NCBI GenBank assembly: GCA_945862385.1
Contig: CAMAXV010000012.1
Coordinates: forward strand, 1 to 64,000
Length of the DNA stretch: 64,000 nt
Source of the DNA: Chitinophaga pinensis
Lineage (GTDB): Bacteria > Bacteroidota > Bacteroidia > Chitinophagales > Chitinophagaceae
Reading direction: 5' to 3'
Below are positions 1 to 64,000 of the stretch, in pieces. The first letter of the stretch is position 1, and each line of letters starts with the position of its first letter. Below the pieces are notes generated by a model. That model saw nothing but the letters and a program-made list of their open reading frames with translations. It was not told where the DNA came from and made no database searches. The position numbers were made by a program, and so were the translations under genes.

Positions 1-105
1 ACACTCGATGAAGTCAGAATGCTTGCTGAACAGTGGCGAATGGATTATAACCATGAAAGACCACATGCAGCACTCGGTTTTGTACCGCCGGCAGAATTTA
101 TTTAA
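1..105 (+). CDS. IS3-family transposase OrfB, C-terminal fragment
   Basis: The first 34 codons read in frame 1 to a TAA at 103-105. They contain W-x-x-DYN-x-x-RPH-x-AL and a terminal P-x-x-F. This is the characteristic end of the DDE integrase core of IS3-family OrfB transposases (IS150/IS3 groups). The start and the catalytic D, D and E residues lie upstream of the window, so it cannot be said whether the full gene is intact. Confidence 0.85.
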   Translation, partial: TLDEVRMLAEQWRMDYNHERPHAALGFVPPAEFI

Positions 106-178
106 TCCGTTTCCCTAGAATTACTAAAAACCCCTAAAACTCTAATCCAAATTGGTCCAAAAATAAGGGGAGCTTACA
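1..178 (+). mobile_element. IS3-family insertion sequence, right end (partial)
   Basis: The window opens inside an insertion sequence. The transposase tail ends at 105. The following A/T-rich stretch ends in AAATAAGGGGAGCTTACA at 178, which is plausible as a right terminal inverted repeat because IS3 ends typically terminate in CA. The left end lies outside the window, so neither the inverted repeat nor the target duplication can be confirmed. The boundary is an inference. Confidence 0.6.
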
Positions 179-308
179 CCATCAGAAAACTCTTGAAACA
201 AATCCACACAAATTGCCATGAAATTTCAGCTATTCTAATTAGCACATAAATTCATGAAACCTTTGTCAGACATGTATCTGAGCCCCTTTTGAGCTGGTGC
301 GGGGGAAG

Positions 309-340
309 AAAAAGCCCCTCAGCCATTTATGCTGAGGGGC
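309..340 (-). terminator. Rho-independent terminator of tmRNA
   Basis: A perfect 10-bp stem (GCCCCTCAGC / GCTGAGGGGC, 314-323 and 331-340) with a 7-nt loop is followed on the minus strand by a run of five U. It lies 30 nt beyond the 3' end of the tmRNA and is oriented to stop it. Confidence 0.9.
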
Positions 341-370
341 GGATTTCTAACTCAGGGATCGAGTTAAAAG

Positions 371-736
371 TGGAGCTGGTGGGATTCGAACCCACGTCCA
401 AACATATTCGCCGAAAGCTTTCTACATGCTTATTTTGGAATTGATTGTAGGGAAACTGCAGGAACCAAACAAACCAACAATTTCCGTAGCTGAATGGTCT
501 TAGTCAACAGGCACAGCCTGAGGTTGAAGCAGCCTAGTTTTTTTTGATTCAGCGGAGTGACTTGGCAAAGGCAGGCCCGTCAGTCGGCTATAATGGGTGC
601 GCTAATCTCTGATTAGGCAGCCATGGCGTAAGTATTCTCGCCATTTATTGGTTTCGAGTTCAGATTAAAGTGCAACATTCGCAACGCACTGCATGCTTAC
701 TTTCAAAGATCTACGCTGTCGATACCGGTCAGCCCC
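371..736 (-). ncRNA. ssrA: tmRNA (transfer-messenger RNA)
   Basis: One-piece tmRNA that rescues stalled ribosomes by acting first as alanyl-tRNA and then as mRNA. The 5' end GGGGCUG (from 736) pairs with the 3' end CAGCUCC plus discriminator A (371). The T-arm GGGTTCGAATCCC is perfect. The tag reading frame is at 613-642: resume codon GGC, encoding GENTYAMAA then TAA, so the full tag is A-GENTYAMAA. The YAMAA/YALAA ending is typical of Bacteroidota tags. CCA is not encoded. A terminator follows at 309-340 and a -7 box precedes at 749-756. A second, decayed copy of the 3' end lies at 5617-5678. Confidence 0.97.
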
Positions 737-748
737 GTATAATAATTA

Positions 749-756
749 CAAAGGTA
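749..756 (-). promoter_or_regulatory. tmRNA promoter, -7 box
   Basis: On the minus strand this reads TACCTTTG, an exact match to the Bacteroidota -7 consensus TAnnTTTG, 12 nt upstream of the tmRNA 5' end. The upstream -33 region falls inside the 48-bp repeat at 765-812. Confidence 0.75.
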
Positions 757-764
757 CAAAATTA

Positions 765-812
765 AAAAGTCATAGACAGAAATATGCAGAAACTATTGGT
801 TGTTAAAACAGG
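765..812. repeat. 48-bp direct repeat, left copy (divergent promoter core)
   Basis: Identical over 48 bp to 5679-5726. Each copy sits between a minus-strand tmRNA sequence and a plus-strand tRNA-Leu sequence, so it holds the upstream parts of both divergent promoters. Perfect identity contrasts with the roughly 18 differences in the adjoining 84-nt tRNA sequences. Confidence 0.9.
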
Positions 813-835
813 GTATGATTCTTTCTATTTAATAT

Positions 836-919
836 GCCCGTATAGCGTAACTGGTAGACGTGCTTGACTCTAAATCAAGTTATGGCAAAGTAGTTCAGGT
901 TCGATTCTAATTTCGGGTA
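836..919 (+). pseudogene. Decayed tRNA-Leu copy with CUA anticodon
   Basis: This 84-nt sequence aligns without gaps to the intact tRNA-Leu at 5750-5833, with about 18 differences counted by hand. The class II layout is retained: D-arm, long variable arm, and T-loop TTCGATT. The anticodon loop reads CT-CTA-AA, giving anticodon CUA. The T-stem is reduced to two pairs, the acceptor has a U-U mismatch and a G-U end pair, and the variable arm has a mismatch. The upstream -7 box has decayed (TTCTTTCT instead of TACATTTG). Acceptor pair 5:68 and anticodon-stem pair 29:41 differ from the intact copy on both sides but remain paired. A pseudogene is most likely; a UAG-reading tRNA-like molecule is a remote alternative. 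Confidence 0.75.
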
Positions 920-1070
920 CATTATTAAAACAAAAACCCATTACTACAGATATATTAATAAATTGTTATGGGTCAAGCTTTAAGAATTGATAATCAATGA
1001 TTAAAGCGTATTATGCTGGTGTAATCGCCAGTTAACAATTAGTTAATGCTAAGCTATTTACACATTAGTT

Positions 1071-1078
1071 TAAGTTTG
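1071..1078 (+). promoter_or_regulatory. Promoter -7 box for the lipoprotein/receptor pair
   Basis: TAAGTTTG matches TAnnTTTG and lies 18 nt before the ATG at 1097. No convincing -33 TTG is visible at the usual spacing. Confidence 0.5.
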
Positions 1079-1096
1079 CACTCAAATTAAAAAAGT

Positions 1097-2584
1097 ATGA
1101 AAAAACTGATTTTAAACACATTGTTAGGTACGCTGATTTTGCTGTCAGCTTGTAAAAAAGAAGAAGTACCTGTTTTCACTGCACCAACTGTTTCCGGACC
1201 TTCTTCAGTGACTTCTCTGGTTGCAGGTGAAAGTGGTAAGGTAGTTTTCAATGTATCTTATGATTCTAAATTACAAGCCAATTTCACAGCTACAGGTACT
1301 AATGTAACAGTATCAAATGCAAACGGAACTGTTTCAGGATCAACAGTTGAAATTAATTTTACAACTTCTTCTGATGGTGCTGGTGCAGTTAAATTGGTTG
1401 TAACTGATTCAGATGGCAAAAGAGCAGAGGCAACTGCGGTAATACAAATTACAAAAAAATCTACTGAACAAGTTGTTACTTCAAATATAACTACAAATAC
1501 TACATGGACTGCTGATAAAGTATGGATTCTAGGTGCTAGGATTACAGTTACCGCTGGCGCTACTTTAACAATACAGCCTGGTACAATAATTAAAGGTCAA
1601 GCAGGTGCTGGTGCAAATGCAACTGCTCTTCTAATTGCAAGAGGCGGAAAAATAAACGCTGCAGGAACAGCTACAAAACCAATTATTTTTACATCAATAG
1701 CAGACGAATTATCAATTGCTGATGTAGCAGCTGGCAAATTTGCTTCACCTAACCTTAGTCCAACTGTTAATGGTTTGTGGGGTGGATTGATTGTTTTAGG
1801 TAAGGCTAAAATTTCTGCATCGTCTGCTGGAACACAGATTAATGAGGTACAAATTGAAGGTATTCCAACTTCTGACCCAAATGGTTTATATGGTGGTTCT
1901 GATGATGCTGACAATTCAGGTGTACTTAAATATATTTCAGTTCGTCATGGTGGTACAGAAATCGGTGCTGGTAACGAGATTAATGGTATCACTTTCGGTG
2001 GTGTAGGCTCTGGTACTGTTGTAGAAAACATTGAGGTTATAGGTAATCAAGATGATGGTATCGAGTGGTTCGGTGGAACTGTAAATTGTAAAAATGTAGT
2101 TGTTTGGAATGCAGGTGATGACGGTCTAGACACAGATCAAGCCTATAGAGGAACTGTTGAGAATTTCGCAATCATCACTGCCCTTGGTAGCAGCTTTGAA
2201 TTAGATGGACCAGAGGGTACTTATGGCGTTGATTTATCTGGACATACATTTAACAAAGGCTTCGTTGTTACAACTGGTAGTGCAGGAAACTGCATAGATA
2301 ACGACGCTAATACAATTGTAAATCTTAGAAATATTTACGCTAAAGGTTTCTCAGCAACAACACAAAACATTACAGAAGTATTCACAACTTATACAACTAC
2401 TTCTGGAATAGTATTTGAAAATATCAAACTAGATGTACCTCCAGCTGATTTATGGAAGTACATCAATGGTGCAACTGTTGCTTCCACTATCCCTTCAACA
2501 ATAACTGCTGGAACTGCAGCATATGCTGATTTGACAGCATTTAATGGTTGGTCTTGGACAGCAATTGCAGATAAATTAAAATAG
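1097..2584 (+). CDS. Surface lipoprotein with predicted beta-helix domain
   Basis: Exported lipoprotein of 495 residues. The signal peptide ends in the lipobox LSAC, with the acylated Cys at residue 19, followed by KKEE. Residues about 25-120 look like an Ig/cadherin-like beta domain. The rest is rich in G, T, N and V with short repeated strands (WTADKVWILGARITVTAGA, TLTIQPGTIIKG), suggesting a right-handed parallel beta-helix of the type seen in surface polysaccharide- or ligand-binding proteins. It is followed after a hairpin by a TonB-dependent receptor at 2649. The pair is probably an uptake system in which the lipoprotein captures ligand on the cell surface, analogous to SusD with SusC, although it is not a SusD homologue by eye. 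Substrate unknown. It ends in TAG, like its partner gene. Confidence 0.8.
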   Translation: MKKLILNTLLGTLILLSACKKEEVPVFTAPTVSGPSSVTSLVAGESGKVVFNVSYDSKLQANFTATGTNVTVSNANGTVSGSTVEINFTTSSDGAGAVKLVVTDSDGKRAEATAVIQITKKSTEQVVTSNITTNTTWTADKVWILGARITVTAGATLTIQPGTIIKGQAGAGANATALLIARGGKINAAGTATKPIIFTSIADELSIADVAAGKFASPNLSPTVNGLWGGLIVLGKAKISASSAGTQINEVQIEGIPTSDPNGLYGGSDDADNSGVLKYISVRHGGTEIGAGNEINGITFGGVGSGTVVENIEVIGNQDDGIEWFGGTVNCKNVVVWNAGDDGLDTDQAYRGTVENFAIITALGSSFELDGPEGTYGVDLSGHTFNKGFVVTTGSAGNCIDNDANTIVNLRNIYAKGFSATTQNITEVFTTYTTTSGIVFENIKLDVPPADLWKYINGATVASTIPSTITAGTAAYADLTAFNGWSWTAIADKLK

Positions 2585-2603
2585 TTTTCAGAAAATTATA
2601 TAC

Positions 2604-2635
2604 AAACGGTTGAAGTAACATTCAACCGTTTGTTT
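2604..2635 (+). terminator. Intercistronic hairpin/terminator
   Basis: Stem AAACGGTTGAA / TTCAACCGTTT (2604-2614 and 2621-2631) with a 6-nt loop, then GTTTTAT. It lies between the lipoprotein stop and the receptor ATG at 2649. It could end part of the transcripts and so make more lipoprotein than receptor, or stabilise the upstream message. The function is inferred. Confidence 0.6.
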
Positions 2636-2648
2636 TATATTAAATACA

Positions 2649-5561
2649 ATGAAACAATCAATACTTCTTAGCATATTTCTATTATTTTTTGGTGCCATTC
2701 AATCCCAAACTGGGACAATGAGAGGAAGAGTTATAGATGGTAATACTGGAAAACCTTCCATGTCAGCATCCATAAAAATAACCGGAACTTCATCCTCAAA
2801 AACAATTTTAAGTGATCTTGAAGGAGCTTTTACATTCATAGGGCCAGTTGGTAACTATAATATTGAAATCAGCAGTTTGGGGTTTGAAACTACAATTATT
2901 ACTGAAATACAAATTACTGATAAGAATATAACAGTAATTCCAGATGTTATTTTGTCTTTGGACAAAAAAGATATGACTGAAATTGTAGTTACTGCAAAAA
3001 AGTATAAAAGAGCGTCAGAAGAAGCTATTGCAGTGCTTAAAAGAAAATCGCTGATGTTAATGGATGGTATTTCAGCTGCCAAAATTAAATTAATTGGTGA
3101 TGCAACTGCAGTAGAAGCTGCAAAAAGAGTAACAGGAGTCTCAATTGAAGGTGGAAGATATGTTTATATTAGAGGATTGGGTGACCGTTATTCAAAAACA
3201 ACATTAAATGGTCTAGATATACCTGGACTCGATCCAGATAGGAACTCACTTCAGATGGATATCTTTCCAACTGCACTTATTGACAATATCATTGTCTCAA
3301 AAAACTTCTTACCCAATATGCCTGCAGATTTTACAGGGGGTCTATTGAATATTGAGACTAATGATTTTCCTACTTCAAAAATATTAAATATTTCTGCTTC
3401 TACTAGCTATAACCCAAATATGCATTTTAACAAAGGGTTCTTAACAGGTAACAGAGGAAAATTAGACTGGTTAGGAATGGACGATGGAACCCGTGAACTT
3501 CCGGAAATAGCTCGATTAAATAACAATATACCCACTCCAATTTCAGGAGATCCCGCAACTGCTGTAAATAGTTTTGTAAAGTCTTTCAATCCTACATTAG
3601 GGGCAACAGAAAAACAAAGTTTTACAGATTTTTCATTTGGTTTTTCAATCGGAGATCAAATTGACCTAGATAAATCTGGTGATAAGAAGGGAAAACCAAA
3701 ATTAGGTTACGTAGCGGCCCTATCATATCGTTTTGATCAGAAATTATACGATGGTATAGAATATGGTGAATATCAAAAAAATATAAACCCAAATGAGTCA
3801 GAATTGGTAGCAGCAAATACACTTGGTGGAAAACTAAGTGAAGAGAATGTTTTATGGGGTGCTTTAGGTGGTTTAGCTTACAAAACAGAACGTAATAAAA
3901 TTAAGTTCAATATCATTCGCTTACAAAGTGGAGAAAGCAGAGCCGGTAAATTCGATATTTTTAATAATTCAGATGGTGTTGGCCAATCAGGCTATCTTGC
4001 TACATCTGATAATATTGAATATAGTGAAAGAAGCATAACAAACTTGCAACTTTCAGGATCTCATGTGATTAATAATTTAAAAAATGGTTGGAAAATAGAT
4101 TGGGCCATTGGAAAAACAAATTCAGTTGCAAATGACCCTGATATAAGAAAAACAGCATTTACCATTGACCCAGGAAGAACTTATTTTAATCCAGGAGCAG
4201 GTGGCAATCCGTCCAGAATCTGGAGATATTTAGATGAGGAAAATTTATCTTTTAAATTAGATTTAGAGAAAAAAATTGGTAAGAAAAATGTAATCAGATT
4301 TGGTGCATTACAAGTTATGAGGGAGAGAAATTATGAAATAAAGTTCTATAACATACAATTTTTTGGTTCACAACAACAAAATTGGGGCACTAATGCCAAC
4401 AATATTTTAATAGATAATAATATTTACCCTAGTAATCAAAATAATATTTATTATGTATCTGGTAACTCTAATCCCAACTCCAATGAATATAATTCCAAGA
4501 TCAACAACTTGGGTGGCTATATTCTAGATGAAATAGACCTATCAAAAAACTTAAAAGGTATTTTCGGTGTTAGGATAGAAAACTATACACAGTTTCATAC
4601 CGGAAGAGACCAAAGATTTGCTTCTGGAGATATTGTAAGTGGTAAGAATCTTGTTAATGAAAAAGTACTTAATCAGATTAATTTCTTCCCAAGTATTAAT
4701 TTGATTCAAAAAGCTGGTGCCAAAACTAACTTTAGGGCTTCATATTCAAAAACAACTGCAAGACCTTCTTTCAAAGAATTATCATTCGCACAAATTATTG
4801 ACCCATTAACAAATAGAATTTTCAATGGTAGTTTGTTTTCATACAATGACTGGAATGGCAAACTAGTTCCTACTATGATTGATAATTTAGATTTAAGATG
4901 GGAATCTTTTTTTTCTGGTGCTGAAATTCTATCAATTTCTATTTTTTACAAGTCTTTCCAGAATCCAATTGAATTGGTTCGCATTCCTCAGCAACAAACT
5001 TCAACTGAATATCAACCAAGAAATGTAGGTAATGGAAATCTGATTGGCGCTGAACTTGAAATAAATAAATCACTTGATTTTATCTCAGAAAAGTTAGAAA
5101 AATTCAACTTCAACGCTAACATAACATTTGTCAAATCCTCAATAACAATGACAGATGTTGAATATAATGCTAGAAAAGCTTATGAGAAAGCAGGAGAAAA
5201 TTTGAAAAAAACAAGACCAATGGCTGGTCAATCTCCCTATATCATAAATGCTGGATTTACTTACGCAGATGCAGATAAAGGTTTAAATCTAGGAATGTTC
5301 TACAATGTTAAAGGACCTACCATTTCAATTGTTGGATCGGGATTGTTCCCAGATGTATATAGTCTACCTTATAATAATTTGAGCTTATCTTTCAATAAAT
5401 CTTTGGGTAAAAAACAAAAGGTAAACTTAAATTTAAGGGCTGAGAATATTTTGAACGACAATGTAGATTTTGTTTTTAGAGGATATAATGCAAAAGATCA
5501 AATCTTTAGTTCTTTAAGCCCCTTTCAATCATTTTCAATAGGATTTTCTTATAAATACTAG
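2649..5561 (+). CDS. TonB-dependent outer-membrane receptor
   Basis: Outer-membrane transporter of 970 residues. A signal peptide (about 1-19) is followed by a carboxypeptidase-regulatory-like domain (about 24-110), a short linker with TEIVVTA resembling the entry to the plug, a plug domain (about 150-240, containing YIRGLGDRYSKTTLNG and NFLPNMPADFTGG), and a 22-strand-type barrel to the C-terminus, which ends in an aromatic-rich strand (FSIGFSYKY). The length is normal for the family. There is no SusD-like partner; the upstream lipoprotein is the likely partner. TonB/ExbBD energise such receptors from the inner membrane. A strong terminator follows at 5581-5614. Substrate cannot be told from sequence. 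Codon use looks more A/T-rich than in the housekeeping genes further right. Confidence 0.9.
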   Translation: MKQSILLSIFLLFFGAIQSQTGTMRGRVIDGNTGKPSMSASIKITGTSSSKTILSDLEGAFTFIGPVGNYNIEISSLGFETTIITEIQITDKNITVIPDVILSLDKKDMTEIVVTAKKYKRASEEAIAVLKRKSLMLMDGISAAKIKLIGDATAVEAAKRVTGVSIEGGRYVYIRGLGDRYSKTTLNGLDIPGLDPDRNSLQMDIFPTALIDNIIVSKNFLPNMPADFTGGLLNIETNDFPTSKILNISASTSYNPNMHFNKGFLTGNRGKLDWLGMDDGTRELPEIARLNNNIPTPISGDPATAVNSFVKSFNPTLGATEKQSFTDFSFGFSIGDQIDLDKSGDKKGKPKLGYVAALSYRFDQKLYDGIEYGEYQKNINPNESELVAANTLGGKLSEENVLWGALGGLAYKTERNKIKFNIIRLQSGESRAGKFDIFNNSDGVGQSGYLATSDNIEYSERSITNLQLSGSHVINNLKNGWKIDWAIGKTNSVANDPDIRKTAFTIDPGRTYFNPGAGGNPSRIWRYLDEENLSFKLDLEKKIGKKNVIRFGALQVMRERNYEIKFYNIQFFGSQQQNWGTNANNILIDNNIYPSNQNNIYYVSGNSNPNSNEYNSKINNLGGYILDEIDLSKNLKGIFGVRIENYTQFHTGRDQRFASGDIVSGKNLVNEKVLNQINFFPSINLIQKAGAKTNFRASYSKTTARPSFKELSFAQIIDPLTNRIFNGSLFSYNDWNGKLVPTMIDNLDLRWESFFSGAEILSISIFYKSFQNPIELVRIPQQQTSTEYQPRNVGNGNLIGAELEINKSLDFISEKLEKFNFNANITFVKSSITMTDVEYNARKAYEKAGENLKKTRPMAGQSPYIINAGFTYADADKGLNLGMFYNVKGPTISIVGSGLFPDVYSLPYNNLSLSFNKSLGKKQKVNLNLRAENILNDNVDFVFRGYNAKDQIFSSLSPFQSFSIGFSYKY

Positions 5562-5580
5562 AATTATAGGTATTAAACTA

Positions 5581-5614
5581 AAAGGGATCAATTCAAAAAA
5601 TTGATCCCTTTTTT
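5581..5614 (+). terminator. Rho-independent terminator of the receptor gene
   Basis: Stem AAGGGATCAATT / AATTGATCCCTT (5582-5593 and 5599-5610) followed by TTTT, 20 nt after the receptor stop codon. Confidence 0.9.
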
Positions 5615-5616
5615 AC

Positions 5617-5678
5617 GTGGAACTGGTATGATTAAAACCCATGTCCAAACATTTTCGCCGATAGTTACATACTTCAAT
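5617..5678 (-). pseudogene. Decayed 3' fragment of a second tmRNA
   Basis: The plus strand here follows the 3' end of the intact tmRNA (371-430) base for base with scattered changes, including GTCCAAACAT-TTCGCCGA. Changes fall in the acceptor and T-arm (for example GGGATTCGAACCC has become ATGATTAAAACCC), so it cannot fold as tRNA. About 300 nt, including the tag frame, are missing. The sequence then joins the 48-bp promoter repeat at 5679. It is a relic of a duplicated ssrA. Confidence 0.8.
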
Positions 5679-5726
5679 AAAAGTCATAGACAGAAATATG
5701 CAGAAACTATTGGTTGTTAAAACAGG
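5679..5726. repeat. 48-bp direct repeat, right copy
   Basis: Identical to 765-812. Here it lies between the tmRNA relic and the functional tRNA-Leu promoter, supplying the -33 region of that promoter. Confidence 0.9.
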
Positions 5727-5740
5727 AAATGATACATTTG
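5709..5740 (+). promoter_or_regulatory. tRNA-Leu promoter
   Basis: The -33 region ATTGGTTG (5709-5716) and the -7 box TACATTTG (5733-5740) match the Bacteroidota consensus; a TTG at 5710 lies 20 nt from the -7 box. The tRNA begins 10 nt downstream. The equivalent -7 box of the left copy is destroyed. Confidence 0.8.
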
Positions 5741-5749
5741 CAGTCCTGA

Positions 5750-5833
5750 GCCCAGATGGCGGAACTGGTAGACGCGCTAGACTCAAAATCTGGTTATCGC
5801 AAGGTAGTGCAGGTTCGATTCCTGTTCTGGGCA
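5750..5833 (+). tRNA. tRNA-Leu (anticodon CAA)
   Basis: 84-nt class II tRNA. The acceptor stem GCCCAGA / TCTGGGC is perfect, with discriminator A at 5833 and no encoded CCA. The anticodon stem CTAGA / TCTGG encloses the loop CT-CAA-AA, so it reads UUG leucine codons. The variable arm has four pairs (TATC / GGTA around GCAA). The T-arm GCAGG-TTCGATT-CCTGT is intact. It has a consensus promoter and a terminator, so it is a stand-alone transcription unit. Confidence 0.95.
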
Positions 5834-5836
5834 CTT

Positions 5837-5865
5837 AAAAACCTCAACTCTTGTTGGGGTTTTTT
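5837..5865 (+). terminator. Terminator of tRNA-Leu
   Basis: Stem AACCTCAAC / GTTGGGGTT with loop TCTT and a run of T directly after, starting 4 nt past the tRNA 3' end. Confidence 0.85.
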
Positions 5866-5871
5866 AATATG

Positions 5872-5899
5872 AAAAAAGGAACTGGATGTCTCCAGTTCC
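5872..5899 (-). terminator. Minus-strand terminator
   Basis: A perfect 9-bp stem GGAACTGGA / TCCAGTTCC with loop TGTC (5878-5899) is followed on the minus strand by six U. It faces the minus-strand mini-protein gene at 6058-6246, whose stop is about 160 nt away. The stretch between holds nothing else recognisable. Confidence 0.7.
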
Positions 5900-6057
5900 G
5901 CGAAACAGCAGTTTTTGACTCTTTTTACGAAGCCTTATTGTCTGCTTTAATCTTACCGGCATCAGCAATAAATACTGTCAACCGACTGATACAATATTAC
6001 AATTTTCAAGTGCCGGTTTCCCAGATTTCAAATCAGTAACCTGCATGAGTTTAATCA

Positions 6058-6246
6058 TCAAGGACCCTCTCCTGGTGGAGGCACCTCAACAGGTGGCGTT
6101 TCAAAAGGATCTTCCTCCGGAATATCATCCGGGGTGATTTCCGGAATTAAAGGATCCTCTGGATCTATATAGGGCTGGTACTCCGGACTATCCGGCGGTA
6201 GTATCTCAGGTGGTGTAGCTGGTGTTTGATGCTTCTTTTTAGGCAT
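6058..6246 (-). CDS. Proline- and acid-rich mini-protein
   Basis: Small protein of 62 residues starting MPKKKHQTP. A short basic head is followed by a tail made almost only of P, E, D, I and T, ending PPPGEGP. No signal peptide, membrane segment or known domain is visible; it should be disordered. A start 45 nt upstream would add a 15-residue head that does not look native, so the ATG at 6246 was preferred. From memory, similar short Pro/Glu-rich proteins ending in GEGP occur in Chitinophagaceae genomes; this was not checked. It is divergent from the dodecin gene and has its own terminator. Function unknown. Confidence 0.6.
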   Translation of the reverse strand: MPKKKHQTPATPPEILPPDSPEYQPYIDPEDPLIPEITPDDIPEEDPFETPPVEVPPPGEGP

Positions 6247-6400
6247 TGTATTTTTTCTCAAAAAGAACCGATTCTCCACAATTAATTCCAATTTAGGGTC
6301 ATTTGATCTGATGATTAAAATTTCATGCTATACTGATGATTGTCAACAGGCAGCCAACAATTTCAGGATATCTTGCATGCTCATCCTAAAATCTAAAATC

Positions 6401-6634
6401 GTGTCTATTGTAAAAGTCATTGAAGTACTCGCCGAATCACCTAAAAGCTGGGAAGACGCAGCGCAACAGGCTGTTCATGAGGCATCCAAGACAGTTCATA
6501 ACATCAGGTCTTTGTATATAAAGGAACACAGTGTTGTGCTTGACAAAAACAATAAAATTGAAGCATACAGGATTAATGCCAAACTGAGTTTTGAAGTTGA
6601 AACCCCGGAAAAAAACTTATCAGCAAAGGGCTGA
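6401..6634 (+). CDS. Dodecin (flavin-storage protein)
   Basis: Small flavin-binding protein expected to form a hollow dodecamer that stores or buffers flavins in the cytoplasm. From the GTG at 6401 it has 77 residues, beginning VSIVKVIEVLAESPKSWEDA. It carries the family segments SPKSWEDAAQQAVHEA and NIRSLYIKE and ends with the strand AKLSFEVE. Dodecins are about 65-75 residues, so the reading frame from 6311 is too long. The GTG places the first strand at the N-terminus as in the family; an ATG at 6377 would add eight residues and cannot be excluded. It lies divergent from the Pro-rich mini-protein and 35 nt before the CBS enzyme. Confidence 0.85.
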   Translation: MSIVKVIEVLAESPKSWEDAAQQAVHEASKTVHNIRSLYIKEHSVVLDKNNKIEAYRINAKLSFEVETPEKNLSAKG

Positions 6635-6669
6635 TTTTGAATTAGCTTTGTACTGTTAATCAGACAAAG

Positions 6670-8031
6670 ATGAATATCAAAAACAACATTCTCGAAACCA
6701 TTGGCAATACCCCGTTAATCCGTTTGAATAACATCACCAAGGCACTCCCCTGTCAGGTACTGGCCAAGGTAGATTATTTCAACCCTGGCAATTCCATCAA
6801 AGACAGGATGGCACTGAAAATGGTTGAAGTAGCAGAAAGAGAAGGGAAACTGAAACCCGGTGGAACAATCATAGAATGCACATCCGGCAATACCGGAATG
6901 GGACTTGCTCTGGCAGCTGTAGTCAAGGGATACAAATGCATATTCACTACAACAGACAAACAATCAAAGGAAAAAATAGATATCCTCCGTGCAGTTGGTG
7001 CGGAGGTGATTGTTTGTCCAACCAACGTTGAACCTGAAGATCCGGGAAGTTATTATTCCGTTGCGAGAAGATTGGCAAGAGAAATTCCCAATTCTTTTCA
7101 TGCCAATCAGTATGATAATCTTGCCAACAGGCTGGCACACTATGAATCTACCGGACCGGAGATCTGGGAGCAGACTGATGGGAAAATCACCCATTTAATA
7201 TGTACTGCTGGCACAGGGGGAACAGTTACAGGTACCGCCATGTATCTGAAAGAAAAAAACCCGAACATCCAAATCTGGGCTATTGATGTATACGGCTCTT
7301 TGTTGACAAAATATTACCAGACGGGCATCAAAGATATGAGTGAAGTCCATCCATATATATCAGAAGGATTCGGAGAGGATTTTGTTCCTGAAAACTTTGA
7401 TATGTCTGTAATTGATCATTTTGAACAGGTAACAGATAAAGATGGGGCCATTATGGCCAGGAGGCTTGCAAAGGAAGAAGGGTTATTTTGCGGTTACAGT
7501 GCGGGAAGTTGTCTGCAGGGACTTATGCAATTAAGCAATCGGTTGAAACCTGATGATATCGCGGTTTGTATACTTCATGATCATGGAAGCCGCTATGTTG
7601 CCAAGATATATAACGATCAGTGGATGCTGGAAAGAGGTTTTCTTGAAGTAAAAACTTTCAAAGACATCGTGACCTCCAGGGGACAAAAACAAAAATTAAT
7701 CGTAGTTAATCCAGATCAACCCATTGCTGATGCCGTTGCATTGATGAAAAAATATGAAATAGAACATATTCCTGTCATGAATGGAAATGAACTGATAGGA
7801 TCTATCAGTGAAAACGGAATTTTCCAGAAAATGTTTTCAGATAATAACTTCAGTAAGGAACCCATAGGCAATGTGCTTGAAAACGCCTACCCAATGGTTG
7901 ATTACAATTCACCTGTTGAGAAAATAAGTAAACTTATCAGCAAAGAAAATGGAGCAGTCTTAAGTAAAGATGAGACAGGAACGCTTCATATTATCACAAA
8001 ATACGATATCTTACAGGCCCTCGCTAACTGA
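6670..8031 (+). CDS. cbs: Cystathionine beta-synthase-like PLP enzyme with CBS pair
   Basis: Fold-type II PLP enzyme of 453 residues. The catalytic domain occupies about 1-310, with the PLP lysine K44 in SIKDR, the phosphate/substrate loop TSGNTGMG near 80 and the glycine-rich GTGGT near 180. Two CBS motifs fill about 335-453. This architecture, without an N-terminal haem domain, is used for cystathionine beta-synthase or O-acetylserine sulfhydrylase in Bacteroidota. The CBS pair suggests regulation by an adenosyl ligand, though this is inferred. Likely role: transsulfuration or cysteine synthesis in the cytoplasm. Downstream, no gene is seen for more than 400 nt. Confidence 0.85.
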   Translation: MNIKNNILETIGNTPLIRLNNITKALPCQVLAKVDYFNPGNSIKDRMALKMVEVAEREGKLKPGGTIIECTSGNTGMGLALAAVVKGYKCIFTTTDKQSKEKIDILRAVGAEVIVCPTNVEPEDPGSYYSVARRLAREIPNSFHANQYDNLANRLAHYESTGPEIWEQTDGKITHLICTAGTGGTVTGTAMYLKEKNPNIQIWAIDVYGSLLTKYYQTGIKDMSEVHPYISEGFGEDFVPENFDMSVIDHFEQVTDKDGAIMARRLAKEEGLFCGYSAGSCLQGLMQLSNRLKPDDIAVCILHDHGSRYVAKIYNDQWMLERGFLEVKTFKDIVTSRGQKQKLIVVNPDQPIADAVALMKKYEIEHIPVMNGNELIGSISENGIFQKMFSDNNFSKEPIGNVLENAYPMVDYNSPVEKISKLISKENGAVLSKDETGTLHIITKYDILQALAN

Positions 8032-8169
8032 AAACGTAGAAATACTATTTCACCATACGTACTTTCACACCAAAAAGGGTAAAAACTGAATCCTGATAAA
8101 AGGGCGGTTTTGCTCTTGTTGAAAGCCTATGTGTGAATTATTTTTGTATCAGAAAGTTAAACGAAAAAC

Positions 8170-8405
8170 AAACGGACTTAAAAACCAACCATCCTGAAAA
8201 ACCAAAAACCATCCAATTCCTTTGAATCAGTCCTTCGTTTCTTGAATAAATTTTCTAACAATATCCAATAATCCAATAACTGAAAAACCGAAAAACCGAC
8301 AATCCAGAAAAACCAAAAAAATCCAATCATCCAAACAAAAACCAAATCCAGTATTTCCAAACATCCTATTCAAAAACCAAACATCCAATTGTCCTAAAGC
8401 CAACT
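8170..8405. repeat. A/C-rich low-complexity spacer
   Basis: The 477-nt gap between 8032 and 8508 holds no convincing gene. From about 8170 to 8405 the plus strand is nearly free of G and built from variants of two words, ATCCAAT and AAAAACC, in irregular order. Open frames on either strand in this stretch encode only F, W, L, I-rich low-complexity peptides and are artefacts. Similar decaying micro-repeat spacers are found in other Bacteroidota. Confidence 0.6.
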
Positions 8406-8476
8406 CCAATTCCTAAAAACCAAGGTACAGGACCGTGAAACGACATCACAACAATCCAACTGGCTGAAAAAGACAT

Positions 8477-8504
8477 AAAGACCCGGTGTTCTCACCGGGT
8501 CTTT
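8477..8504. terminator. Terminator at the end of the his operon
   Basis: A perfect 12-bp stem AAAGACCCGGTG / CACCGGGTCTTT with loop TTCT begins 4 nt after the hisB stop codon. It can also act on plus-strand transcripts, where TTTCATTTT follows. Its position shows that the local his transcript ends at hisB. Confidence 0.9.
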
Positions 8505-8508
8505 CATT

Positions 8509-9648
8509 TTAAATGATACCTTTTGTGGTAGGCAATGCATCATGAAAGGGATCTTTTCTTACTGCCATTCTGATGGTTTTTGCAAATGCTTTAAAAATAG
8601 CTTCGATTTTGTGGTGTTCATTTTCTCCTGAGCAGGAAATATTGAGGTTACATTTTGCTGCATCCGAGAAAGATTTGAAGAAATGAAAAAACATTTCTGT
8701 TGGCATATCCCCTATTTTCTCTCTGTTAAAGCTCGCATTCCATACAATCCAGTTCCTTCCTCCAAAGTCAATTAAAACTTTAGCCTCAGCCTCATCCATT
8801 GGTAATGCAAAACCATACCGCTCCATACCCCGTTTATCAGATAAAGCCAAGTACATGGCTTCGCCCAACGCGATTCCTGTATCCTCTATTGTATGATGTT
8901 CATCTATGTGTAAATCCCCGTTGACCTGTATACTCAGATCCATTTTCCCGTGCCTCGCAATCTGATCGAGCATGTGGTCAAAAAATCCAATACCGGTTTT
9001 GATATGTGAAATACCGGAACCATCAACATCCAGTTTGATTGCAATTTTAGTTTCACTTGTATTTCTTATATGCTCTACCCTTCTTAATCCATTCTTGAGG
9101 TAAGCATAAATACTTGACCAATCTTGTGTTTCCAGTGCCACGGCTGATTGCAGCTCAGGCGAAAGTTTATCAAGCTCGATAAATCCTGCCCCTCCTGGAT
9201 TGTTCAAAAGAATACATTTACATCCCAGGTTGTTTGCAAGCTGAATATCCGTAATTCTGTCGCCTATCACAAGTGAACCCGCCAAATCATATTTATCAGC
9301 CTGAAAATAACTTGTCAGCATACCCGTTCCGGGTTTTCTGTTTGGGGAATTCTCTTCTGGAAGACTGGGATCAATATGTACAGCATCAAAAGCAATCCCC
9401 TCTCCCGCCAGTGTTTTCATAATATGATTATGAACCGGCTCAAAAGTATCCAAAGGAAATGAACTGGTACCTAATCCATCCTGATTGGAAACCATCACCA
9501 TTTCAAAATCAAACTCCCTGTTAATACGAGACAGATACTGAAATACCTCAGGATAAAAATTCAGTTTATCAAAAGTATCAATCTGAAACGTTGGTGGAGC
9601 CTCGAGTATAAGTGTCCCATCCCTATCTATAAATAAAACTTTCTTCAT
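8509..9648 (-). CDS. hisB: Bifunctional histidinol-phosphatase / IGP dehydratase
   Basis: Fused enzyme of 379 residues. The N-terminal HAD-type histidinol-phosphate phosphatase (about 1-165) carries the DxDxT motif as DRDGT at residues 7-11. The C-terminal imidazoleglycerol-phosphate dehydratase (about 185-379) carries the metal-binding HHTIED, FDHMLDQIARH and a late EHHK segment. It catalyses the sixth and eighth steps of histidine synthesis. Its ATG overlaps the hisC stop as ATGA, so translation is coupled. The terminator at 8477-8504 follows immediately. Confidence 0.97.
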   Translation of the reverse strand: MKKVLFIDRDGTLILEAPPTFQIDTFDKLNFYPEVFQYLSRINREFDFEMVMVSNQDGLGTSSFPLDTFEPVHNHIMKTLAGEGIAFDAVHIDPSLPEENSPNRKPGTGMLTSYFQADKYDLAGSLVIGDRITDIQLANNLGCKCILLNNPGGAGFIELDKLSPELQSAVALETQDWSSIYAYLKNGLRRVEHIRNTSETKIAIKLDVDGSGISHIKTGIGFFDHMLDQIARHGKMDLSIQVNGDLHIDEHHTIEDTGIALGEAMYLALSDKRGMERYGFALPMDEAEAKVLIDFGGRNWIVWNASFNREKIGDMPTEMFFHFFKSFSDAAKCNLNISCSGENEHHKIEAIFKAFAKTIRMAVRKDPFHDALPTTKGII

Positions 9649-10706
9649 GGCATTGTAGTTTGGCTGTATCCAGAAATATTTTCAAGTAATTGCTCATTCT
9701 CAGCTGAAGTGCCAACAGTAATCCTTAAACACTGGTCGCATAACAATACATTGCTTCTGTCTCGCAGCACAATTCCTTTTTCCAAAAGATAATTATACAT
9801 GGATTTTGCATCCTTAAACTTCACCAGCAGGAAATTGGCATCAGACGGATAAACAATCAAAACCTGATTACATTTTAGAAGATCAGCTTCAAGCTTTTTC
9901 CTTTCATCCACCAAAACACGAATCATATCATTAACCTGACCAACTTCATCCAACGCATTCATGACAAGATCCTGCACTGGCTGACTGATATTATAGGGCG
10001 GTTTGACTTTATTCAGGTAGCCAATTATTTCCGGGGAAGCAAATGCCATTCCAAGTCTTAATGCTGCAAGACCCCATGCCTTACTTAAGGTTTGTAATAT
10101 AACCAGGTTGGGATAATCAGTTAAATCAGTAACGAAGGAACGCTGTCTGGAGAAATTGATATATGCTTCATCAATAACAACCAGTCCGTCGAAATTATTC
10201 AACACCATTTCAATATCCTGCCTGTCAATACTGTTTCCGGAAGGGTTGTTTGGTGAACAAATCCAGATTATTTTGGTATTGGGCCTGATGGCTTCTTCAA
10301 GCGCGGGAAGATCAAGTTGAAAATTGGCGGTAAGCGGAACCCTGTTCAGACTTATATTATTGATGTTGGCAGAAACTTCATACATACCGTATGTGGGTGG
10401 ACAGATGATGACTTCATCCAGGGCCGGTTCACAAAAACATCTAAACAATAAATCGATCGGTTCATCACTGCCATTGCCAAGAAAAATTTGTTCAACCGGA
10501 ACTTGTTTAATGGCTGACAGTTTCTCTTTAATTTTCCATTGTAAAGGATCCGGATAACGGTTGTACCACTTCAACAGCGGGGAACCAAGTGAGTTCTCAT
10601 TGGCATCGAGAAAAATACTTGCATCTCCCTTAAACTCATCTCGTGCAGAAGAATAAGGCTTGAGCGATTTGATATTATTTCTTACTAAATTGTCCGGACT
10701 AAACAT
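9645..10706 (-). CDS. hisC: Histidinol-phosphate aminotransferase
   Basis: Fold-type I PLP aminotransferase of 353 residues, the usual size. The PLP lysine lies in TLSKAWGLAALRLG, the substrate and cofactor segments in NGSDEPIDLLFR and CSPNNPSGN, and VVIDEAYINF precedes the lysine. It converts imidazole-acetol phosphate to histidinol phosphate. The ATG overlaps the end of hisD by 8 nt and the stop overlaps hisB by 4 nt, as expected for a tight operon. Confidence 0.97.
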   Translation of the reverse strand: MFSPDNLVRNNIKSLKPYSSARDEFKGDASIFLDANENSLGSPLLKWYNRYPDPLQWKIKEKLSAIKQVPVEQIFLGNGSDEPIDLLFRCFCEPALDEVIICPPTYGMYEVSANINNISLNRVPLTANFQLDLPALEEAIRPNTKIIWICSPNNPSGNSIDRQDIEMVLNNFDGLVVIDEAYINFSRQRSFVTDLTDYPNLVILQTLSKAWGLAALRLGMAFASPEIIGYLNKVKPPYNISQPVQDLVMNALDEVGQVNDMIRVLVDERKKLEADLLKCNQVLIVYPSDANFLLVKFKDAKSMYNYLLEKGIVLRDRSNVLLCDQCLRITVGTSAENEQLLENISGYSQTTMP

Positions 10707-11994
10707 CTTTCAGGGATTTAATTCTGATTCTTACAGCTTCTGCATGAGCATCAAGCCCCTCAGCTTCAGCCATGGTAATAATTGTTTGACCAAGATGCTT
10801 TATACCATCAGCGGTTATCTGCTGAAATGTTACCTTCCTGATAAAACTATCTAAACTTACGCCACTGTAGGCCCTTGCATACCCATTAGTAGGCAGGGTA
10901 TGATTGGTTCCGCTTGCATAGTCCCCAGCACTTTCTGGTGTATAATTACCAAGGAATACAGATCCGGCATGCGTAACCTTTGAAACAAAATAACTTGCTT
11001 TATCTGATGCGATAATCAGGTGTTCTGCAGCATAGGCATTCACAAGCTCCATTCCTTCATCCAGGTTGTGAACAAGAATTGCTTTGCTGTTTTCGAGAGC
11101 AGATGCGGCTAATTTTTTCCTTTCCAATCGCTCAAGTTGAATCCTCAACTCCCGAAGGGTTTCTGAAAGCACAAATTCTGAATCAGAAACCAAAAAGACC
11201 TGTGAATCAATGCCATGCTCAGCCTGGGAAAGTAAGTCTGCGGCAATGAATGTCGGATTGGCAGATGAATCCGCCAGGATACAAACTTCACTCGGACCAG
11301 CAGGCATGTCAATAGCCACACCATTTAGTTGAATAAGTTGTTTAGCAGCGGTAACGTACTGGTTACCCGGACCAAAAATTTTATCTACTTTGGGAATGGA
11401 TTCAGTACCAACACCCATAGCCGCAATTGCCTGCGCGCCTCCTACTTTGTAAATTTCACTTATTCCTGTTTTCTGAGCAGCATATAAAATAGCAGGATTT
11501 ACCTGACCATTTTTGTTCGCCGGCGTACACAAAACAACTTCTTTACAGCCTGCAAGCTGAGCTGGTATCCCCAACATCAGCACTGTTGAAAAAAGAGGCG
11601 CCGTGCCACCAGGAATATACAAACCTACCCTTTCAATGGCAATGGACTGACGCCAACAAATTACCCCAGGAGAGGTTTCAATCTTTTTTACATCATCAAC
11701 CTGACTTGCATGAAATCTGGTTATATTGCTGAATGCCAGGTCAATAGCTTTTTTCAATTCAGAACTCAATTCACCTATACCAATCCGGATTTCTTCATTG
11801 GTAATTCTCAGTTCCCCATTTAATCCGCCATCAAATTTATTGATGTATTCAAAAAGTGCAGTATCCCCATCTGTTTTTATATCTGCAATGATTTTACTCA
11901 CTGTTGTCATTAACGCACCGCTATCCAGTTCAGGCCTGGAAACAAGCTGCTTCCACGTTTCTTTTTCAGGATACTTAATGATTTGCATAAGCAT
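10699..11994 (-). CDS. hisD: Histidinol dehydrogenase
   Basis: Zinc- and NAD-dependent enzyme of 431 residues that oxidises histidinol to histidine in two steps. Family segments are visible: PGGTAPLFSTVLMLGIPA, GAQAIAA, DKIFGPGNQYV, AGPSEVCILAD, the metal/catalytic HGIDSQ, and the late NHTLPT. A start two codons in (MQIIKYP) is also possible. The start lies 3 nt after the hisG stop, so the two are co-transcribed. Confidence 0.97.
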   Translation of the reverse strand: MLMQIIKYPEKETWKQLVSRPELDSGALMTTVSKIIADIKTDGDTALFEYINKFDGGLNGELRITNEEIRIGIGELSSELKKAIDLAFSNITRFHASQVDDVKKIETSPGVICWRQSIAIERVGLYIPGGTAPLFSTVLMLGIPAQLAGCKEVVLCTPANKNGQVNPAILYAAQKTGISEIYKVGGAQAIAAMGVGTESIPKVDKIFGPGNQYVTAAKQLIQLNGVAIDMPAGPSEVCILADSSANPTFIAADLLSQAEHGIDSQVFLVSDSEFVLSETLRELRIQLERLERKKLAASALENSKAILVHNLDEGMELVNAYAAEHLIIASDKASYFVSKVTHAGSVFLGNYTPESAGDYASGTNHTLPTNGYARAYSGVSLDSFIRKVTFQQITADGIKHLGQTIITMAEAEGLDAHAEAVRIRIKSLKDV

Positions 11995-11997
11995 AAT

Positions 11998-12849
11998 TTA
12001 GATGATCATTTTTTCTATTGGAACAACAAGTATACCTTCCGCACCAGCATCTTTGAGTCTTTCTATCCTATCCCAGAATTCATCTTCACTCAACACACTG
12101 TGAACACTGCTCCACCCGCTTTGAGCCAGAGGTAAAACAGTTGGACTCCTCATCCCGGGGAGAATGGCAATAATTTTTTCAAGCTGATCATTTGGCGCAT
12201 TAAGCAGTACATATTTTGTTTTTTTCGCCTTCTTGACAGCCCTGATCCTGAACAATAACTTATCCAGAATGGATTGTTGTGCAGGGGTTAAACCCGGTTT
12301 GGCTACCATTACAGCCTGCGACTCCAGGATAATATCTACCTCCTTCAAACCATTCATAAACAAGGTACCACCGCTACTTACCAGATCTGCAACTGCATCT
12401 GACAGTCCAATTCCGGGAGCAATTTCAACTGAACCACTGATTTCGTGTATTGATGCATTGACTTGATTATCAGACAAATAGCTCTTCACAAGTGCAGGGT
12501 AACTGGTAGCGATACGCTTGCCTTCCAAATCTTTAATCCCAGTATAGTCAAATGTCTTGGGAACTGCGATGGATAGGCGGCATTTTCCAAAACCGAGCGA
12601 CTCTACAGTTATAACTTTCCTACCTTTCTCAAGCAAAACGTTTTGTCCAACTATACCGATATCAGCTACCCCATCTTCCACATACTCAGGAATATCATCA
12701 TCACGCAGGAAAAAAACTTCCAGTGGAAAATTTTCCGACACTGTTCTCAACCTGTCTTTTACGTTGCGAAGATCGATTCCACACTCCTTCAATAACTGAA
12801 CCGAATCTTCATACAGTCGACCAGATTTTTGTACCGCTATTCTCAACAT
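11998..12849 (-). CDS. hisG: ATP phosphoribosyltransferase, long form
   Basis: First enzyme of histidine synthesis, joining ATP and PRPP. The 283-residue length and the C-terminal regulatory domain (about 210-283, ending LVVPIEKMI) mark the long, HisZ-independent type that is feedback-inhibited by histidine. The N-terminus LRIAVQKSGRLYEDS and the PRPP loop region SGGTLFMNGLKEV are typical. It is the first gene of the operon, behind the attenuator at 12871-12986, so it is subject to both allosteric and transcriptional control. Confidence 0.96.
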   Translation of the reverse strand: MLRIAVQKSGRLYEDSVQLLKECGIDLRNVKDRLRTVSENFPLEVFFLRDDDIPEYVEDGVADIGIVGQNVLLEKGRKVITVESLGFGKCRLSIAVPKTFDYTGIKDLEGKRIATSYPALVKSYLSDNQVNASIHEISGSVEIAPGIGLSDAVADLVSSGGTLFMNGLKEVDIILESQAVMVAKPGLTPAQQSILDKLLFRIRAVKKAKKTKYVLLNAPNDQLEKIIAILPGMRSPTVLPLAQSGWSSVHSVLSEDEFWDRIERLKDAGAEGILVVPIEKMII

Positions 12850-12870
12850 GACTTATTATTTTTAAGGCGT

Positions 12871-12933
12871 TAAAATAAAAAAGGCTTACCATTGGCAAGC
12901 CTGAATTATGTATACATCACATCAAGGCCCACC
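12871..12933 (-). promoter_or_regulatory. his operon attenuator (terminator and antiterminator)
   Basis: On the minus strand, AGGCTTGCC (12894-12902) pairs with GGTAAGCCT (12882-12890) around a 3-nt loop and is followed by a run of U, forming a terminator 22 nt before the hisG region. The same AGGCTTGCC can instead pair along all nine bases with GGTGGGCCT (12925-12933; three G-U pairs), which lies right at the leader stop codon. These are mutually exclusive structures, as in classic ribosome-mediated attenuation: stalling at the His codons leaves the antiterminator free to form. Confidence 0.85.
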
Positions 12934-12974
12934 TAAGGGATAAGATGATGATGGATATGTATGTTTGTTGACAC
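12933..12974 (-). CDS. hisL: Histidine leader peptide
   Basis: A 13-codon frame from GTG (12974) to TAG (12933) reads MSTNIHIHHHLIP, with four His codons in six positions (residues 6, 8, 9, 10). It is followed directly by the antiterminator/terminator region and then hisG. No ATG is available. The predicted transcription start, 5-7 nt past the -7 box at 12979-12986, falls at about the GTG itself, so the leader may be translated from a leaderless mRNA. Confidence 0.85.
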   Translation of the reverse strand: MSTNIHIHHHLIP

Positions 12975-12978
12975 GATG

Positions 12979-12986
12979 CAAAAGTA
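12979..12986 (-). promoter_or_regulatory. his operon promoter, -7 box
   Basis: Reads TACTTTTG on the minus strand (consensus TAnnTTTG), immediately upstream of the leader peptide. Confidence 0.7.
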
Positions 12987-13052
12987 GTATTGAAAAACAT
13001 TACTGCCAAAAATCAGGCTTAATTTATAAAATGGTACTAAATTGAGTTTATT

Positions 13053-13856
13053 ATGAAAAAAATACTCTTCTCAAGCCTTGCCAGCATAATTATTGCCAGT
13101 AGTATGGTTCAGAACCTGAACGGTCAAAGCCAGGCAGATAAATGGAAGCTTATATGGTCTGATGAATTTGAAGTAAATGGACTTCCAGACAGCAGCAAAT
13201 GGGGATATGATACAGGTGGAAATGGATGGGGTAACAACGAGCTGCAATATTATACTGCAAAAAGATCAAAAAATGCCCGTGTTGAAAACGGTGTACTGAT
13301 AGTTGAAGCCCATCAGGAACCAATAGAAGATAAGTCATTCAGTTCTGCGCGACTGGTTACGAGGGGAAAAGCAGCCTGGAGTGAAGGAAAAATAGAAGTA
13401 AGGGCTAAGTTACCTTCCGGAGTTGGAACCTGGCCTGCAATCTGGATGCTGGCATCTACAGTACCATTACGCTGGCCTGAAGATGGAGAGATTGATATTA
13501 TGGAACATGTTGGATTTGATCATGGCACAGTTCATGGCACAATTCACACCAAAAAATACAATCACATTATTGGAACCCAAAAGGCCAATCAGATAAAGGT
13601 TCCGGATTGTGCTGAACAATTTCACACCTATCAACTCGAATGGAATAAAGACGTGTTGAAAATCGGAATGGATGGTGTCTATTACTTCAACTATCCCAAT
13701 GAAAAATCTGGTGTTGATGCATGGCCATTTGACAACAAAATGTACCTCATCCTAAATCTGGCTGTTGGAGGCAACTGGGGAGGACAGAAGGGCGTAGATA
13801 AAACAATTTGGCCCCGGAAAATGGAAGTCGATTTCGTTCGGGTTTACCAGCATTAG
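13053..13856 (+). CDS. Secreted GH16 beta-glucanase (laminarinase-like)
   Basis: Exported glycoside hydrolase family 16 enzyme of 267 residues. The signal peptide runs to about residue 24 (NLNGQ). The catalytic signature GEIDIMEH gives nucleophile E146, D148 and acid/base E151. Aromatic substrate-cleft residues include WSDEF near 35, WPAIWM near 127-132 and the terminal VDFVRVYQ strand. The methionine-bulged ExDxxE motif is the one found in beta-1,3- and mixed-linkage glucanases, so laminarin-type glucans are likely substrates; the exact specificity is inferred. It lies 21 nt before a secreted M1 peptidase and is probably co-transcribed with it. Confidence 0.92.
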   Translation: MKKILFSSLASIIIASSMVQNLNGQSQADKWKLIWSDEFEVNGLPDSSKWGYDTGGNGWGNNELQYYTAKRSKNARVENGVLIVEAHQEPIEDKSFSSARLVTRGKAAWSEGKIEVRAKLPSGVGTWPAIWMLASTVPLRWPEDGEIDIMEHVGFDHGTVHGTIHTKKYNHIIGTQKANQIKVPDCAEQFHTYQLEWNKDVLKIGMDGVYYFNYPNEKSGVDAWPFDNKMYLILNLAVGGNWGGQKGVDKTIWPRKMEVDFVRVYQH

Positions 13857-13877
13857 TAAGCGTAATCAAACTTAAAT

Positions 13878-15809
13878 ATGAATAAAACAACTTCAGTTTT
13901 CGTGTATATCATGCTCATAATGAGCTCTTTAGTCGCTAAATCTCAGTCGACCAGGTGGCAGCAGCGTGTACATTACAAGATGGATGTGGTGGTTGATGCC
14001 GGTGGAAATAAATTTTCAGGTAAGCAACGTCTGGATTACTGGAATAATTCACCTGATACAATGCGGGTCTTGTACTACCACCTCCAGTGGAATGCATTTC
14101 AACCCGGGAGCATGATGGATTTGCGCAGTCAGGAGATCGGAAAAAGGATTGTAAGAGGCCGGCCAGATTGGGATGCTCGTGTAAAAGACAGGATTTCAAA
14201 GTTAAAGCCTGACGAAATTGGCTATCAGCAGGTAAACAATCTCAAGGTAAATGGCGAGCCACAGAAAACAACCCTTTATGAAACCATACTCAAAGTAGAG
14301 CTTTCCAAACCCATATTTCCACAATCCAGGGCAGTGATTGAACTGGATTTCAATGCCCAGGTTCCGGTACAAATCCGGAGAAGCGGACGTGATAACGAGG
14401 AAGGTGTTAGGTTCAGCATGGCACAATGGTATCCCAAACTTTGTGAATACGATGAACAAGGCTGGCATCCTACGCCTTATGTAGCCCGTGAATTTTATGG
14501 TGTCTGGGGTGATTTCGATGTCAACATTCAGATCGACAGTAAATATGTGGTTGCAGCTAGCGGATATTTGCAAAATGCACATGAAATAGGTTTCGGATAT
14601 GAAAAGCAATCCACTTTACCTCTTAAAGTAGGCAAAGGACCTACCCATACCTGGAAATTCAAGGCTCCGAATGTTCATGATTTTGTTTGGGCTGCAGATC
14701 CGGGCTATGTACACAACACTAAAACTGTAAGGAAAGGACTCGTTCTGCATGCTTTTTATAAAATTGATTCTGCAGCCCTAACCAGGCAATTTGAGTCCTT
14801 GTCCCCCAGAATGAAACAGGGATCAAGTGCCATGAAATTTATTGCAAACTATAAAATGGAATGGGACAGTGTCCTGGAACTGGCGGCAAAAGCAATACCC
14901 TACATGGATAAAGCCTATGGCGAGTACCCATACAAGCAATATTCATTCATACAAGGCGGCGACGGGGGGATGGAGTACCCTATGGCAACACTGCTCAAAG
15001 GTGCGGGAACTGGTGTTGTGATTCATGAATGGATGCACAGCTGGTATCAAATGATGCTCGGTACCAATGAATCTTTATATGCCTGGATGGACGAAGGTTT
15101 CACCAGTTTTGCAGAATCCAATGTACAGAATTACCTCAAAGGCAATATAGACTCATTTCCCCATCAGGATGCTTACAACTCCTACATTGCCCTGTCAAAA
15201 AGTGATTATAATGAACCGCTTACAACACATGCAGATCATTATGCCACAAACAGCGCTTATAGTATCAATGCTTATTCCAAGGGGGAAGTATTTATGGAGC
15301 AGCTAGGTTACATTGTAGGAGCTTCGGTAAGGGATAGTATTCTGCTCAAGTATTTTAACACCTGGAAATACAAACATCCGCAGTTGAATGATCTGATTCG
15401 GATTGCTGAAAAAACAAGTGGCATTCAGCTGGATTGGTACAAAGATTTCTTCGTGAATACCAACAAAACAATTGATTATGGCATCGATAGTCTTTGGGAT
15501 GAAGGTGGTAAAATGCAGATAAGGTTCAGAAACAATGGCACAATGCCCATGCCATTAGACATAGACCTCCTATTTAAGGATGGTAGCAGAGAAACAGTCT
15601 ATATACCACAGTACCTGATGTTCGGAGAAAAATCCAACGAAGAGCCTTCAATAAAGAGAACTGTTGGTTCTCCCTGGAAATGGACTCACCCTACCTACAC
15701 TATTTCGATTGACAGAAAATTACTGGATTTGAAAAAAATTGAAATAGATCCCAAAAAGAGAATGGCAGATACAGAAAGACGAAACAATAAACTGGAATTG
15801 AATTGGTAA
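13878..15809 (+). CDS. Secreted M1-family metallopeptidase
   Basis: Gluzincin peptidase of 643 residues with an N-terminal signal peptide (cleavage near KSQS, residue 23). The zinc site is H383-E-W-M-H387, with E406 as third ligand in WMDEGFTSFAE. The upstream GGDGGMEYP corresponds to the GxMEN substrate-anchoring motif of M1 aminopeptidases. An N-terminal beta-saddle domain precedes the catalytic domain. Likely extracytoplasmic aminopeptidase in peptide scavenging. It ends 10 nt before the convergent hybrid kinase gene, with no clear terminator between. Confidence 0.9.
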   Translation: MNKTTSVFVYIMLIMSSLVAKSQSTRWQQRVHYKMDVVVDAGGNKFSGKQRLDYWNNSPDTMRVLYYHLQWNAFQPGSMMDLRSQEIGKRIVRGRPDWDARVKDRISKLKPDEIGYQQVNNLKVNGEPQKTTLYETILKVELSKPIFPQSRAVIELDFNAQVPVQIRRSGRDNEEGVRFSMAQWYPKLCEYDEQGWHPTPYVAREFYGVWGDFDVNIQIDSKYVVAASGYLQNAHEIGFGYEKQSTLPLKVGKGPTHTWKFKAPNVHDFVWAADPGYVHNTKTVRKGLVLHAFYKIDSAALTRQFESLSPRMKQGSSAMKFIANYKMEWDSVLELAAKAIPYMDKAYGEYPYKQYSFIQGGDGGMEYPMATLLKGAGTGVVIHEWMHSWYQMMLGTNESLYAWMDEGFTSFAESNVQNYLKGNIDSFPHQDAYNSYIALSKSDYNEPLTTHADHYATNSAYSINAYSKGEVFMEQLGYIVGASVRDSILLKYFNTWKYKHPQLNDLIRIAEKTSGIQLDWYKDFFVNTNKTIDYGIDSLWDEGGKMQIRFRNNGTMPMPLDIDLLFKDGSRETVYIPQYLMFGEKSNEEPSIKRTVGSPWKWTHPTYTISIDRKLLDLKKIEIDPKKRMADTERRNNKLELNW

Positions 15810-15819
15810 GCAGAGGGAT

Positions 15820-18063
15820 CTAGCCTGCAAACATATTATCAATTTCTGTAAATAACTCAATCATCCGGGAGAGCATCATGTGCATTTCATGATCTGTTTT
15901 CCCGGCTTTTTCATTTTCAAAATCTTCGATTATGGTATCAAGCCCAGTTATCCCTACAGAATGAATCATCATTTTTTCACGATGCAAAATTTTTCTCGCC
16001 GAATTCCAGTCCCTCGAAATCAAAGCAAGCTTCCATTCTTTGATAGCAAATTTGATTTCTTCAGCAAGATATTGCATGAGCGTGGCAGCCTTTGACTGAT
16101 TGTAACCAGCCATTTCCTCAATTTTCGTTTTTATCCTTTCTTTCATGGCCAATACATGAGATGCATCAAGGTTGTGGTTCTTAAAAAACTGACTCAACCT
16201 CATATGTAAATTTTTCTGATCAATCGGCTTTGTAATACAATCTGCAAAACCCTGAGACAGCAGATTACTGACTTCAGATTTAAAGGCAGCTGCAGTTAGT
16301 GCAATAACCGGTGTATGTGAATTTGGACCATCAAGTATTTTTTTTAATGCAGTTAAGCCATCCATGACCGGCATCTGAATATCCATCAATACCACATCAA
16401 AAGAATCTGTTTGTACTATATCAATTGCTTCCTGTCCGTTTTCAGCTTCTGTAACCAGACAACCCATATTTTGTAACATGATTACAAATAGATTTCTGCT
16501 TAACTTATTGTCTTCAACTATTAAAATTCTTTTTTCAAGCATTTCTTTTGATAAATCAGCTACCTCTGGTTCTACTTCAGGTTGAACAGCTTCAACAACA
16601 TGCAGTGGGATTTCAATATAAACTTTGGTCCACTTACCTTTTTCACTGGTAACCAATATATTACCATCCATCAAATGAATTAATTTTTTAGTGATGGAAA
16701 GGCCAAGTCCTGTTCCTTCCAAACCATTGTATCCCCCAACATACTCCTGATAAAATTCGTTGAATATAAATCTGATTGCATCTTCAGAAATGCCTTTTCC
16801 TGTATCAAGACAGGTAATACTCACCCTTTGATCCAATCCTTTAGCTTCTTCAAGTTGCAATTTCAGTTGAACCTTTCCTGTTTCAGTGAACTTTATGGCA
16901 TTGCTTAAAATGTTCATCAAGATTTGTCGTATTCTGGTTGGATCGCCGTTCAAAAGAGTATTGATCTGACTATCAAAGCTTGTTTCCAGTATTAATCCTT
17001 TTTCTTCTGCTTTTGGCCTGAGAATATTCTCAACACTCTTAACTACATCTCTTAGATTAAGCAATCCATTTTCAATATTAAGCTTACCAGCTTCTATTTT
17101 AGTCATATCCAGAATATCATTGATGATAACCAGAAGTCCTTCAGCTGCATCCTGAATATTATGGATAAAATACTTTTGCTGTTCATTTAGTGTAGTCAAT
17201 GAAAGTTGTTCTGCAAAACCCATGATTGCATGCATAGGCGTCCTGATTTCATGACTTACCGTTGAAAGAAATACAGACTTTGCCCTTTCAGATGCAATCG
17301 CACGATTTTTGGTTTCCTCAAGACTTTTTTGCAACTTTTTACTTTGCGTAACATCCGTGTAACTCCAAAGCTGACCTTTGAAAACATTACCAATTATAAT
17401 TGGAATATAATCGCGTTCCAGAATTCTTTCATCAGCCATTGATACTTCATCACCAATAACCGGATTCTTTGCAGTTACAAGTCCGATTATATCCTCCCTA
17501 ACCCGATCAGGCTCTGCGAAAAGTGGCAGGGCATTTTCCAAAGCTTCCAGGCAATCTGCACCATTCATTTTTTCAGGTGAAATTCCTATGTGGAACATTT
17601 CACAAAATTTTGAATTGACGAGTACTACCCGGTTTTCTTCATCTTCAACAAGAATCCCCTTACCGAGGTTTCTCATCAGATACTGTAGCCGATTGGCATT
17701 GATGGTTTTTGAATTATCCTGACAAAAACAAATCAACCCGCGATCAGGTAATAGGGTAAGCGATATATATTGTAAAACAGGTTGGCCAAGCTTATCTTTA
17801 CCAATTGTTTCACCTGACCAGTTACCTGTGGACATCAAAACCGGAAAAATATCTTTTTCTATTTTATCTGCATATTCACTGGTATAGATATGCTTCCATG
17901 ATTTGCCTATGAGTTCGTCGGCCGAATCATATCCAAAAAGGGTGGCATGTGCTTTATTCATGTAGTAGTAAATACCACTTTCATCCAGTATAGCGATGCC
18001 ATCAAAGGCATTTTCAATGGCTTTATATTGCTTTTCAGGGGTTAATTTTGGAATAGCGTTCAT
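15820..18063 (-). CDS. Hybrid sensor histidine kinase (PAS-PAS-HK-REC-Hpt)
   Basis: Cytoplasmic multi-domain kinase of 747 residues without membrane segments. Domains in order: two PAS domains (about 10-110 and 125-230), HisKA with H271 in SHEIRTPMHAIMGF, HATPase (about 370-485, with DTGKGI and GTGLGLSI), a receiver (about 510-625, D561 in LMDIQMP) and an Hpt-like end with H694 in LHREKMMIHSVG. The phosphorelay order H271 to D561 to H694 follows from the architecture. In the Hpt motif the usual glycine after the lysine is replaced, though His and Lys remain. It is divergent from the NarL regulator at 18326, a possible output partner. Confidence 0.93.
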   Translation of the reverse strand: MNAIPKLTPEKQYKAIENAFDGIAILDESGIYYYMNKAHATLFGYDSADELIGKSWKHIYTSEYADKIEKDIFPVLMSTGNWSGETIGKDKLGQPVLQYISLTLLPDRGLICFCQDNSKTINANRLQYLMRNLGKGILVEDEENRVVLVNSKFCEMFHIGISPEKMNGADCLEALENALPLFAEPDRVREDIIGLVTAKNPVIGDEVSMADERILERDYIPIIIGNVFKGQLWSYTDVTQSKKLQKSLEETKNRAIASERAKSVFLSTVSHEIRTPMHAIMGFAEQLSLTTLNEQQKYFIHNIQDAAEGLLVIINDILDMTKIEAGKLNIENGLLNLRDVVKSVENILRPKAEEKGLILETSFDSQINTLLNGDPTRIRQILMNILSNAIKFTETGKVQLKLQLEEAKGLDQRVSITCLDTGKGISEDAIRFIFNEFYQEYVGGYNGLEGTGLGLSITKKLIHLMDGNILVTSEKGKWTKVYIEIPLHVVEAVQPEVEPEVADLSKEMLEKRILIVEDNKLSRNLFVIMLQNMGCLVTEAENGQEAIDIVQTDSFDVVLMDIQMPVMDGLTALKKILDGPNSHTPVIALTAAAFKSEVSNLLSQGFADCITKPIDQKNLHMRLSQFFKNHNLDASHVLAMKERIKTKIEEMAGYNQSKAATLMQYLAEEIKFAIKEWKLALISRDWNSARKILHREKMMIHSVGITGLDTIIEDFENEKAGKTDHEMHMMLSRMIELFTEIDNMFAG

Positions 18064-18190
18064 TTATGCTGGATTAAATTATACACTAAATTGAAATAAA
18101 TTGTTTTCAACCATGTAAAATGGTGAAAAAAACATTTTTAAAAGAGAAAAACACCTTGTTTAATCTAAATTATGACTAAAAGGCACCTGC

Positions 18191-18213
18191 ATACTTAATA
18201 ATACTTAATAATA
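18191..18213. repeat. Tandem 10-mer in kinase/regulator intergenic region
   Basis: ATACTTAATA occurs twice in tandem and a third time in part, in the 250-nt region between the divergent hybrid kinase and the NarL regulator. It could be a binding-site array or simple slippage. Confidence 0.4.
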
Positions 18214-18308
18214 AGCATTTATACTATCATCAACTACTTGTTATAGTTGTTTTTTTAAAATCAATTTTTAAAAAAATATTGAATTACTAAAACTCATCAC
18301 TGATGAAT

Positions 18309-18316
18309 TAGATTTG
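18309..18316 (+). promoter_or_regulatory. Promoter -7 box of NarL regulator
   Basis: TAGATTTG matches TAnnTTTG. Transcription would start about 18322, nearly at the ATG at 18326. A TTG at 18314 lies inside the box and therefore cannot be the start codon. Confidence 0.6.
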
Positions 18317-18325
18317 AGTAAGACT

Positions 18326-18964
18326 ATGGTAAAAATTGGAATTATAGAGGACAATATTTTCATGCTGAAGAGTTTCAGGGACTATATCAATAGTACTGAG
18401 GGCATGATGGTAGTGTTTTCCTGTATTTCAATGGAAGAAGCTAAAATTCAAATTGAGAAAAAAAATGTTCAAACTCCGGATATCATATTCTTGGACATTT
18501 TTCTACCTGGTGAATCAGGATCTGAAGGTATACCTTACCTCGCTACACACTTTCCAAATGCCAAAATAATAATACTTACTGCTTATAACGAGGAAAAACT
18601 AATCCTGCATAGTATTAAACAAGGGGCATCAGGTTATGCTTTAAAAACCGCCAAACTGTCTGACCTCATTGAAGTTATTCACCAAACCATTAAAAACGGA
18701 GCATTTCTGGATGAAAAATCAATTGGGATTGTAATTAAAGGACTTCAGAATAAAAAAAACCAGACATTCCGAGATATGCTAAGCTTTAGGGAAAAAGAGA
18801 TTGTTGCTTTGGTTGAAAAGGGGTACAGCTACAAGCAAATGTCTGAACAGCTGTTCGTTACCACATATGCTGTAAACTATCATTTAAAAAACATCTACAA
18901 AAAATTAGGAATTCATTCAAAATCTGAACTACTTTCAAGAATCATGGAAGAAGACAGGAATTGA
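18326..18964 (+). CDS. NarL/FixJ-family response regulator
   Basis: Receiver plus LuxR-type DNA-binding domain, 212 residues from the ATG at 18326. Receiver: acidic E8/D9 and phosphoacceptor D57 in IIFLDIFLPGESG. C-terminal HTH: FREKEIVALVEKGYSYKQMS through YHLKNIYKKLGI. The ATG was chosen because the promoter box overlaps the upstream TTG. The divergent hybrid kinase is a candidate partner but has its own Hpt, so other kinases are possible. The next gene, proline dehydrogenase, has its own promoter. Confidence 0.93.
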   Translation: MVKIGIIEDNIFMLKSFRDYINSTEGMMVVFSCISMEEAKIQIEKKNVQTPDIIFLDIFLPGESGSEGIPYLATHFPNAKIIILTAYNEEKLILHSIKQGASGYALKTAKLSDLIEVIHQTIKNGAFLDEKSIGIVIKGLQNKKNQTFRDMLSFREKEIVALVEKGYSYKQMSEQLFVTTYAVNYHLKNIYKKLGIHSKSELLSRIMEEDRN

Positions 18965-18987
18965 AAGCAAAGTAGCTTAATTCGGTT

Positions 18988-18995
18988 TATCTTTG
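18988..18995 (+). promoter_or_regulatory. Proline dehydrogenase promoter, -7 box
   Basis: TATCTTTG, exact TAnnTTTG, 20 nt before the ATG at 19015. A small AGCCT/AGGCT hairpin lies in the short leader. Confidence 0.65.
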
Positions 18996-19014
18996 CAGCC
19001 TCAAAACAGGCTGT

Positions 19015-20238
19015 ATGAAAGCTTCTCCTGATAAACTCAATTTCAACGATACCGAAAAGGCTTTCGCCTATAAAAATGATATACAACTTAAGAGGGCCCA
19101 TTGGCTATTTCAATTGATGCAATTTGGGTGGATCGTTAAATTGGGGTCACTTGTTACACCCTTACTGATTAAATTTAAGTTCCCTGTAAAAGGACTGATT
19201 AAAAAGACCATCTTCAGTCAATTTGTTGGAGGAGAAAAATTAAGTGAAACTACACCTGTAGTGAAAATGCTTCAGGATCATGATGTTGATGTTATTCTTG
19301 ACTACGGTGTAGAGGGTGGAGAATATGAAGATTCCAAATACGACCGTGAAACAGAAGAATTTATTAAAGTTATCACATTTGCGGGCAAGCAACCAAATGC
19401 CCCTTTCATCAGTATAAAAGTAACAGGATTGGTATCAAGCATATTATTGAACAAATTAAACATATCAAACCCTGGAAATGGAAACTATCCTGAAAGTATT
19501 TGGCAAAAAATAGACGCACTTGAAAGTTCAGAAAAGACGAATTGGGACAAGTTAATTAGCAGAGTCGATCTTATTTGTAAAGCTGCCGAAATCAATGGAA
19601 TTGGCGTGATGATTGACGCAGAAGAATCATGGATTCAAGACCCAATTGATTTGATAGCAGACCTCATGATGGAAAAATACAACAAATCAAAATTTACTGT
19701 ATTTAATACCATTCAACTCTACAGATCTGACAGGCTTTCATTTTTAAAGTCAAGCATAGCTGAAGCCCAACAATTAAACTATAAACCGGCCTATAAACTG
19801 GTTAGAGGTGCCTACATGGAAAAGGAACGAAAAAGAGCAATCGCATTGAATTACCCCTCTCCCATTCAAATCAATAAGTCACAAACAGACGAAGCATATA
19901 ATGAAGCCATAAACTATTGCTACTCGATTGAATCACCTGTTTGCATCGTTATAGCCAGTCACAATGAAGAAAGTACAATAATTGCAGCAAATTATGGTGA
20001 AGTTGACAGCAATAAAAATGTTGAAATCCATTTTTCGCAACTCTATGGCATGAGTGACAACCTGACATTCAACCTGGCTGCAAAAGGATTTAAAGTATCA
20101 AAATATCTTCCTTTCGGTCCTGTAGAGGAAGTTATTCCATATCTTATGCGCAGGGCTCAGGAGAATAGTTCCATTTCCGGACAAACTACCAGGGAACTTT
20201 ATTTACTAAAAAAAGAACTTTCAAGAAGGGCCAATTAA
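19015..20238 (+). CDS. Proline dehydrogenase
   Basis: FAD-dependent enzyme of 407 residues with a TIM-barrel ProDH domain. It oxidises proline to pyrroline-5-carboxylate and passes electrons to quinone. Visible family features: SIKVTGL (barrel strand with the Lys), DAEESWIQD, the substrate/FAD segment KLVRGAYMEKER, ASHN and the late YLPFGPVEEVIPYLMRRAQEN. It is monofunctional, as P5C dehydrogenase is not fused; length and motifs agree with stand-alone bacterial and eukaryotic-type ProDH. It is not obviously in an operon with the H-NOX gene that follows after 134 nt. Confidence 0.93.
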   Translation: MKASPDKLNFNDTEKAFAYKNDIQLKRAHWLFQLMQFGWIVKLGSLVTPLLIKFKFPVKGLIKKTIFSQFVGGEKLSETTPVVKMLQDHDVDVILDYGVEGGEYEDSKYDRETEEFIKVITFAGKQPNAPFISIKVTGLVSSILLNKLNISNPGNGNYPESIWQKIDALESSEKTNWDKLISRVDLICKAAEINGIGVMIDAEESWIQDPIDLIADLMMEKYNKSKFTVFNTIQLYRSDRLSFLKSSIAEAQQLNYKPAYKLVRGAYMEKERKRAIALNYPSPIQINKSQTDEAYNEAINYCYSIESPVCIVIASHNEESTIIAANYGEVDSNKNVEIHFSQLYGMSDNLTFNLAAKGFKVSKYLPFGPVEEVIPYLMRRAQENSSISGQTTRELYLLKKELSRRAN

Positions 20239-20372
20239 GCTTTCATTGAGAAAGAGATTACGTATTTATACCTAATCTTTTTCACTAAAAGTACTTTTTG
20301 CTATAAATTATCGAATCAACAGTTCCAATGGGAAATTGAATTGATTATATTTATATAATTAAGGCTCAACAT

Positions 20373-20927
20373 ATGTATGGTATTATAAATCAGGCTATTC
20401 ATCAAATGGTCACAAGAGATCATGGAGAGGAAGTTTGGCTCAATATCATCCATAAAAGTGGTATAGATGTCTATGAATTCAGAAACCATGAAAGCTACGA
20501 CGATAAGTATACCTACGTACTGGCTGAAACCCTTGCTGAACATTTGAAAACAAATATTTCTGAAATCCTCCGCTCACTCGGAGAATTCTGGATTATAGAT
20601 GTTTCACTAAAAAAATATCCGGCAATGATGGCCGCCGGAGGTAATTCATTCAGAGAATTTCTTTTTAACCTACCAAAATTTCACAATCGCATATACCTCA
20701 GCTATCCGGATTTGGTTGCCCCAGAGTTCAAAATCTATGATAATGGCGATAGTATAGCGGTGGAATATCACTCCGAAAGAGAAGGTTTAACCCACCTAAT
20801 GGAAGGAATGCTTTTAGGAATAATCAAGATGTTCGATGAACATCATGCCTTGGTTAAACTGGAGTACACGAAATCGAATTCAACATTTGATCATGATCTT
20901 TTCCTGATAACATGGATAAAGCATTAA
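20373..20927 (+). CDS. H-NOX haem nitric-oxide-sensing protein
   Basis: Haem-binding sensor of 184 residues spanning a single H-NOX (HNOB) domain. The proximal haem ligand is H104 in KFHNRI, and the porphyrin-propionate clamp Y-x-S-x-R is Y132-H-S134-E-R136. The N-terminus MYGIINQAIHQMV is characteristic. In bacteria, stand-alone H-NOX proteins bind NO and control a partner kinase or cyclase. Its end overlaps the next gene, which begins with an HNOBA domain and is thus the partner. Whether O2 is excluded from the pocket cannot be judged from sequence alone. Confidence 0.95.
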   Translation: MYGIINQAIHQMVTRDHGEEVWLNIIHKSGIDVYEFRNHESYDDKYTYVLAETLAEHLKTNISEILRSLGEFWIIDVSLKKYPAMMAAGGNSFREFLFNLPKFHNRIYLSYPDLVAPEFKIYDNGDSIAVEYHSEREGLTHLMEGMLLGIIKMFDEHHALVKLEYTKSNSTFDHDLFLITWIKH

Positions 20928-23900
20928 ATATGGATTTGGCTCATTCAGGTATCTTGCTTGAAATTGAAAAGCTTTTTCCTTTTTATTTCAAACTTAACCG
21001 GGATTTAGTTATTACCGGCTTAGGAGCTTCTTTATCCAAATTAATACCGGAAAAAAATAAACTTTTCCTTGAAACTTTTCAACTCCTAAAACCTAAAATT
21101 TCAGTTCCATTTAATTTCGAATGGCTGCAATCGATTTGCTCAGGATTTGTATTGATAAAAATTAAAAATAAAGAAAAAGCTTTATTACGGGGGCAATTTG
21201 AATACAAAGCATGGGATGATGAAATTATTTTTTATGGTTCACTCTGGGCTGATGACCATGAAGTCTTAATCAACTTTGGCCTAACATATTCTGACTTTCC
21301 AGCATATGATGCCATTTTTGATATTCAGCAAATGAAATCAGTGCTTAAGAATGAACAGGAGGATTTGAATAAGTTAAAACACGAATTGGATATTATCAAT
21401 CATTCTGGCGACTTGTTTATTCACCTACACCCTAGTGGCCTCATTCGAAAAGCTTCTCCAAGCTGCAAAACTATGTTGGGATACGAACAACATGAGATTG
21501 TTGGACTTGCTATTCAAAATCTAATTAAGGATCAAAACGGACTTGATCTAATCAAGGAATTAAGTGAAATAAGAAATAAAAACAAATCAAAAGATTTTGT
21601 AACCTATATAAATAAAAAAGATGGCGGTTATGTTGGTGTAAACATATCAATATCTCCAGTTATCAATACGAGCTTAAATACACTCTTCTTCATTTGTATC
21701 ATTAAGGATATCAGCGACAGGATTAAGGATTTAGAAGAAATCAGCAACCTCGCATCCTTTCCAAATGAGAACCCAAATCCCATTTTCAGGATTGATGGAT
21801 CAGGAATTATAAATTTCAGAAACAGAACTGCCAATACAATGACACATATTGTGTATAATGGCAAGATTCACAGCTTTGAAAAATTCTGGTCATTTTTATT
21901 ACATGAAGAAGCCGGAATATTCCCCAATAATATTGATGGCATTGTCAATAACAGGTATTATAATTTTTGCATTGTAAAGCGTGTAGATTGTGATGAATTA
22001 AACATATATGGTTCAGATATCAGTGAACGAAGAGAATCTGAAATGCAGGCTCAGGAAACATTCAACAAATTGAACAGCTTTCTTGAATCAACCAATGATG
22101 TGTATTACCTGATTTACCAGCAAAATAAGAATAAAAACTTTTTCACCTCGAGATGGCCCTTATTTATGGGTTTCAATCCTGCTTCAGGAGATATGTGGGA
22201 ACAAAAAAGAGCATGTGTTATTGATGAATTCAAAAATATTTATGATGACGCTATGAAGGAATTCATGCTGAATGGCAGCATGACAATAAAATATAAAATT
22301 AAAAATAAGGTATCTGGACAAATAAGATGGATACTGGAAGAATCAAAAATAAAGTTTGATTCTACGTTGAATGATGAAATAATTTCTGGCAGACTAACTG
22401 ATATTACTGCAAACGAAAATTTCAGAAGTCAGATGAATGAATCAGAAGAGAGATTTCAGCTCATCACTGAATCAATGCCAGTAATGATTTGGGTATCCAA
22501 TGAAGAGAATAAAGTCACATACACGAACAAGGCATCCAGGGATTTTTTTGGTTTTGATTTAAAAACTATAACAGGGCAGTCTGAGTTTGCAAAGCTCGTT
22601 CATCCTGATCATCGTCAAAAAGCTATCATTGAATGGGGGAAAACACTCAACAACAAAGTAAGAGGTGAAATACAATACCTTGTAATGAATGCTGAAAATG
22701 AATACCGTTGGATCTATGAAATAGCTGTACCAAGATTCATGCAAAACAATGAATTTCTTGGATATATAGGTGCCGCATTTGACATAACAAATGAAAAATC
22801 GATTTATAATACGCTGGAAGAGGAGAAGAAAAAATATGAACTCCTTTCAACCAAATCTGCAGACATTATCTTCCTGATGAATAATATAGGAATAATTGAA
22901 TATGCCTCACCTTCAATCAACCGTATTTTGAATTTGTCGGAACAAGATATTATTGGTCATTCGATTTTCAGTCTGATTGAAGGTACACAGGTTCTGGACC
23001 TGAATGAAACCCAAAGTGAGTTTACCGATGCTGCACAGCAGCAAATGCTGAGTTTCAAAATGAAAAATAAACAAGGTGAACTTAAATGGGTTGAAGCAGT
23101 TTACAGCAGGTTTACAGAAGATGAATTAGGCGGTAAAAAGATCTTGATGCACGTTAGGGATATCAACGAACAATACCTTGCACAAACAATGTTGATTGAA
23201 AATGAAGCTAAATACCGCAGCCTCTTTTCAAACATGAATCTTGGTATCATGGAAGTTGATAAAGAAGAAAAAATACTCTATGTAAACAAGTCTTTTGAAA
23301 GAATTTCAGGATATAATGAGGAGGAGCTGTTAGGTAAGATTGCACCAGATATCTTTTTAACTGATCTTAACGAAAAAGATATCAACTTACAGGAAAGGAG
23401 AAACAGAGAGCATGGTAAAGAAGGTCTCTATGAAATAAAAGTCAGAAAAAAAGATAAGAGTTTTGCTACCTGGGTTATAAGTGGAGCTCCAACTTATGAC
23501 ATGAAAGGTAAAATAAGAGGCTCTATTGGAATTCACTGGGATGTAACCGAAATAAGAGACCTGGAAACAAAAATTCTTTTTGAAAGTGTGCAGAAAGAAA
23601 AAGAACTGATGGAAGCAAGGTTGCAGGCTGAGGAAGAACAACGAGATGTTATTGGAAGAGATTTGCATGATGGTGTTGGACAAATGCTTGCATATTTGAG
23701 TTTGTATTTTAATATTTTAAAAGAAAAAGATTCAATTGCCGAAGAAGATATAGACAAGGCACAAGTAACTATTAAAAAAACAATTGATGAAGTAAGGCGT
23801 TTATCCAGAAACCTTGCACCACCGGCTATAAAAGATCTGGGATTCAGAGAAGCCGTAATTGAACTTATAAATAGTTACAGCATTATTCCTAAACCGGCTT

Positions 23901-24226
23901 TTCAACTTAAAATATACAAGGGCAAGGATCCGGATAGATTTTTACATGAATACAAAATCATGATGTTTCGCGTAATTCAGGAGTTAAGCAATAATACATT
24001 TAAATATGCCCACGCCAATAAGGTTGAAATAAAAATTGACCAAAGCGCAAACGGGATGATGTTATACTACCACGATGATGGCATAGGATTTGAAATAGGC
24101 ACAGTTAAGAAAGGTATAGGACTAAAAAGTATTCTTTCGAGAGTAGAGTTTTATGGCGGTGAAGTAAAGATTAACACGAACCCTGGAACCGGGTTTGAAG
24201 TATTTATTAAATTACCATTTGAATAA
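20912..24226 (+). CDS. HNOBA/multi-PAS sensor histidine kinase
   Basis: Cytoplasmic kinase of 1104 residues, the likely partner of H-NOX. The N-terminal HNOBA domain (about 1-140, with FPFYFKLNRDLVITGLGASL) is the domain that contacts H-NOX. A short coiled coil is followed by about six PAS-type domains (near 160-275, 283-370, 385-500, 510-635, 640-755 and 765-885). The end is a HisKA_3 domain with H919 in RDLHDGVGQML and a DesK/NarX-type HATPase (QELSNNTFKYAHA, DDGIGFE). Start: the ATG at 20912 overlaps H-NOX by 16 nt; the ATG at 20930, just after the H-NOX stop, is also possible. The response regulator follows 6 nt later. Confidence 0.93.
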   Translation: MDKALNMDLAHSGILLEIEKLFPFYFKLNRDLVITGLGASLSKLIPEKNKLFLETFQLLKPKISVPFNFEWLQSICSGFVLIKIKNKEKALLRGQFEYKAWDDEIIFYGSLWADDHEVLINFGLTYSDFPAYDAIFDIQQMKSVLKNEQEDLNKLKHELDIINHSGDLFIHLHPSGLIRKASPSCKTMLGYEQHEIVGLAIQNLIKDQNGLDLIKELSEIRNKNKSKDFVTYINKKDGGYVGVNISISPVINTSLNTLFFICIIKDISDRIKDLEEISNLASFPNENPNPIFRIDGSGIINFRNRTANTMTHIVYNGKIHSFEKFWSFLLHEEAGIFPNNIDGIVNNRYYNFCIVKRVDCDELNIYGSDISERRESEMQAQETFNKLNSFLESTNDVYYLIYQQNKNKNFFTSRWPLFMGFNPASGDMWEQKRACVIDEFKNIYDDAMKEFMLNGSMTIKYKIKNKVSGQIRWILEESKIKFDSTLNDEIISGRLTDITANENFRSQMNESEERFQLITESMPVMIWVSNEENKVTYTNKASRDFFGFDLKTITGQSEFAKLVHPDHRQKAIIEWGKTLNNKVRGEIQYLVMNAENEYRWIYEIAVPRFMQNNEFLGYIGAAFDITNEKSIYNTLEEEKKKYELLSTKSADIIFLMNNIGIIEYASPSINRILNLSEQDIIGHSIFSLIEGTQVLDLNETQSEFTDAAQQQMLSFKMKNKQGELKWVEAVYSRFTEDELGGKKILMHVRDINEQYLAQTMLIENEAKYRSLFSNMNLGIMEVDKEEKILYVNKSFERISGYNEEELLGKIAPDIFLTDLNEKDINLQERRNREHGKEGLYEIKVRKKDKSFATWVISGAPTYDMKGKIRGSIGIHWDVTEIRDLETKILFESVQKEKELMEARLQAEEEQRDVIGRDLHDGVGQMLAYLSLYFNILKEKDSIAEEDIDKAQVTIKKTIDEVRRLSRNLAPPAIKDLGFREAVIELINSYSIIPKPAFQLKIYKGKDPDRFLHEYKIMMFRVIQELSNNTFKYAHANKVEIKIDQSANGMMLYYHDDGIGFEIGTVKKGIGLKSILSRVEFYGGEVKINTNPGTGFEVFIKLPFE

Positions 24227-24232
24227 TATATT

Positions 24233-24874
24233 ATGACAAAAAAAATAAGAATTATCATAGCTGACGACCATTTGTTGATTGCCGAAACATGGGCAACACT
24301 AATCAACATGGATCCTGAATTTGAAGTTGTTAAGGTTTATGATAATACCAAAAGCCTTATTGATCAGATTACTGAAATCAAACCAGACATCGCGATTTTA
24401 GATATCAATATCAACCCTTTTTCGGGAATTGAAGCCGCCAAATTGATTAAAAAGCTCGCACCAGGAACAAAAATAATTGGTGTTTCCATGCACAATCAAC
24501 CTTCATTTGCTAAAAAAATGATACGAAATGGTGCTACTGGCTATGTAACTAAAAATTCAAGTAAAGTTGAGATGTATGATGCCATCCGTGCAGTTATGAA
24601 AGGAGAAAAATACATATGCGCGGAAATTCAGAAAAACATAACCAATCAGTTGCTCGTTGATGAAGATGACAACAAACTAAGCAAACTCACTGAGCGTGAG
24701 ATTGAAATCATAAAAATGATTAAAAACGGATCTACAAACAAAGAAATTGCAGAATCGTTATTCCTCTCGCCCAGAACAGTTGAAACCCACAGGGCAAGAA
24801 TTTTAAAGAAGTTAGACTTAAAAAATTCTTTATCCCTCGTGAAATATATCAACGAATCGTTTCTGGATTTTTAA
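24233..24874 (+). CDS. NarL-family response regulator of the H-NOX system
   Basis: Receiver (acidic D11/D12, phosphoacceptor D57 in IAILDINI) plus LuxR-type HTH (LTEREIEIIKMIKNGSTNKEIAESLFLSPRTVETHRARIL), 213 residues. Lying 6 nt after the HNOBA kinase, it is the natural output of the H-NOX/kinase pair. The segment after the phospho-Asp (INPFSG) departs from the usual MPGMDG, so this loop has drifted. Convergent with citrate synthase. Confidence 0.94.
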   Translation: MTKKIRIIIADDHLLIAETWATLINMDPEFEVVKVYDNTKSLIDQITEIKPDIAILDININPFSGIEAAKLIKKLAPGTKIIGVSMHNQPSFAKKMIRNGATGYVTKNSSKVEMYDAIRAVMKGEKYICAEIQKNITNQLLVDEDDNKLSKLTEREIEIIKMIKNGSTNKEIAESLFLSPRTVETHRARILKKLDLKNSLSLVKYINESFLDF

Positions 24875-24892
24875 AATTGAGGGGCTGAGTAA

Positions 24893-26218
24893 TCAATCAC
24901 CCCAAATATTGTCTTCTCCCTTCAGCCATTTCTGAACTAAATCGGTAGTAACAGATTTAGGCCTTTCAAGAGGCATACCTAAAGCTCTGTCCCAACAAAG
25001 ACTGGCCAAAACACCCAAAGCGCGACTGACTCCAAATAGGACTGTGTAAAATTCATATTCTACCATACCATAATGGACAAGTAAAGCACCACTGTGTGCA
25101 TCAACATTAGGCCATGGATTCTTAACCTTACCAAGTCCGTTTAGAATTTCAGGTACAGTTTCATATATATTCCATACTGTCTGAACCAGCGGATCATTAG
25201 GCATGTGTTTCTTACCAAATTCCATTTGAGCAGTGAATCTTGGATCCGTTTTTCTCAAAACTGCATGCCCGTATCCTGGAACTACTTTTCCTGACGCTAA
25301 AGTTTGCTTTACGTATTCACCAATTTGTTCTTTTGAAGGTAACTCAACGCCAAGGTTTTCACGCAACTCAAAAATCCATTTGATAACCTCCTGATTTGCC
25401 AATCCATGAAGAGGACCAGCCAACCCATTCATTCCTGCTGCAAAACTTAAGAATGGATCGCTCAATGCTGAACCAACCAGATGTGTTGTATGTGCAGATA
25501 CATTTCCACCTTCGTGATCTGCATGGATAGTCATATATAAACGCATCAACTCTTTAAAACCTGCATCATCATATCCCATCATGTGGGCAAAATTACCTGA
25601 CCAGTCAAGCAAACCATTAGGCTCAATATGGTGACCATCCTTATATTTCCTACGGTAAATATAAGCTGCTATCCGAGGAAGACGGGCAATGAGATCCAGT
25701 GAGTCATCAAACGTAGCATCCCAGTAGTCTTTTTTATTCATACCTGATGCATATGCCTTTGCAAAATGACTGCCGTTTTGCAAAGCCATAATACCAACCA
25801 CAAACATGGTCATGGGGTGTGTAGTTACAGGCAGGGCTTCTATGGTATCAAAGACATAATTGGGAACATGTGAACGTCTTTGAAGTGTTGAAGTCATAAC
25901 ATCAACTTCTTCACTATTAGGTAATTCACCCAGCAACATGAGGTGGAATAATCCTTCAGGAAGCGGTTCAGAGCCTCCGGGTATTTTGGGTAACTTATCT
26001 TTTAGCTCAGGAATAGAAAACCCCCTGAACCTGATTCCCTCATTTGCATCAAGAAGTGATGTCTCAGTAACCAGTCCAGTTATACCCCGCATTCCCTGAT
26101 AGATCTGGGATAGTGTTACTTCTCCTATAACTTTCTGACCATGGTCCTTCAACAACTGTTTAATTTCCTGACTGACCTGATCCGCTTTAATTTTGAACCT
26201 TTCCTTGATGATTTCCAT
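24893..26218 (-). CDS. gltA: Citrate synthase, eukaryotic-type
   Basis: Condenses acetyl-CoA and oxaloacetate in the TCA cycle. 441 residues. Active-site regions: HADHEGGNVSAHTTHLVGS with the oxaloacetate His, GLAGPLHGLANQEV with the catalytic His, and the late NVDAHSGALL with the catalytic Asp. The N-terminal helical extension and the LTETSLLDANEGIRFRGFSI-like region (GLVTETSLLDANEGIRFRG) resemble mitochondrial-type citrate synthases rather than the NADH-regulated hexameric Gram-negative type. It stands alone on the minus strand between the H-NOX regulator and the permease gene. Confidence 0.95.
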   Translation of the reverse strand: MEIIKERFKIKADQVSQEIKQLLKDHGQKVIGEVTLSQIYQGMRGITGLVTETSLLDANEGIRFRGFSIPELKDKLPKIPGGSEPLPEGLFHLMLLGELPNSEEVDVMTSTLQRRSHVPNYVFDTIEALPVTTHPMTMFVVGIMALQNGSHFAKAYASGMNKKDYWDATFDDSLDLIARLPRIAAYIYRRKYKDGHHIEPNGLLDWSGNFAHMMGYDDAGFKELMRLYMTIHADHEGGNVSAHTTHLVGSALSDPFLSFAAGMNGLAGPLHGLANQEVIKWIFELRENLGVELPSKEQIGEYVKQTLASGKVVPGYGHAVLRKTDPRFTAQMEFGKKHMPNDPLVQTVWNIYETVPEILNGLGKVKNPWPNVDAHSGALLVHYGMVEYEFYTVLFGVSRALGVLASLCWDRALGMPLERPKSVTTDLVQKWLKGEDNIWGD

Positions 26219-26301
26219 CTCTTTTGTCTGGTTTTACTATTTGATGCGTAAAGTTAAAACAAAGACCTTAAGCGGCATAACCTTTGTATACAAATATTGA
26301 A

Positions 26302-27384
26302 TTATTTAGGTGCTTTTCTATAAAGATAGATGGTAACGGCACTAAATAGGATGTTGGGAATCCATGCTGCCAGATAAGGATTAAGGTCTCCTTTGGTTGA
26401 AAATATAGTTGAAAAGCGATCAGCCAGTATAAAAACTGCACAAATTATAATTCCGGTAGCCAAATGAACGCCACTCCCACCCCGAATTTTTCTACAGGCC
26501 AGAATGGCTCCAATAATTGTAAGCAGAATAACCGCAAAAGGTGTTGCCAGCCTGTGCGCATTCTCCATTTCTAGCTCTTTTACTGTTTCAGAGCCCCTAA
26601 GTCGCTCTTTTGCAATTCTTTTTCTAAGTTCAGGCGAAATCAGACGAGCCTGCATATATTCATCACGCTTAAGATCTGAAGGATCAAAAGACAGTTTTCT
26701 GAAGACCTCATAATTGAAACTAACCTGCTCCTGCATGCCGTTTAGTTTTCGCTCTACAACTCCTGTCAGCTTCCATACTTTCTTTGCCGTATCCCAGGTT
26801 ATGTTATCTGCACGAAGGTTGTGAATCACTTCATTTCCCTTCAGTGTTTCCATAAAAAAATTTCCACCTGCCTTACTGGTAGTATCATAATAGCGCATTC
26901 CCGCATAACTGAATGAATCAGTCCTCATGTAAATCGCACCAGTTGATGCATCATTGGGTAAAACAGACTTGGTATACCTTGCCTCAAAGGAAGTTCTTAT
27001 GGCATTTGCCTTGGGAATGACATAATCATTGGCCAGCCAAAGAATCATACCAAGAAAAATACCCCCGATCCAATAAGGTCTCAGAATACGGTTCAGGCTA
27101 ACACCGGATGAAAGAATGGCTACAAATTCAGACCTGTTTGCCATTTTGGAGGTGAAAAAGATAACCGATATGAAAACAAACAAAGGAAAAAGCATGGCAA
27201 CAATATGTGGTATAAAACCAACATAGTATTGCATGAAAATCTCCTCAGTGGAGAGCCCGGATTTGGCAAAATCATCCGTATGTTCACTGATATCTATTAC
27301 AGTACTGATCAGGGTCAATAATATCAGTGAGTAAATGAAAGTAGACAGGAATTGTTTGAAGATGTACCAATCAATTTTTCTCAT
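26302..27384 (-). CDS. LptF/LptG-family permease
   Basis: Inner-membrane permease of 360 residues, half of the LptB2FG-type ABC system that extracts lipopolysaccharide and sends it through the LptC/A/D bridge. The N-terminus MRKIDWYIFKQFLSTFIYSLI, three N-terminal membrane helices (about 15-35, 60-80, 100-122), a large periplasmic beta-rich domain (about 130-270) and three C-terminal helices fit the family. Bacteroidota have several LptF/G paralogues; this one looks closer to LptG by its short N-terminus, but that is an inference. The photolyase gene ends 20 nt upstream. Confidence 0.9.
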   Translation of the reverse strand: MRKIDWYIFKQFLSTFIYSLILLTLISTVIDISEHTDDFAKSGLSTEEIFMQYYVGFIPHIVAMLFPLFVFISVIFFTSKMANRSEFVAILSSGVSLNRILRPYWIGGIFLGMILWLANDYVIPKANAIRTSFEARYTKSVLPNDASTGAIYMRTDSFSYAGMRYYDTTSKAGGNFFMETLKGNEVIHNLRADNITWDTAKKVWKLTGVVERKLNGMQEQVSFNYEVFRKLSFDPSDLKRDEYMQARLISPELRKRIAKERLRGSETVKELEMENAHRLATPFAVILLTIIGAILACRKIRGGSGVHLATGIIICAVFILADRFSTIFSTKGDLNPYLAAWIPNILFSAVTIYLYRKAPK

Positions 27385-27404
27385 ACTTGCTGCAAAGTTA
27401 CCAT

Positions 27405-28718
27405 TTAATCAGGTTTGAGACATTCAGAATAGGTAGACAAACATCTTTTCCGCGCAAAATCATGGTTTACAATAGGCGGAATGTATGCCAGCGTGTCGAA
27501 TTCCGGGACCCATTTTTTGATGTAAATACCTTTTGAATCGAATTTCTGTGCCTGAAGAGAAGGATTGAAAACTCTGAAATAGGGAGCAGCATCGCACCCT
27601 GAACCTGCAGCCCATTGCCAGCCGCCGTTATTGGCAGCGAGGTCAAAATCCAGTAACCTGGCTGCAAACCAGGCTTCACCCCACCTCCAGTCTATAAGTA
27701 AATGCTTGGTAAGAAAACTTGCCGTTATCATCCTGACACGGTTATGCATAAAACCAGTAGCCTTCAACTCTCTCATTCCTGCGTCAACAATAGGATAGCC
27801 AGTCTGACCGTTACACCATTTTTCAAAATCCGCCTCGTTATTGAGCCATTTTATCCTATCATAATCTTTTTTAAATGCCTCACCCTTTCCTACCTGCGGG
27901 AAATTATAGAGAATCATGTGATAAAAGTCTCTCCAAATCAATTCATTCAGGTATGTTTCATTCAAAATCTGAGCTTGGGCAGCCAACTTTCTAACACTTA
28001 TCGTGCCAAATCTCAAATGAATTCCCAACCGAGATGTTCCGGTTATTGCAGGAAAATTTCTTTGTTCTGTATAATTATTGATCAGCAAATCAGGAGTTTC
28101 TGCAGCAGGATAAATCCAATTAGTTCGCTGAAAACCCATTGATTCCAGACTCGGAATTGTTGCTGGTTCATGCTGAAGAAACCCAAAAAAATGTTGTTCG
28201 GAAGGAAAAAAGTTTACGGGATTTGCTGCAATTCTAGCTTTCCATTTTCTGGAATAGGGTGTAAAAACGGTATAGGGACTTCCATCATCCTTTACGACCT
28301 CCTTTTTCTCAAATATGACCTGGTCTTTGTAAGATTTAAAATCTATCCCAACACTTTTTAAAAAAACGGCAATGCGATCATCCCTCTCTAGAGCGTAGGG
28401 CTCATAATCGTGGTTCGTATATACTGCTGCCACCCGATATTGCTGAGAGAGTTGCATAAAAGACGCTATAGGGTCTCCAAAAAAAACCTGTAATCCTGAT
28501 CCTGTTTGCTTTAAAACGGTCTGAATCTCTTCAAGGGTTTGATGAATAAATTGTACCCTCAAATCTTTCGGAGCTTGAAGTTTTCCGAGAATATGTTTGT
28601 CAAAGATAAAAACAGGAAGAACAGGTTTACCTGAACTAAGTGCCTTGTATAAACCACAGTTGTCTGAAAGACGGAGATCTCTCCTAAACCAAAAAACATT
28701 TACTTCAGGCATATTCAT
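27405..28718 (-). CDS. phr: Deoxyribodipyrimidine photolyase (class I CPD type)
   Basis: Light-driven DNA repair flavoprotein of about 437 residues. The N-terminal antenna domain starts with VFWFRRDLRLSDN. The C-terminal FAD domain carries WRDFYHMILYNFP, YPIVDAGMREL, TGFMHNRVRMITASFLTKHLLIDWRWGE and DLAANNGGWQWAAGSGCDAAPYFRVFNP, all diagnostic for the photolyase/cryptochrome family; NNGGWQW with RVFNP is the CPD-repair version. The longest frame begins at a GTG (28733), but the ATG at 28718 or 28712 puts the conserved N-terminus at the usual distance and is preferred. Confidence 0.93.
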   Translation of the reverse strand: MNMPEVNVFWFRRDLRLSDNCGLYKALSSGKPVLPVFIFDKHILGKLQAPKDLRVQFIHQTLEEIQTVLKQTGSGLQVFFGDPIASFMQLSQQYRVAAVYTNHDYEPYALERDDRIAVFLKSVGIDFKSYKDQVIFEKKEVVKDDGSPYTVFTPYSRKWKARIAANPVNFFPSEQHFFGFLQHEPATIPSLESMGFQRTNWIYPAAETPDLLINNYTEQRNFPAITGTSRLGIHLRFGTISVRKLAAQAQILNETYLNELIWRDFYHMILYNFPQVGKGEAFKKDYDRIKWLNNEADFEKWCNGQTGYPIVDAGMRELKATGFMHNRVRMITASFLTKHLLIDWRWGEAWFAARLLDFDLAANNGGWQWAAGSGCDAAPYFRVFNPSLQAQKFDSKGIYIKKWVPEFDTLAYIPPIVNHDFARKRCLSTYSECLKPD

Positions 28719-28762
28719 GCGTATAAAACACACATGAATTCATATTGTTGAACGAAAATAAA

Positions 28763-29425
28763 TTAAGCAGGCCTGCTTTCTATAATCCCGGATTTTACTG
28801 CATACATAACCAATCCGGCAAGAGACTTGGCTCCAGTTTTGACTTTAAGTTTATCCCGGATTGCTTCAACCGTTCTTGGACTCAAATCAACCAGATCAGC
28901 AATTTCCTTTGTACTTTTTTCTTCACAAATCATTCTCAGAATTGAAATCTCCTTATCTGTAAGTTTAGCATCTGTAGGAAGCGATGCCTCAGCCTGCCGT
29001 TTGACACGCAAGCCATCTATTAAAGCTTTGTTAGTGAGCTGATTGAAGTAATACTCCTGTTCATGCACCGTTTTGATAGCCTGATAAATAATCTCCGAAT
29101 CAGAATTCTTGGTGAGGTATGAATTTGCCCCTAATTCCATTAATTTGGAGATCATGGAGTGATCATTGTGCATAGTAAGCATGATAACCTTAACATCAGG
29201 GTAGAGATTCTTTATCTCCGGTAATGTGGTTATCCCGTCCATGATTGGCATCTGAATATCAAGCAGGATAACATCCGGACGAACATGCTTGAGCACTGAT
29301 AACAACTGCATACCATTGTCAGCTTCCGCAATCATTTTGATGTCTTTGTGCATTGACATGGCAGTTTTAACTCCTGCCCTGAAAAGAACATGATCGTCAG
29401 CGATGGCAACTTTTATCTGCTCCAT
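28763..29425 (-). CDS. Orphan NarL-family response regulator
   Basis: Receiver with D10/D11 and phosphoacceptor D56 (VILLDIQMPIMDG) plus a LuxR-type HTH (LTDKEISILRMICEEKSTKEIADLVDLSPRTVEAIRDKL), 220 residues. The C-terminal segment AKSLAGLVMYAVKSG is shared with the regulators at 31806, 34854 and, more loosely, 31141. This defines a local paralogous group. It has no kinase next to it on its own strand; the divergent membrane-protein/kinase cassette begins 281 nt away, so cross-talk or shared input is likely. Confidence 0.93.
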   Translation of the reverse strand: MEQIKVAIADDHVLFRAGVKTAMSMHKDIKMIAEADNGMQLLSVLKHVRPDVILLDIQMPIMDGITTLPEIKNLYPDVKVIMLTMHNDHSMISKLMELGANSYLTKNSDSEIIYQAIKTVHEQEYYFNQLTNKALIDGLRVKRQAEASLPTDAKLTDKEISILRMICEEKSTKEIADLVDLSPRTVEAIRDKLKVKTGAKSLAGLVMYAVKSGIIESRPA

Positions 29426-29497
29426 GAATTTAACAGTTGGTAAGGTTGGATATTGTAAATAATTGCAATGATAGAATAATTACCTGTAAATCAACAA

Positions 29498-29535
29498 CGT
29501 AATTACACCCTTTTACCAGGTTGCAGAAATTACGC
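29498..29535. promoter_or_regulatory. Candidate regulator-binding cluster
   Basis: Within 38 nt, CGTAATTAC (29498-29506), CTTTTACC (29510-29517) and AAATTACGC (29527-29535) occur. The same words recur at 32703-32834 beside the other local regulators. They may be sites for the paralogous NarL regulators. The rest of the 29426-29706 gap shows only the promoter at 29663-29692. Confidence 0.4.
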
Positions 29536-29662
29536 AACAGACCCGAAATCTACAAAAGATTTGAAAAAAAACATAATTATTTGATTTTCAATGCTTTACA
29601 AAATTCAATAAGCTTGACGACAAAGAATTGTTTTTTTCACCTAAAAAAATGTTTTTTTCACA

Positions 29663-29692
29663 TTGAGGTAAAACTGCAAAAGGATAAATTTG
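29663..29692 (+). promoter_or_regulatory. Promoter of membrane-protein/kinase cassette 1
   Basis: TTG (29663-29665), 19 nt, then TAAATTTG (29685-29692): a full Bacteroidota promoter. Transcription would start about 29698, which sets the start codon of the next gene to the TTG at 29707. Confidence 0.7.
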
Positions 29693-29706
29693 GGAAAAGT
29701 AGAAAA

Positions 29707-30369
29707 TTGAAAACGTTACTAATCATTTCATACATCCTTCATAAAGTTAATTTTTTCATTTCTTTCTACGTCTGCTATATATTAATTAAAGATTCAAAAA
29801 GCGTAAAAAAGATCCATTTATTTCTTCCAATGCTAGTTTTTTCATTTTTAGACAACCTTATAATTGTCATAATTTTCGACATTTTAAGAAATGAAAAGTT
29901 GCAGGACAGTATATCAGAAATTTATCAGCCCCTGTATATAATTCTAGAAATAGTTACTGTATTTATCTTCTATCAATTTGGAAAGTCTAGCAGAAACATA
30001 ATAAAGGATCGAACTAACCTAATTCTGATTGTGGTATTACTCATTTTATTTGTCTTAGACTTAACTAAAATTATAAGCTTCTATTTAATATTAGTAATTT
30101 TTGAATTTTTGATGATAAATACATTTGCAATAAAATTATTTTATTCAGAAATTGATAACCCTAATTTTTCAAGGCCAAAAAGTGATTCAATCATAAACAA
30201 TGGTTTATTTGCGTTCATAAATTTTACAGTTCCATTTTACATAATTTCTGACAATGGTATTTTTTTTGAAGATGAAATTAAATACACCGTTGCTTTTATT
30301 AATGAAATTGGCTACATGATTATCTTTTTATCATTAATCAAGTCAGTAAAATGGAAGACACTGAATTAA
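29707..30369 (+). CDS. Seven-helix membrane protein, cassette 1
   Basis: Integral membrane protein of 220 residues with about seven hydrophobic helices (near 5-25, 35-58, 70-92, 100-116, 118-135, 165-185, 195-213). The open frame extends upstream to 29521, but that part is basic and low-complexity and lies before a consensus promoter, so the TTG at 29707 is preferred. The stop TAA overlaps the kinase ATG as TAATG, so the two are translated together. Its partner at 33371 in cassette 2 has the same size, topology and position. It probably serves as the membrane sensor or anchor for the small kinase. No named family recognised. Very A/T-rich. Confidence 0.75.
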   Translation: MKTLLIISYILHKVNFFISFYVCYILIKDSKSVKKIHLFLPMLVFSFLDNLIIVIIFDILRNEKLQDSISEIYQPLYIILEIVTVFIFYQFGKSSRNIIKDRTNLILIVVLLILFVLDLTKIISFYLILVIFEFLMINTFAIKLFYSEIDNPNFSRPKSDSIINNGLFAFINFTVPFYIISDNGIFFEDEIKYTVAFINEIGYMIIFLSLIKSVKWKTLN

Positions 30370-31187
30370 TGAAAGTATTCATTATTATCATTTCATCTAC
30401 AATAATTCTGGGTTCTACGTTAATAGTAGTTAATCTTACTTTACTATTTAAAAAACGTATTATAGCAGCCAAAATAGAATTAGAAACTATAAAACTCAAC
30501 CACGAAAAAGCATTACTTGCAACTCAACTGGAAATTCAGGAAGAAACATTTTTGAAAATATCGAGAGAAATACATGACAACATCAGCCTTGGACTTACCC
30601 TGGCGAAACTTCAATTGAATACGTTTCTGGATAAAAAGGATAACACAGAAATAAACTTGTATTCTACAATCGACCTGATTTCAAAATCACTGGTTGAGAT
30701 GAATGACTTATCCAAATCACTTGATGGCGAACAAATGCTCATGTTCGGTCTCAATGAGGCCATTGAATCAGAAGTTGGGGTCATAGCCAGCACAGGCATT
30801 TATTCGATAGAATATGAATTGACCGGTGAAATTGTCTTTCTGAATCCTGATATAGAACTGATCTTACTCAGGATCATTCAGGAATCCTTAAACAATATAC
30901 TCAAGCACGCAAGGGCCAGAACCATAGTGGTAGAATTGATTTTTGAGGAAGAATTGCTCCGGATGAAAATATCAGATGATGGCAGAGGGTTTGATCTTGA
31001 AGCAACTAAGGCGAGAAGAGGACTCCGGCGAATGGCTGGATTGAAAAATCTTGAAGACCGGGTTAAGTCAATTGCCGGAGAACTGGACATGTTCTCCATG
31101 CATGGTGTAGGTACAACAATCAACATAAAACTTCCAATCAATGAACGAACTAAACGAAAAGTCCCTGATCAGGGTGGCCATAGCTGA
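30369..31187 (+). CDS. DesK/NarX-type histidine kinase, cassette 1
   Basis: Small kinase of 272 residues: one N-terminal membrane helix (about 2-26), a coiled coil (about 30-65), HisKA_3 with H69 in SREIHDNISLGLTLAK, and an HATPase domain with QESLNNILKHA and DDGRGFD. The ATG at 30369 forms TAATG with the preceding gene; the frame could start at 30351 but that would overlap more. It has no sensor domain of its own, so the seven-helix protein probably supplies sensing. Its 3' end overlaps the next regulator by 47 nt, giving an extra tail (NERTKRKVPDQGGHS) after the normal end of the domain. Confidence 0.88.
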   Translation: MKVFIIIISSTIILGSTLIVVNLTLLFKKRIIAAKIELETIKLNHEKALLATQLEIQEETFLKISREIHDNISLGLTLAKLQLNTFLDKKDNTEINLYSTIDLISKSLVEMNDLSKSLDGEQMLMFGLNEAIESEVGVIASTGIYSIEYELTGEIVFLNPDIELILLRIIQESLNNILKHARARTIVVELIFEEELLRMKISDDGRGFDLEATKARRGLRRMAGLKNLEDRVKSIAGELDMFSMHGVGTTINIKLPINERTKRKVPDQGGHS

Positions 31188-31809
31188 CGACCATGTGCTG
31201 CTAAGAAATGCACTTGCTGGGTTGATTAACAATTCCGGACACTGCAAAGTAATTTATGAAGTCAGTAATGGAAAAGAATTGCTACAAAAAATCGTTGATG
31301 ATAATATTCCAGATATCATTATATTGGATTTAAATATGCCGGAAATGGACGGGTATCTGACATCTGTCTATCTCCAGGAACACCACCCTGAGATCAAAAT
31401 TCTAATGCTCACCATGTACGACTCGGAACTTATTCTGATAAGACTCTTAAAGGCTGGTGTCAGAGGATTTATGAAGAAAGATGTACATCCTGCTGAAATG
31501 ATATATGCCATTCAGTCTGTGCATGAAAATGGATTTTATTATTCTGCACATACAAGCAGTAAACTGGCCGGCTTATTCCGGGATAATGACAACAATCCAA
31601 CCCTTAATAAGATCATGATGTCTGAAACAGAAATTGAGTTTCTGAAACTTTGCTGCACAGAAATGACATACAAAGAAATTGCATCTGAGATGAAAATAAA
31701 TCCGAGGGCAATAGATGGTATAAGGGATACCTTGTTTACGCGATTAGATATCAAAAGCAGGGTTGGTTTGGCCATGTATGCTATAAAACATGGAGTTACT
31801 ACTGTTTAA
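31141..31809 (+). CDS. NarL-family response regulator, cassette 1
   Basis: Receiver with D16/D17 and D63 (IIILDLNMPEMDG) plus LuxR-type HTH (SETEIEFLKLCCTEMTYKEIASEMKINPRAIDGIRDTLF), 222 residues. It starts inside the kinase gene (47-nt overlap) with no plausible later start before the conserved RVAIADDH. It is the cognate output of the cassette 1 kinase by position. Its end overlaps the convergent regulator at 31806 by 4 nt. Confidence 0.92.
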   Translation: MNELNEKSLIRVAIADDHVLLRNALAGLINNSGHCKVIYEVSNGKELLQKIVDDNIPDIIILDLNMPEMDGYLTSVYLQEHHPEIKILMLTMYDSELILIRLLKAGVRGFMKKDVHPAEMIYAIQSVHENGFYYSAHTSSKLAGLFRDNDNNPTLNKIMMSETEIEFLKLCCTEMTYKEIASEMKINPRAIDGIRDTLFTRLDIKSRVGLAMYAIKHGVTTV

Positions 31810-32465
31810 TCAATCAGCTTATTCCGCATGCCATACATTACCAATCCAGCTATGGTTTTTGCACCAACCTTGGTTTTCATATTTTGCCTGATGGTTTCAA
31901 TGGTCCGGGGAGACAGAAAGACCTCCCTGGATATCTCTTCAGTAGTTTTATCCTGAGCAATGAGTTTTAAAATGCTGATTTCCTTTTCATTAAACTTTAC
32001 TGGATTGGGATAAAACTGCCTGGTTGTTTTCTTTTGTTGCAATTTCATTAAAACAGCCTTGTTCAGCAGGTCATTAAAATAGAAATCGTCGTTCATACAG
32101 GTCAGGATGGCATTGTATATTTCCTCCGGATCTGTGGTTTTGGTCAGGTAAGCATTGGCCCCCATTTCCATCATTTTGGAAATCATTTCCTGATCGTCAT
32201 ACATGGTTAAAACAATAATCCTGACTTCTTCATATTCTTTGCGCAGTAAAGAAATAGCATTGATTCCATCCATTTCAGGCATACGGATATCCATGAGTAA
32301 AACATCCGGCAGCTTGATTTTCATTTTATGGATAAGGTCTTTGCCATCTTCTGCTTCCCAGATTATTTTAAGGTATTCCTTTCCGGATAAGGCCATTTTA
32401 ATCCCATCCCGGAAAATTTTATGGTCATCCGCGATTGCCACCTTTATCATTTCTATTGCCGCCAT
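31806..32465 (-). CDS. Orphan NarL-family response regulator
   Basis: Receiver with D13/D14 and D59 (VLLMDIRMPEMDG) plus LuxR-type HTH (NEKEISILKLIAQDKTTEEISREVFLSPRTIETIRQNM), 219 residues from the ATG at 32465; the frame extends three codons to a TTG, which is less likely. It ends AKTIAGLVMYGMRNKLID, close to the regulators at 28763 and 34854. It is convergent with the cassette 1 regulator and has no adjacent kinase on its strand. Confidence 0.92.
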   Translation of the reverse strand: MAAIEMIKVAIADDHKIFRDGIKMALSGKEYLKIIWEAEDGKDLIHKMKIKLPDVLLMDIRMPEMDGINAISLLRKEYEEVRIIVLTMYDDQEMISKMMEMGANAYLTKTTDPEEIYNAILTCMNDDFYFNDLLNKAVLMKLQQKKTTRQFYPNPVKFNEKEISILKLIAQDKTTEEISREVFLSPRTIETIRQNMKTKVGAKTIAGLVMYGMRNKLID

Positions 32466-32702
32466 ATTGGTCAAAATTTTATAAGCTTATCAGTTTTCAG
32501 TTGAAATGACAGACCTTTTCAATAACACTAAACGTCAGAAATCAACATTTATGCTGAATTAATTCACAAAAAAGCTCAAAACCAGTCATAAATTTCAATC
32601 TTTTCTGCGAAAACTCAACCAAGTCCCTGTTTATTGCCCTTTTTTAAACGCATCTGAATGTTTTTTTCTGGAAAACAATGGGAAAAACACGAAAATGGGT
32701 AC

Positions 32703-32834
32703 CGTAAATTTACGCAAACCATATCGTACTTTTACCCTATATTTGTATGACAGATTTCACTATAAGTGAACACAATGTAATGAAAATCAAATTATTATAA
32801 ATTAATACCAATATGACAATATCGTATTTTTACG
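32703..32834. promoter_or_regulatory. Three CGTAnnTTTAC motifs
   Basis: The 437-nt gap 32475-32911 contains CGTAAATTTACG (32703-32714, a perfect palindrome), CGTACTTTTACC (32725-32736) and CGTATTTTTACG (32823-32834). The first two are 22 nt apart, about two helical turns. A -7-like TATATTTG lies at 32738-32745, next to the second. They are candidate operators for the local NarL regulators. One DnaA-box-like TTATCCACA at 32892 is isolated. Nothing else was recognised in the gap. Confidence 0.45.
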
Positions 32835-32911
32835 AACCCCCTCTTTGTCATACCGACCAAAAAAACCATTTTTACAGGGCTTATCAATAAGTTATCCACA
32901 AAACCAATCCT

Positions 32912-33274
32912 ATGCTGAAAAGTAAAATTGACATTAAAGAAAAAGTGCTGCTCGATGAAACAGTAGGTGAAGACATTGGATATGACCTCGGCGTAAGTAT
33001 GGTTAAAGCATTTTACGACCAGACAGGAGAGGGAAATTCCCAGTTTGTTGGCAAAAACATACTGAATAAGCTCCTTGAACAACCCGGATGTATAGGTATC
33101 AGAATTTACAATGCAATCAATGAAAAGGAGGAAAAGACCTTTGTATTAATAGGACTTGACAAAGACAATAACCCCTTGGTTAAAACATCTATTGTAACAC
33201 CTGAAGGGTTATTAGATACCAAACAAGGGATTGTTGCTGATAGAATGAGAGTTGAAAACGGTTGGTTTGATTAA
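32912..33274 (+). CDS. Conserved-looking hypothetical protein, 120 residues
   Basis: Soluble protein of 120 residues starting MLKSKIDIKEKVLLDE and ending VENGWFD. There is no signal peptide or membrane helix. The middle (FVGKNILNKLLEQPGC, IGIRIYNAI) and the later FVLIGLDKDNNPLV suggest a small alpha/beta fold. It was not recognised as a member of a named family. It lies between the operator-like motifs and cassette 2, reading in the same direction, with a 5' leader of about 160 nt if the box at 32738 is used. The context suggests a role in or regulation by the neighbouring systems, but this is only proximity. Confidence 0.7.
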   Translation: MLKSKIDIKEKVLLDETVGEDIGYDLGVSMVKAFYDQTGEGNSQFVGKNILNKLLEQPGCIGIRIYNAINEKEEKTFVLIGLDKDNNPLVKTSIVTPEGLLDTKQGIVADRMRVENGWFD

Positions 33275-33301
33275 AAACTTCCATCTATGATTTTTACAAC
33301 A

Positions 33302-33309
33302 TATATTTG
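33302..33309 (+). promoter_or_regulatory. Promoter -7 box of cassette 2
   Basis: TATATTTG, exact TAnnTTTG, just after the 120-residue gene. Transcription would begin about 33315. Confidence 0.55.
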
Positions 33310-33370
33310 TTAAGTAAAACTTAACATCATTCTCCCTTATTTACTATTATTATCTCTTGCAATTTTAATT

Positions 33371-33982
33371 GTGCCCCTAATTTTGCTTTTATTTCAAAGA
33401 AATAAAACAATTCTGGTAGGTGTACTTTTTTTTTATTGTTCATACTCAATCCTCTCTGATCTTTTTATTAATAAGTTGAGTTTAAAATTCTTTGAATCAG
33501 AATTTTATGCCTACAGGTTGTTTACAGTAATTGAATTTTTATGTTTTTCTTTCATCATTTACAAGTCCCTCAGTTCAATTAGATTAAGAAAAATTTTAAT
33601 TTTTTCATCTTTATTTTTCTTTCTCTCCATAATTATTGATTTGCTGACCAATTCAATTGAAAATTTTGATTCCCTACCAACTGGGGTTGAGTCGATTTTA
33701 ATCTTATTCTATTGTATATTAACCCTTTATGAACAAATATCAACAGGGAAACCTTTATATTCATTCCCTGTTTTATTTGCCTTCAGTCTTATATTATTCT
33801 TTGCTGGAACATTCTTTCTTTTCATTATGTCACAAAATAATTTTGAAAACGAAGAATTTTCCAACCTCTATGATTATATTGTAGCCATTTCCAAAATCCT
33901 GATGACATTACTGATGAGTGTTGGCATATTAGCCAGCAGAAAAACTGAAACTCAAAACAACAGGACTTTTCAAAAAACTTAA
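33371..33982 (+). CDS. Seven-helix membrane protein, cassette 2
   Basis: Integral membrane protein with six to seven helices. The GTG at 33371 gives 203 residues, but it cuts into a hydrophobic stretch: the same frame is open back to 33314 and reads LNIILPYLLLLSLAILIV before it, which would complete the first helix. No ATG, GTG or TTG is available there, so either the helix is short or an AUU/AUC start near 33326-33329 is used. Topology and place match the cassette 1 protein (29707). It is followed with no gap by the kinase at 33983. Function inferred: membrane sensor or anchor for that kinase. Confidence 0.72.
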   Translation: MPLILLLFQRNKTILVGVLFFYCSYSILSDLFINKLSLKFFESEFYAYRLFTVIEFLCFSFIIYKSLSSIRLRKILIFSSLFFFLSIIIDLLTNSIENFDSLPTGVESILILFYCILTLYEQISTGKPLYSFPVLFAFSLILFFAGTFFLFIMSQNNFENEEFSNLYDYIVAISKILMTLLMSVGILASRKTETQNNRTFQKT

Positions 33983-34813
33983 ATGCACCCGTTAATAATT
34001 TTCGCTGCGTCCAATGTATCGTACGTGCTCCTATTGGGAACATTAGGAATGCTCGTATTGGCTGTTGGCCTGGTTGCTTTCATCGTTTTCCATCAACGGA
34101 AAGTGATTAAATACCAGCAGCAGCTTCAGGTAATGGAGGAGCAGCAGCAACAGATTCTGCTCAATGCTTCCATACGCTGGCAGGAAGAAGAAAGACAGCG
34201 CATTGCTGCTGATCTGCATGATGATGCTGGTCCCCTCCTGGCTACTGCCCGACTTTACCTGAACGACAACCTTGTTCATCAGGATATTTCAACCCAACTG
34301 CAAAGCATTAACAATGCCAAAAACATCATTGATGATACCATTCAACTGATTAGAAATATCTCTCACAGCCTTATGCCCCCTACCCTGAAAAACTTCGGAC
34401 TTGAGTCAGCTGTGAACGACTTATTTCAGAAGATAAGTGGTTCTGGTGCCATCAATGCCAATTGCCGCTTTCATGACTACCGTGAGCGACTTCAACCTCA
34501 GAAAGAATTACTGCTATTCAGGGTTACTCAAGAACTTGTAAACAATGTACTGAAACATAGCAATGCCAGTTTCATTCACATCACCCAAAATATCAATGAA
34601 GGAAATTTTTATATCCGCTTCCACCATGATGGAAAAGGAATAAATCAGGAAGATTTTGAAAAAATGAATAAAAGTTCAATCGGACTTGGATTAAAGAATA
34701 TCCAAAGCAGGATAAAAGTTCTGGATGGACAAATCAAGTTTGAAAAGGATAATTCACAAACTTTCTTTAAAGTAACGATAGAAATCCCTCTTCAGAAGGC
34801 TGCAAATGCCTGA
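33983..34813 (+). CDS. DesK/NarX-type histidine kinase, cassette 2
   Basis: Small kinase of 276 residues. One N-terminal membrane helix (about 12-36), a Q-rich coiled coil (about 40-65), HisKA_3 with H79 in IAADLHDDAGPLLATARLY, and HATPase with QELVNNVLKHS, HDGKG and GLGLKNIQSR. It directly follows the membrane protein stop and precedes the NarL regulator, the same order as in cassette 1. No sensor domain of its own. Confidence 0.9.
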   Translation: MHPLIIFAASNVSYVLLLGTLGMLVLAVGLVAFIVFHQRKVIKYQQQLQVMEEQQQQILLNASIRWQEEERQRIAADLHDDAGPLLATARLYLNDNLVHQDISTQLQSINNAKNIIDDTIQLIRNISHSLMPPTLKNFGLESAVNDLFQKISGSGAINANCRFHDYRERLQPQKELLLFRVTQELVNNVLKHSNASFIHITQNINEGNFYIRFHHDGKGINQEDFEKMNKSSIGLGLKNIQSRIKVLDGQIKFEKDNSQTFFKVTIEIPLQKAANA

Positions 34814-34818
34814 TAGTG

Positions 34819-34826
34819 TATATTTG
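34819..34826 (+). promoter_or_regulatory. Promoter -7 box inside cassette 2
   Basis: TATATTTG lies between the kinase stop and the regulator ATG at 34854, so the regulator may also be transcribed on its own. Confidence 0.5.
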
Positions 34827-34853
34827 TTGCGTCATTTGAACTAAACCTTCCGC

Positions 34854-35501
34854 ATGAGCAACATTAGCGTTGGCATAGCTGACGATCACAAGATCTTCAG
34901 AAAAGGTGTAATTCTTTCACTCAGGCCTTACACGAATATTTCCTTCATTTTTGAAGCCGAAAATGGTGACGACCTTCTTGAAAAATTACAGGGCGAACAA
35001 CCAGATATAGTTCTCCTTGACCTCAGAATGCCAGGAAAGGATGGTATTGAAACAACAAAAGAGATCAGCAAGAGATTTCCTAACATCAGGATCCTAATAC
35101 TAACCATGTACGAAGATGAAAGGTTTGTTAGTCACCTCATGGAAAATGGGGCTAACGGATATCTCCTTAAAAATGCTGACCCCGCAGAAATTAAAAAAGC
35201 CATCATGGAAGTTATGGCTCGGGGATATTACCTGAACAATTTTGTGAACAGGGTACTCCTCAAAAAATCTGCAAAAAACAAAACAATCCCATCACTGAAT
35301 ACTGAAATCAATATTTCAGAAAAGGAAAAGGAAGTAATCCGACTCTTGTGCCTTGAATTTACAGCTTCAGAGATTGCACAAAAAATGGAAATATCTGCCA
35401 GAACAGTTGAATCTATTAAAGACAGACTTATGGAGAGATTTGGCTTGAAGAATACGGCCGGACTGGTTTTTTATGCAGTAAAAAACAACCTGATAGACTA
35501 A
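34854..35501 (+). CDS. NarL-family response regulator, cassette 2
   Basis: Receiver with D10/D11 and D56 (IVLLDLRMPGKDG) plus LuxR-type HTH (SEKEKEVIRLLCLEFTASEIAQKMEISARTVESIKDRLM), 215 residues. It ends NTAGLVFYAVKNNLID, akin to the regulators at 28763 and 31806. It is the output of the cassette 2 kinase by position. mnmA follows 43 nt later, probably as a separate unit. Confidence 0.94.
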   Translation: MSNISVGIADDHKIFRKGVILSLRPYTNISFIFEAENGDDLLEKLQGEQPDIVLLDLRMPGKDGIETTKEISKRFPNIRILILTMYEDERFVSHLMENGANGYLLKNADPAEIKKAIMEVMARGYYLNNFVNRVLLKKSAKNKTIPSLNTEINISEKEKEVIRLLCLEFTASEIAQKMEISARTVESIKDRLMERFGLKNTAGLVFYAVKNNLID

Positions 35502-35544
35502 TTGATGGCAGACGCTCCCCCTTTCCTTAACTTTACATAAAAAA

Positions 35545-36642
35545 ATGAGCAGGCACGGTAAGGTATTGGTGGCAATGAGTGGTGGAATCGACAGCACTGT
35601 GGCAGCATTAATGTTGCACGAGGAAGGCTATGAGGTTATTGGGATAACCATGAAAACCTGGGATTACGCAACCTCCGGCGGCAGTAAGAAAGAAACAGGT
35701 TGCTGTAACATCGATTCATTTAACGACGCACGTGCAGCCGCAGTGCAGCATGGTTTCCCCCATTATATACTGGATATTCGGGATGAATTTGGTGATTTTG
35801 TAGTTGACAATTTTATTGAAGAATACCTTGCTGGAAGAACTCCAAATCCATGTGTCATGTGTAATACACACATCAAGTGGAGGGCTCTTCTGAAGAGAGC
35901 AGATGCCATGGATTGTGCATTTATTGCCACTGGTCATTACGCTAATATCAGGCAACACGATAATGAGAGATTTGTCATCAGTAAAGGCTTGGATGAGACC
36001 AAAGATCAAAGCTATGTGCTTTGGGGCTTGCAACAGGATTTATTGAGCAGGACTATTTTACCACTGGGAAAATTCCGAAAAACTGCCATCAGGCAAATGG
36101 CTCATGATTTTGGCTATCCTGAACTAGCCAAAAAGAATGAAAGCTATGAGATCTGTTTTGTTCCAGACAATGACTACCGTGGGTTTTTAAAAAGAAATGT
36201 AGATGGACTTGAAACCAGCGTATATGGTGGGAATTTTATAGACAAGTCGGGAAAAATTCTGGGCAAACACAAAGGATACCCATTTTATACAATTGGCCAG
36301 CGTAAGGGATTGGATATAGCTATGGGAAAACCAGTTTTCGTTACGTCCATCAATCCGGTAACAAACACAGTAACCCTTGGGGATGAAGAAGATTTACTGC
36401 AAAAAGAAATGCTTGTGGGTAAATTAAATTTCATAAAATATGAAGGAATTCAGGATGGTATGGATGCCGTAATACGTATCCGATACAAAGATTTCGGTAG
36501 TAATGGAACACTGCATACCAAAGCAGAAGGAATTGGCGTTAACTTTTATGATGCCGCAAAAGGAATAGCACCTGGACAATCAGCTGTATTCTATGAAGGT
36601 GATGATGTAATTGGGGGAGGCATTATACAAAGAACAAACTGA
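35545..36642 (+). CDS. mnmA: tRNA-specific 2-thiouridylase MnmA
   Basis: Sulfurtransferase of 365 residues making 2-thiouridine at position 34 of tRNA-Lys, -Glu and -Gln. The PP-loop SGGIDS (12-17) binds ATP. The two catalytic cysteines are C103 (NPCVMC) and C204 (YEICF). The C-terminal beta-barrel (about 230-365) is complete. The stop overlaps the ATG of the next lipoprotein gene as TGATG, so the two are co-transcribed. Confidence 0.96.
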   Translation: MSRHGKVLVAMSGGIDSTVAALMLHEEGYEVIGITMKTWDYATSGGSKKETGCCNIDSFNDARAAAVQHGFPHYILDIRDEFGDFVVDNFIEEYLAGRTPNPCVMCNTHIKWRALLKRADAMDCAFIATGHYANIRQHDNERFVISKGLDETKDQSYVLWGLQQDLLSRTILPLGKFRKTAIRQMAHDFGYPELAKKNESYEICFVPDNDYRGFLKRNVDGLETSVYGGNFIDKSGKILGKHKGYPFYTIGQRKGLDIAMGKPVFVTSINPVTNTVTLGDEEDLLQKEMLVGKLNFIKYEGIQDGMDAVIRIRYKDFGSNGTLHTKAEGIGVNFYDAAKGIAPGQSAVFYEGDDVIGGGIIQRTN

Positions 36643-37385
36643 TGCATTACAGGATTTTTATATTATTTATACCCCTAATCATGCTTATTTCCTGTGAGAA
36701 GGAAACAGAATCCCTTTCATTCACATCAGCTTCAACGTATTTTCCATTAAATAAAGGTAAATCTATCATATACCAACTTGATTCGACAGTTTACCTTAAT
36801 CTCGGAACAAAAAAGCAAATCAATACTTCAATTATCCGAGAGGATGTAGATAGCTCCTTTATAGATAATACTGGAAGGTTAACATTCAAAATAACAAGAT
36901 CACGCCGCCAAAAAGATGACACAACTAAATGGTTTCCAATCAAAACATATCTGGTTGCACAATCCAATGAAGCTATCGAAGTGGTGGAAGATAACCAACG
37001 ATACATTAAGCTTGTTAGTCCGGTTATAGCAGCAACCAAATGGAAAGGCAATGCCAAAATCAATACTAGTGGCAATCCTGCATTATTATACCTCGACAAT
37101 TGGGACTATACTTATATGAATGTTGGAACTCCATCTAACTATAATAACAACAAGTTTCCTGATTGCATAACTGTATTGCAGCAAAATGATACCATTGGCA
37201 ATCCGGCCAATAAAAGTTTTTATTTTGAGATCAATTATGCAAATGAAGTTTATGCAAAACAGATTGGACTCATTTTCAAGGAGCTTTATCATGAAATCTG
37301 GCAACCACCCAACGGTAATAACAACACAGGATATTATGAAGCAGGTAGTTTTGGTTTAAAGTATACGATCATAAGTCACAATTAA
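36642..37385 (+). CDS. Lipoprotein of unknown function
   Basis: Exported lipoprotein of 247 residues; lipobox LISC with Cys18, then EKETES. The mature part is beta-rich (YFPLNKGKSIIYQLDST, TFKITRSRR) and ends YYEAGSFGLKYTIISHN. Proteins of this type, with an N-terminal YFPL..G..W.Y-like segment, are common in Bacteroidota without known function. Translationally coupled to mnmA and 3 nt from the secreted subtilase, with which it may share a destination rather than a pathway. Confidence 0.8.
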   Translation: MHYRIFILFIPLIMLISCEKETESLSFTSASTYFPLNKGKSIIYQLDSTVYLNLGTKKQINTSIIREDVDSSFIDNTGRLTFKITRSRRQKDDTTKWFPIKTYLVAQSNEAIEVVEDNQRYIKLVSPVIAATKWKGNAKINTSGNPALLYLDNWDYTYMNVGTPSNYNNNKFPDCITVLQQNDTIGNPANKSFYFEINYANEVYAKQIGLIFKELYHEIWQPPNGNNNTGYYEAGSFGLKYTIISHN

Positions 37386-37388
37386 CAC

Positions 37389-39059
37389 ATGAGAACTACA
37401 TTCCTTGTTATTCTTATTTTTCTGCAAACAAATGCATTTTCACAGTATTCGAGGTATATCATCTCATTGACTGACAAAAAAGGAACACAACATCAGCTTT
37501 CCAATCCATCTACATTTTTATCTCCCAAAAGCATAGCAAAAAGAAACAGGTTCAACATTAACTACGACAGCACAGATCTTCCAGTTTCAAAAATTTACCT
37601 TGACAGCATATTGCTTGCAGGAAAAGTCACAATAATCAATACTTCAAAATGGCTAAATCAGGTATTGATTCAGACAACAGATCAACAGGCCCTCTTAAAA
37701 ATCAACTCTTTTCCATTTGTGAAAAAAAGACAGGCTGTTGCATTTAAACCTGCACAACAGGCAATACCGAAATTCATTGAGGAGATCACAGACTTAAACA
37801 AGTCAGCTGAAACAATAAACACTCATGTCAATTCTTTACAATACGGCAACTCTGGCAAACAGATTCAAATCCATGAAGGAGAATATCTCCATAACCAGGG
37901 GTTTAAAGGACAAAATGTAAGTATTGCCGTGTTGGATGGGGGATTTTTCAACTATCATTCAATTAAAGCATTTGACTCTGTTCGCAACTCAGGGAGGATA
38001 AAAGGCACATGGGACTTTGTTGATAACAATAATCAGGTCCAGGAAGATGATCCGCATGGCATGTATTGTTTTTCCATACTTGCAGCCAATTTACCCGGAA
38101 TTTTTGTAGGCTCGGCTCCTGAGGCTGATTATTATTTGTTCAGAACAGAAGATGTTAAATCTGAATTCCCTATTGAAGAACAGAACTGGCTGGCGGCTGC
38201 AGAAAGGGCAGACAGTTTGGGCATTGATATAATCAGTTCTTCACTAGGTTATACTACGTTTGATGATCCCGCATTCAACTATGTCTATGGTGACATGAAT
38301 GGAAAAAATACTATTGTCACGCGTGGCGCTGAGTTTGCATCCAGAAAGGGTATTCTGGTCATGAATAGTGCTGGAAATTCAGGCACAAACAACTGGAAAT
38401 TCATCGGAGCACCTGCCGACGGAGAACATATTCTTGCAGTAGGTGCGGTAAATATAAGCAGACAGGTGGCTCCTTTTTCAAGTTATGGGCCAACATTTGA
38501 TCAGCGTGTTAAACCAGACATAGTATCTGTAGGATGGGGAACTGCATTAATCAATGCCAGTGGCTTACCTGCAAGTGGCAATGGCACATCCTTTTCAAAT
38601 CCAAATATTGCAGGGTTAATAGCCTGTTTGTGGCAAGCCTTTCCTGAAATGCGTAATGATGAGATTATGGAGGCTGTAAAAAAAAGTGGAGACCTATTTT
38701 CAAATCCTGATTCCCGATCAGGTTATGGCTTACCCAATATGCAAAAAGCTTATGGCATATTGGAAATTGAAAGAATCAAAAAAAATGCAGCCACCCTATT
38801 GGCAGATGCACGTTTAAAGGCATTTCCCAATCCATTTGAAAGCAGCATAAAACTGATTTACAAAGCACCTGCTAATGGTAAAATTGCAATTAGGTTGACG
38901 GACATGTCAGGACGATTAATCTTAACCGAGTCTAAACAAGTAATTACCAATGAAATCTATGTATTTGATTGGGAAAATCTTGGTATTTTGAAGGCAGGTT
39001 CGTACATCATTACCTATTCTGATGAGGCAGGAACAGGTAGTATCAAACTGGTAAAGTAA
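37389..39059 (+). CDS. Secreted subtilisin-like serine protease with T9SS sorting domain
   Basis: Exported S8-family protease of 556 residues. Signal peptide about 1-18, propeptide to about 165, then the catalytic triad D183 (VLDGG), H223 (DPHGMY) and S401 (GTSFSNPNIAG), with the oxyanion Asn in MNSAGNSG. The last 80 residues (FPNPFESSIKLIYKAP to GSIKLVK) form a type A C-terminal sorting domain, recognised by the type IX secretion system and cleaved at the cell surface. It overlaps the convergent methyltransferase gene by 17 nt at the 3' end. Confidence 0.94.
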   Translation: MRTTFLVILIFLQTNAFSQYSRYIISLTDKKGTQHQLSNPSTFLSPKSIAKRNRFNINYDSTDLPVSKIYLDSILLAGKVTIINTSKWLNQVLIQTTDQQALLKINSFPFVKKRQAVAFKPAQQAIPKFIEEITDLNKSAETINTHVNSLQYGNSGKQIQIHEGEYLHNQGFKGQNVSIAVLDGGFFNYHSIKAFDSVRNSGRIKGTWDFVDNNNQVQEDDPHGMYCFSILAANLPGIFVGSAPEADYYLFRTEDVKSEFPIEEQNWLAAAERADSLGIDIISSSLGYTTFDDPAFNYVYGDMNGKNTIVTRGAEFASRKGILVMNSAGNSGTNNWKFIGAPADGEHILAVGAVNISRQVAPFSSYGPTFDQRVKPDIVSVGWGTALINASGLPASGNGTSFSNPNIAGLIACLWQAFPEMRNDEIMEAVKKSGDLFSNPDSRSGYGLPNMQKAYGILEIERIKKNAATLLADARLKAFPNPFESSIKLIYKAPANGKIAIRLTDMSGRLILTESKQVITNEIYVFDWENLGILKAGSYIITYSDEAGTGSIKLVK

Positions 39060-40239
39060 AAAGTGCAGAAAAGAGATAATCACCACCTTGTAAATCTCCT
39101 GCTAAGATATTTGTACCAACCAGCTTAAGCGGTGAATTTTGTTCTAAAAAATCAACAACACCAGTGTTTTCCTGTTCATAAACTGAACATGTTATGTAAA
39201 GCAAGTATCCCCCTTTTTTTAAATGCTGAGGAAGCTTTTCCACAATGGCAATTTGACGTCTTTGGTACAGATCGATTGTTTCAGCATCCATCTCATGCAA
39301 CCATTCGGGACTTCTAACCCAGGTTCCGGAACCAGTACAAGGAACATCTGCAATGATCAGATCAACACCTGCTGCCGGCAGATTAGACCTTACAACTGCA
39401 GAAGACATGGGGTGTTCAAGATCAGTACAAAAAAGTTTAACCTTTTTTATGCCTGCAACGCTAGCGCGTCGTTGTAATTCATCCAAAATTTCTTCACGAA
39501 TATCTGAAGCATAAATCTTTGCAGTAGGGAAAAAGTCAGCCGCCATCAATGTTTTGCCTCCGCTTCCGGCACAAACATCCCATATTGTTTCAAGAGGTAT
39601 CGGGACTCCTTTTATAATATCAAATGTCTTTTGTGAGCTTATGTCCTGGATAACAAAATCCTTATCCGGCAAAATGTCATCTGGTAATTTTCCTGTACTT
39701 TCAATACAAATCGCATTTTCATCCACCCATTCCCCCGGAAACTTATTCTCCTTTAAAAGCTTTTGAAATTTTGATTTGTTTCCGGGTCTAACCCTGATAA
39801 AAAAAGGTGGTTGTTTGAGGTGACTGGCAATGAAATTAGAATGATTAATTTCAGGCATTACTGAATTGATTTCCGGAAAAAGGAGCTCTTGTTCAAATGC
39901 GCCAAAAATATCCTTAACAGCCAAAATTTTTTCAGCGATATCATTGTCAGCAGACAATGGTAAAGGAAAATTTAACCATTGAAGATATCCATTATCCGCT
40001 TTATGGGTCAGGTAATAACCTATACCCATCTTGGTATTGAAATCCAGTGTTGGACAAGACTTTCCAATTCTTAAAAATCCATAACAAAGGTCACTTATAA
40101 TTTTCCTGTCTCTTGAGCCAGATTTCTTATGCCTTCTGAAATAGTTTTTCAAAAATACTGCAAAAGGCTCCTGAAAATGGTAGGAGTCTAATATAGATGA
40201 AGCAGTTTTATGATATGAATGAAAAAAACCACCCATCAT
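39043..40239 (-). CDS. RsmB/NOP2-type rRNA cytosine-C5 methyltransferase
   Basis: SAM-dependent RNA methyltransferase of 398 residues. The N-terminal NusB-like RNA-binding part occupies about 1-130. The Rossmann domain carries the SAM loop DVCAGSGGKT, the general PC motif DVPCTGSGTW and the catalytic cysteine in YITCSVYEQEN. These two cysteines mark the m5C family (RsmB/Sun, RsmF). The exact target base cannot be set from sequence. It lies 11 nt after sucB on the same strand. Confidence 0.92.
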   Translation of the reverse strand: MMGGFFHSYHKTASSILDSYHFQEPFAVFLKNYFRRHKKSGSRDRKIISDLCYGFLRIGKSCPTLDFNTKMGIGYYLTHKADNGYLQWLNFPLPLSADNDIAEKILAVKDIFGAFEQELLFPEINSVMPEINHSNFIASHLKQPPFFIRVRPGNKSKFQKLLKENKFPGEWVDENAICIESTGKLPDDILPDKDFVIQDISSQKTFDIIKGVPIPLETIWDVCAGSGGKTLMAADFFPTAKIYASDIREEILDELQRRASVAGIKKVKLFCTDLEHPMSSAVVRSNLPAAGVDLIIADVPCTGSGTWVRSPEWLHEMDAETIDLYQRRQIAIVEKLPQHLKKGGYLLYITCSVYEQENTGVVDFLEQNSPLKLVGTNILAGDLQGGDYLFSALFTLPV

Positions 40240-40250
40240 TAATTTATAAA

Positions 40251-41456
40251 TTATAGTTCCAGCAAGGTTTTAACCGGATCCTTTCCAAATAATAAAAGTT
40301 CGGGATTTTCCAAGAGTTCCTTTACCCTTACTAAAAAGCCCACACTTTCTCTTCCGTCAATTATTCTGTGATCATAGCTTAATGCAAGATACATCATAGG
40401 CCTTGCAACGATCTGACCTTTGACTACCATAGCTCGCTCTTCAATTTTATGCATGCCAAGAATAGCGGATTGGGGAATGTTAATGATTGGCGTACTCATT
40501 AGGGATCCGAATACTCCACCATTTGTAATTGTGAAAGTTCCTCCCTGCATTTCGTCCAATGATAATTTGTTATCCCGAGCCTTTGTGGCCAGCTCAACAA
40601 CTTTCTTTTCAATTTCAGCCATAGTCAGACTTTCCGCATTCCTGATTACCGGAACAACCAATCCCTTAGGAGCAGATACAGCTATTGAAATGTCACAATA
40701 ATCGTGGTAAATGAGCTCATCATTATTAATATATGCATTTACTGCAGGCCACTCCTGTAAAGCAAAGGCACAGGCCTTGGTGAAAAAACTCATGAAACCC
40801 AAACCAACCCCATGCGCCTCCTTGAATTTATCTTTGTATTTCGACCTGATATCCATTACAGGACCCATATCTACTTCATTGAAAGTAGTGAGCATTGCCG
40901 TAGTATTTTTTGCCTCAACCAATCTTCTTGAGATTGTTTTGCGCAATTGCGACATTTTCTCCCTGCGCTCGTTTCTTGTAAATGGCTCTGTACCTGGTTT
41001 TTTACCTGGATTGGCTATTGCCTCTAATACATCTTGCTTGAGTATTTTACCACCTGATCCGCTTGCGGCAATTGCTTTTGCATCAATTTTTTTATCAGCT
41101 ATGATTGCTGCAGCTACAGGAGTTGCTTTTACATCAGTTGCTGGTTTTGATGAGACAACTGCTTCGGCAACAACTTTTTCTTTAGCAGGTTTTTCTTCAA
41201 CTTTTAACCCTTCAGGACGCTGAGCGGTTTCATCTATGAAACATACAACATCACCTATTGCCAAAGTTTCACCTTCCTGAACTTTTATCTGAAGTAATCC
41301 AGCCTTTTCAGCATTAATCTCAAAAGTTGCTTTCTCACTCTCAATTTCAGCCAACACTTCATCCCTTTCAACCCACTGACCATCCTTCTTCGACCATTTA
41401 GCAAGGCTAACTTCACTTATTGACTCCCCCACTGTTGGTACCTTTATTTCTAGCAT
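40251..41456 (-). CDS. sucB: Dihydrolipoyllysine succinyltransferase (E2 of 2-oxoglutarate dehydrogenase)
   Basis: E2 component of 401 residues: one lipoyl domain (1-75, lipoylated Lys in [10 protein letters not shown]), an Ala/Pro/Lys-rich linker, a peripheral subunit-binding domain (about 120-155, containing [15 protein letters not shown]) and the catalytic core with [12 protein letters not shown] near the end. It transfers succinyl groups from lipoate to CoA. It lies 32 nt downstream of sucA on the same strand. Confidence 0.97.
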
Positions 41457-41488
41457 AAGAAAAAATTTATTGAATTGATTGATGTTGG

Positions 41489-44215
41489 TTATGCAAAAGC
41501 TTGTTTGAGAATCTCCTGTTGCTCTGCGAGGTGAATCTTATTATAACCTGTTGCAGTAGCGGCACTCGGATTTCTTGCGATAATGCTGAATGGGAATAAA
41601 TCAAGATTCATCTTCAGATATGAAGCTGCCCCCATATTCCTGGGTTCTTCCTGAACCCAACGCCATGAAGCATTTTTATATTTACCTGCCAGTGATTCAA
41701 GTTGTTTTACAGGAAGTGGATATAATTGCTCTATCCTAATTATTGCTGTGTCTGTAACGCCATTTTGTTGCCTGAACTCATTCAGGTCAAAATAAATTTT
41801 ACCAGAGCAAAAAATTACTTTTTGGGTGTTCTCTGGAGCAATAGCGTCATCGATGACCTCATTGAAACTACCTGTGATAAATTCATTGACCGCTGAATAG
41901 CTTCCTGGATGGCGAAGGTTCGCTTTGGGAGAAAAATTAATCATAGGCTTCCTGAAAGGCCAGGTCATCTGCCTTCGCATTGCATGGAAAAAGTTAGCAG
42001 CTGTTGTAATATTGGTAACAACCATGTTTAATTCAGCGCACATCTGAAGAAAACGTTCCAGCCTCGCACTGCTATGTTCCGGACCTTGTCCCTCATAACC
42101 ATGTGGCAATAACATAACCAGGCCATTCATCCTGTTCCATTTTTGTTCAGCCGCTGATATAAACTGATCTATCATAGTCTGGGCTCCATTCGAAAAATCA
42201 CCGAACTGAGCTTCCCATATTACGAGGGCATCAGGATTTGCAAGAGCATAACCATACTCAAAACCTAGCACACCATATTCACTCAGGAGCGAATTGAATA
42301 TTCTGAATTTGCTGTTATTTTCAGCAGCAGACAAGCGATTGTATGATTCATTTGTAATTTCATCCCTAAGGATAGCATGTCTGTGGCTGAATGTTCCACG
42401 CTTGACATCCTGTCCACTCATCCTCACTTCCTTCCCTTCATGCAGCAAACTGGCATACGCAAGTAATTCAGCGGTAGCCCAGTCAACCTTACTTTCTTTT
42501 TGTAAAAGATTAATCTTATCCTGAATGAGTTTTTCAATTTTTTTGAGGGGTTTGAATCCTTCAGGAATTTGCATGATTGAATCAAACAATTGCCTGAATG
42601 CTGATTCAGCTATTGAAGTATCTGGTGAGCTGTCAAAATCAGCTGCAATAGCCCTCTTCATGCTTTTCCAAACAAGTTCAGGAGCCTGATAATGATAGGG
42701 CAATGGGTTCTGTTTAACCTCGTCAAGTCTTTCCTGTAAGTCAGACCAAAACTTCTTTTCCATTTCTACTGCCAGCGTCTGAATTTCAGGACTTGCATTT
42801 GACTGCAGAGACTGTAGGTATTGTTCCCTTGGATTGGCATGCTTATCGATTATAGCATATAACTGGGGCTGGGTAAATTTTGGATCATCACCCTCGTTAT
42901 GTCCATGACGCCTGTAACATACCATGTCTATAAAAACATCGCTGTTAAATTTTTGTCTGTAACGGGTAGCGATTTCAACGCACTTAACAACTGCTTCAGG
43001 ATCATCGCCATTTACATGAAAAACTGGGGCATGAACCATTGCCGCCAGTGATGTACAATAATCAGCGGACCTCGCATCTTCAAAGTCGGTTGTAAAACCA
43101 ATCTGATTATTGATCACAAAATGTATGGTACCACCCGTTGAATAGCCATCCAGACCTGACATTTGTAATATTTCATACACAATTCCCTGACCCGCAACGG
43201 AGGCATCTCCGTGAATCAGAATTGGCAATATAGCATCATACTGGCTATCATACATGACGTCTGCCTTAGCTCTGGAGAAGCCAAGAACAACAGGGTCCAC
43301 AGCTTCCAGATGTGAAGGGTTCGGCATCAGCTTCAGTGAAACCTTATTGCCCGATGTTGTTAGCACATCACTTCCAAAACCCAGGTGATATTTAACATCA
43401 CCGCTGCCCATGGTTTGATCGGGAGTGGATTTTCCCTCAAACTCACTGAAAATATGTGCATAGGTTTTACCCATGATATTTGCCAGCACATTCAACCTTC
43501 CCCGGTGAGCCATCCCAATCACAACCTCTTTTACACCCAGATCTCCAGATGCATTAATGATGGCATCAAGCGCTGCAATCGTTGTTTCTCCACCTTCAAG
43601 TGAAAACCTCTTTTGCCCGATGTATTTAGTATGCAGGAATTTTTCAAATATCACACCCTGATTAAGTTTTTCCAGAATCCGCTTTTTCTTTTCTGCTTGA
43701 AAAGGTTCTGAAAACCTGGTTTCTATTTCCCAGGTGATGAAATCAATTTTTTCCTGATTACTGATATACTTGAATTCTACACCTACGTGGTTTGCATAAC
43801 ATTTTTGCAGGTGCTGTTGAATTTCCCTTAATGTAACTGCTCCAAGTCCAATCAAATTTCCCGCAAAAAACACCTGATCATAATCCCGCTCATCAAGTCC
43901 GAAAAAACTGAGATTAAGGTTGGCATTGCGATCTTTCCGCTCCCTAATCGGATTAGTTTTAGCAAGCAAATGACCCTTATTCCTGTACCCAAGGATCATT
44001 CTGTAAACACCCAGTTCCTTTTTCCAATCTGCGGTTTCTCCAGACACTGTAACCTGAGGTGCGCCAGACTGTTGCAACTGAGAAACAGCAAAATCGAACC
44101 CTTCAAAAAACTTCCTTAAATCAGGGTCAATCGCCTCAGGGGATTGGGTAAAGTCCCTATACAACTGCTCGATATATGCAGGATGAGATGAGGTTATGTA
44201 TGAAAAGTCTTTCAT
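41489..44215 (-). CDS. sucA: 2-oxoglutarate dehydrogenase E1
   Basis: TPP-dependent decarboxylase of 908 residues, first component of the 2-oxoglutarate dehydrogenase complex. The N-terminal tail [18 protein letters not shown] is typical. The TPP/metal region reads [10 protein letters not shown] with [12 protein letters not shown], and [11 protein letters not shown] and HLGFGSDV are conserved. The order sucA-sucB with a short spacer indicates an operon; lpd (E3) is not in this window. Divergent from rpsT. Confidence 0.97.
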
Positions 44216-44332
44216 TGAAAGTAAAATATAGTTTTAGGGGATTTTCGGATGCAAATATCGTTCATTTGATTCAAAAAATATGCTATTTATGAAAGTTCAA
44301 ATCAGTATTTTATCAGATAAATACTTATAATT

Positions 44333-44364
44333 TTTGGAGGATTGAATTTACTGTATTACCTTTG
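44333..44364 (+). promoter_or_regulatory. rpsT promoter
   Basis: TTTG (44333-44336), 20 nt, TACCTTTG (44357-44364): a full-consensus Bacteroidota promoter, 28 nt before the rpsT ATG. Confidence 0.85.
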
Positions 44365-44392
44365 CATCCCGACAAAAAAGAAATAAAGAAAG

Positions 44393-44647
44393 ATGGCAAA
44401 TCACAAGGCAACCAAAAAAGACGTTCGTCAGGTAGCAAAACGCAGGGACCAAAATCGTTATAATGGCAAAACAACCCGTAATGCGATGCGTGACCTTCGT
44501 GCGCTTACAGATGCCACTCAGGCCAAGGAGTCGTTACCTGGTGTACTCAGCAAAATTGATAAACTGGCAAAGAAAGGTGTAATACACAAAAATAAGGCTG
44601 CGAACCTCAAAAGTTCTTTAGCCAAAGCTATTGCCAAAATAGCGTAA
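44393..44647 (+). CDS. rpsT: 30S ribosomal protein S20
   Basis: Small basic ribosomal protein of 84 residues, starting MANHKATKKDVRQ and ending KSSLAKAIAKIA, with the three-helix pattern of S20. It binds 16S rRNA early in 30S assembly. Monocistronic: strong promoter before it, terminator after it. Confidence 0.97.
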   Translation: MANHKATKKDVRQVAKRRDQNRYNGKTTRNAMRDLRALTDATQAKESLPGVLSKIDKLAKKGVIHKNKAANLKSSLAKAIAKIA

Positions 44648-44671
44648 CTGTATACACGTATAATATTTTGA

Positions 44672-44700
44672 AAGGACATCCGAAAGATGTTCTTTTTTTT
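44672..44700 (+). terminator. Terminator of rpsT
   Basis: Stem AAGGACATC / GATGTTCTT with loop CGAAA, followed by a long run of T. Confidence 0.9.
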
Positions 44701-44744
44701 TTATTAACTATTTTAGCGTTAATATTTAATCTTCAAATTGAATT

Positions 44745-46280
44745 ATGGCCGAAAAGATTATCATCCTGGACTTCGGTTCCCAATACACACAATTGATAGC
44801 CAGGGCTGTAAGGGAAGCAAATGTATATTGTGAAATCATTCCGTACCACAAAGAAATTGACTTTTCAGAAGATTTAAAAGGCATTATACTGTCAGGTTCG
44901 CCGTTTTCAGTGAATGATCCAAATGCGCCTGAAGTTGATATTCGGGCCTTGGCTTCCAGGAGAAATATCCTAGGTATTTGTTATGGCGCACAATCAACGG
45001 CCAAACAATTCGGAGGCAGGGTTGAACGGTCTGCCAAAAGGGAATATGGAAGAGCTATTCTGGAAACGCGATCTGAACATGTCCTTCTTCAAGAGGTTCC
45101 GGAAACTTCTCAGGTCTGGATGAGTCATGGTGACTCGATTCTCAAGTTACCAGACAACGCAAATGTTCTGGCAACAACATCTTCTATTCCTGTAGCGGCA
45201 TTCCAGTTAAATGAATCCGGAATTAATGAAATACTTGGATTGCAGTTCCATCCGGAAGTGTATCACTCTGAATTCGGAAAAAAAATTATCCGCAATTTCT
45301 TATACTCCATTTGTGGTTGTAAAGGTGAGTGGACATCAGCTCATTTTATCACAGATACAGTTGCTTCACTGAAAGAGCAAATTGGCGATAAAAAAGTAGT
45401 CATGGCGCTGAGTGGTGGAGTTGATTCAACCGTAGCAGCAACCCTGATACACAAAGCAATTGGTAAAAACCTCTATGGCATATTTGTTGATAATGGCGTA
45501 CTCAGAAAAGATGAGTTTGCAGCTGTCTTAAAAACATACGCACAGCTTGATCTGAATGTGAAAGGTGTTGATGCAAAAAATGAATTTTATCACGCTTTAT
45601 CAGGATTAACAAATCCCGAGGAAAAAAGGAAGGCTATAGGAAAGACGTTCATAGATATTTTTGACCAGGAAGCACAGTTGCTGAGCGATATTTCCTATTT
45701 AGGACAGGGAACAATTTACCCTGACGTTATTGAAAGTGTGTCTGTTCATGGACCCTCTGTAACCATCAAGTCTCACCACAATGTTGGCGGACTTCCTGAA
45801 ACCATGAAACTTAAGCTGGTTGAGCCTCTCCGATTCCTTTTCAAAGATGAAGTAAGAAGAGTTGGTCAGGAGTTGGGTATACCGGATGATTTACTTTTCA
45901 GACATCCGTTTCCAGGACCCGGACTTGCTATTCGCATTTTGGGTGAAATTACACCTGAAAAGGTTGACCTCTTGCAGCAGGCAGACCATATTTACATCCA
46001 ACTGCTTAAAAAGCATGGCTTATATAACCAGGTCTGGCAGGCCGGAGCTATCCTGCTGCCAGTCAAGTCTGTTGGTGTAATGGGTGATGAACGAACCTAT
46101 GAATTTACTGTGGCACTGCGGGCAGTCACTTCAGTTGATGGTATGACCGCAGATTGGGCACATCTCCCATACAGTTTCCTGGGTGAAATATCCAACGAAA
46201 TAATAAATCAGGTAAGAGGCATAAACCGGGTTGTTTATGATATATCCAGCAAACCGCCTGCTACCATAGAATGGGAATAA
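44745..46280 (+). CDS. guaA: GMP synthase (glutamine-hydrolysing)
   Basis: Converts XMP to GMP. 511 residues. The N-terminal class I glutamine amidotransferase domain has C79 in GICYGAQ and the His/Glu pair in FHPEVYHSE. The ATP-PPase domain has SGGVDST, and the C-terminal dimerisation domain ends [11 protein letters not shown], as in the family. Complete and of normal length. A periplasmic-binding-protein gene follows after 17 nt. Confidence 0.97.
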
Positions 46281-46297
46281 TTGAGTAATTTTGGTGG

Positions 46298-47464
46298 ATG
46301 AAAACCACCCTATTACTGATTTCCATATTCTGTGCTGCAACCGCTTTTACACAGGAAAAAAAAACAAAATTTGAATTTGGATTGTTCAGTTCATTATACC
46401 TTGATCAGTATTTCAATCATGATAATGAACTGATTAATCCCCGTGATTTTCCAAAACAAGCACTTTCCGCACTTGAATTCTACGAAGGGGCTACACTTGC
46501 AATAGATTCTCTTAATGCTGTTGGTAAATCTGTAAGCCTTAAGCTTTATGATGTACAAAGTTTTCAGGGGAATATCAGTAAAGCATTTGAAAATGGGGAC
46601 TTTGATAAACTGGACCTGATTATTGCGCAGGTTGGTGGTAATGAATTTTTCCAGCTGGCAATCATTGCACGGGAAATGAATATTCCCATAATTAATGCTA
46701 CTTACCCCAATACAAGAGGGATTACAGCATCACCAGATTTATATATTGTAAACCCCAGAATTAATGTCCATCTTGAGGTAATCCACCAAAAAATTGGAAG
46801 AAACTGGAAAACAGCCAATATTGTATGGTTCACCAAAGAAAAGGCAGCAGAAAAACAACTTGAAAATATTTTTGGAACCCTAAACAGACAACAGGGAACA
46901 AATGGATTAAGGTATAAAACTGTTTACCTGAAGGAAGACTTCAGTATCTCAGATGTTAGCAAAAATTTTGACAGCACCAAAGCAAATGTCTGGGTATTGG
47001 GAAGCTTTGATGAAGCCTTTGCTGCAAAATTTGTGAGTGTAGCCAACAACATGCTGCACAAAGATAAATTACACCTTATTGGAATGCCCAACTGGGAGTC
47101 TTTGAAAGAAATACAAGCTAAACAATATTCAAACCTTGCTCTTTACTATACAATGGCATTTTATTTACCGCATGAAAATTCATTCGTAAGGAGAATGGAT
47201 GAAATTTTCAAAACTTCCATGGGGATAAAAAGTCCAACTATGGCCCTAAAAGGTTTTGAAATAACCTATTATTTTTGTTCTCTACTGGATAAATACGGAA
47301 AAATCAAAACCGGTCAACCAGCAGAGGCAGGTTTTAAAGTGTTAACCGATTTTGATTTTCAGCCTGTATTTTTGAATCAGACCTCAGGTGAGCCTGATTT
47401 TATTGAAAATAAAAATATTAAATTCATCAGAAGGTTGAACAACCTTGCTCTCCCCTATTTTTAG
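46298..47464 (+). CDS. Periplasmic ligand-binding protein (Leu/Ile/Val-type fold)
   Basis: Exported protein of 388 residues with signal peptide about 1-19 (ATAFTQ). It has the type I periplasmic-binding fold: FEFGLFSSLYLDQY, an ALEFYEGATLAIDSLNAVG helix and strand as in branched-chain amino-acid binding proteins, DLIIAQVGG and PIINATYPN. No ABC permease or ATPase genes are near, so it may act as a stand-alone binding protein. Its position right after guaA suggests co-transcription. The stop overlaps the convergent beta-propeller gene by 4 nt. Confidence 0.8.
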   Translation: MKTTLLLISIFCAATAFTQEKKTKFEFGLFSSLYLDQYFNHDNELINPRDFPKQALSALEFYEGATLAIDSLNAVGKSVSLKLYDVQSFQGNISKAFENGDFDKLDLIIAQVGGNEFFQLAIIAREMNIPIINATYPNTRGITASPDLYIVNPRINVHLEVIHQKIGRNWKTANIVWFTKEKAAEKQLENIFGTLNRQQGTNGLRYKTVYLKEDFSISDVSKNFDSTKANVWVLGSFDEAFAAKFVSVANNMLHKDKLHLIGMPNWESLKEIQAKQYSNLALYYTMAFYLPHENSFVRRMDEIFKTSMGIKSPTMALKGFEITYYFCSLLDKYGKIKTGQPAEAGFKVLTDFDFQPVFLNQTSGEPDFIENKNIKFIRRLNNLALPYF

Positions 47465-48552
47465 TCAACCCAGTCAGCCACGAATATATTTGTATCACGT
47501 GTTCCCCCATTATTTCTGTTGGAACAAAAAACAACCTTTTTCCCATCTGTACTGAACATTGGAAAGGCATCAAAACCCTTATCACGACTAATTTTCTTCA
47601 AATCTGATCCATCTTCATTCATTGTATAAAGGTTGAATGGAAATCCTCTTTTATATTCATGATTCGATGCAAAAATTATTGTTTTACTATCGGGCATATA
47701 TGCCGGAGCCCAGTTTGCCTGTCCAAGTTTACTCACTTGTTTAGCCTGGCTTCCATCTGCATTTGCAATCCAAACCTCCATTTGGGTAGGTGCTACAAGA
47801 TTTTCCTTCAAGAGATCCTTATATTCCTTGATTTCACTCTCTGTCTGCGGTCGGGAAGCTCTCCAGATTATTTTTTTGCCATCCGGACTAAACCAGGCGC
47901 CTCCATCATATCCAAGCTGATTGGTTATTCTTTTGGTCTTACCAGATTTTAAATCCATTGTATACAAGTCGATATCGCCATCCCTTGTTGAAGTAAACAA
48001 CATTGTTTTGCCATCAGGAGAAATAGTTGCTTCTGCATCATAACCGGGATTATCTGTCAGTTGCTTGGTTATTTTACCATCCATATTTGATACAAAAATG
48101 TCGTACTCCGGATAAAGTGGCCAGATATACTTATTACCGTATTTTGCTCTGTCTGGAACCGGGGGACAAGCTTCACTGGCAAGGTGTGTTGATGCAAAAA
48201 CAACATGTTTGTTGTCTTTCAGGAAAGCCCCACAAGTTGTTCTGCCTTTTCCGGTACTTACCAATCTGGGTTCAAATTTTTCATTTGCGCTTTCAGGAAT
48301 CTTACCCACATAAATCTGATCACAGGGAATACCTTCTTTTGCATAAGTTTTCTGGAAAACAAGCCATTTTCCATCGAAACTAAAATAGGCCTCTGCATTA
48401 TCCCCACCAAAGGTTAGTTGACGGATATTTTTAAAATGTGATTCAGCAGCATACTGCAGGCTATCCTGGGCTGATGTGCTTTGCAAGCTGATAAAGCAAA
48501 AGATTATCAAAAATGGCGCAATAAACTTGTAAGCAGACAACGATTTACTCAT
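47461..48552 (-). CDS. Exported TolB-like beta-propeller protein
   Basis: Secreted or periplasmic protein of 363 residues; signal peptide to about residue 29 (STSAQ). At least five WD40-like/PD40 repeats are visible, each with S-P/T-D-G-K followed by hydrophobic strand: YFSFDGKWLVFQ, TISPDGKTMLFTS, WFSPDGKKIIWRA, YMPDSKTIIFAS, MFSTDGKKVVFCS. This predicts a six-bladed propeller like the TolB C-terminal domain. No peptidase domain is fused. Ligand and partner unknown. Confidence 0.85.
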   Translation of the reverse strand: MSKSLSAYKFIAPFLIIFCFISLQSTSAQDSLQYAAESHFKNIRQLTFGGDNAEAYFSFDGKWLVFQKTYAKEGIPCDQIYVGKIPESANEKFEPRLVSTGKGRTTCGAFLKDNKHVVFASTHLASEACPPVPDRAKYGNKYIWPLYPEYDIFVSNMDGKITKQLTDNPGYDAEATISPDGKTMLFTSTRDGDIDLYTMDLKSGKTKRITNQLGYDGGAWFSPDGKKIIWRASRPQTESEIKEYKDLLKENLVAPTQMEVWIANADGSQAKQVSKLGQANWAPAYMPDSKTIIFASNHEYKRGFPFNLYTMNEDGSDLKKISRDKGFDAFPMFSTDGKKVVFCSNRNNGGTRDTNIFVADWVD

Positions 48553-48630
48553 AATTGGATATTATTAGGCAAAATAATAAAATTACATGACCTCTGCAGG
48601 CTTTGAATGGATTAAAAGGATAGATATTCC

Positions 48631-48638
48631 TAATTTTG
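48631..48638 (+). promoter_or_regulatory. Promoter -7 box of TPR lipoprotein gene
   Basis: TAATTTTG (TAnnTTTG). It overlaps the TTG at 48636, and with transcription starting about 48645 it favours the ATG at 48651 as start codon. Confidence 0.55.
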
Positions 48639-48650
48639 GACATGCAACTG

Positions 48651-49457
48651 ATGTATTTTTTCATATTAACGCTAATCATCAATCTTTTATTATCAACATC
48701 ATGTAATCAAAGTAGTCGTGAACCAGCAACTGCCGCAACTAACAAAAGGGAAGTATATATTGAAAATGACGCAAAAATATTTCCTGATTCTGCATCAGTC
48801 CAGCTGAAATGGGCAGAAACCCTTATAAGTGCCGGAGATACATCAAAAGCAATTGATGTACTCTTACTATTCCAGGAAAAATTTCCGGGAGATACCCGGA
48901 TTCTGAATGCACTTTCTTACGCTTTTACGTTATCCAAAGACACATCTGCTGCAGTATCATATCTTGAGCAATCACTATCCAATAATCCCAATCAGCCGGA
49001 TAGTGAGATGGAACTGGCCTTTCTATATCAGTTACAGCATAACAAAAACTGGGAAAAAGCCACAGCAGACATGATTGCAGATAAGGTTAATCAAATCAGG
49101 TCTTCAAGAGGATATTTTGTAAGAGGAGTCTTTGAATCAAATCAAAATCAAATTGAAAACGCCATTCGGTCTTTTGATTCATCAATCATGAAACAATTTA
49201 CTTTTACTGATGCTTTTATTGAAAGATCCATTCTTCTTTTCGAGCAACAAAGAGTAGATGAAGCATTAATTGGTTTATACAAAGCCCTTGAGCTCGACAG
49301 AAAGAATCCTGATATTTACTTCCTGATTGGAGAATGCCTGGAAAAACAACATAAAAATGAAGAGGCACGTAATTTCTACCTTCAGGTGCTAGAGTTATAT
49401 CCATCACACCAGGGAGCTCGCCAAAACTTAAATAATTTACCTCAACCCAAAAAATAA
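48651..49457 (+). CDS. TPR-repeat lipoprotein
   Basis: Lipoprotein of 268 residues from the ATG at 48651; signal peptide MYFFILTLIINLLLSTSC with Cys18, then a run of tetratricopeptide repeats across about 40-260 (for example WAETLISAGDTSKAIDVLLL, ALIGLYKALELDRKNPDIYF, ARNFYLQVLELYPSHQGARQ). TPR lipoproteins act as protein-protein scaffolds in the envelope. It is 2 nt from rpe, so the two are co-transcribed, without an evident functional link. Confidence 0.85.
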   Translation: MYFFILTLIINLLLSTSCNQSSREPATAATNKREVYIENDAKIFPDSASVQLKWAETLISAGDTSKAIDVLLLFQEKFPGDTRILNALSYAFTLSKDTSAAVSYLEQSLSNNPNQPDSEMELAFLYQLQHNKNWEKATADMIADKVNQIRSSRGYFVRGVFESNQNQIENAIRSFDSSIMKQFTFTDAFIERSILLFEQQRVDEALIGLYKALELDRKNPDIYFLIGECLEKQHKNEEARNFYLQVLELYPSHQGARQNLNNLPQPKK

Positions 49458-49459
49458 AC

Positions 49460-50110
49460 ATGCCAATAATTGCTCCCTCTCTTTTAGCCGCAGATTTTCT
49501 TAACCTGCAAGAAGCCTGTTCCATGATTAATCGTTCTGAAGCAGAATGGTTTCACTTGGACGTAATGGACGGACGCTTCGTCCCCAACATCAGCTTTGGA
49601 TTACCGGTTATTTCATCAATAAAAAAAGCTACCCATAAAGTTTTTGACGTTCACCTGATGATTGAAGAACCTGAAAAATTTGCTCAGGCATTTAAAGCTG
49701 CCGGTGCAGATATTCTTACTGTACATGTTGAAGCCTGTAATCATCTGAATAGGAATCTGGAGCAAATCAGATCCCTGAATATGAAAGCTGGAGTAGCTTT
49801 AAATCCACATACCCCCATTTCCCAGATTGAAGAAGTGCTTTGTGATGCTGATCTTGTGTGTATCATGACCGTTAATCCTGGTTTTGGCGGACAAAAATTT
49901 ATCACTTCTATGCTTTCGAAGATAGAAAGGTTAAAGAACGCCATAATCAGACAAAACAGCAAGGCTTTGATTGAAATCGACGGTGGCGTAACACTTGAAA
50001 ATGCTGAGACCATAGTAAAAGCAGGAGCAGATATTCTTGTGGCAGGCAGTACTGTATTCAATTCAGCAGATCCTGAAGGAGTGATTGTGCAACTCAAAAA
50101 TATACATTAA
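49460..50110 (+). CDS. rpe: Ribulose-phosphate 3-epimerase
   Basis: Pentose-phosphate pathway enzyme of 216 residues interconverting ribulose-5-phosphate and xylulose-5-phosphate. TIM barrel with metal-binding HLDVMDGRFVPNISFG, DVHLMIEEPE, MTVNPGFGGQKF and the late IDGGV and AGADILVAGSTVF phosphate loop. Complete. Confidence 0.97.
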   Translation: MPIIAPSLLAADFLNLQEACSMINRSEAEWFHLDVMDGRFVPNISFGLPVISSIKKATHKVFDVHLMIEEPEKFAQAFKAAGADILTVHVEACNHLNRNLEQIRSLNMKAGVALNPHTPISQIEEVLCDADLVCIMTVNPGFGGQKFITSMLSKIERLKNAIIRQNSKALIEIDGGVTLENAETIVKAGADILVAGSTVFNSADPEGVIVQLKNIH

Positions 50111-50190
50111 CAATTGTGTCGAGGGAAATTTGAACAAGTCTTTTCACATTTTGTTTTTATTACAAACGCTTCTCATCCCGGAGAATAGAT

Positions 50191-50198
50191 TAAATTTG
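50191..50198 (+). promoter_or_regulatory. Promoter -7 box of phoH gene
   Basis: TAAATTTG (TAnnTTTG), 35 nt before the TTG start at 50233. Confidence 0.55.
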
Positions 50199-50232
50199 AA
50201 CTAGACAACATAAAAGTTTTAAAACACACACA

Positions 50233-51195
50233 TTGACAGAAACAATTATCAACCTGGAATCAATTAATCCCATTGAATTTTTTGGTGTAAACAACGGGAA
50301 ATTGGATTTGCTTAAAAAAAGATTCCCACTTTTAAAAATTCTCAGCAGGGGGACACAGATAAAATTAAGTGGCGCACCTGAGATGATTGATCAGGCCAAG
50401 GAGAAAATAGAGATACTGGTTCAGTATCTTGAGCGAAACGGCAACGTCAGTCACAATTATTTTGAACAAATCCTCGGAGGTGATGACGCAGAAGAGGTAG
50501 ATCATTTTGTAGAAAAGAATCCCCATGAAGTTCTCGTTTTTGGTCCAAATGGCAAGTCTGTGCGAGCAAGGACGCAAAACCAGAAGAAAATGGTGAGCAT
50601 GGCAGAAAATAATGATATCATTTTTGCTATTGGGCCAGCAGGTACCGGAAAAACATACACAGCGGTTGCCTTAGCTGTAAGGGCATTGAAAAACAAATCT
50701 GTTAAAAAAATCATCCTCACCAGACCTGCCGTTGAGGCAGGAGAAAGTCTTGGATTTCTTCCCGGGGACCTCAAAGAAAAGATTGATCCGTATTTAAGGC
50801 CGCTTTATGATGCCCTTGATGATATGATTCCGGCTGACAAACTTGGATATTATATGTCTACCCGTGTTATTGAAATTGCACCGCTGGCATATATGAGGGG
50901 TAGGACACTTGATAACGCGTTCATCATTCTGGATGAAGCCCAAAACACAACTGACCTCCAGATTAAAATGTTCTTAACCCGCATTGGAGCCAATGCAAAA
51001 GCCATTATAACTGGAGATTTGAGTCAGATTGATTTACCTAAAAATCAAAAAAGCGGACTAACCAAGGCAACTAAGATTCTCAAAAATATTGATGGGATTG
51101 CCCACATTGAACTTGACGAAGAAGATGTTGTAAGGCACAAACTTGTTAAAGCCATTATCAGAGCCTATGACAGAGATCAGCAAAATGAAAACTAA
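50233..51195 (+). CDS. PhoH-family ATPase
   Basis: Cytoplasmic P-loop protein of 320 residues, starting at TTG. The N-terminal KH-like domain occupies about 1-100. Walker A is GPAGTGKT, and Walker B and sensor are LDEAQNTT, with GDLSQIDLP. PhoH proteins are linked to RNA metabolism and phosphate stress in other bacteria; a precise role is not known. No in-frame ATG lies near enough to keep the N-terminal domain. The stop lies 1 nt before the ATG of the small lipoprotein. Confidence 0.92.
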
Positions 51196-51196
51196 G

Positions 51197-51616
51197 ATGA
51201 AAAGACTTCTCTCATTAACGGGAATCATACTTTTTGTTTTTATAGGTTGTACAGAACCGGAAGGATATCAACAACCAGAAGACCCACTTGATGCGGGCAG
51301 AGAGTTTATCAGAGCAGTAATGGATGGTGATTACGAAGAAGCTGAACTCTATCTTTCAACAAATGCAGAAGATAAGGAATTGTTTTCCCGGTACAAGCAA
51401 TACATGAAAAAACAACCACAAAAAGAAAGACTATCCTTAAAATCGGCATCAATCATTATAAACAAAATGGAAAATCAGGGTGATAGTATATGCCTGATCA
51501 ATTTTTCCAATTCGCATTCAATGAAACCAATGGATTTGAAAGTTATCAATGAAAAAAATGGCTGGAAAGTAGACTTCAGCTATACTTTTTCAGGCAATTT
51601 GCCATTACAGGATTGA
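51197..51616 (+). CDS. Small lipoprotein, DUF4878-like
   Basis: Lipoprotein of 139 residues; MKRLLSLTGIILFVFIGC with Cys18. The mature part (DAGREFIRAVMDGDYEEAELYLS, then DSICLINFSNS and GWKVDFSYTF) resembles the NTF2-like DUF4878 type. The frame extends 54 nt into phoH, but the ATG at 51197, 1 nt after the phoH stop, gives a clean signal peptide and was chosen. Co-transcribed with phoH. Function unknown. Confidence 0.8.
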   Translation: MKRLLSLTGIILFVFIGCTEPEGYQQPEDPLDAGREFIRAVMDGDYEEAELYLSTNAEDKELFSRYKQYMKKQPQKERLSLKSASIIINKMENQGDSICLINFSNSHSMKPMDLKVINEKNGWKVDFSYTFSGNLPLQD

Positions 51617-51638
51617 TTTTTTATAAAGGAAAGAGCAT

Positions 51639-52028
51639 ATGGACAATAAAAAAATCAAAATGGAAACTATTTTAATATTACTGCTGATTGGTTTAGCAGC
51701 AGGTTTTTTAGGTGGTTTAGTTGGAATTGGAGGTGGTGTTTTAATAGTTCCGGCACTGGTTTTATTGTTAGGCCTCAGTCAGCATATGGCTCAGGGAATT
51801 TCTTTGGCCATGATACTATTCCCTGTAGGTATTCTTGGGGTGATTAATTATTACAAAAACGGCTATGTCGACTTCAAATATGCAGGACTCATTGCATTAG
51901 GTTTTTTTGCAGGAAGCTACCTGGGAAGTAAATTTTCTTTAAGTCTCTCTCAGGATACAGTTAAAAAAATATTTGCAGTGGTGATGATATTATTATCGAT
52001 AAAATTATTGTTTTCAGGCAAAAAATGA
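51639..52028 (+). CDS. Half-size TauE/SafE (TSUP) family membrane protein
   Basis: Membrane protein of 129 residues with about four helices and one copy of the TSUP signature GLAAGFLGGLVGIGGGVLIVPAL. Typical TSUP exporters of sulfite or organosulfonates are about 250 residues with two such halves; this has one, so it would work as a dimer or is a distinct subfamily. It starts at an ATG preceded by AAAGGAAAG; a second ATG seven codons on is possible. Substrate unknown. Confidence 0.85.
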   Translation: MDNKKIKMETILILLLIGLAAGFLGGLVGIGGGVLIVPALVLLLGLSQHMAQGISLAMILFPVGILGVINYYKNGYVDFKYAGLIALGFFAGSYLGSKFSLSLSQDTVKKIFAVVMILLSIKLLFSGKK

Positions 52029-52075
52029 TGTGGATTATTGTTGTTACTGCATCAAATTGGTAAATATCCGTCTAC

Positions 52076-52663
52076 TTGACAAAAGACTACGCGCAACTAA
52101 ATGACAAAGATTTATTAGAACATTACAGGGTTTCTGGCGACAATAAATTTATTGGAACCTTGCTTGCCCGTTATAGTCTGATGGTTTTTGGTGTGTGTAT
52201 GAAGTACCTAAAGAGTACTGCTGATGCACAGGATGCTGCCCAACAGGTTTTTGAAAAAGCATATATTGAAGCTGATAAATACGAAATCCCCTATTTTAAA
52301 AGCTGGATTTATACGGTTGCACGAAATATCTGTCTGATGAGATTACGAACCCACAGGCATCAAATTGAACCTATTGAAGAAATGCAGGAAATGCCGGATC
52401 TGGAGATTATTTCGGCTGATGAACTCAAACTCAAAGAGTTTTTAAAGGAAGAAGAAAATGCCAGTCTGCACGAGGCCCTCACTCAACTTAATCAGGATCA
52501 GTCAAATTGCATCAAACTATTTTATTTTGAAAAAAAATCATACCAGGAAATTCAGCAGAAAACCGGATACACATTTCAGCAGGTAAAAAGCCATATCCAG
52601 AATGGCAAACGCATGTTGCGCAACATTTTAGGAAAAAAATCAGAATCACATGAAAGAGATTAA
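52076..52663 (+). CDS. ECF RNA polymerase sigma factor
   Basis: Extracytoplasmic-function sigma factor of 195 residues, starting at TTG. Region 2 (about 20-90) includes DAAQQVFEKAY and SWIYTVARNICLMRLR; region 4 (about 125-185) includes LNQDQSNCIKLFYFEKKSYQEIQ with the HTH. It overlaps the next gene by 14 nt, which is a membrane anti-sigma-like protein, so the pair forms a signalling unit responding to an envelope signal. Target promoter not evident. Confidence 0.92.
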   Translation: MTKDYAQLNDKDLLEHYRVSGDNKFIGTLLARYSLMVFGVCMKYLKSTADAQDAAQQVFEKAYIEADKYEIPYFKSWIYTVARNICLMRLRTHRHQIEPIEEMQEMPDLEIISADELKLKEFLKEEENASLHEALTQLNQDQSNCIKLFYFEKKSYQEIQQKTGYTFQQVKSHIQNGKRMLRNILGKKSESHERD

Positions 52664-53000
52664 TGAAGCGCAGGAACATCAGGGAGAAGGCAAAATCGCA
52701 TTGAAACTCCTGGACTATATAAACGGTAATTTATCCCGTAAAGAACAATGGGAAATTGAAGAAATGATGAATACCGATTCAGCTATTTCAGATGCCATAG
52801 AGGGCCTTAAACAGTTTGAATATCCAGCTGAAATAATTACCATTCAACAACAACTTAACAAAAGAATTTTATCCAAAACATTGAAGAATAAGAGATACAA
52901 GTTCAAGCCTATTCAATTTCCATTATGGATTATTCTTGTTGTGATTGCTCTCATGTTAATAGGATTGGCTGGAATGGGAATTATACAATTGTTAAAATAA
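52650..53000 (+). CDS. Membrane anti-sigma-factor-like protein
   Basis: Protein of 116 residues: an N-terminal helical cytoplasmic part (about 15-70, LLDYINGNLSRKEQWEIEEMM, resembling the zinc-less anti-sigma domain) and one membrane helix (about 92-112). No large periplasmic domain follows, so it is shorter than most anti-sigma factors. By overlap and architecture it should restrain the ECF factor encoded just before it. Confidence 0.8.
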   Translation: MKEINEAQEHQGEGKIALKLLDYINGNLSRKEQWEIEEMMNTDSAISDAIEGLKQFEYPAEIITIQQQLNKRILSKTLKNKRYKFKPIQFPLWIILVVIALMLIGLAGMGIIQLLK

Positions 53001-53118
53001 AACATATATAATATTTGTATAATTCATTACTATCCCATACATTTATATCTAACATTACTTAGAAATAATTAATTCTTCTATATAGGCACCTAGTTTTGAT
53101 TATGACCAAAACCAACTG

Positions 53119-53149
53119 AAAGAGGTCCGGATAAAATCTGGATCTCTTT
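53119..53149. terminator. Bidirectional terminator between convergent genes
   Basis: Stem AAAGAGGTCC / GGATCTCTTT with an 11-nt loop, followed by GCTTTT on the plus strand, between the anti-sigma gene and the convergent lipoprotein gene. Confidence 0.75.
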
Positions 53150-53153
53150 GCTT

Positions 53154-54173
53154 TTATTGATACTGGATGTAGAGCGGTATAGGTTTTAAAGCCAGCAGTT
53201 CTGCGGGTTTTAAAAGCCGGTGAGGAGGTTCTTTCAAATCATTTTTATAAAATATTTTGAACCCAGTGAATTGAACTGGTTCTTTGTAAGCAAAATGCCA
53301 GTAGGTATTTATTTTTCTTTGCGGGGCTCCCCATCCATCCATGTCTATAACAACCTGGACTTCTTGTTTTGGTCTAAATTTTTCATATTCTTTAAGCATC
53401 CCCTTTGTAAAGCGGTGTATTACCAGCACTTTGGGAGGCAGATTGTACTTTTTTACCAGATCAGCCAGGAATGTTGTTGCATATTCTATATCAGCTGCAT
53501 CGAAACTGCCAATAACTGTACCCGGACGTTGTCCGCCTTTCATCGAAAATTCCGGATCTATACCGAGATGAACCTGTGGATTTTTAAGGTGTTTTTCAAG
53601 TACTAGAATTTCATCCTGCAGCGTACTCAGTCCAATTTGAATATCCAGAAAAACAAGGGCATTGATCTCCTGCGCCATGCGGATTACCTTATCTATTTCA
53701 CTTGATGGCATACGTAAGCTGTACTTACCTGAAGGTCCGGGATCAAGTTGTGCAGTTGAGGCTATATAATGTAGGGCAGGAATTGCAGGAGTAGATGAGT
53801 CAACTTTATTCCAGGCTGTTACTTCCTCCATGAGGCGTTTAAACATTTGAGGTTTTGGCAATTCACCCAAGATTCCCATCCTTGTTGAATAGAGATTACC
53901 ATAATAGGCAATAATTCTGTTGAAAGGCAAAATGGCACCAGGAAGTGGAAAGTGATTTTTAAAAGTCCATTTACCAGAGCTGTCTCCGTTAGCCATTGCC
54001 TTCATGCGCAAGGAATATGCTGCAGAATCGAGAACTGGAATAACCTTATCAGATTTAAGTGAGATGGAATCCTTAAGCTGTAAAATGGGTCCGTTTTGGG
54101 CATTCCCACATCCTGAGAATACTACACAGGCAAAAAAATGAGTTGAGAAAATTATAATAAACTTAAATTTCAT
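53154..54173 (-). CDS. Lipoprotein with predicted TIM-barrel-like domain
   Basis: Lipoprotein of 339 residues; lipobox FSGC with Cys22. The conserved-looking core runs AILPFNRIIAYYGNLYSTRMG, PALHYIASTAQLDPGPSGKY, VFLDIQIGLSTLQDEI, HLGIDPEFSMKGGQRPG, KVLVIHRFT and VVIDMDGWG. Alternating strand-helix pattern with acidic residues at strand ends suggests a (beta/alpha)8 hydrolase-like fold. No named family recognised; a glycan-active function is conceivable but not shown. It lies 9 nt after the exported protein at 54183 and is probably co-transcribed. Confidence 0.75.
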   Translation of the reverse strand: MKFKFIIIFSTHFFACVVFSGCGNAQNGPILQLKDSISLKSDKVIPVLDSAAYSLRMKAMANGDSSGKWTFKNHFPLPGAILPFNRIIAYYGNLYSTRMGILGELPKPQMFKRLMEEVTAWNKVDSSTPAIPALHYIASTAQLDPGPSGKYSLRMPSSEIDKVIRMAQEINALVFLDIQIGLSTLQDEILVLEKHLKNPQVHLGIDPEFSMKGGQRPGTVIGSFDAADIEYATTFLADLVKKYNLPPKVLVIHRFTKGMLKEYEKFRPKQEVQVVIDMDGWGAPQRKINTYWHFAYKEPVQFTGFKIFYKNDLKEPPHRLLKPAELLALKPIPLYIQYQ

Positions 54174-54182
54174 GTTATCTTA

Positions 54183-54896
54183 TCAGTTGTTAAGGAGGTC
54201 AAATAACTTTTTTAAATCGTCATTTGATTTGAGTTTCAGCTTATTGGCAGCAGTCAGCTGATTAATCTTTGCTCTAAGATCAGGTAATGCGTCTGAAATG
54301 GATGACTCATTTCTTTTTACTTTAGTCATCTTTCCAAATGCCACATCGTAGACATAGATTTCTTCTGAGGGTGTAAATTTCTTTTTCGAGCCAGTACTTC
54401 CATAAACATAAATATCTGAGGGATAGCTGAACCTGAAATTAACCAACTGGAATTTGGAGCCATCGGCTATTACCTCATAAAGTGTTTCTTTTGAAAATCG
54501 TCCATTTACCGGGTAGCCACTCCTGAATAAAAGTTCATCGGTATTACCCTCAGTCTGAAGTAAAATACGAAAACTTAAAACCGGGTCATTGAAAAGGAGG
54601 AGTTCACCACTTCTGTTGAAATAAAGTTCATTTTTCTCTAAATTGAATTTAATATCAATGTCCTTTGCAATACCGCCATCCCTGAAATAAACTGTTCCTT
54701 TTGACCACTCATCGCTTAACAATGGAGAACCTTCTATGTTGTTATTGTCTTTATTGACAATAGGTCTGCCGCGAATATTATAAGCTTCAACCATGAAATT
54801 AGTGGATACTTGCGAAGTGATGGATTGGCCTGTGACCTGAAAAATGCCAAAAAATGGCGAAATCAAGAGTAGAAATATTTTTAAATACCTTTTCAT
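54183..54896 (-). CDS. Exported protein of unknown function
   Basis: Protein of 237 residues with a signal peptide (about 1-24, IFQVTGQ). The mature part has short beta strands and a segment YFRDGGIAKDIDIKFNLEKNELYF, ending in a Lys/Leu-rich helix (KLKSNDDLKKLFDLLNN). No known domain seen. First gene of a probable two-gene unit with the lipoprotein at 53154. Confidence 0.7.
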   Translation of the reverse strand: MKRYLKIFLLLISPFFGIFQVTGQSITSQVSTNFMVEAYNIRGRPIVNKDNNNIEGSPLLSDEWSKGTVYFRDGGIAKDIDIKFNLEKNELYFNRSGELLLFNDPVLSFRILLQTEGNTDELLFRSGYPVNGRFSKETLYEVIADGSKFQLVNFRFSYPSDIYVYGSTGSKKKFTPSEEIYVYDVAFGKMTKVKRNESSISDALPDLRAKINQLTAANKLKLKSNDDLKKLFDLLNN

Positions 54897-54950
54897 AGTA
54901 CAACTTGAGCATTAAAAATATAAAAGAAAATGCAACTCCATTGCTAAATC

Positions 54951-54980
54951 TTGAGATACATGACATTTGACATACCTTTG
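54951..54980 (+). promoter_or_regulatory. Promoter of DEAD-box helicase gene
   Basis: TTG (54951-54953), 19 nt, TACCTTTG (54973-54980). It is a full-consensus promoter with a leader of about 15 nt before the TTG start at 55001. Confidence 0.75.
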
Positions 54981-55000
54981 ATATCTAAAAAACAGATATA

Positions 55001-56353
55001 TTGGATTTTTCATCATTTCATTTTCATGAATCGCTTTCAGAAAGTTTAGCCATGAGTGGCTACAAAAAGCCAACACCCATTCAAGAACAAGCGATTCCAA
55101 TCATTTTATCAGGAAAAGACCTCATTGCATGTGCCCAAACTGGAACTGGTAAAACTGCAGCATTTTTACTTCCCATTTTGCATAAACTACTTTCAGATAG
55201 TCTCAAAGACAGTGAAGTGCATGCACTTATTATGGTACCAACAAGAGAACTTGCTGTTCAGATCAGCAGTCACCTCGACGGATTGACTTATTTTTCATCA
55301 ATCAGCTCAATAGCTGTATACGGTGGTGGTGATGGCGGCAGTTTTGTCAGGGAAAAACAGGCTCTGACTCAAGGTGTTGATATCGTTGTTGCCACACCCG
55401 GAAAACTGATTTCACATCTCAATATGGGATATGTGAAGATGAAAGAACTGAAATACCTGATTTTGGATGAAGCAGACCGCATGTTGGACATGGGATTTCA
55501 TGATGATATCATGCGTATTATTTCCTATTTACCCAAAGAACGTCAAACCTTACTCTTTTCAGCTACAATGCCTCCCAAAATCCTGCAGCTATCAAAGAGT
55601 ATATTACAGGATCCTGAGGAGGTTAGCATTGCATTATCAAAACCTCCTGAAAGCATAAAACAACTTGCATATGTGTTGTATGACACCCAAAAGATACCTG
55701 TCATTCAACACATTCTATCAGAAAAAGAATATAAATCTGTATTGATTTTCTGCTCAAAAAAACAAACAGTTAAACAGCTCACTGCACAGTTAAAAAAGAA
55801 AGGTTTGAATGCGGCAGACATTCACTCTGATCTTGATCAAAACCAGCGCGAAGATGTCTTACTGGAATTTGCTTCAAAAAGACTGCCTATTCTGGTTGCA
55901 ACAGATATTCTGAGCAGGGGAATTGATATTGATCAAATTGAACTTGTTATCAATTTTGACGTACCGTCTGACGGCGAAGATTATGTACACCGAATAGGCA
56001 GAACTGCCAGAGCGGCTACAACAGGAGCTGCCGTTACTTTGATTAACCCTGATGATCAACATAAGTTCCAACGCATCGAAAAGCTTATTACTAAAATTGT
56101 TGAAAAGGCGTCCCTGCCCGAATCACTTGGCGAAGGTCCTGAATATGGCGTAAAATCAACACGAAACGGACATTCGAGCCGATCCGGGAAAAATAAACCA
56201 TCTCCCAAATCTGGAAATACGAAACAATCAGGACATCAAAAGGTGATGCAACAGCCTTTAAAGCAAATTCAAAATAATACTGGCGAAAATCAGCAAACTC
56301 AGCAGGAACCGAGAGCCAAAATTACGATAATAAAACAGGGGCCAAAACCTTAG
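55001..56353 (+). CDS. DEAD-box ATP-dependent RNA helicase (RhlE-like)
   Basis: RNA helicase of 450 residues starting at TTG. Q motif KKPTPIQEQAIP (about 22-33), Walker A AQTGTGKT (about 44-51), PTREL, DEAD at 156-159, SAT, and the C-terminal RecA lobe with ATDILSRGIDI and HRIGRTAR. A basic, Q/N-rich tail (about 380-450) follows, as in RhlE-type helicases that use a disordered tail to bind RNA. Role: remodelling of rRNA or mRNA. Its stop codon lies within the loop of a terminator hairpin. Confidence 0.95.
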   Translation: MDFSSFHFHESLSESLAMSGYKKPTPIQEQAIPIILSGKDLIACAQTGTGKTAAFLLPILHKLLSDSLKDSEVHALIMVPTRELAVQISSHLDGLTYFSSISSIAVYGGGDGGSFVREKQALTQGVDIVVATPGKLISHLNMGYVKMKELKYLILDEADRMLDMGFHDDIMRIISYLPKERQTLLFSATMPPKILQLSKSILQDPEEVSIALSKPPESIKQLAYVLYDTQKIPVIQHILSEKEYKSVLIFCSKKQTVKQLTAQLKKKGLNAADIHSDLDQNQREDVLLEFASKRLPILVATDILSRGIDIDQIELVINFDVPSDGEDYVHRIGRTARAATTGAAVTLINPDDQHKFQRIEKLITKIVEKASLPESLGEGPEYGVKSTRNGHSSRSGKNKPSPKSGNTKQSGHQKVMQQPLKQIQNNTGENQQTQQEPRAKITIIKQGPKP

Positions 56354-56365
56354 TTGCCCCTGTTT
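56333..56365. terminator. Bidirectional terminator spanning the helicase stop codon
   Basis: A perfect 10-bp stem AAACAGGGGC / GCCCCTGTTT (56333-56342 and 56356-56365) has the helicase TAG in its loop. On the minus strand it follows the clpB stop by a few nt, with TTTTATTAT after the stem. Confidence 0.8.
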
Positions 56366-56372
56366 ATTCCCA

Positions 56373-58967
56373 TTATTTATCGTTCCTGAAGACCACAACT
56401 CCATCAAAAACATCAACCATCACGGGGCGAGATTTATCAATATCACCCGCCAGTATTCTCTTTGATAATTGATTGATAATTTCTTTTTGTATCAGTCTTT
56501 TAAGCGGTCTTGCACCAAACTGTGGATCGTAGCCATGCTCCGCCAGAAAATCAATGGCATAAGGTGTAAATGAAAGTTCTATTCCACTCTCTCTAACTAA
56601 CCGCTCCAGACTATGTAACTGAATTTCAATAATTTTCCTGACTTCCTTCCTGGAGAGAGGCTGAAACATGATGATTTCATCAACCCTGTTGAGAAATTCA
56701 GGTCGAATTGTTTGTTTAAGGAGATTCATTACACCTGATTTCGCCAATGTTACAGCATGCTCCGGATTGTCTGGTTCAGCCTGCTCAAAAGCATCCTGGA
56801 TCAGGTGACTACCCAAATTGCTTGTCATGATGATGATCGTATTCTTAAAATTCACTACCCTTCCCTTGTTATCAGTCAACCTTCCATCATCAAGTACCTG
56901 TAGTAAAACATTCCAAACATCCGGATGAGCCTTTTCAATCTCATCCAGTAATACAACACTGTAGGGTTTTCTTCTGACAGACTCTGTCAGTTGTCCGCCT
57001 TCTTCATATCCAACATAGCCGGGAGGCGCCCCAACCAATCTGGAGACTGTATGCTTCTCCTGATATTCACTCATGTCTATCCTCGTCATCATCGTTTCAT
57101 CATCAAAGAGATATGCTGCCAGGGTTTTTGCCAATTCAGTTTTTCCTACACCTGTGGTTCCCAGGAATATAAACGAGCCTATGGGTTTTTTGGAATCCTG
57201 CAATCCGGCACGACTTCTCCTGATGGCATCAGCAACAGCGGTGATGGCTTCTTCCTGACCCACTACCCGCTCATGCAGGTGCTCCTCCAACTGAAGTAAT
57301 TTCTCCCGGTCGCTTTGCATCATTTTGGCAACCGGTATTCCAGTTGCTTTGGCAATATTTTCTGCAATATCTTCTGCGTCAACCTCTTCTTTAAGCAAAC
57401 GTTTTTCACCGGTTTTGGACAATTCCTCAGATAGATCAACAATATCTTGCTCCTTTTGCTTTATTTTACCGTATCGGATTTCTGCAACCATTCCGTAATC
57501 ACCTTCTCGTTCAGCCCGCTCCGCCTGAGATTTAAGTTTCTCGATATCTGCTTTAGCCTGCTGAACCTTCTCTACCAGTTCTTTTTCTTCTTTCCATTTG
57601 GCCTTCAACGTATCACGCTCAACCGCCAGATTTGCAAGTTCCGTATTGAGGTCCTTTAATTTCACATGATCATCTTCTCTTTTTATAGCTTCCCGCTCAA
57701 TTTCCAACTGCCTAATCTGCCTTTCCAGTTTGTCCAGCTCTTCTGGCATTGAATTCATTTCCAGCCTCAACTTAGCAGCACTTTCATCAATCAGGTCAAT
57801 CGCCTTATCAGGCAAAAACCTGTCGGTAATATACCTGTTGGACAGTTCAACGGCTGCGATAATTGCTTCATCTTTTATGCGAACATGATGATGCGTTTCA
57901 TACCTGTCTTTCAATCCACGTAGGATGGAAATAGCATCCTCGATGCCTGGTTCATCAATGATTACCTTCTGAAACCTCCTTTCCAGTGCCTTATCTTTCT
58001 CAAAATATTTCTGATATTCATTCAAAGTAGTTGCACCAATGGCCCTCAACTCTCCACGCGCCAATGCAGGTTTAAGGATGTTGGCAGCATCCATTGCCCC
58101 ATCTCCCCCACCGGCACCCACAAGTGTATGAATCTCGTCTATAAAAAGAATAATTTCACCATCACTCCCAGATACTTCCTTCACTACACCTTTAAGACGC
58201 TCTTCAAACTCTCCTTTATACTTTGCACCTGCAATAAGTTGCCCCATATCCAAAGCGTAAATAAGCTTGTTCTTGAGATTTTCAGGTACATCCCCATTTA
58301 CAATGCGCATCGCGAGACCTTCTGCAATTGCTGTTTTACCAACACCAGGCTCGCCAACCAAAATCGGATTATTCTTAGACCTCCTTGTAAGAATGTGCAA
58401 GGTTCTCCGTATTTCCTCATCCCTACCTATAACCGGATCCAATTTACCCTGCCGAGCCATTTCAATCAGGTTTCGAGCATATTTGTTCAGTGCATTAAAC
58501 TGAGTTTCCTGAGTCTGACTTTTCACTGACTCTCCTTTTCTTAATTCTGAGATAGCCTGCAATAAACCCTTTTCAGTTAACCCAGACTCCTTTATCAAAC
58601 GGGAAACAGCATCAGCGCCCATCATCAAAGACAAGAGAATATGCTCAGGCGTGATAAACTCATCCCCAAATTTTGAAAGCAATGATCCCGCCCGCATTAA
58701 AACAGTATTAGACTCCCTGGATAGAGCCTGTGCAGCATCTCCATCAGTTTTAGGCAATTTTACAATTGCTTCCTTTAACTTTGTGTGCAACACCTGAAGG
58801 GAAACATTATTTTTCTTTAAGAGATATTCAACTGGTGAATTCTGCTGGTTTAACAAACTCTGTAAGATGTGTTCTGTTTCTATATTTGGATTCTTTCCAT
58901 TGAATGCCAACTGCTGAGCAGATTGAACAACTTCCGAGGCTTGAATGGTAAAATTATTTAAATTCAT
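56373..58967 (-). CDS. clpB: ATP-dependent disaggregase ClpB
   Basis: Hsp100 chaperone of 864 residues that, with DnaK, threads proteins out of aggregates. N-domain (about 1-145), AAA1 with GEPGVGKT, a coiled-coil middle domain (about 400-530) rich in E, K and L, AAA2 with GTTGVGKT, and a C-terminal D2-small domain. The middle domain separates ClpB from ClpA/ClpC. Length and motifs are normal. Divergent from the serine-hydrolase homologue. Confidence 0.97.
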   Translation of the reverse strand: MNLNNFTIQASEVVQSAQQLAFNGKNPNIETEHILQSLLNQQNSPVEYLLKKNNVSLQVLHTKLKEAIVKLPKTDGDAAQALSRESNTVLMRAGSLLSKFGDEFITPEHILLSLMMGADAVSRLIKESGLTEKGLLQAISELRKGESVKSQTQETQFNALNKYARNLIEMARQGKLDPVIGRDEEIRRTLHILTRRSKNNPILVGEPGVGKTAIAEGLAMRIVNGDVPENLKNKLIYALDMGQLIAGAKYKGEFEERLKGVVKEVSGSDGEIILFIDEIHTLVGAGGGDGAMDAANILKPALARGELRAIGATTLNEYQKYFEKDKALERRFQKVIIDEPGIEDAISILRGLKDRYETHHHVRIKDEAIIAAVELSNRYITDRFLPDKAIDLIDESAAKLRLEMNSMPEELDKLERQIRQLEIEREAIKREDDHVKLKDLNTELANLAVERDTLKAKWKEEKELVEKVQQAKADIEKLKSQAERAEREGDYGMVAEIRYGKIKQKEQDIVDLSEELSKTGEKRLLKEEVDAEDIAENIAKATGIPVAKMMQSDREKLLQLEEHLHERVVGQEEAITAVADAIRRSRAGLQDSKKPIGSFIFLGTTGVGKTELAKTLAAYLFDDETMMTRIDMSEYQEKHTVSRLVGAPPGYVGYEEGGQLTESVRRKPYSVVLLDEIEKAHPDVWNVLLQVLDDGRLTDNKGRVVNFKNTIIIMTSNLGSHLIQDAFEQAEPDNPEHAVTLAKSGVMNLLKQTIRPEFLNRVDEIIMFQPLSRKEVRKIIEIQLHSLERLVRESGIELSFTPYAIDFLAEHGYDPQFGARPLKRLIQKEIINQLSKRILAGDIDKSRPVMVDVFDGVVVFRNDK

Positions 58968-59026
58968 AATTCACTTATTTCAAATTAATCAGCAAACCAA
59001 CTTCCACCATCTAAATACCTGAAACA

Positions 59027-60076
59027 ATGTCAGAAAATCGATTAGTAAAGTGTCAAAATTTCAGCCTGATTGTATTTTTCATGCTTTTATTTCAGTTTGG
59101 CTTTGCGCAGGCAGATTTCAGTAAGCTGGATGCAATCTTAAAGAAGAATGAGAAGCTATTGGGAAAAGAATATGCCCTTGTTATTCAAAAAGATGGAAAA
59201 AATATTTTTCTCAGGGAAACTGAAGACTTCAAACTGAAAAGTCCTGCCCCTATCGGACACAGCAGCCAGTGGTATACAGCTGCATTGATCATGACGTTGG
59301 TGGATGAAGGAAAGCTGAACCTGGATGAACCAGTATCGAAATATATTCCGATTTTCAGCAAATATATGAAGGGATATATCACACTCAGGCATTGTTTATC
59401 ACATACTACCGGTCTCGACAACGACCCCGTAGGATTGCTGAAACTGGCACAAAAAACAAAATTTACATCCCTTGAAGAAGAAGCAGAACACTATGCCATT
59501 AAAAAACTTATTGTTGACAACCCCGGCCAGGCTTTTGCATACGGCAGTGTTGGTATGAACATTGCAGCGAGGGTTGTTGAGGTAGCCACTAAAAAATCTT
59601 TTGAGCGTGTGATTGCGGAGAAACTGTTTCGACCACTGGGAATCAGAACTGGATCATTCTACAATGAATCAGGAAACGCTCCTAATCCTTCAGGATGGGC
59701 TATGAGTTCTGCTTTTGACTATGTTAACTTTATGCAGATGCTGCTGAATAAAGGCCTTTTTAATGGAAAAAGAGTATTGAGTGAAAACGCAGTGAACGAA
59801 CTGCTTAAGCAACAATATCCCGATGCCCGTTTAAGGTATACTCCTGATATCACAAAGGGATATAAGTATGGAATGGGAGCCTGGATTTTGGAAGATGACG
59901 GTAAGGGAAATGGAGTCATCCTATCTGCTGTGGGTATGTATGGAACCTGGCCGTGGATTGATACCAAAAGAAAAATTGCCGGTATACTGATCGTAAACCA
60001 ATTGAATGATAATTTCAAAAAAGATTTGTCTGAAGAAATTATGGATGCAGTAAACGGTGCTATTGAAGGAAATTAA
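59027..60076 (+). CDS. Beta-lactamase-family serine hydrolase homologue lacking SxxK
   Basis: Exported protein of 349 residues (signal peptide to about FGFAQA) with the overall class C beta-lactamase/esterase fold: WYTAALIMTLVDEGKLNLDEPVSKYIP, ITLRHCLSHTTGLD, YGSVGMNIAARVVE and the late YKYGMGAWILEDDG. The catalytic S-x-x-K that should come before WYTAA reads H-S-S-Q instead, so the nucleophile Ser aligns with His and the Lys with Gln. It is probably not an active hydrolase of the usual mechanism. 6 nt before queG. Confidence 0.85.
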   Translation: MSENRLVKCQNFSLIVFFMLLFQFGFAQADFSKLDAILKKNEKLLGKEYALVIQKDGKNIFLRETEDFKLKSPAPIGHSSQWYTAALIMTLVDEGKLNLDEPVSKYIPIFSKYMKGYITLRHCLSHTTGLDNDPVGLLKLAQKTKFTSLEEEAEHYAIKKLIVDNPGQAFAYGSVGMNIAARVVEVATKKSFERVIAEKLFRPLGIRTGSFYNESGNAPNPSGWAMSSAFDYVNFMQMLLNKGLFNGKRVLSENAVNELLKQQYPDARLRYTPDITKGYKYGMGAWILEDDGKGNGVILSAVGMYGTWPWIDTKRKIAGILIVNQLNDNFKKDLSEEIMDAVNGAIEGN

Positions 60077-60082
60077 ATTTAC

Positions 60083-61018
60083 ATGTTTCAGCACAAAGCT
60101 ATAACAGATACGCATAAGGTAAAAGCTATTGCAACTGAACTGGGCTTTGATGAAGTTGGTATTGCGAAAGCCGAAGCTTTAACTGAGGATGCAGTAAGGC
60201 TTGAGCAATGGCTCTTAAAGGGATTCCATGGCGAAATGAAATACATGGAGAATCATTTTGACATGCGTGTGGATCCTACAAAGCTTGTTCCTGGTGCCAA
60301 ATCAGTTATTACACTCTTGTTTAATTATTTTCCGGAAAAACTACAAGATGAATCTTCACCCAAAATTGCAAAGTATGCATATGGGAAAGATTATCATCTG
60401 GTTATTCGTCAAAAACTCAATGAATTTCTGCTAAACATCAGGGAAAGAATAGGACAGGTTGAAGGAAGAGGATTTGTAGACTCTGCTCCCGTTCTTGAGC
60501 GAAGCTGGGCTGCGAGGAGTGGACTTGGATGGATAGGCAAAAACGGAAATCTGATTAACAAGCAAAAAGGATCTTTCTTTTTTTTGGCAACGTTGATAAC
60601 AGATCTTGAATTGCAACCCGATAACCCACTCCCGCAGGATTACTGTGGTACATGCACAAAATGTATTGATGCCTGTCCTACTGAAGCCATACTCCCCGAT
60701 AAAACATTACTTGCAAATCAGTGTATATCTTACTTTACCATAGAACTGAAATCGGCAGAGCTTCCGGATAAACTTGCTGCAAAAGCGGATAACTGGGTTT
60801 TTGGTTGTGATATTTGTCAGGATGTATGCCCATGGAACAGATTCAGCAAACCGCATAATCACCCAGAATTTGCTCCCAGTAATGAAATCATTAGTTTTTC
60901 CATCAAAGACTGGATGGCAATGGATGAATCAGGTTTCAAACAATTATTCAAAGATTCTGCGCTCAGTAGAACAAAGTGGAAAGGAATACAACGCAACCTG
61001 AAACTATTTGTCAAATAA
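60083..61018 (+). CDS. queG: Epoxyqueuosine reductase
   Basis: Cobalamin- and iron-sulfur-dependent enzyme of 311 residues that performs the last step of queuosine synthesis in tRNA. Two 4Fe-4S motifs are present: CGTCTKCIDACPTEA and CDICQDVCPWN. The conserved SAPVLERSWAARSGLGWIGKNG matches the family active-site segment (D134-region in other QueG). Length normal. Co-transcribed with the serine-hydrolase homologue. Confidence 0.95.
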   Translation: MFQHKAITDTHKVKAIATELGFDEVGIAKAEALTEDAVRLEQWLLKGFHGEMKYMENHFDMRVDPTKLVPGAKSVITLLFNYFPEKLQDESSPKIAKYAYGKDYHLVIRQKLNEFLLNIRERIGQVEGRGFVDSAPVLERSWAARSGLGWIGKNGNLINKQKGSFFFLATLITDLELQPDNPLPQDYCGTCTKCIDACPTEAILPDKTLLANQCISYFTIELKSAELPDKLAAKADNWVFGCDICQDVCPWNRFSKPHNHPEFAPSNEIISFSIKDWMAMDESGFKQLFKDSALSRTKWKGIQRNLKLFVK

Positions 61019-61023
61019 ATGTC

Positions 61024-62127
61024 TTACTCCCACTTGAAAACTTTGATGGCAACCCCGTAGACTACTATACCCCAAATCAACAGGTATTGAAGCTGGGGTA
61101 AACAGTCATTGAGGTGAGCTCCTTCAAAGGCTACATTTCTCATCGCCTGATTGAGGTGTGTTAATGGTAAAATTCTGCACAGAGGCTGCAACCATGCAGG
61201 GAAATTTTCTACAGGAAAAAAGGTTCCCGCCAATAAAAACTGTGGTAAGGTGACCAGGTTGGCAAAGGGTGGTATCGTACTCTCACTTGTGGCCAGTCCG
61301 CTTACAATGAAACCAAAACCCATAAAAACAATCAATCCTACCAGGCTGAGAATCAAAAGTTCAATGAAAGTAACCATCCCGTTTACAAGCGTAAATTTAA
61401 ATGCAAAATGTCCTATTGAAAGGATGACAACTGCAGTGATCATCTGGAATGCTATCCTGCCAAGTCCTTCTCCAAAAACAATATAGTTTCTCCTGATAGG
61501 TGTTGCATAAAATCTTTTGAGGACAAGTGTTTGTCTCAGACTGAAAAAAATGAATGCTACGCCAAATACACCTGCACTGAGTAATGAAAAACCAAGCTGA
61601 CCCGGCAAAATGAAGTCAATCGTCCTGTATTCCCTGCCGGGTAATACTTTTTTATCCATGAATGCATAAGTAGGCCTTCCGGGAAAATCAACAAGATCGA
61701 GTTCTGTGATGGATTGTTGTATGATAGACTGCAGCAATCCTATTTTATCTGTAGCTGCCGTTGAAGTCGTTATCTCAATCGCATACTTAGGAAATGCAGC
61801 CGGGTTAACAGCTTTAATATTGAGGATAGCTGTTATGTGGCCTTTATCTAATTCCTGCCGGGATATGAGGAGTGGCTGGGTTACAATTTTTAAGTTTTTC
61901 TTTTCCAAAAGCTGCCTGTAAAGGCCATTATCGGTTTTAGAGGCAGGATCAAATGTAACCCTTATCACAGGCGTTGTTGAGCTCAGGAAGCCAAAAACAA
62001 GTATGAATATAATTGGAAAAAGAAAGCTGAAAATAACAGCTGACGGACTCCTGAAAATAGAACGCAGACTTGCAGAAGCAATAGCCATCATTGCGCGGAG
62101 TTGGCTATACTGATATTGTTTCTTCAT
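61024..62127 (-). CDS. ABC-2 type transporter permease
   Basis: Membrane protein of 367 residues: one N-terminal helix (about 20-45), a large extracytoplasmic domain (about 50-170) and five C-terminal helices (about 175-360), with the ABC-2 signature in FGFIVSGLATSESTIPPFANL and QFLLAGTFFPVENFPAWLQPL. Such permeases export drugs, lipids or polysaccharides with a separate ATPase, which is not adjacent here. It overlaps sppA by 4 nt (ATGA) on the same strand. Confidence 0.9.
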   Translation of the reverse strand: MKKQYQYSQLRAMMAIASASLRSIFRSPSAVIFSFLFPIIFILVFGFLSSTTPVIRVTFDPASKTDNGLYRQLLEKKNLKIVTQPLLISRQELDKGHITAILNIKAVNPAAFPKYAIEITTSTAATDKIGLLQSIIQQSITELDLVDFPGRPTYAFMDKKVLPGREYRTIDFILPGQLGFSLLSAGVFGVAFIFFSLRQTLVLKRFYATPIRRNYIVFGEGLGRIAFQMITAVVILSIGHFAFKFTLVNGMVTFIELLILSLVGLIVFMGFGFIVSGLATSESTIPPFANLVTLPQFLLAGTFFPVENFPAWLQPLCRILPLTHLNQAMRNVAFEGAHLNDCLPQLQYLLIWGIVVYGVAIKVFKWE

Positions 62128-63884
62128 TTGATTTTGAATTCAAAAGGCATTCTGGCCTTAATTTCTCCCTTTTCATTTTTTAAATCACCGATCTGTTTTA
62201 ACAACTTTATCTCTTCTTTGTTTAACGTCTGATCGAGTGCAATTGAAGCAAATTCCCCCTCGTAATTTTCGAGAATGTATTCAATAAAGGATTTGGGCTC
62301 TGGGTACATTTTAATTTTATATTCTTTGATGCCTGCGAGTTTCGCGGCAACACCAATGGCTTCTTCAAGGCCGCCCAACTCATCAACAAGTCCTATTTCA
62401 AGGGCCTTTTGTCCTGTCCATACCCTCCCCTGTGCAATGCTATCAATATACTCCACTGATTTTTTTCTACCATCTGCAACACGTTTTTTAAAGTCATAAT
62501 AGATCTGGTCTACCTGTTGCTGTATGAATTGCTGTTCTGCGCTATTCAGCGATCGTGTTACTGATGGCATATCTGCATAAGGGCCAGTCTGTACTCTGTC
62601 GAAGGTTACACCCAACTTGTTTTTCATGAATGATGAAAGATCCGGTACAACTGAAAATACACCAATTGAACCAGTGATGGTATTGGGCTGTGCCATTATC
62701 CTGTCTGCATTACAGGCGATATAATATCCGCCACTGGCAGCAACGTCTCCCATTGATACAACCACTTTTTTACCCGTCTTCCGGATTAGTTCAATTTCCC
62801 TCCAGATAATTTCACTTGCCAGACTGCTTCCTCCGGGAGAATTTATCCGCAACACAACAGCCTTGATTCCGTCGTCATTTCTCAGTTTACGCAAAACACT
62901 GATGTAATCATCAGAACCTACTTCATCAGGAGACCCCTTGCCATATACTATCGAACCTTCGGCAACAACGAGTGCAACTTTGTTGCTTGAATACGCGCCC
63001 GAAACATTATTTGCCGAGGCATATTTACCAAGTTTTATGAAATTAATGGATTCTTGCTTACCCAGATTGACCCTTTTACGTATTTCATCTCTCAACTCAT
63101 CATCATACTTCAAACCATCAATTAAACCCGCTTTAACTGCCTTTTCTGGTTTATCCAATGCAAATATTTGCGCGAGCAAACGCAAGGAATCTTTATTGAG
63201 TTTTCTGGATGAAGAGACATCTTCAACCATCTTACCATATATACCGTTAAGCCACTCGCTGGTTTGCTCCTTATTTGCAGGTGTCATGGCTGTTTCCCTG
63301 AATGGTTCAGTTGCACTTTTATATTTTCCGGCATAGAATATCTGGGGCTTCACTTCCAGTCTGTCTATCAGGCCTTTGAAAAAAACATATTCTACAGACA
63401 TCCCCTGCCATTCAAACATACCCATGGGATGACAATAAATCTTATCAGCAACACTGGCTACATGGTAGGCTTTCTGTGAAATATAATCGCCATAGGCAAC
63501 TATAAATTTGCCATTTTTTTTGAAATCAAGAAGCGCACGCCTTAAATCCTGAGAAGTGGCAAATCCATTGGGATTATCTTTTGCGATGATGTAAATGCCT
63601 TTGACAAGTGAATCAGCTGATGCATGCTTTATCAAGCGGATTGTTGTGTATAAATCCGGAGCCGTTGCCTCGCCTGTAAGCTCAGCAAATGGGTCATCCA
63701 TTTTTCGTTCCATGATCTGTTCAGACAAATCTATCACCAGAACTGACTTCTTTTCTACCTGAACTTGTTCAGTGCTCATTAAAGCACCTGCAATACCTGC
63801 AAAAAGAAGGAATATCAATCCGAAAAAAACAAAAAGAGCCAGTAATACTGCCAGGACAGTTTTGAAAAAACTTTTCACATCCAA
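62124..63884 (-). CDS. sppA: Signal peptide peptidase SppA, 67K type
   Basis: Membrane-bound serine protease of 586 residues degrading cleaved signal peptides. N-terminal membrane helix (about 8-32), then two S49 domains: the first with the general-base Lys region (IFYAGKYKSATEPF), the second with RINSPGGSSLASE and the nucleophile Ser in GDVAASGGYYIA. Length matches the long, duplicated SppA. First gene of a unit with the ABC-2 permease. Confidence 0.95.
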   Translation of the reverse strand: MDVKSFFKTVLAVLLALFVFFGLIFLLFAGIAGALMSTEQVQVEKKSVLVIDLSEQIMERKMDDPFAELTGEATAPDLYTTIRLIKHASADSLVKGIYIIAKDNPNGFATSQDLRRALLDFKKNGKFIVAYGDYISQKAYHVASVADKIYCHPMGMFEWQGMSVEYVFFKGLIDRLEVKPQIFYAGKYKSATEPFRETAMTPANKEQTSEWLNGIYGKMVEDVSSSRKLNKDSLRLLAQIFALDKPEKAVKAGLIDGLKYDDELRDEIRKRVNLGKQESINFIKLGKYASANNVSGAYSSNKVALVVAEGSIVYGKGSPDEVGSDDYISVLRKLRNDDGIKAVVLRINSPGGSSLASEIIWREIELIRKTGKKVVVSMGDVAASGGYYIACNADRIMAQPNTITGSIGVFSVVPDLSSFMKNKLGVTFDRVQTGPYADMPSVTRSLNSAEQQFIQQQVDQIYYDFKKRVADGRKKSVEYIDSIAQGRVWTGQKALEIGLVDELGGLEEAIGVAAKLAGIKEYKIKMYPEPKSFIEYILENYEGEFASIALDQTLNKEEIKLLKQIGDLKNEKGEIKARMPFEFKIK

Positions 63885-63921
63885 AGGTTTAGAAGACGAA
63901 AATAAAGAACTTTACATCCCT

Positions 63922-64000
63922 ATGACCAATCAATTTACAAATAAGGCATATTTACTGATAGGTGGTAATATTGGTGAGCGGATATCAAACCTCAATGCAG
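63922..64000 (+). CDS. folK: Dihydropteridine pyrophosphokinase FolK, N-terminal part
   Basis: From the ATG at 63922 the frame runs off the window after 26 codons: MTNQFTNKAYLLIGGNIGER and then ISNLNA. The LLIGGNIG-x-R-x-x-NL pattern is the N-terminal signature of 6-hydroxymethyl-7,8-dihydropterin pyrophosphokinase in folate synthesis. Divergent from sppA. The rest lies outside the window. Confidence 0.8.
   Translation, partial: MTNQFTNKAYLLIGGNIGERISNLNA

Follow-up and report, generated by a model that had tools for sequence, protein, structure and literature searches.

How did a lipoprotein gene and a TonB-dependent receptor gene come to lie between two half-decayed copies of a tmRNA/tRNA-Leu pair, and could they leave again with both RNA genes intact? 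The window, that is the whole 64-kb stretch of DNA analysed here, starts with the first base of an 82,671-bp contig, so that no left flank can be read beyond it. The source genome is a draft of 3.07 Mb in 80 contigs with a listed completeness of 99.51% and a listed contamination of 0%. The contig opens (window positions 1-105, plus strand) with the C-terminal end of an IS transposase that has an rve_3 domain, and its break probably falls within a repeated IS copy.

Two direct copies of a tmRNA/tRNA-Leu unit

An earlier note on this DNA had described a duplicated tmRNA/tRNA-Leu pair around a two-gene insert, with an identical 48-bp centre in both copies, a tmRNA relic on the right and, for each RNA gene, a working copy and a decayed one. 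ARAGORN, Rfam and alignments of the copies bore out this anatomy, with the tmRNA starting at position 370 rather than 371:

370-736, minus strand: intact tmRNA gene with the tag GENTYAMAA (ARAGORN, Rfam)
749-756, minus strand: kept -7 box TACCTTTG of the tmRNA promoter (pattern TAnnTT[T/C]G)
765-812: identical 48-bp centre, left copy (alignment of the copies)
813-835: decayed -7 region of the left tRNA copy (10/23 against the right copy; TAnnTT[T/C]G absent)
836-920, plus strand: degenerate tRNA-Leu copy with anticodon CTA (4/20 stem pairs broken, 3 of them in the T stem)
921-5616: insert (G+C 33.6%; receptor foreign to the genus)
1097-2584, plus strand: lipoprotein gene, 495 aa, G+C 38.0%
2649-5561, plus strand: TonB-dependent receptor gene, 970 aa, Plug and beta-barrel, G+C 32.3%
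5617-5664, minus strand: tmRNA 3'-end relic, 40/48 (remainder of the gene and -7 box missing)
5679-5726: identical 48-bp centre, right copy (alignment of the copies)
5733-5740, plus strand: kept -7 box TACATTTG of the tRNA-Leu promoter (pattern TAnnTT[T/C]G)
5750-5834, plus strand: intact tRNA-Leu(CAA) (ARAGORN, Rfam; 96-100% identity to 13 congeners)

The working RNA genes lie outside, their decayed copies inside and the insert between them. The tmRNA at 370-736 was the sole match over the tmRNA cut-off in the source genome. At the right-hand relic the Rfam tmRNA model gave no match up to E = 10; its identity as tmRNA follows from alignment with the 3' ends of tmRNA genes in the window and in congeners, together with its order and orientation. 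In an ungapped comparison of the copies, the repeat runs from the tmRNA 3' end to the tRNA-Leu 3' end, and similarity falls to 15/40 before 370/5617 and to 20/60 after 920/5834, so that the homologous stretch does not extend past the 3' end of either RNA gene. Within the repeat, the RNA-gene parts match at 79-83% (40/48 for the tmRNA 3' end and its relic, 67/85 for the tRNA copies), and the right copy lacks about 333 bp present in the left (start-to-start spacings of 5247 and 4914). The centre is identical throughout (765-812 = 5679-5726, 48/48), with identity around it at 43-83% and only 10/23 in the next 23 bp, which lead from the centre to the tRNA.

The promoters are divided in the same way. 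The -7 promoter motif of Bacteroidota is TAnnTTTG; scanning with a version loosened to TAnnTT[T/C]G, we found it upstream of tRNA-Leu in all 13 relatives, at a distance of 16-21 bases, and upstream of tmRNA in 12 of the 13, at 19-24 bases. The left copy of the unit has kept the tmRNA box and lost the tRNA box and the right copy has kept the tRNA box and lost the tmRNA box, so that complementary loss extends to genes and promoters alike.

For the left tRNA, predictions and structure have to be read together. ARAGORN reported it at 836-920 under the name Pyl, owing to the anticodon CTA, and called tRNA-Leu(CAA) at 5750-5834; Rfam scored the left copy at 36.2 bits and the right at 57.1, both over the gathering score of 29, so that the label 'broken' given by the note must rest on other evidence. 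Such evidence exists, and the label stands despite the Rfam score: 18 of 85 bases differ from the right copy, 4 of 20 stem pairs are broken (three of five in the T stem, one in the acceptor stem) and the -7 box is lost. The CTA anticodon also suggested a working amber-suppressor tRNA-Leu(CUA) under selection, a reading favoured by the continued acceptance of the gene by both programs, by its perfect anticodon stem and by two compensated double changes (P = 0.047, simulation). However, the broken T-stem and acceptor pairs and the lost promoter box speak against a working gene, and the 16 of 20 pairs kept are no excess over simulation (P = 0.20); we therefore set the suppressor aside as highly improbable.

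Elsewhere in the source genome there is a tRNA-Leu(TAA), which can by wobble also read UUG, and the description of both RNA genes as essential-type was too strong for tRNA-Leu(CAA) on this account. A Leu-tRNA site on contig C14, considered as another duplication, holds ordinary tRNA-Leu(GAG), tRNA-Gly and tRNA-Leu(TAA) genes instead.

Because the window lies at a contig start in a draft of 80 contigs, an assembly artefact joining two strains or species might be suspected. We regard this as very unlikely, given the listed completeness and contamination of the genome. Moreover, RNA-gene copies at 79-83% identity that flank a foreign operon are unlike the product of a mis-join at a 48-bp repeat, and a query of the left spacer plus tRNA matched only these two places in the source genome.

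Single pairs in relatives and a receptor foreign to the genus

To place the locus within its genus, we used a sample of 41 genomes, one per species and including the source genome. The 27 congener tmRNA loci comprise 14 with a single divergent tmRNA/tRNA-Leu pair, two with a co-directional pair, one with the tRNA inverted and ten without an adjoining tRNA-Leu. In the single-pair loci the spacer between the two genes measures 77-164 bp (13 of the 14 measured), and the ten loci without an adjoining tRNA-Leu are the more distant ones (tmRNA identity 74-83% vs 88-92%). The stretches fetched from the 27 loci contained no second tmRNA or tmRNA relic. The expectation that relatives lacking the insert would carry a single close pair thus held among the nearer congeners but not at the 13 other loci.

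The insert has a G+C content of 33.6%, against a mean of 38.3% (sd 2.1) in 214 same-size windows between positions 6000 and 64000. The receptor gene is low in G+C (32.3%) and the lipoprotein gene host-like (38.0%), so that composition supports acquisition for the receptor and not for the lipoprotein. At E <= 1e-120 the receptor had no match in the other 40 genomes of the genus, leaving the source genome as the only carrier (1/41). Weaker relatives occur in many congeners at E <= 1e-50 (27-33% identity where listed); considered as copies of the insert, they were taken as other receptors. The nearest relatives belong to other families, at 51% identity in G049 and 53% in Marivirga aurantiaca and a Lewinella MAG; a relative in Roseivirga thermotolerans stands at about 50%. 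Together, the single pair at 14 of 27 congener loci and the receptor in 1 of 41 genomes agree with the note's proposal of a single-pair ancestor and a duplication around an acquired uptake locus.

The lipoprotein (495 aa) gave no match in Pfam, NCBIfam, PHROGs or PDB sequences. Nevertheless, the receptor has a lipoprotein homolog as its neighbour at 25 of 27 named loci, on the upstream side at 24 and on the downstream side at one; at the two others, one receptor starts 53 bases from a contig end and one shows no homolog. This arrangement argues for a two-gene uptake operon acquired as a unit, with a predicted role in outer-membrane uptake that follows from the receptor family. In a Flavobacteriaceae MAG (L106, 5650-7911), the lipoprotein and receptor pair lies near ORFs that we take to be response-regulator-like and kinase-like, which hints at regulated uptake. 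Beside the operon in the named loci there were no RNA gene copies except one unrelated tRNA-Glu. The plus-strand ORFs of at least 60 aa in our insert (921-5616), which are the lipoprotein and the receptor only, included no recombinase family, and no replication or integration gene was found in the 4.9 kb from centre to centre.

The identical centre and the predicted geometry of excision

The centre is too alike for uniform decay. When the 31 mismatches of the 156-bp stretch 765-920 were shuffled along it, a match run of at least 48 arose with P = 7.5e-5, a value that serves as a rough guide, the left edge of the stretch having been chosen at the alignment start. Across 14 sequences (13 relatives and the joined site described below), the spacer was less conserved than the tmRNA in 91 of 91 pairwise, non-independent comparisons; as the spacer changes faster than the tmRNA in relatives, ordinary selection on it is not the explanation of the identity. 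The 48/48 centre is best read as a trace of exchange between the copies rather than of slow evolution, although partial selection on -33 regions inside it may play a part, and a recent exchange between the centres, through crossover or gene conversion, would be the simplest account.

Such exchange would have a defined outcome. Joining position 812 to 5727 in silico gave an intact tmRNA, a 99-bp spacer, both -7 boxes and tRNA-Leu(CAA), and the released circle of 4,914 bp would hold decayed copies only, with the tmRNA and both -7 boxes absent. With the intact genes outside and the decayed ones inside, loss through the centre would therefore restore the ancestral pair, which contradicts the note's assertion that recombination between the copies could now remove the insert only at the cost of an RNA gene. 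Four layouts keep one working copy per gene and the excisable one is expected by chance in 1 of 4, so that the layout taken by itself carries little weight and the identity of the centre carries more. Two points count against an excisable insert: ARAGORN still calls the CTA tRNA on the predicted circle, and 48 bp is short for efficient homologous recombination.

We consider it probable that a foreign operon lies between direct copies of the tmRNA/tRNA-Leu unit whose centres recombine, or did so recently, and that the layout of the insert is reversible. According to this explanation, the lipoprotein and TonB-receptor operon would be lodged between two direct copies of a divergent unit of tmRNA, spacer and tRNA-Leu; the chromosome would keep the working tmRNA on the left and the working tRNA-Leu on the right, and the insert-linked inner copies would have decayed in gene and promoter. 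The 48-bp spacer centres would recombine with each other, now or in the recent past, the left end being composed of tmRNA, centre and decayed tRNA and the right end of decayed tmRNA, centre and tRNA. Excision would then yield the intact ancestral pair and the 4,914-bp circle. Two routes could lead to this state: the pair may have been duplicated around the cargo, or a circle bearing the cargo and a decayed pair may have entered by a single crossover, and either would be followed by exchange at the centre. The inner copies may have decayed in place or may already have been decayed on arrival; the exchange itself we infer to be homologous recombination, as the insert has no recombinase gene. Our confidence covers the claim shared by both routes, and the likelihoods given to this explanation and to its rivals consequently overlap and do not add up to one.

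Duplication-degeneration-complementation, in which complementary loss follows duplication, promoters included, would provide a static account of the locus. The pair would have been duplicated in place, around or with the insert, and each copy would have lost a different member by drift; nothing would move now, and conversion or chance would have kept the centre identical. The complementary loss of genes and promoters, the ancestral single copy with both functions (found at 14 of 27 loci) and the similar decay of both relics (40/48 and 67/85) all fit, and no donor is needed. We nevertheless judge this reading possible but somewhat doubtful: unless conversion is added, decay at a uniform rate would not be expected to leave 48/48 in a segment that changes faster than the tmRNA, and once conversion is added, the centres already recombine. 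The locus also departs from the known pattern in that a divergent RNA-gene pair is split by a foreign operon and that the centres appear to have recombined.

In Campbell insertion-duplication, the direct repeats at the ends are hybrids of resident and incoming sequence, and the insert can be excised through them. The corresponding route within our preferred explanation is single-crossover integration, with the crossover in the 48-bp centre, of a circle carrying a decayed pair and the operon, an option that we likewise consider possible but somewhat doubtful. It predicts the intact genes outside, the decayed ones inside and the identical exchange tract between that are observed; the receptor is foreign in content and composition, and the in-silico join of the outer halves restores an undivided site. 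Like a Campbell integrant, the locus has hybrid direct repeats at its ends and a layout permitting excision; unlike it, the identical homology is only 48 bp long. No such circle appeared among the plasmid and phage matches listed or in viral contigs, and the 4.9 kb without a replication or integration gene likewise weigh against this route. Complementary loss in two independent steps, as envisaged by the note, is not required in any case, because one crossover with a circle bearing an already decayed pair gives the same picture.

A donor was sought more widely. Window positions 300-6000, compared with plasmids and phages, matched in the tRNA part in all 20 plasmid records listed (of 24) and in all three phage records (of three); viral contigs contained no exact match to a 31-nt piece of the centre. 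The centre resembles spacers of its own genus, so that a donor circle would come from the same species or a near strain. In an order-wide search of 298 genomes, with two candidates scored per genome, the decayed tRNA query yielded five matches (78.8-82.4 bits) that scored slightly above its own right copy (77.0); considered as its source, they were rejected as ordinary tRNA-Leu(CAA) genes sharing 3, 0, 0, 0 and 0 of the 18 changed sites. The decayed tRNA is nearest to ordinary tRNA-Leu(CAA). A query of centre plus relic matched weakly in seven other genomes (best E 8.8e-5 per genome), and of the five matches fetched, one lies in a tmRNA gene and four have no RNA gene near. Among the plasmid and phage matches listed, in viral contigs searched with the 31-nt piece and among two candidates per genome in 298 genomes of the order, we found no donor of the decayed pair, which counts against the recombination reading. 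A recombinase-free reversible cargo slot, in which a 4.9-kb circle with the uptake operon would carry the decayed pair as an address label, host homologous recombination at the 48-bp promoter spacer would move it in and out, and both RNA genes would stay functional on the chromosome throughout, seems rather unlikely to us.

Were the preferred explanation true, a tmRNA/tRNA locus could house a cargo operon with no integrase and no danger to either RNA gene: the cargo would take the decayed duplicates along, and the working genes would stay on the chromosome. 'Reciprocal decay' of duplicated RNA genes could then arise from one recombination event. Two histories, duplication in place with complementary decay on the one hand and integration by a single crossover on the other, leave similar pictures in a finished genome and would be separable by one junction.

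Integrase islands and the tRNA-Leu site in the genus

Genes for tmRNA and tRNA are well-known insertion sites, and the anatomy of the locus resembles an integrated element with hybrid att-like ends. In Dehalococcoides, islands at ssrA are flanked by a 20-bp repeat of the tmRNA 3' end, many with a serine-recombinase module, according to two reports (PMC2764846, PMC3146451). Our locus is similar to the islands described there in its acquired genes beside tmRNA, the repeated tmRNA 3' fragment flanking them, the low G+C and the working tmRNA kept; it differs in having no recombinase gene, a repeat that extends from the tmRNA end to the tRNA-Leu end, and a spacer as the identical part. Integration in tRNA genes, according to another paper, usually creates an identical second copy of part of a single target RNA gene and leaves one complete and one partial tRNA copy (PMC9897764). 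Our locus fits that outline in having an intact tRNA at one end of the insert and an apparently non-functional one at the other. It departs from the outline in that the decayed tRNA has mutated but kept its full length, that a second RNA gene takes part and that the stretch of identity falls outside the tRNA. Judged by title or abstract start, no matching case was recognisable in the open-licence literature on tmRNA/tRNA islands and duplications, which does not prove absence.

Of the features that define integrase-mediated islands, we found the insert to be absent from relatives with an undivided target (14 of 27 loci), but neither a recombinase gene in the insert nor an identical repeat in the RNA-gene 3' part; with two defining features failing, we did not file the locus among these islands. 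It could still be the scar of a tyrosine-recombinase island at tRNA-Leu that has since lost its integrase. Three observations in congeners favour such a scar, namely a contig on which the start of a gene with an Arm-DNA-bind_5 domain lies right behind tRNA-Leu (G026), extra 18-nt tRNA-Leu 3' ends downstream of the gene (G023 and G063) and variable gene content between tRNA-Leu and a CBS gene. However, the repeat takes in both RNA genes, it is identical in the spacer and not in the RNA-gene 3' part, and the ORFs of at least 60 aa in the insert include no integrase gene, so that we consider a scar improbable.

The surroundings of tRNA-Leu vary across the genus. In the window, tRNA-Leu is followed by a gene at 6670-8031 that, judging from its sequence, is probably cystathionine-beta-synthase-like (CBS), and 11 congeners likewise have CBS on the tRNA-Leu side (G001, G002, G010, G011, G015, G017, G021, G026, G036, G062 and G063). 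The distance between the two in congeners ranges from about 0.1 to about 6 kb with varying gene content, which indicates that this interval takes up other genes too; in G002 it holds ORFs that are presumably PhzF-like, helicase-like and glycosidase-like. In two congeners the co-directional tRNA-Leu abuts the tmRNA directly and in one it is inverted (among G015, G001 and G010), so that the orientation of tRNA-Leu flips within the genus.

Further tRNA-Leu matches were present on other contigs in G002, G010, G023 and G026. The second copy in G010 was dismissed, as its two contigs overlap by 141 identical bases and represent one locus. In G026, contigs C116 and C109 share 118 bases (the spacer end, the tRNA and 3 bases) and then diverge; C116, which carries tmRNA, tRNA-Leu and the start of the gene with the Arm-DNA-bind_5 integrase domain of tyrosine-recombinase type (C116, 1-330), runs into this integrase gene and C109 into CBS. 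These contigs may represent two tRNA copies around an element, or a mixture of occupied and empty sites, and the integrase-bearing element behind tRNA-Leu indicates that ordinary elements use this site too. On G023 contig C9 and two G002 contigs the sequence upstream of tRNA-Leu differs, and the two genomes are listed with 7% and 5% contamination; these extra copies may be foreign or true second copies. Finally, exact extra copies of the last 18 bases of tRNA-Leu occur downstream of the gene in G023 (C196, 1-170) and G063 (9749-9766), and in G023 this 18-base 3' end recurs in a tandem unit with a terminator.
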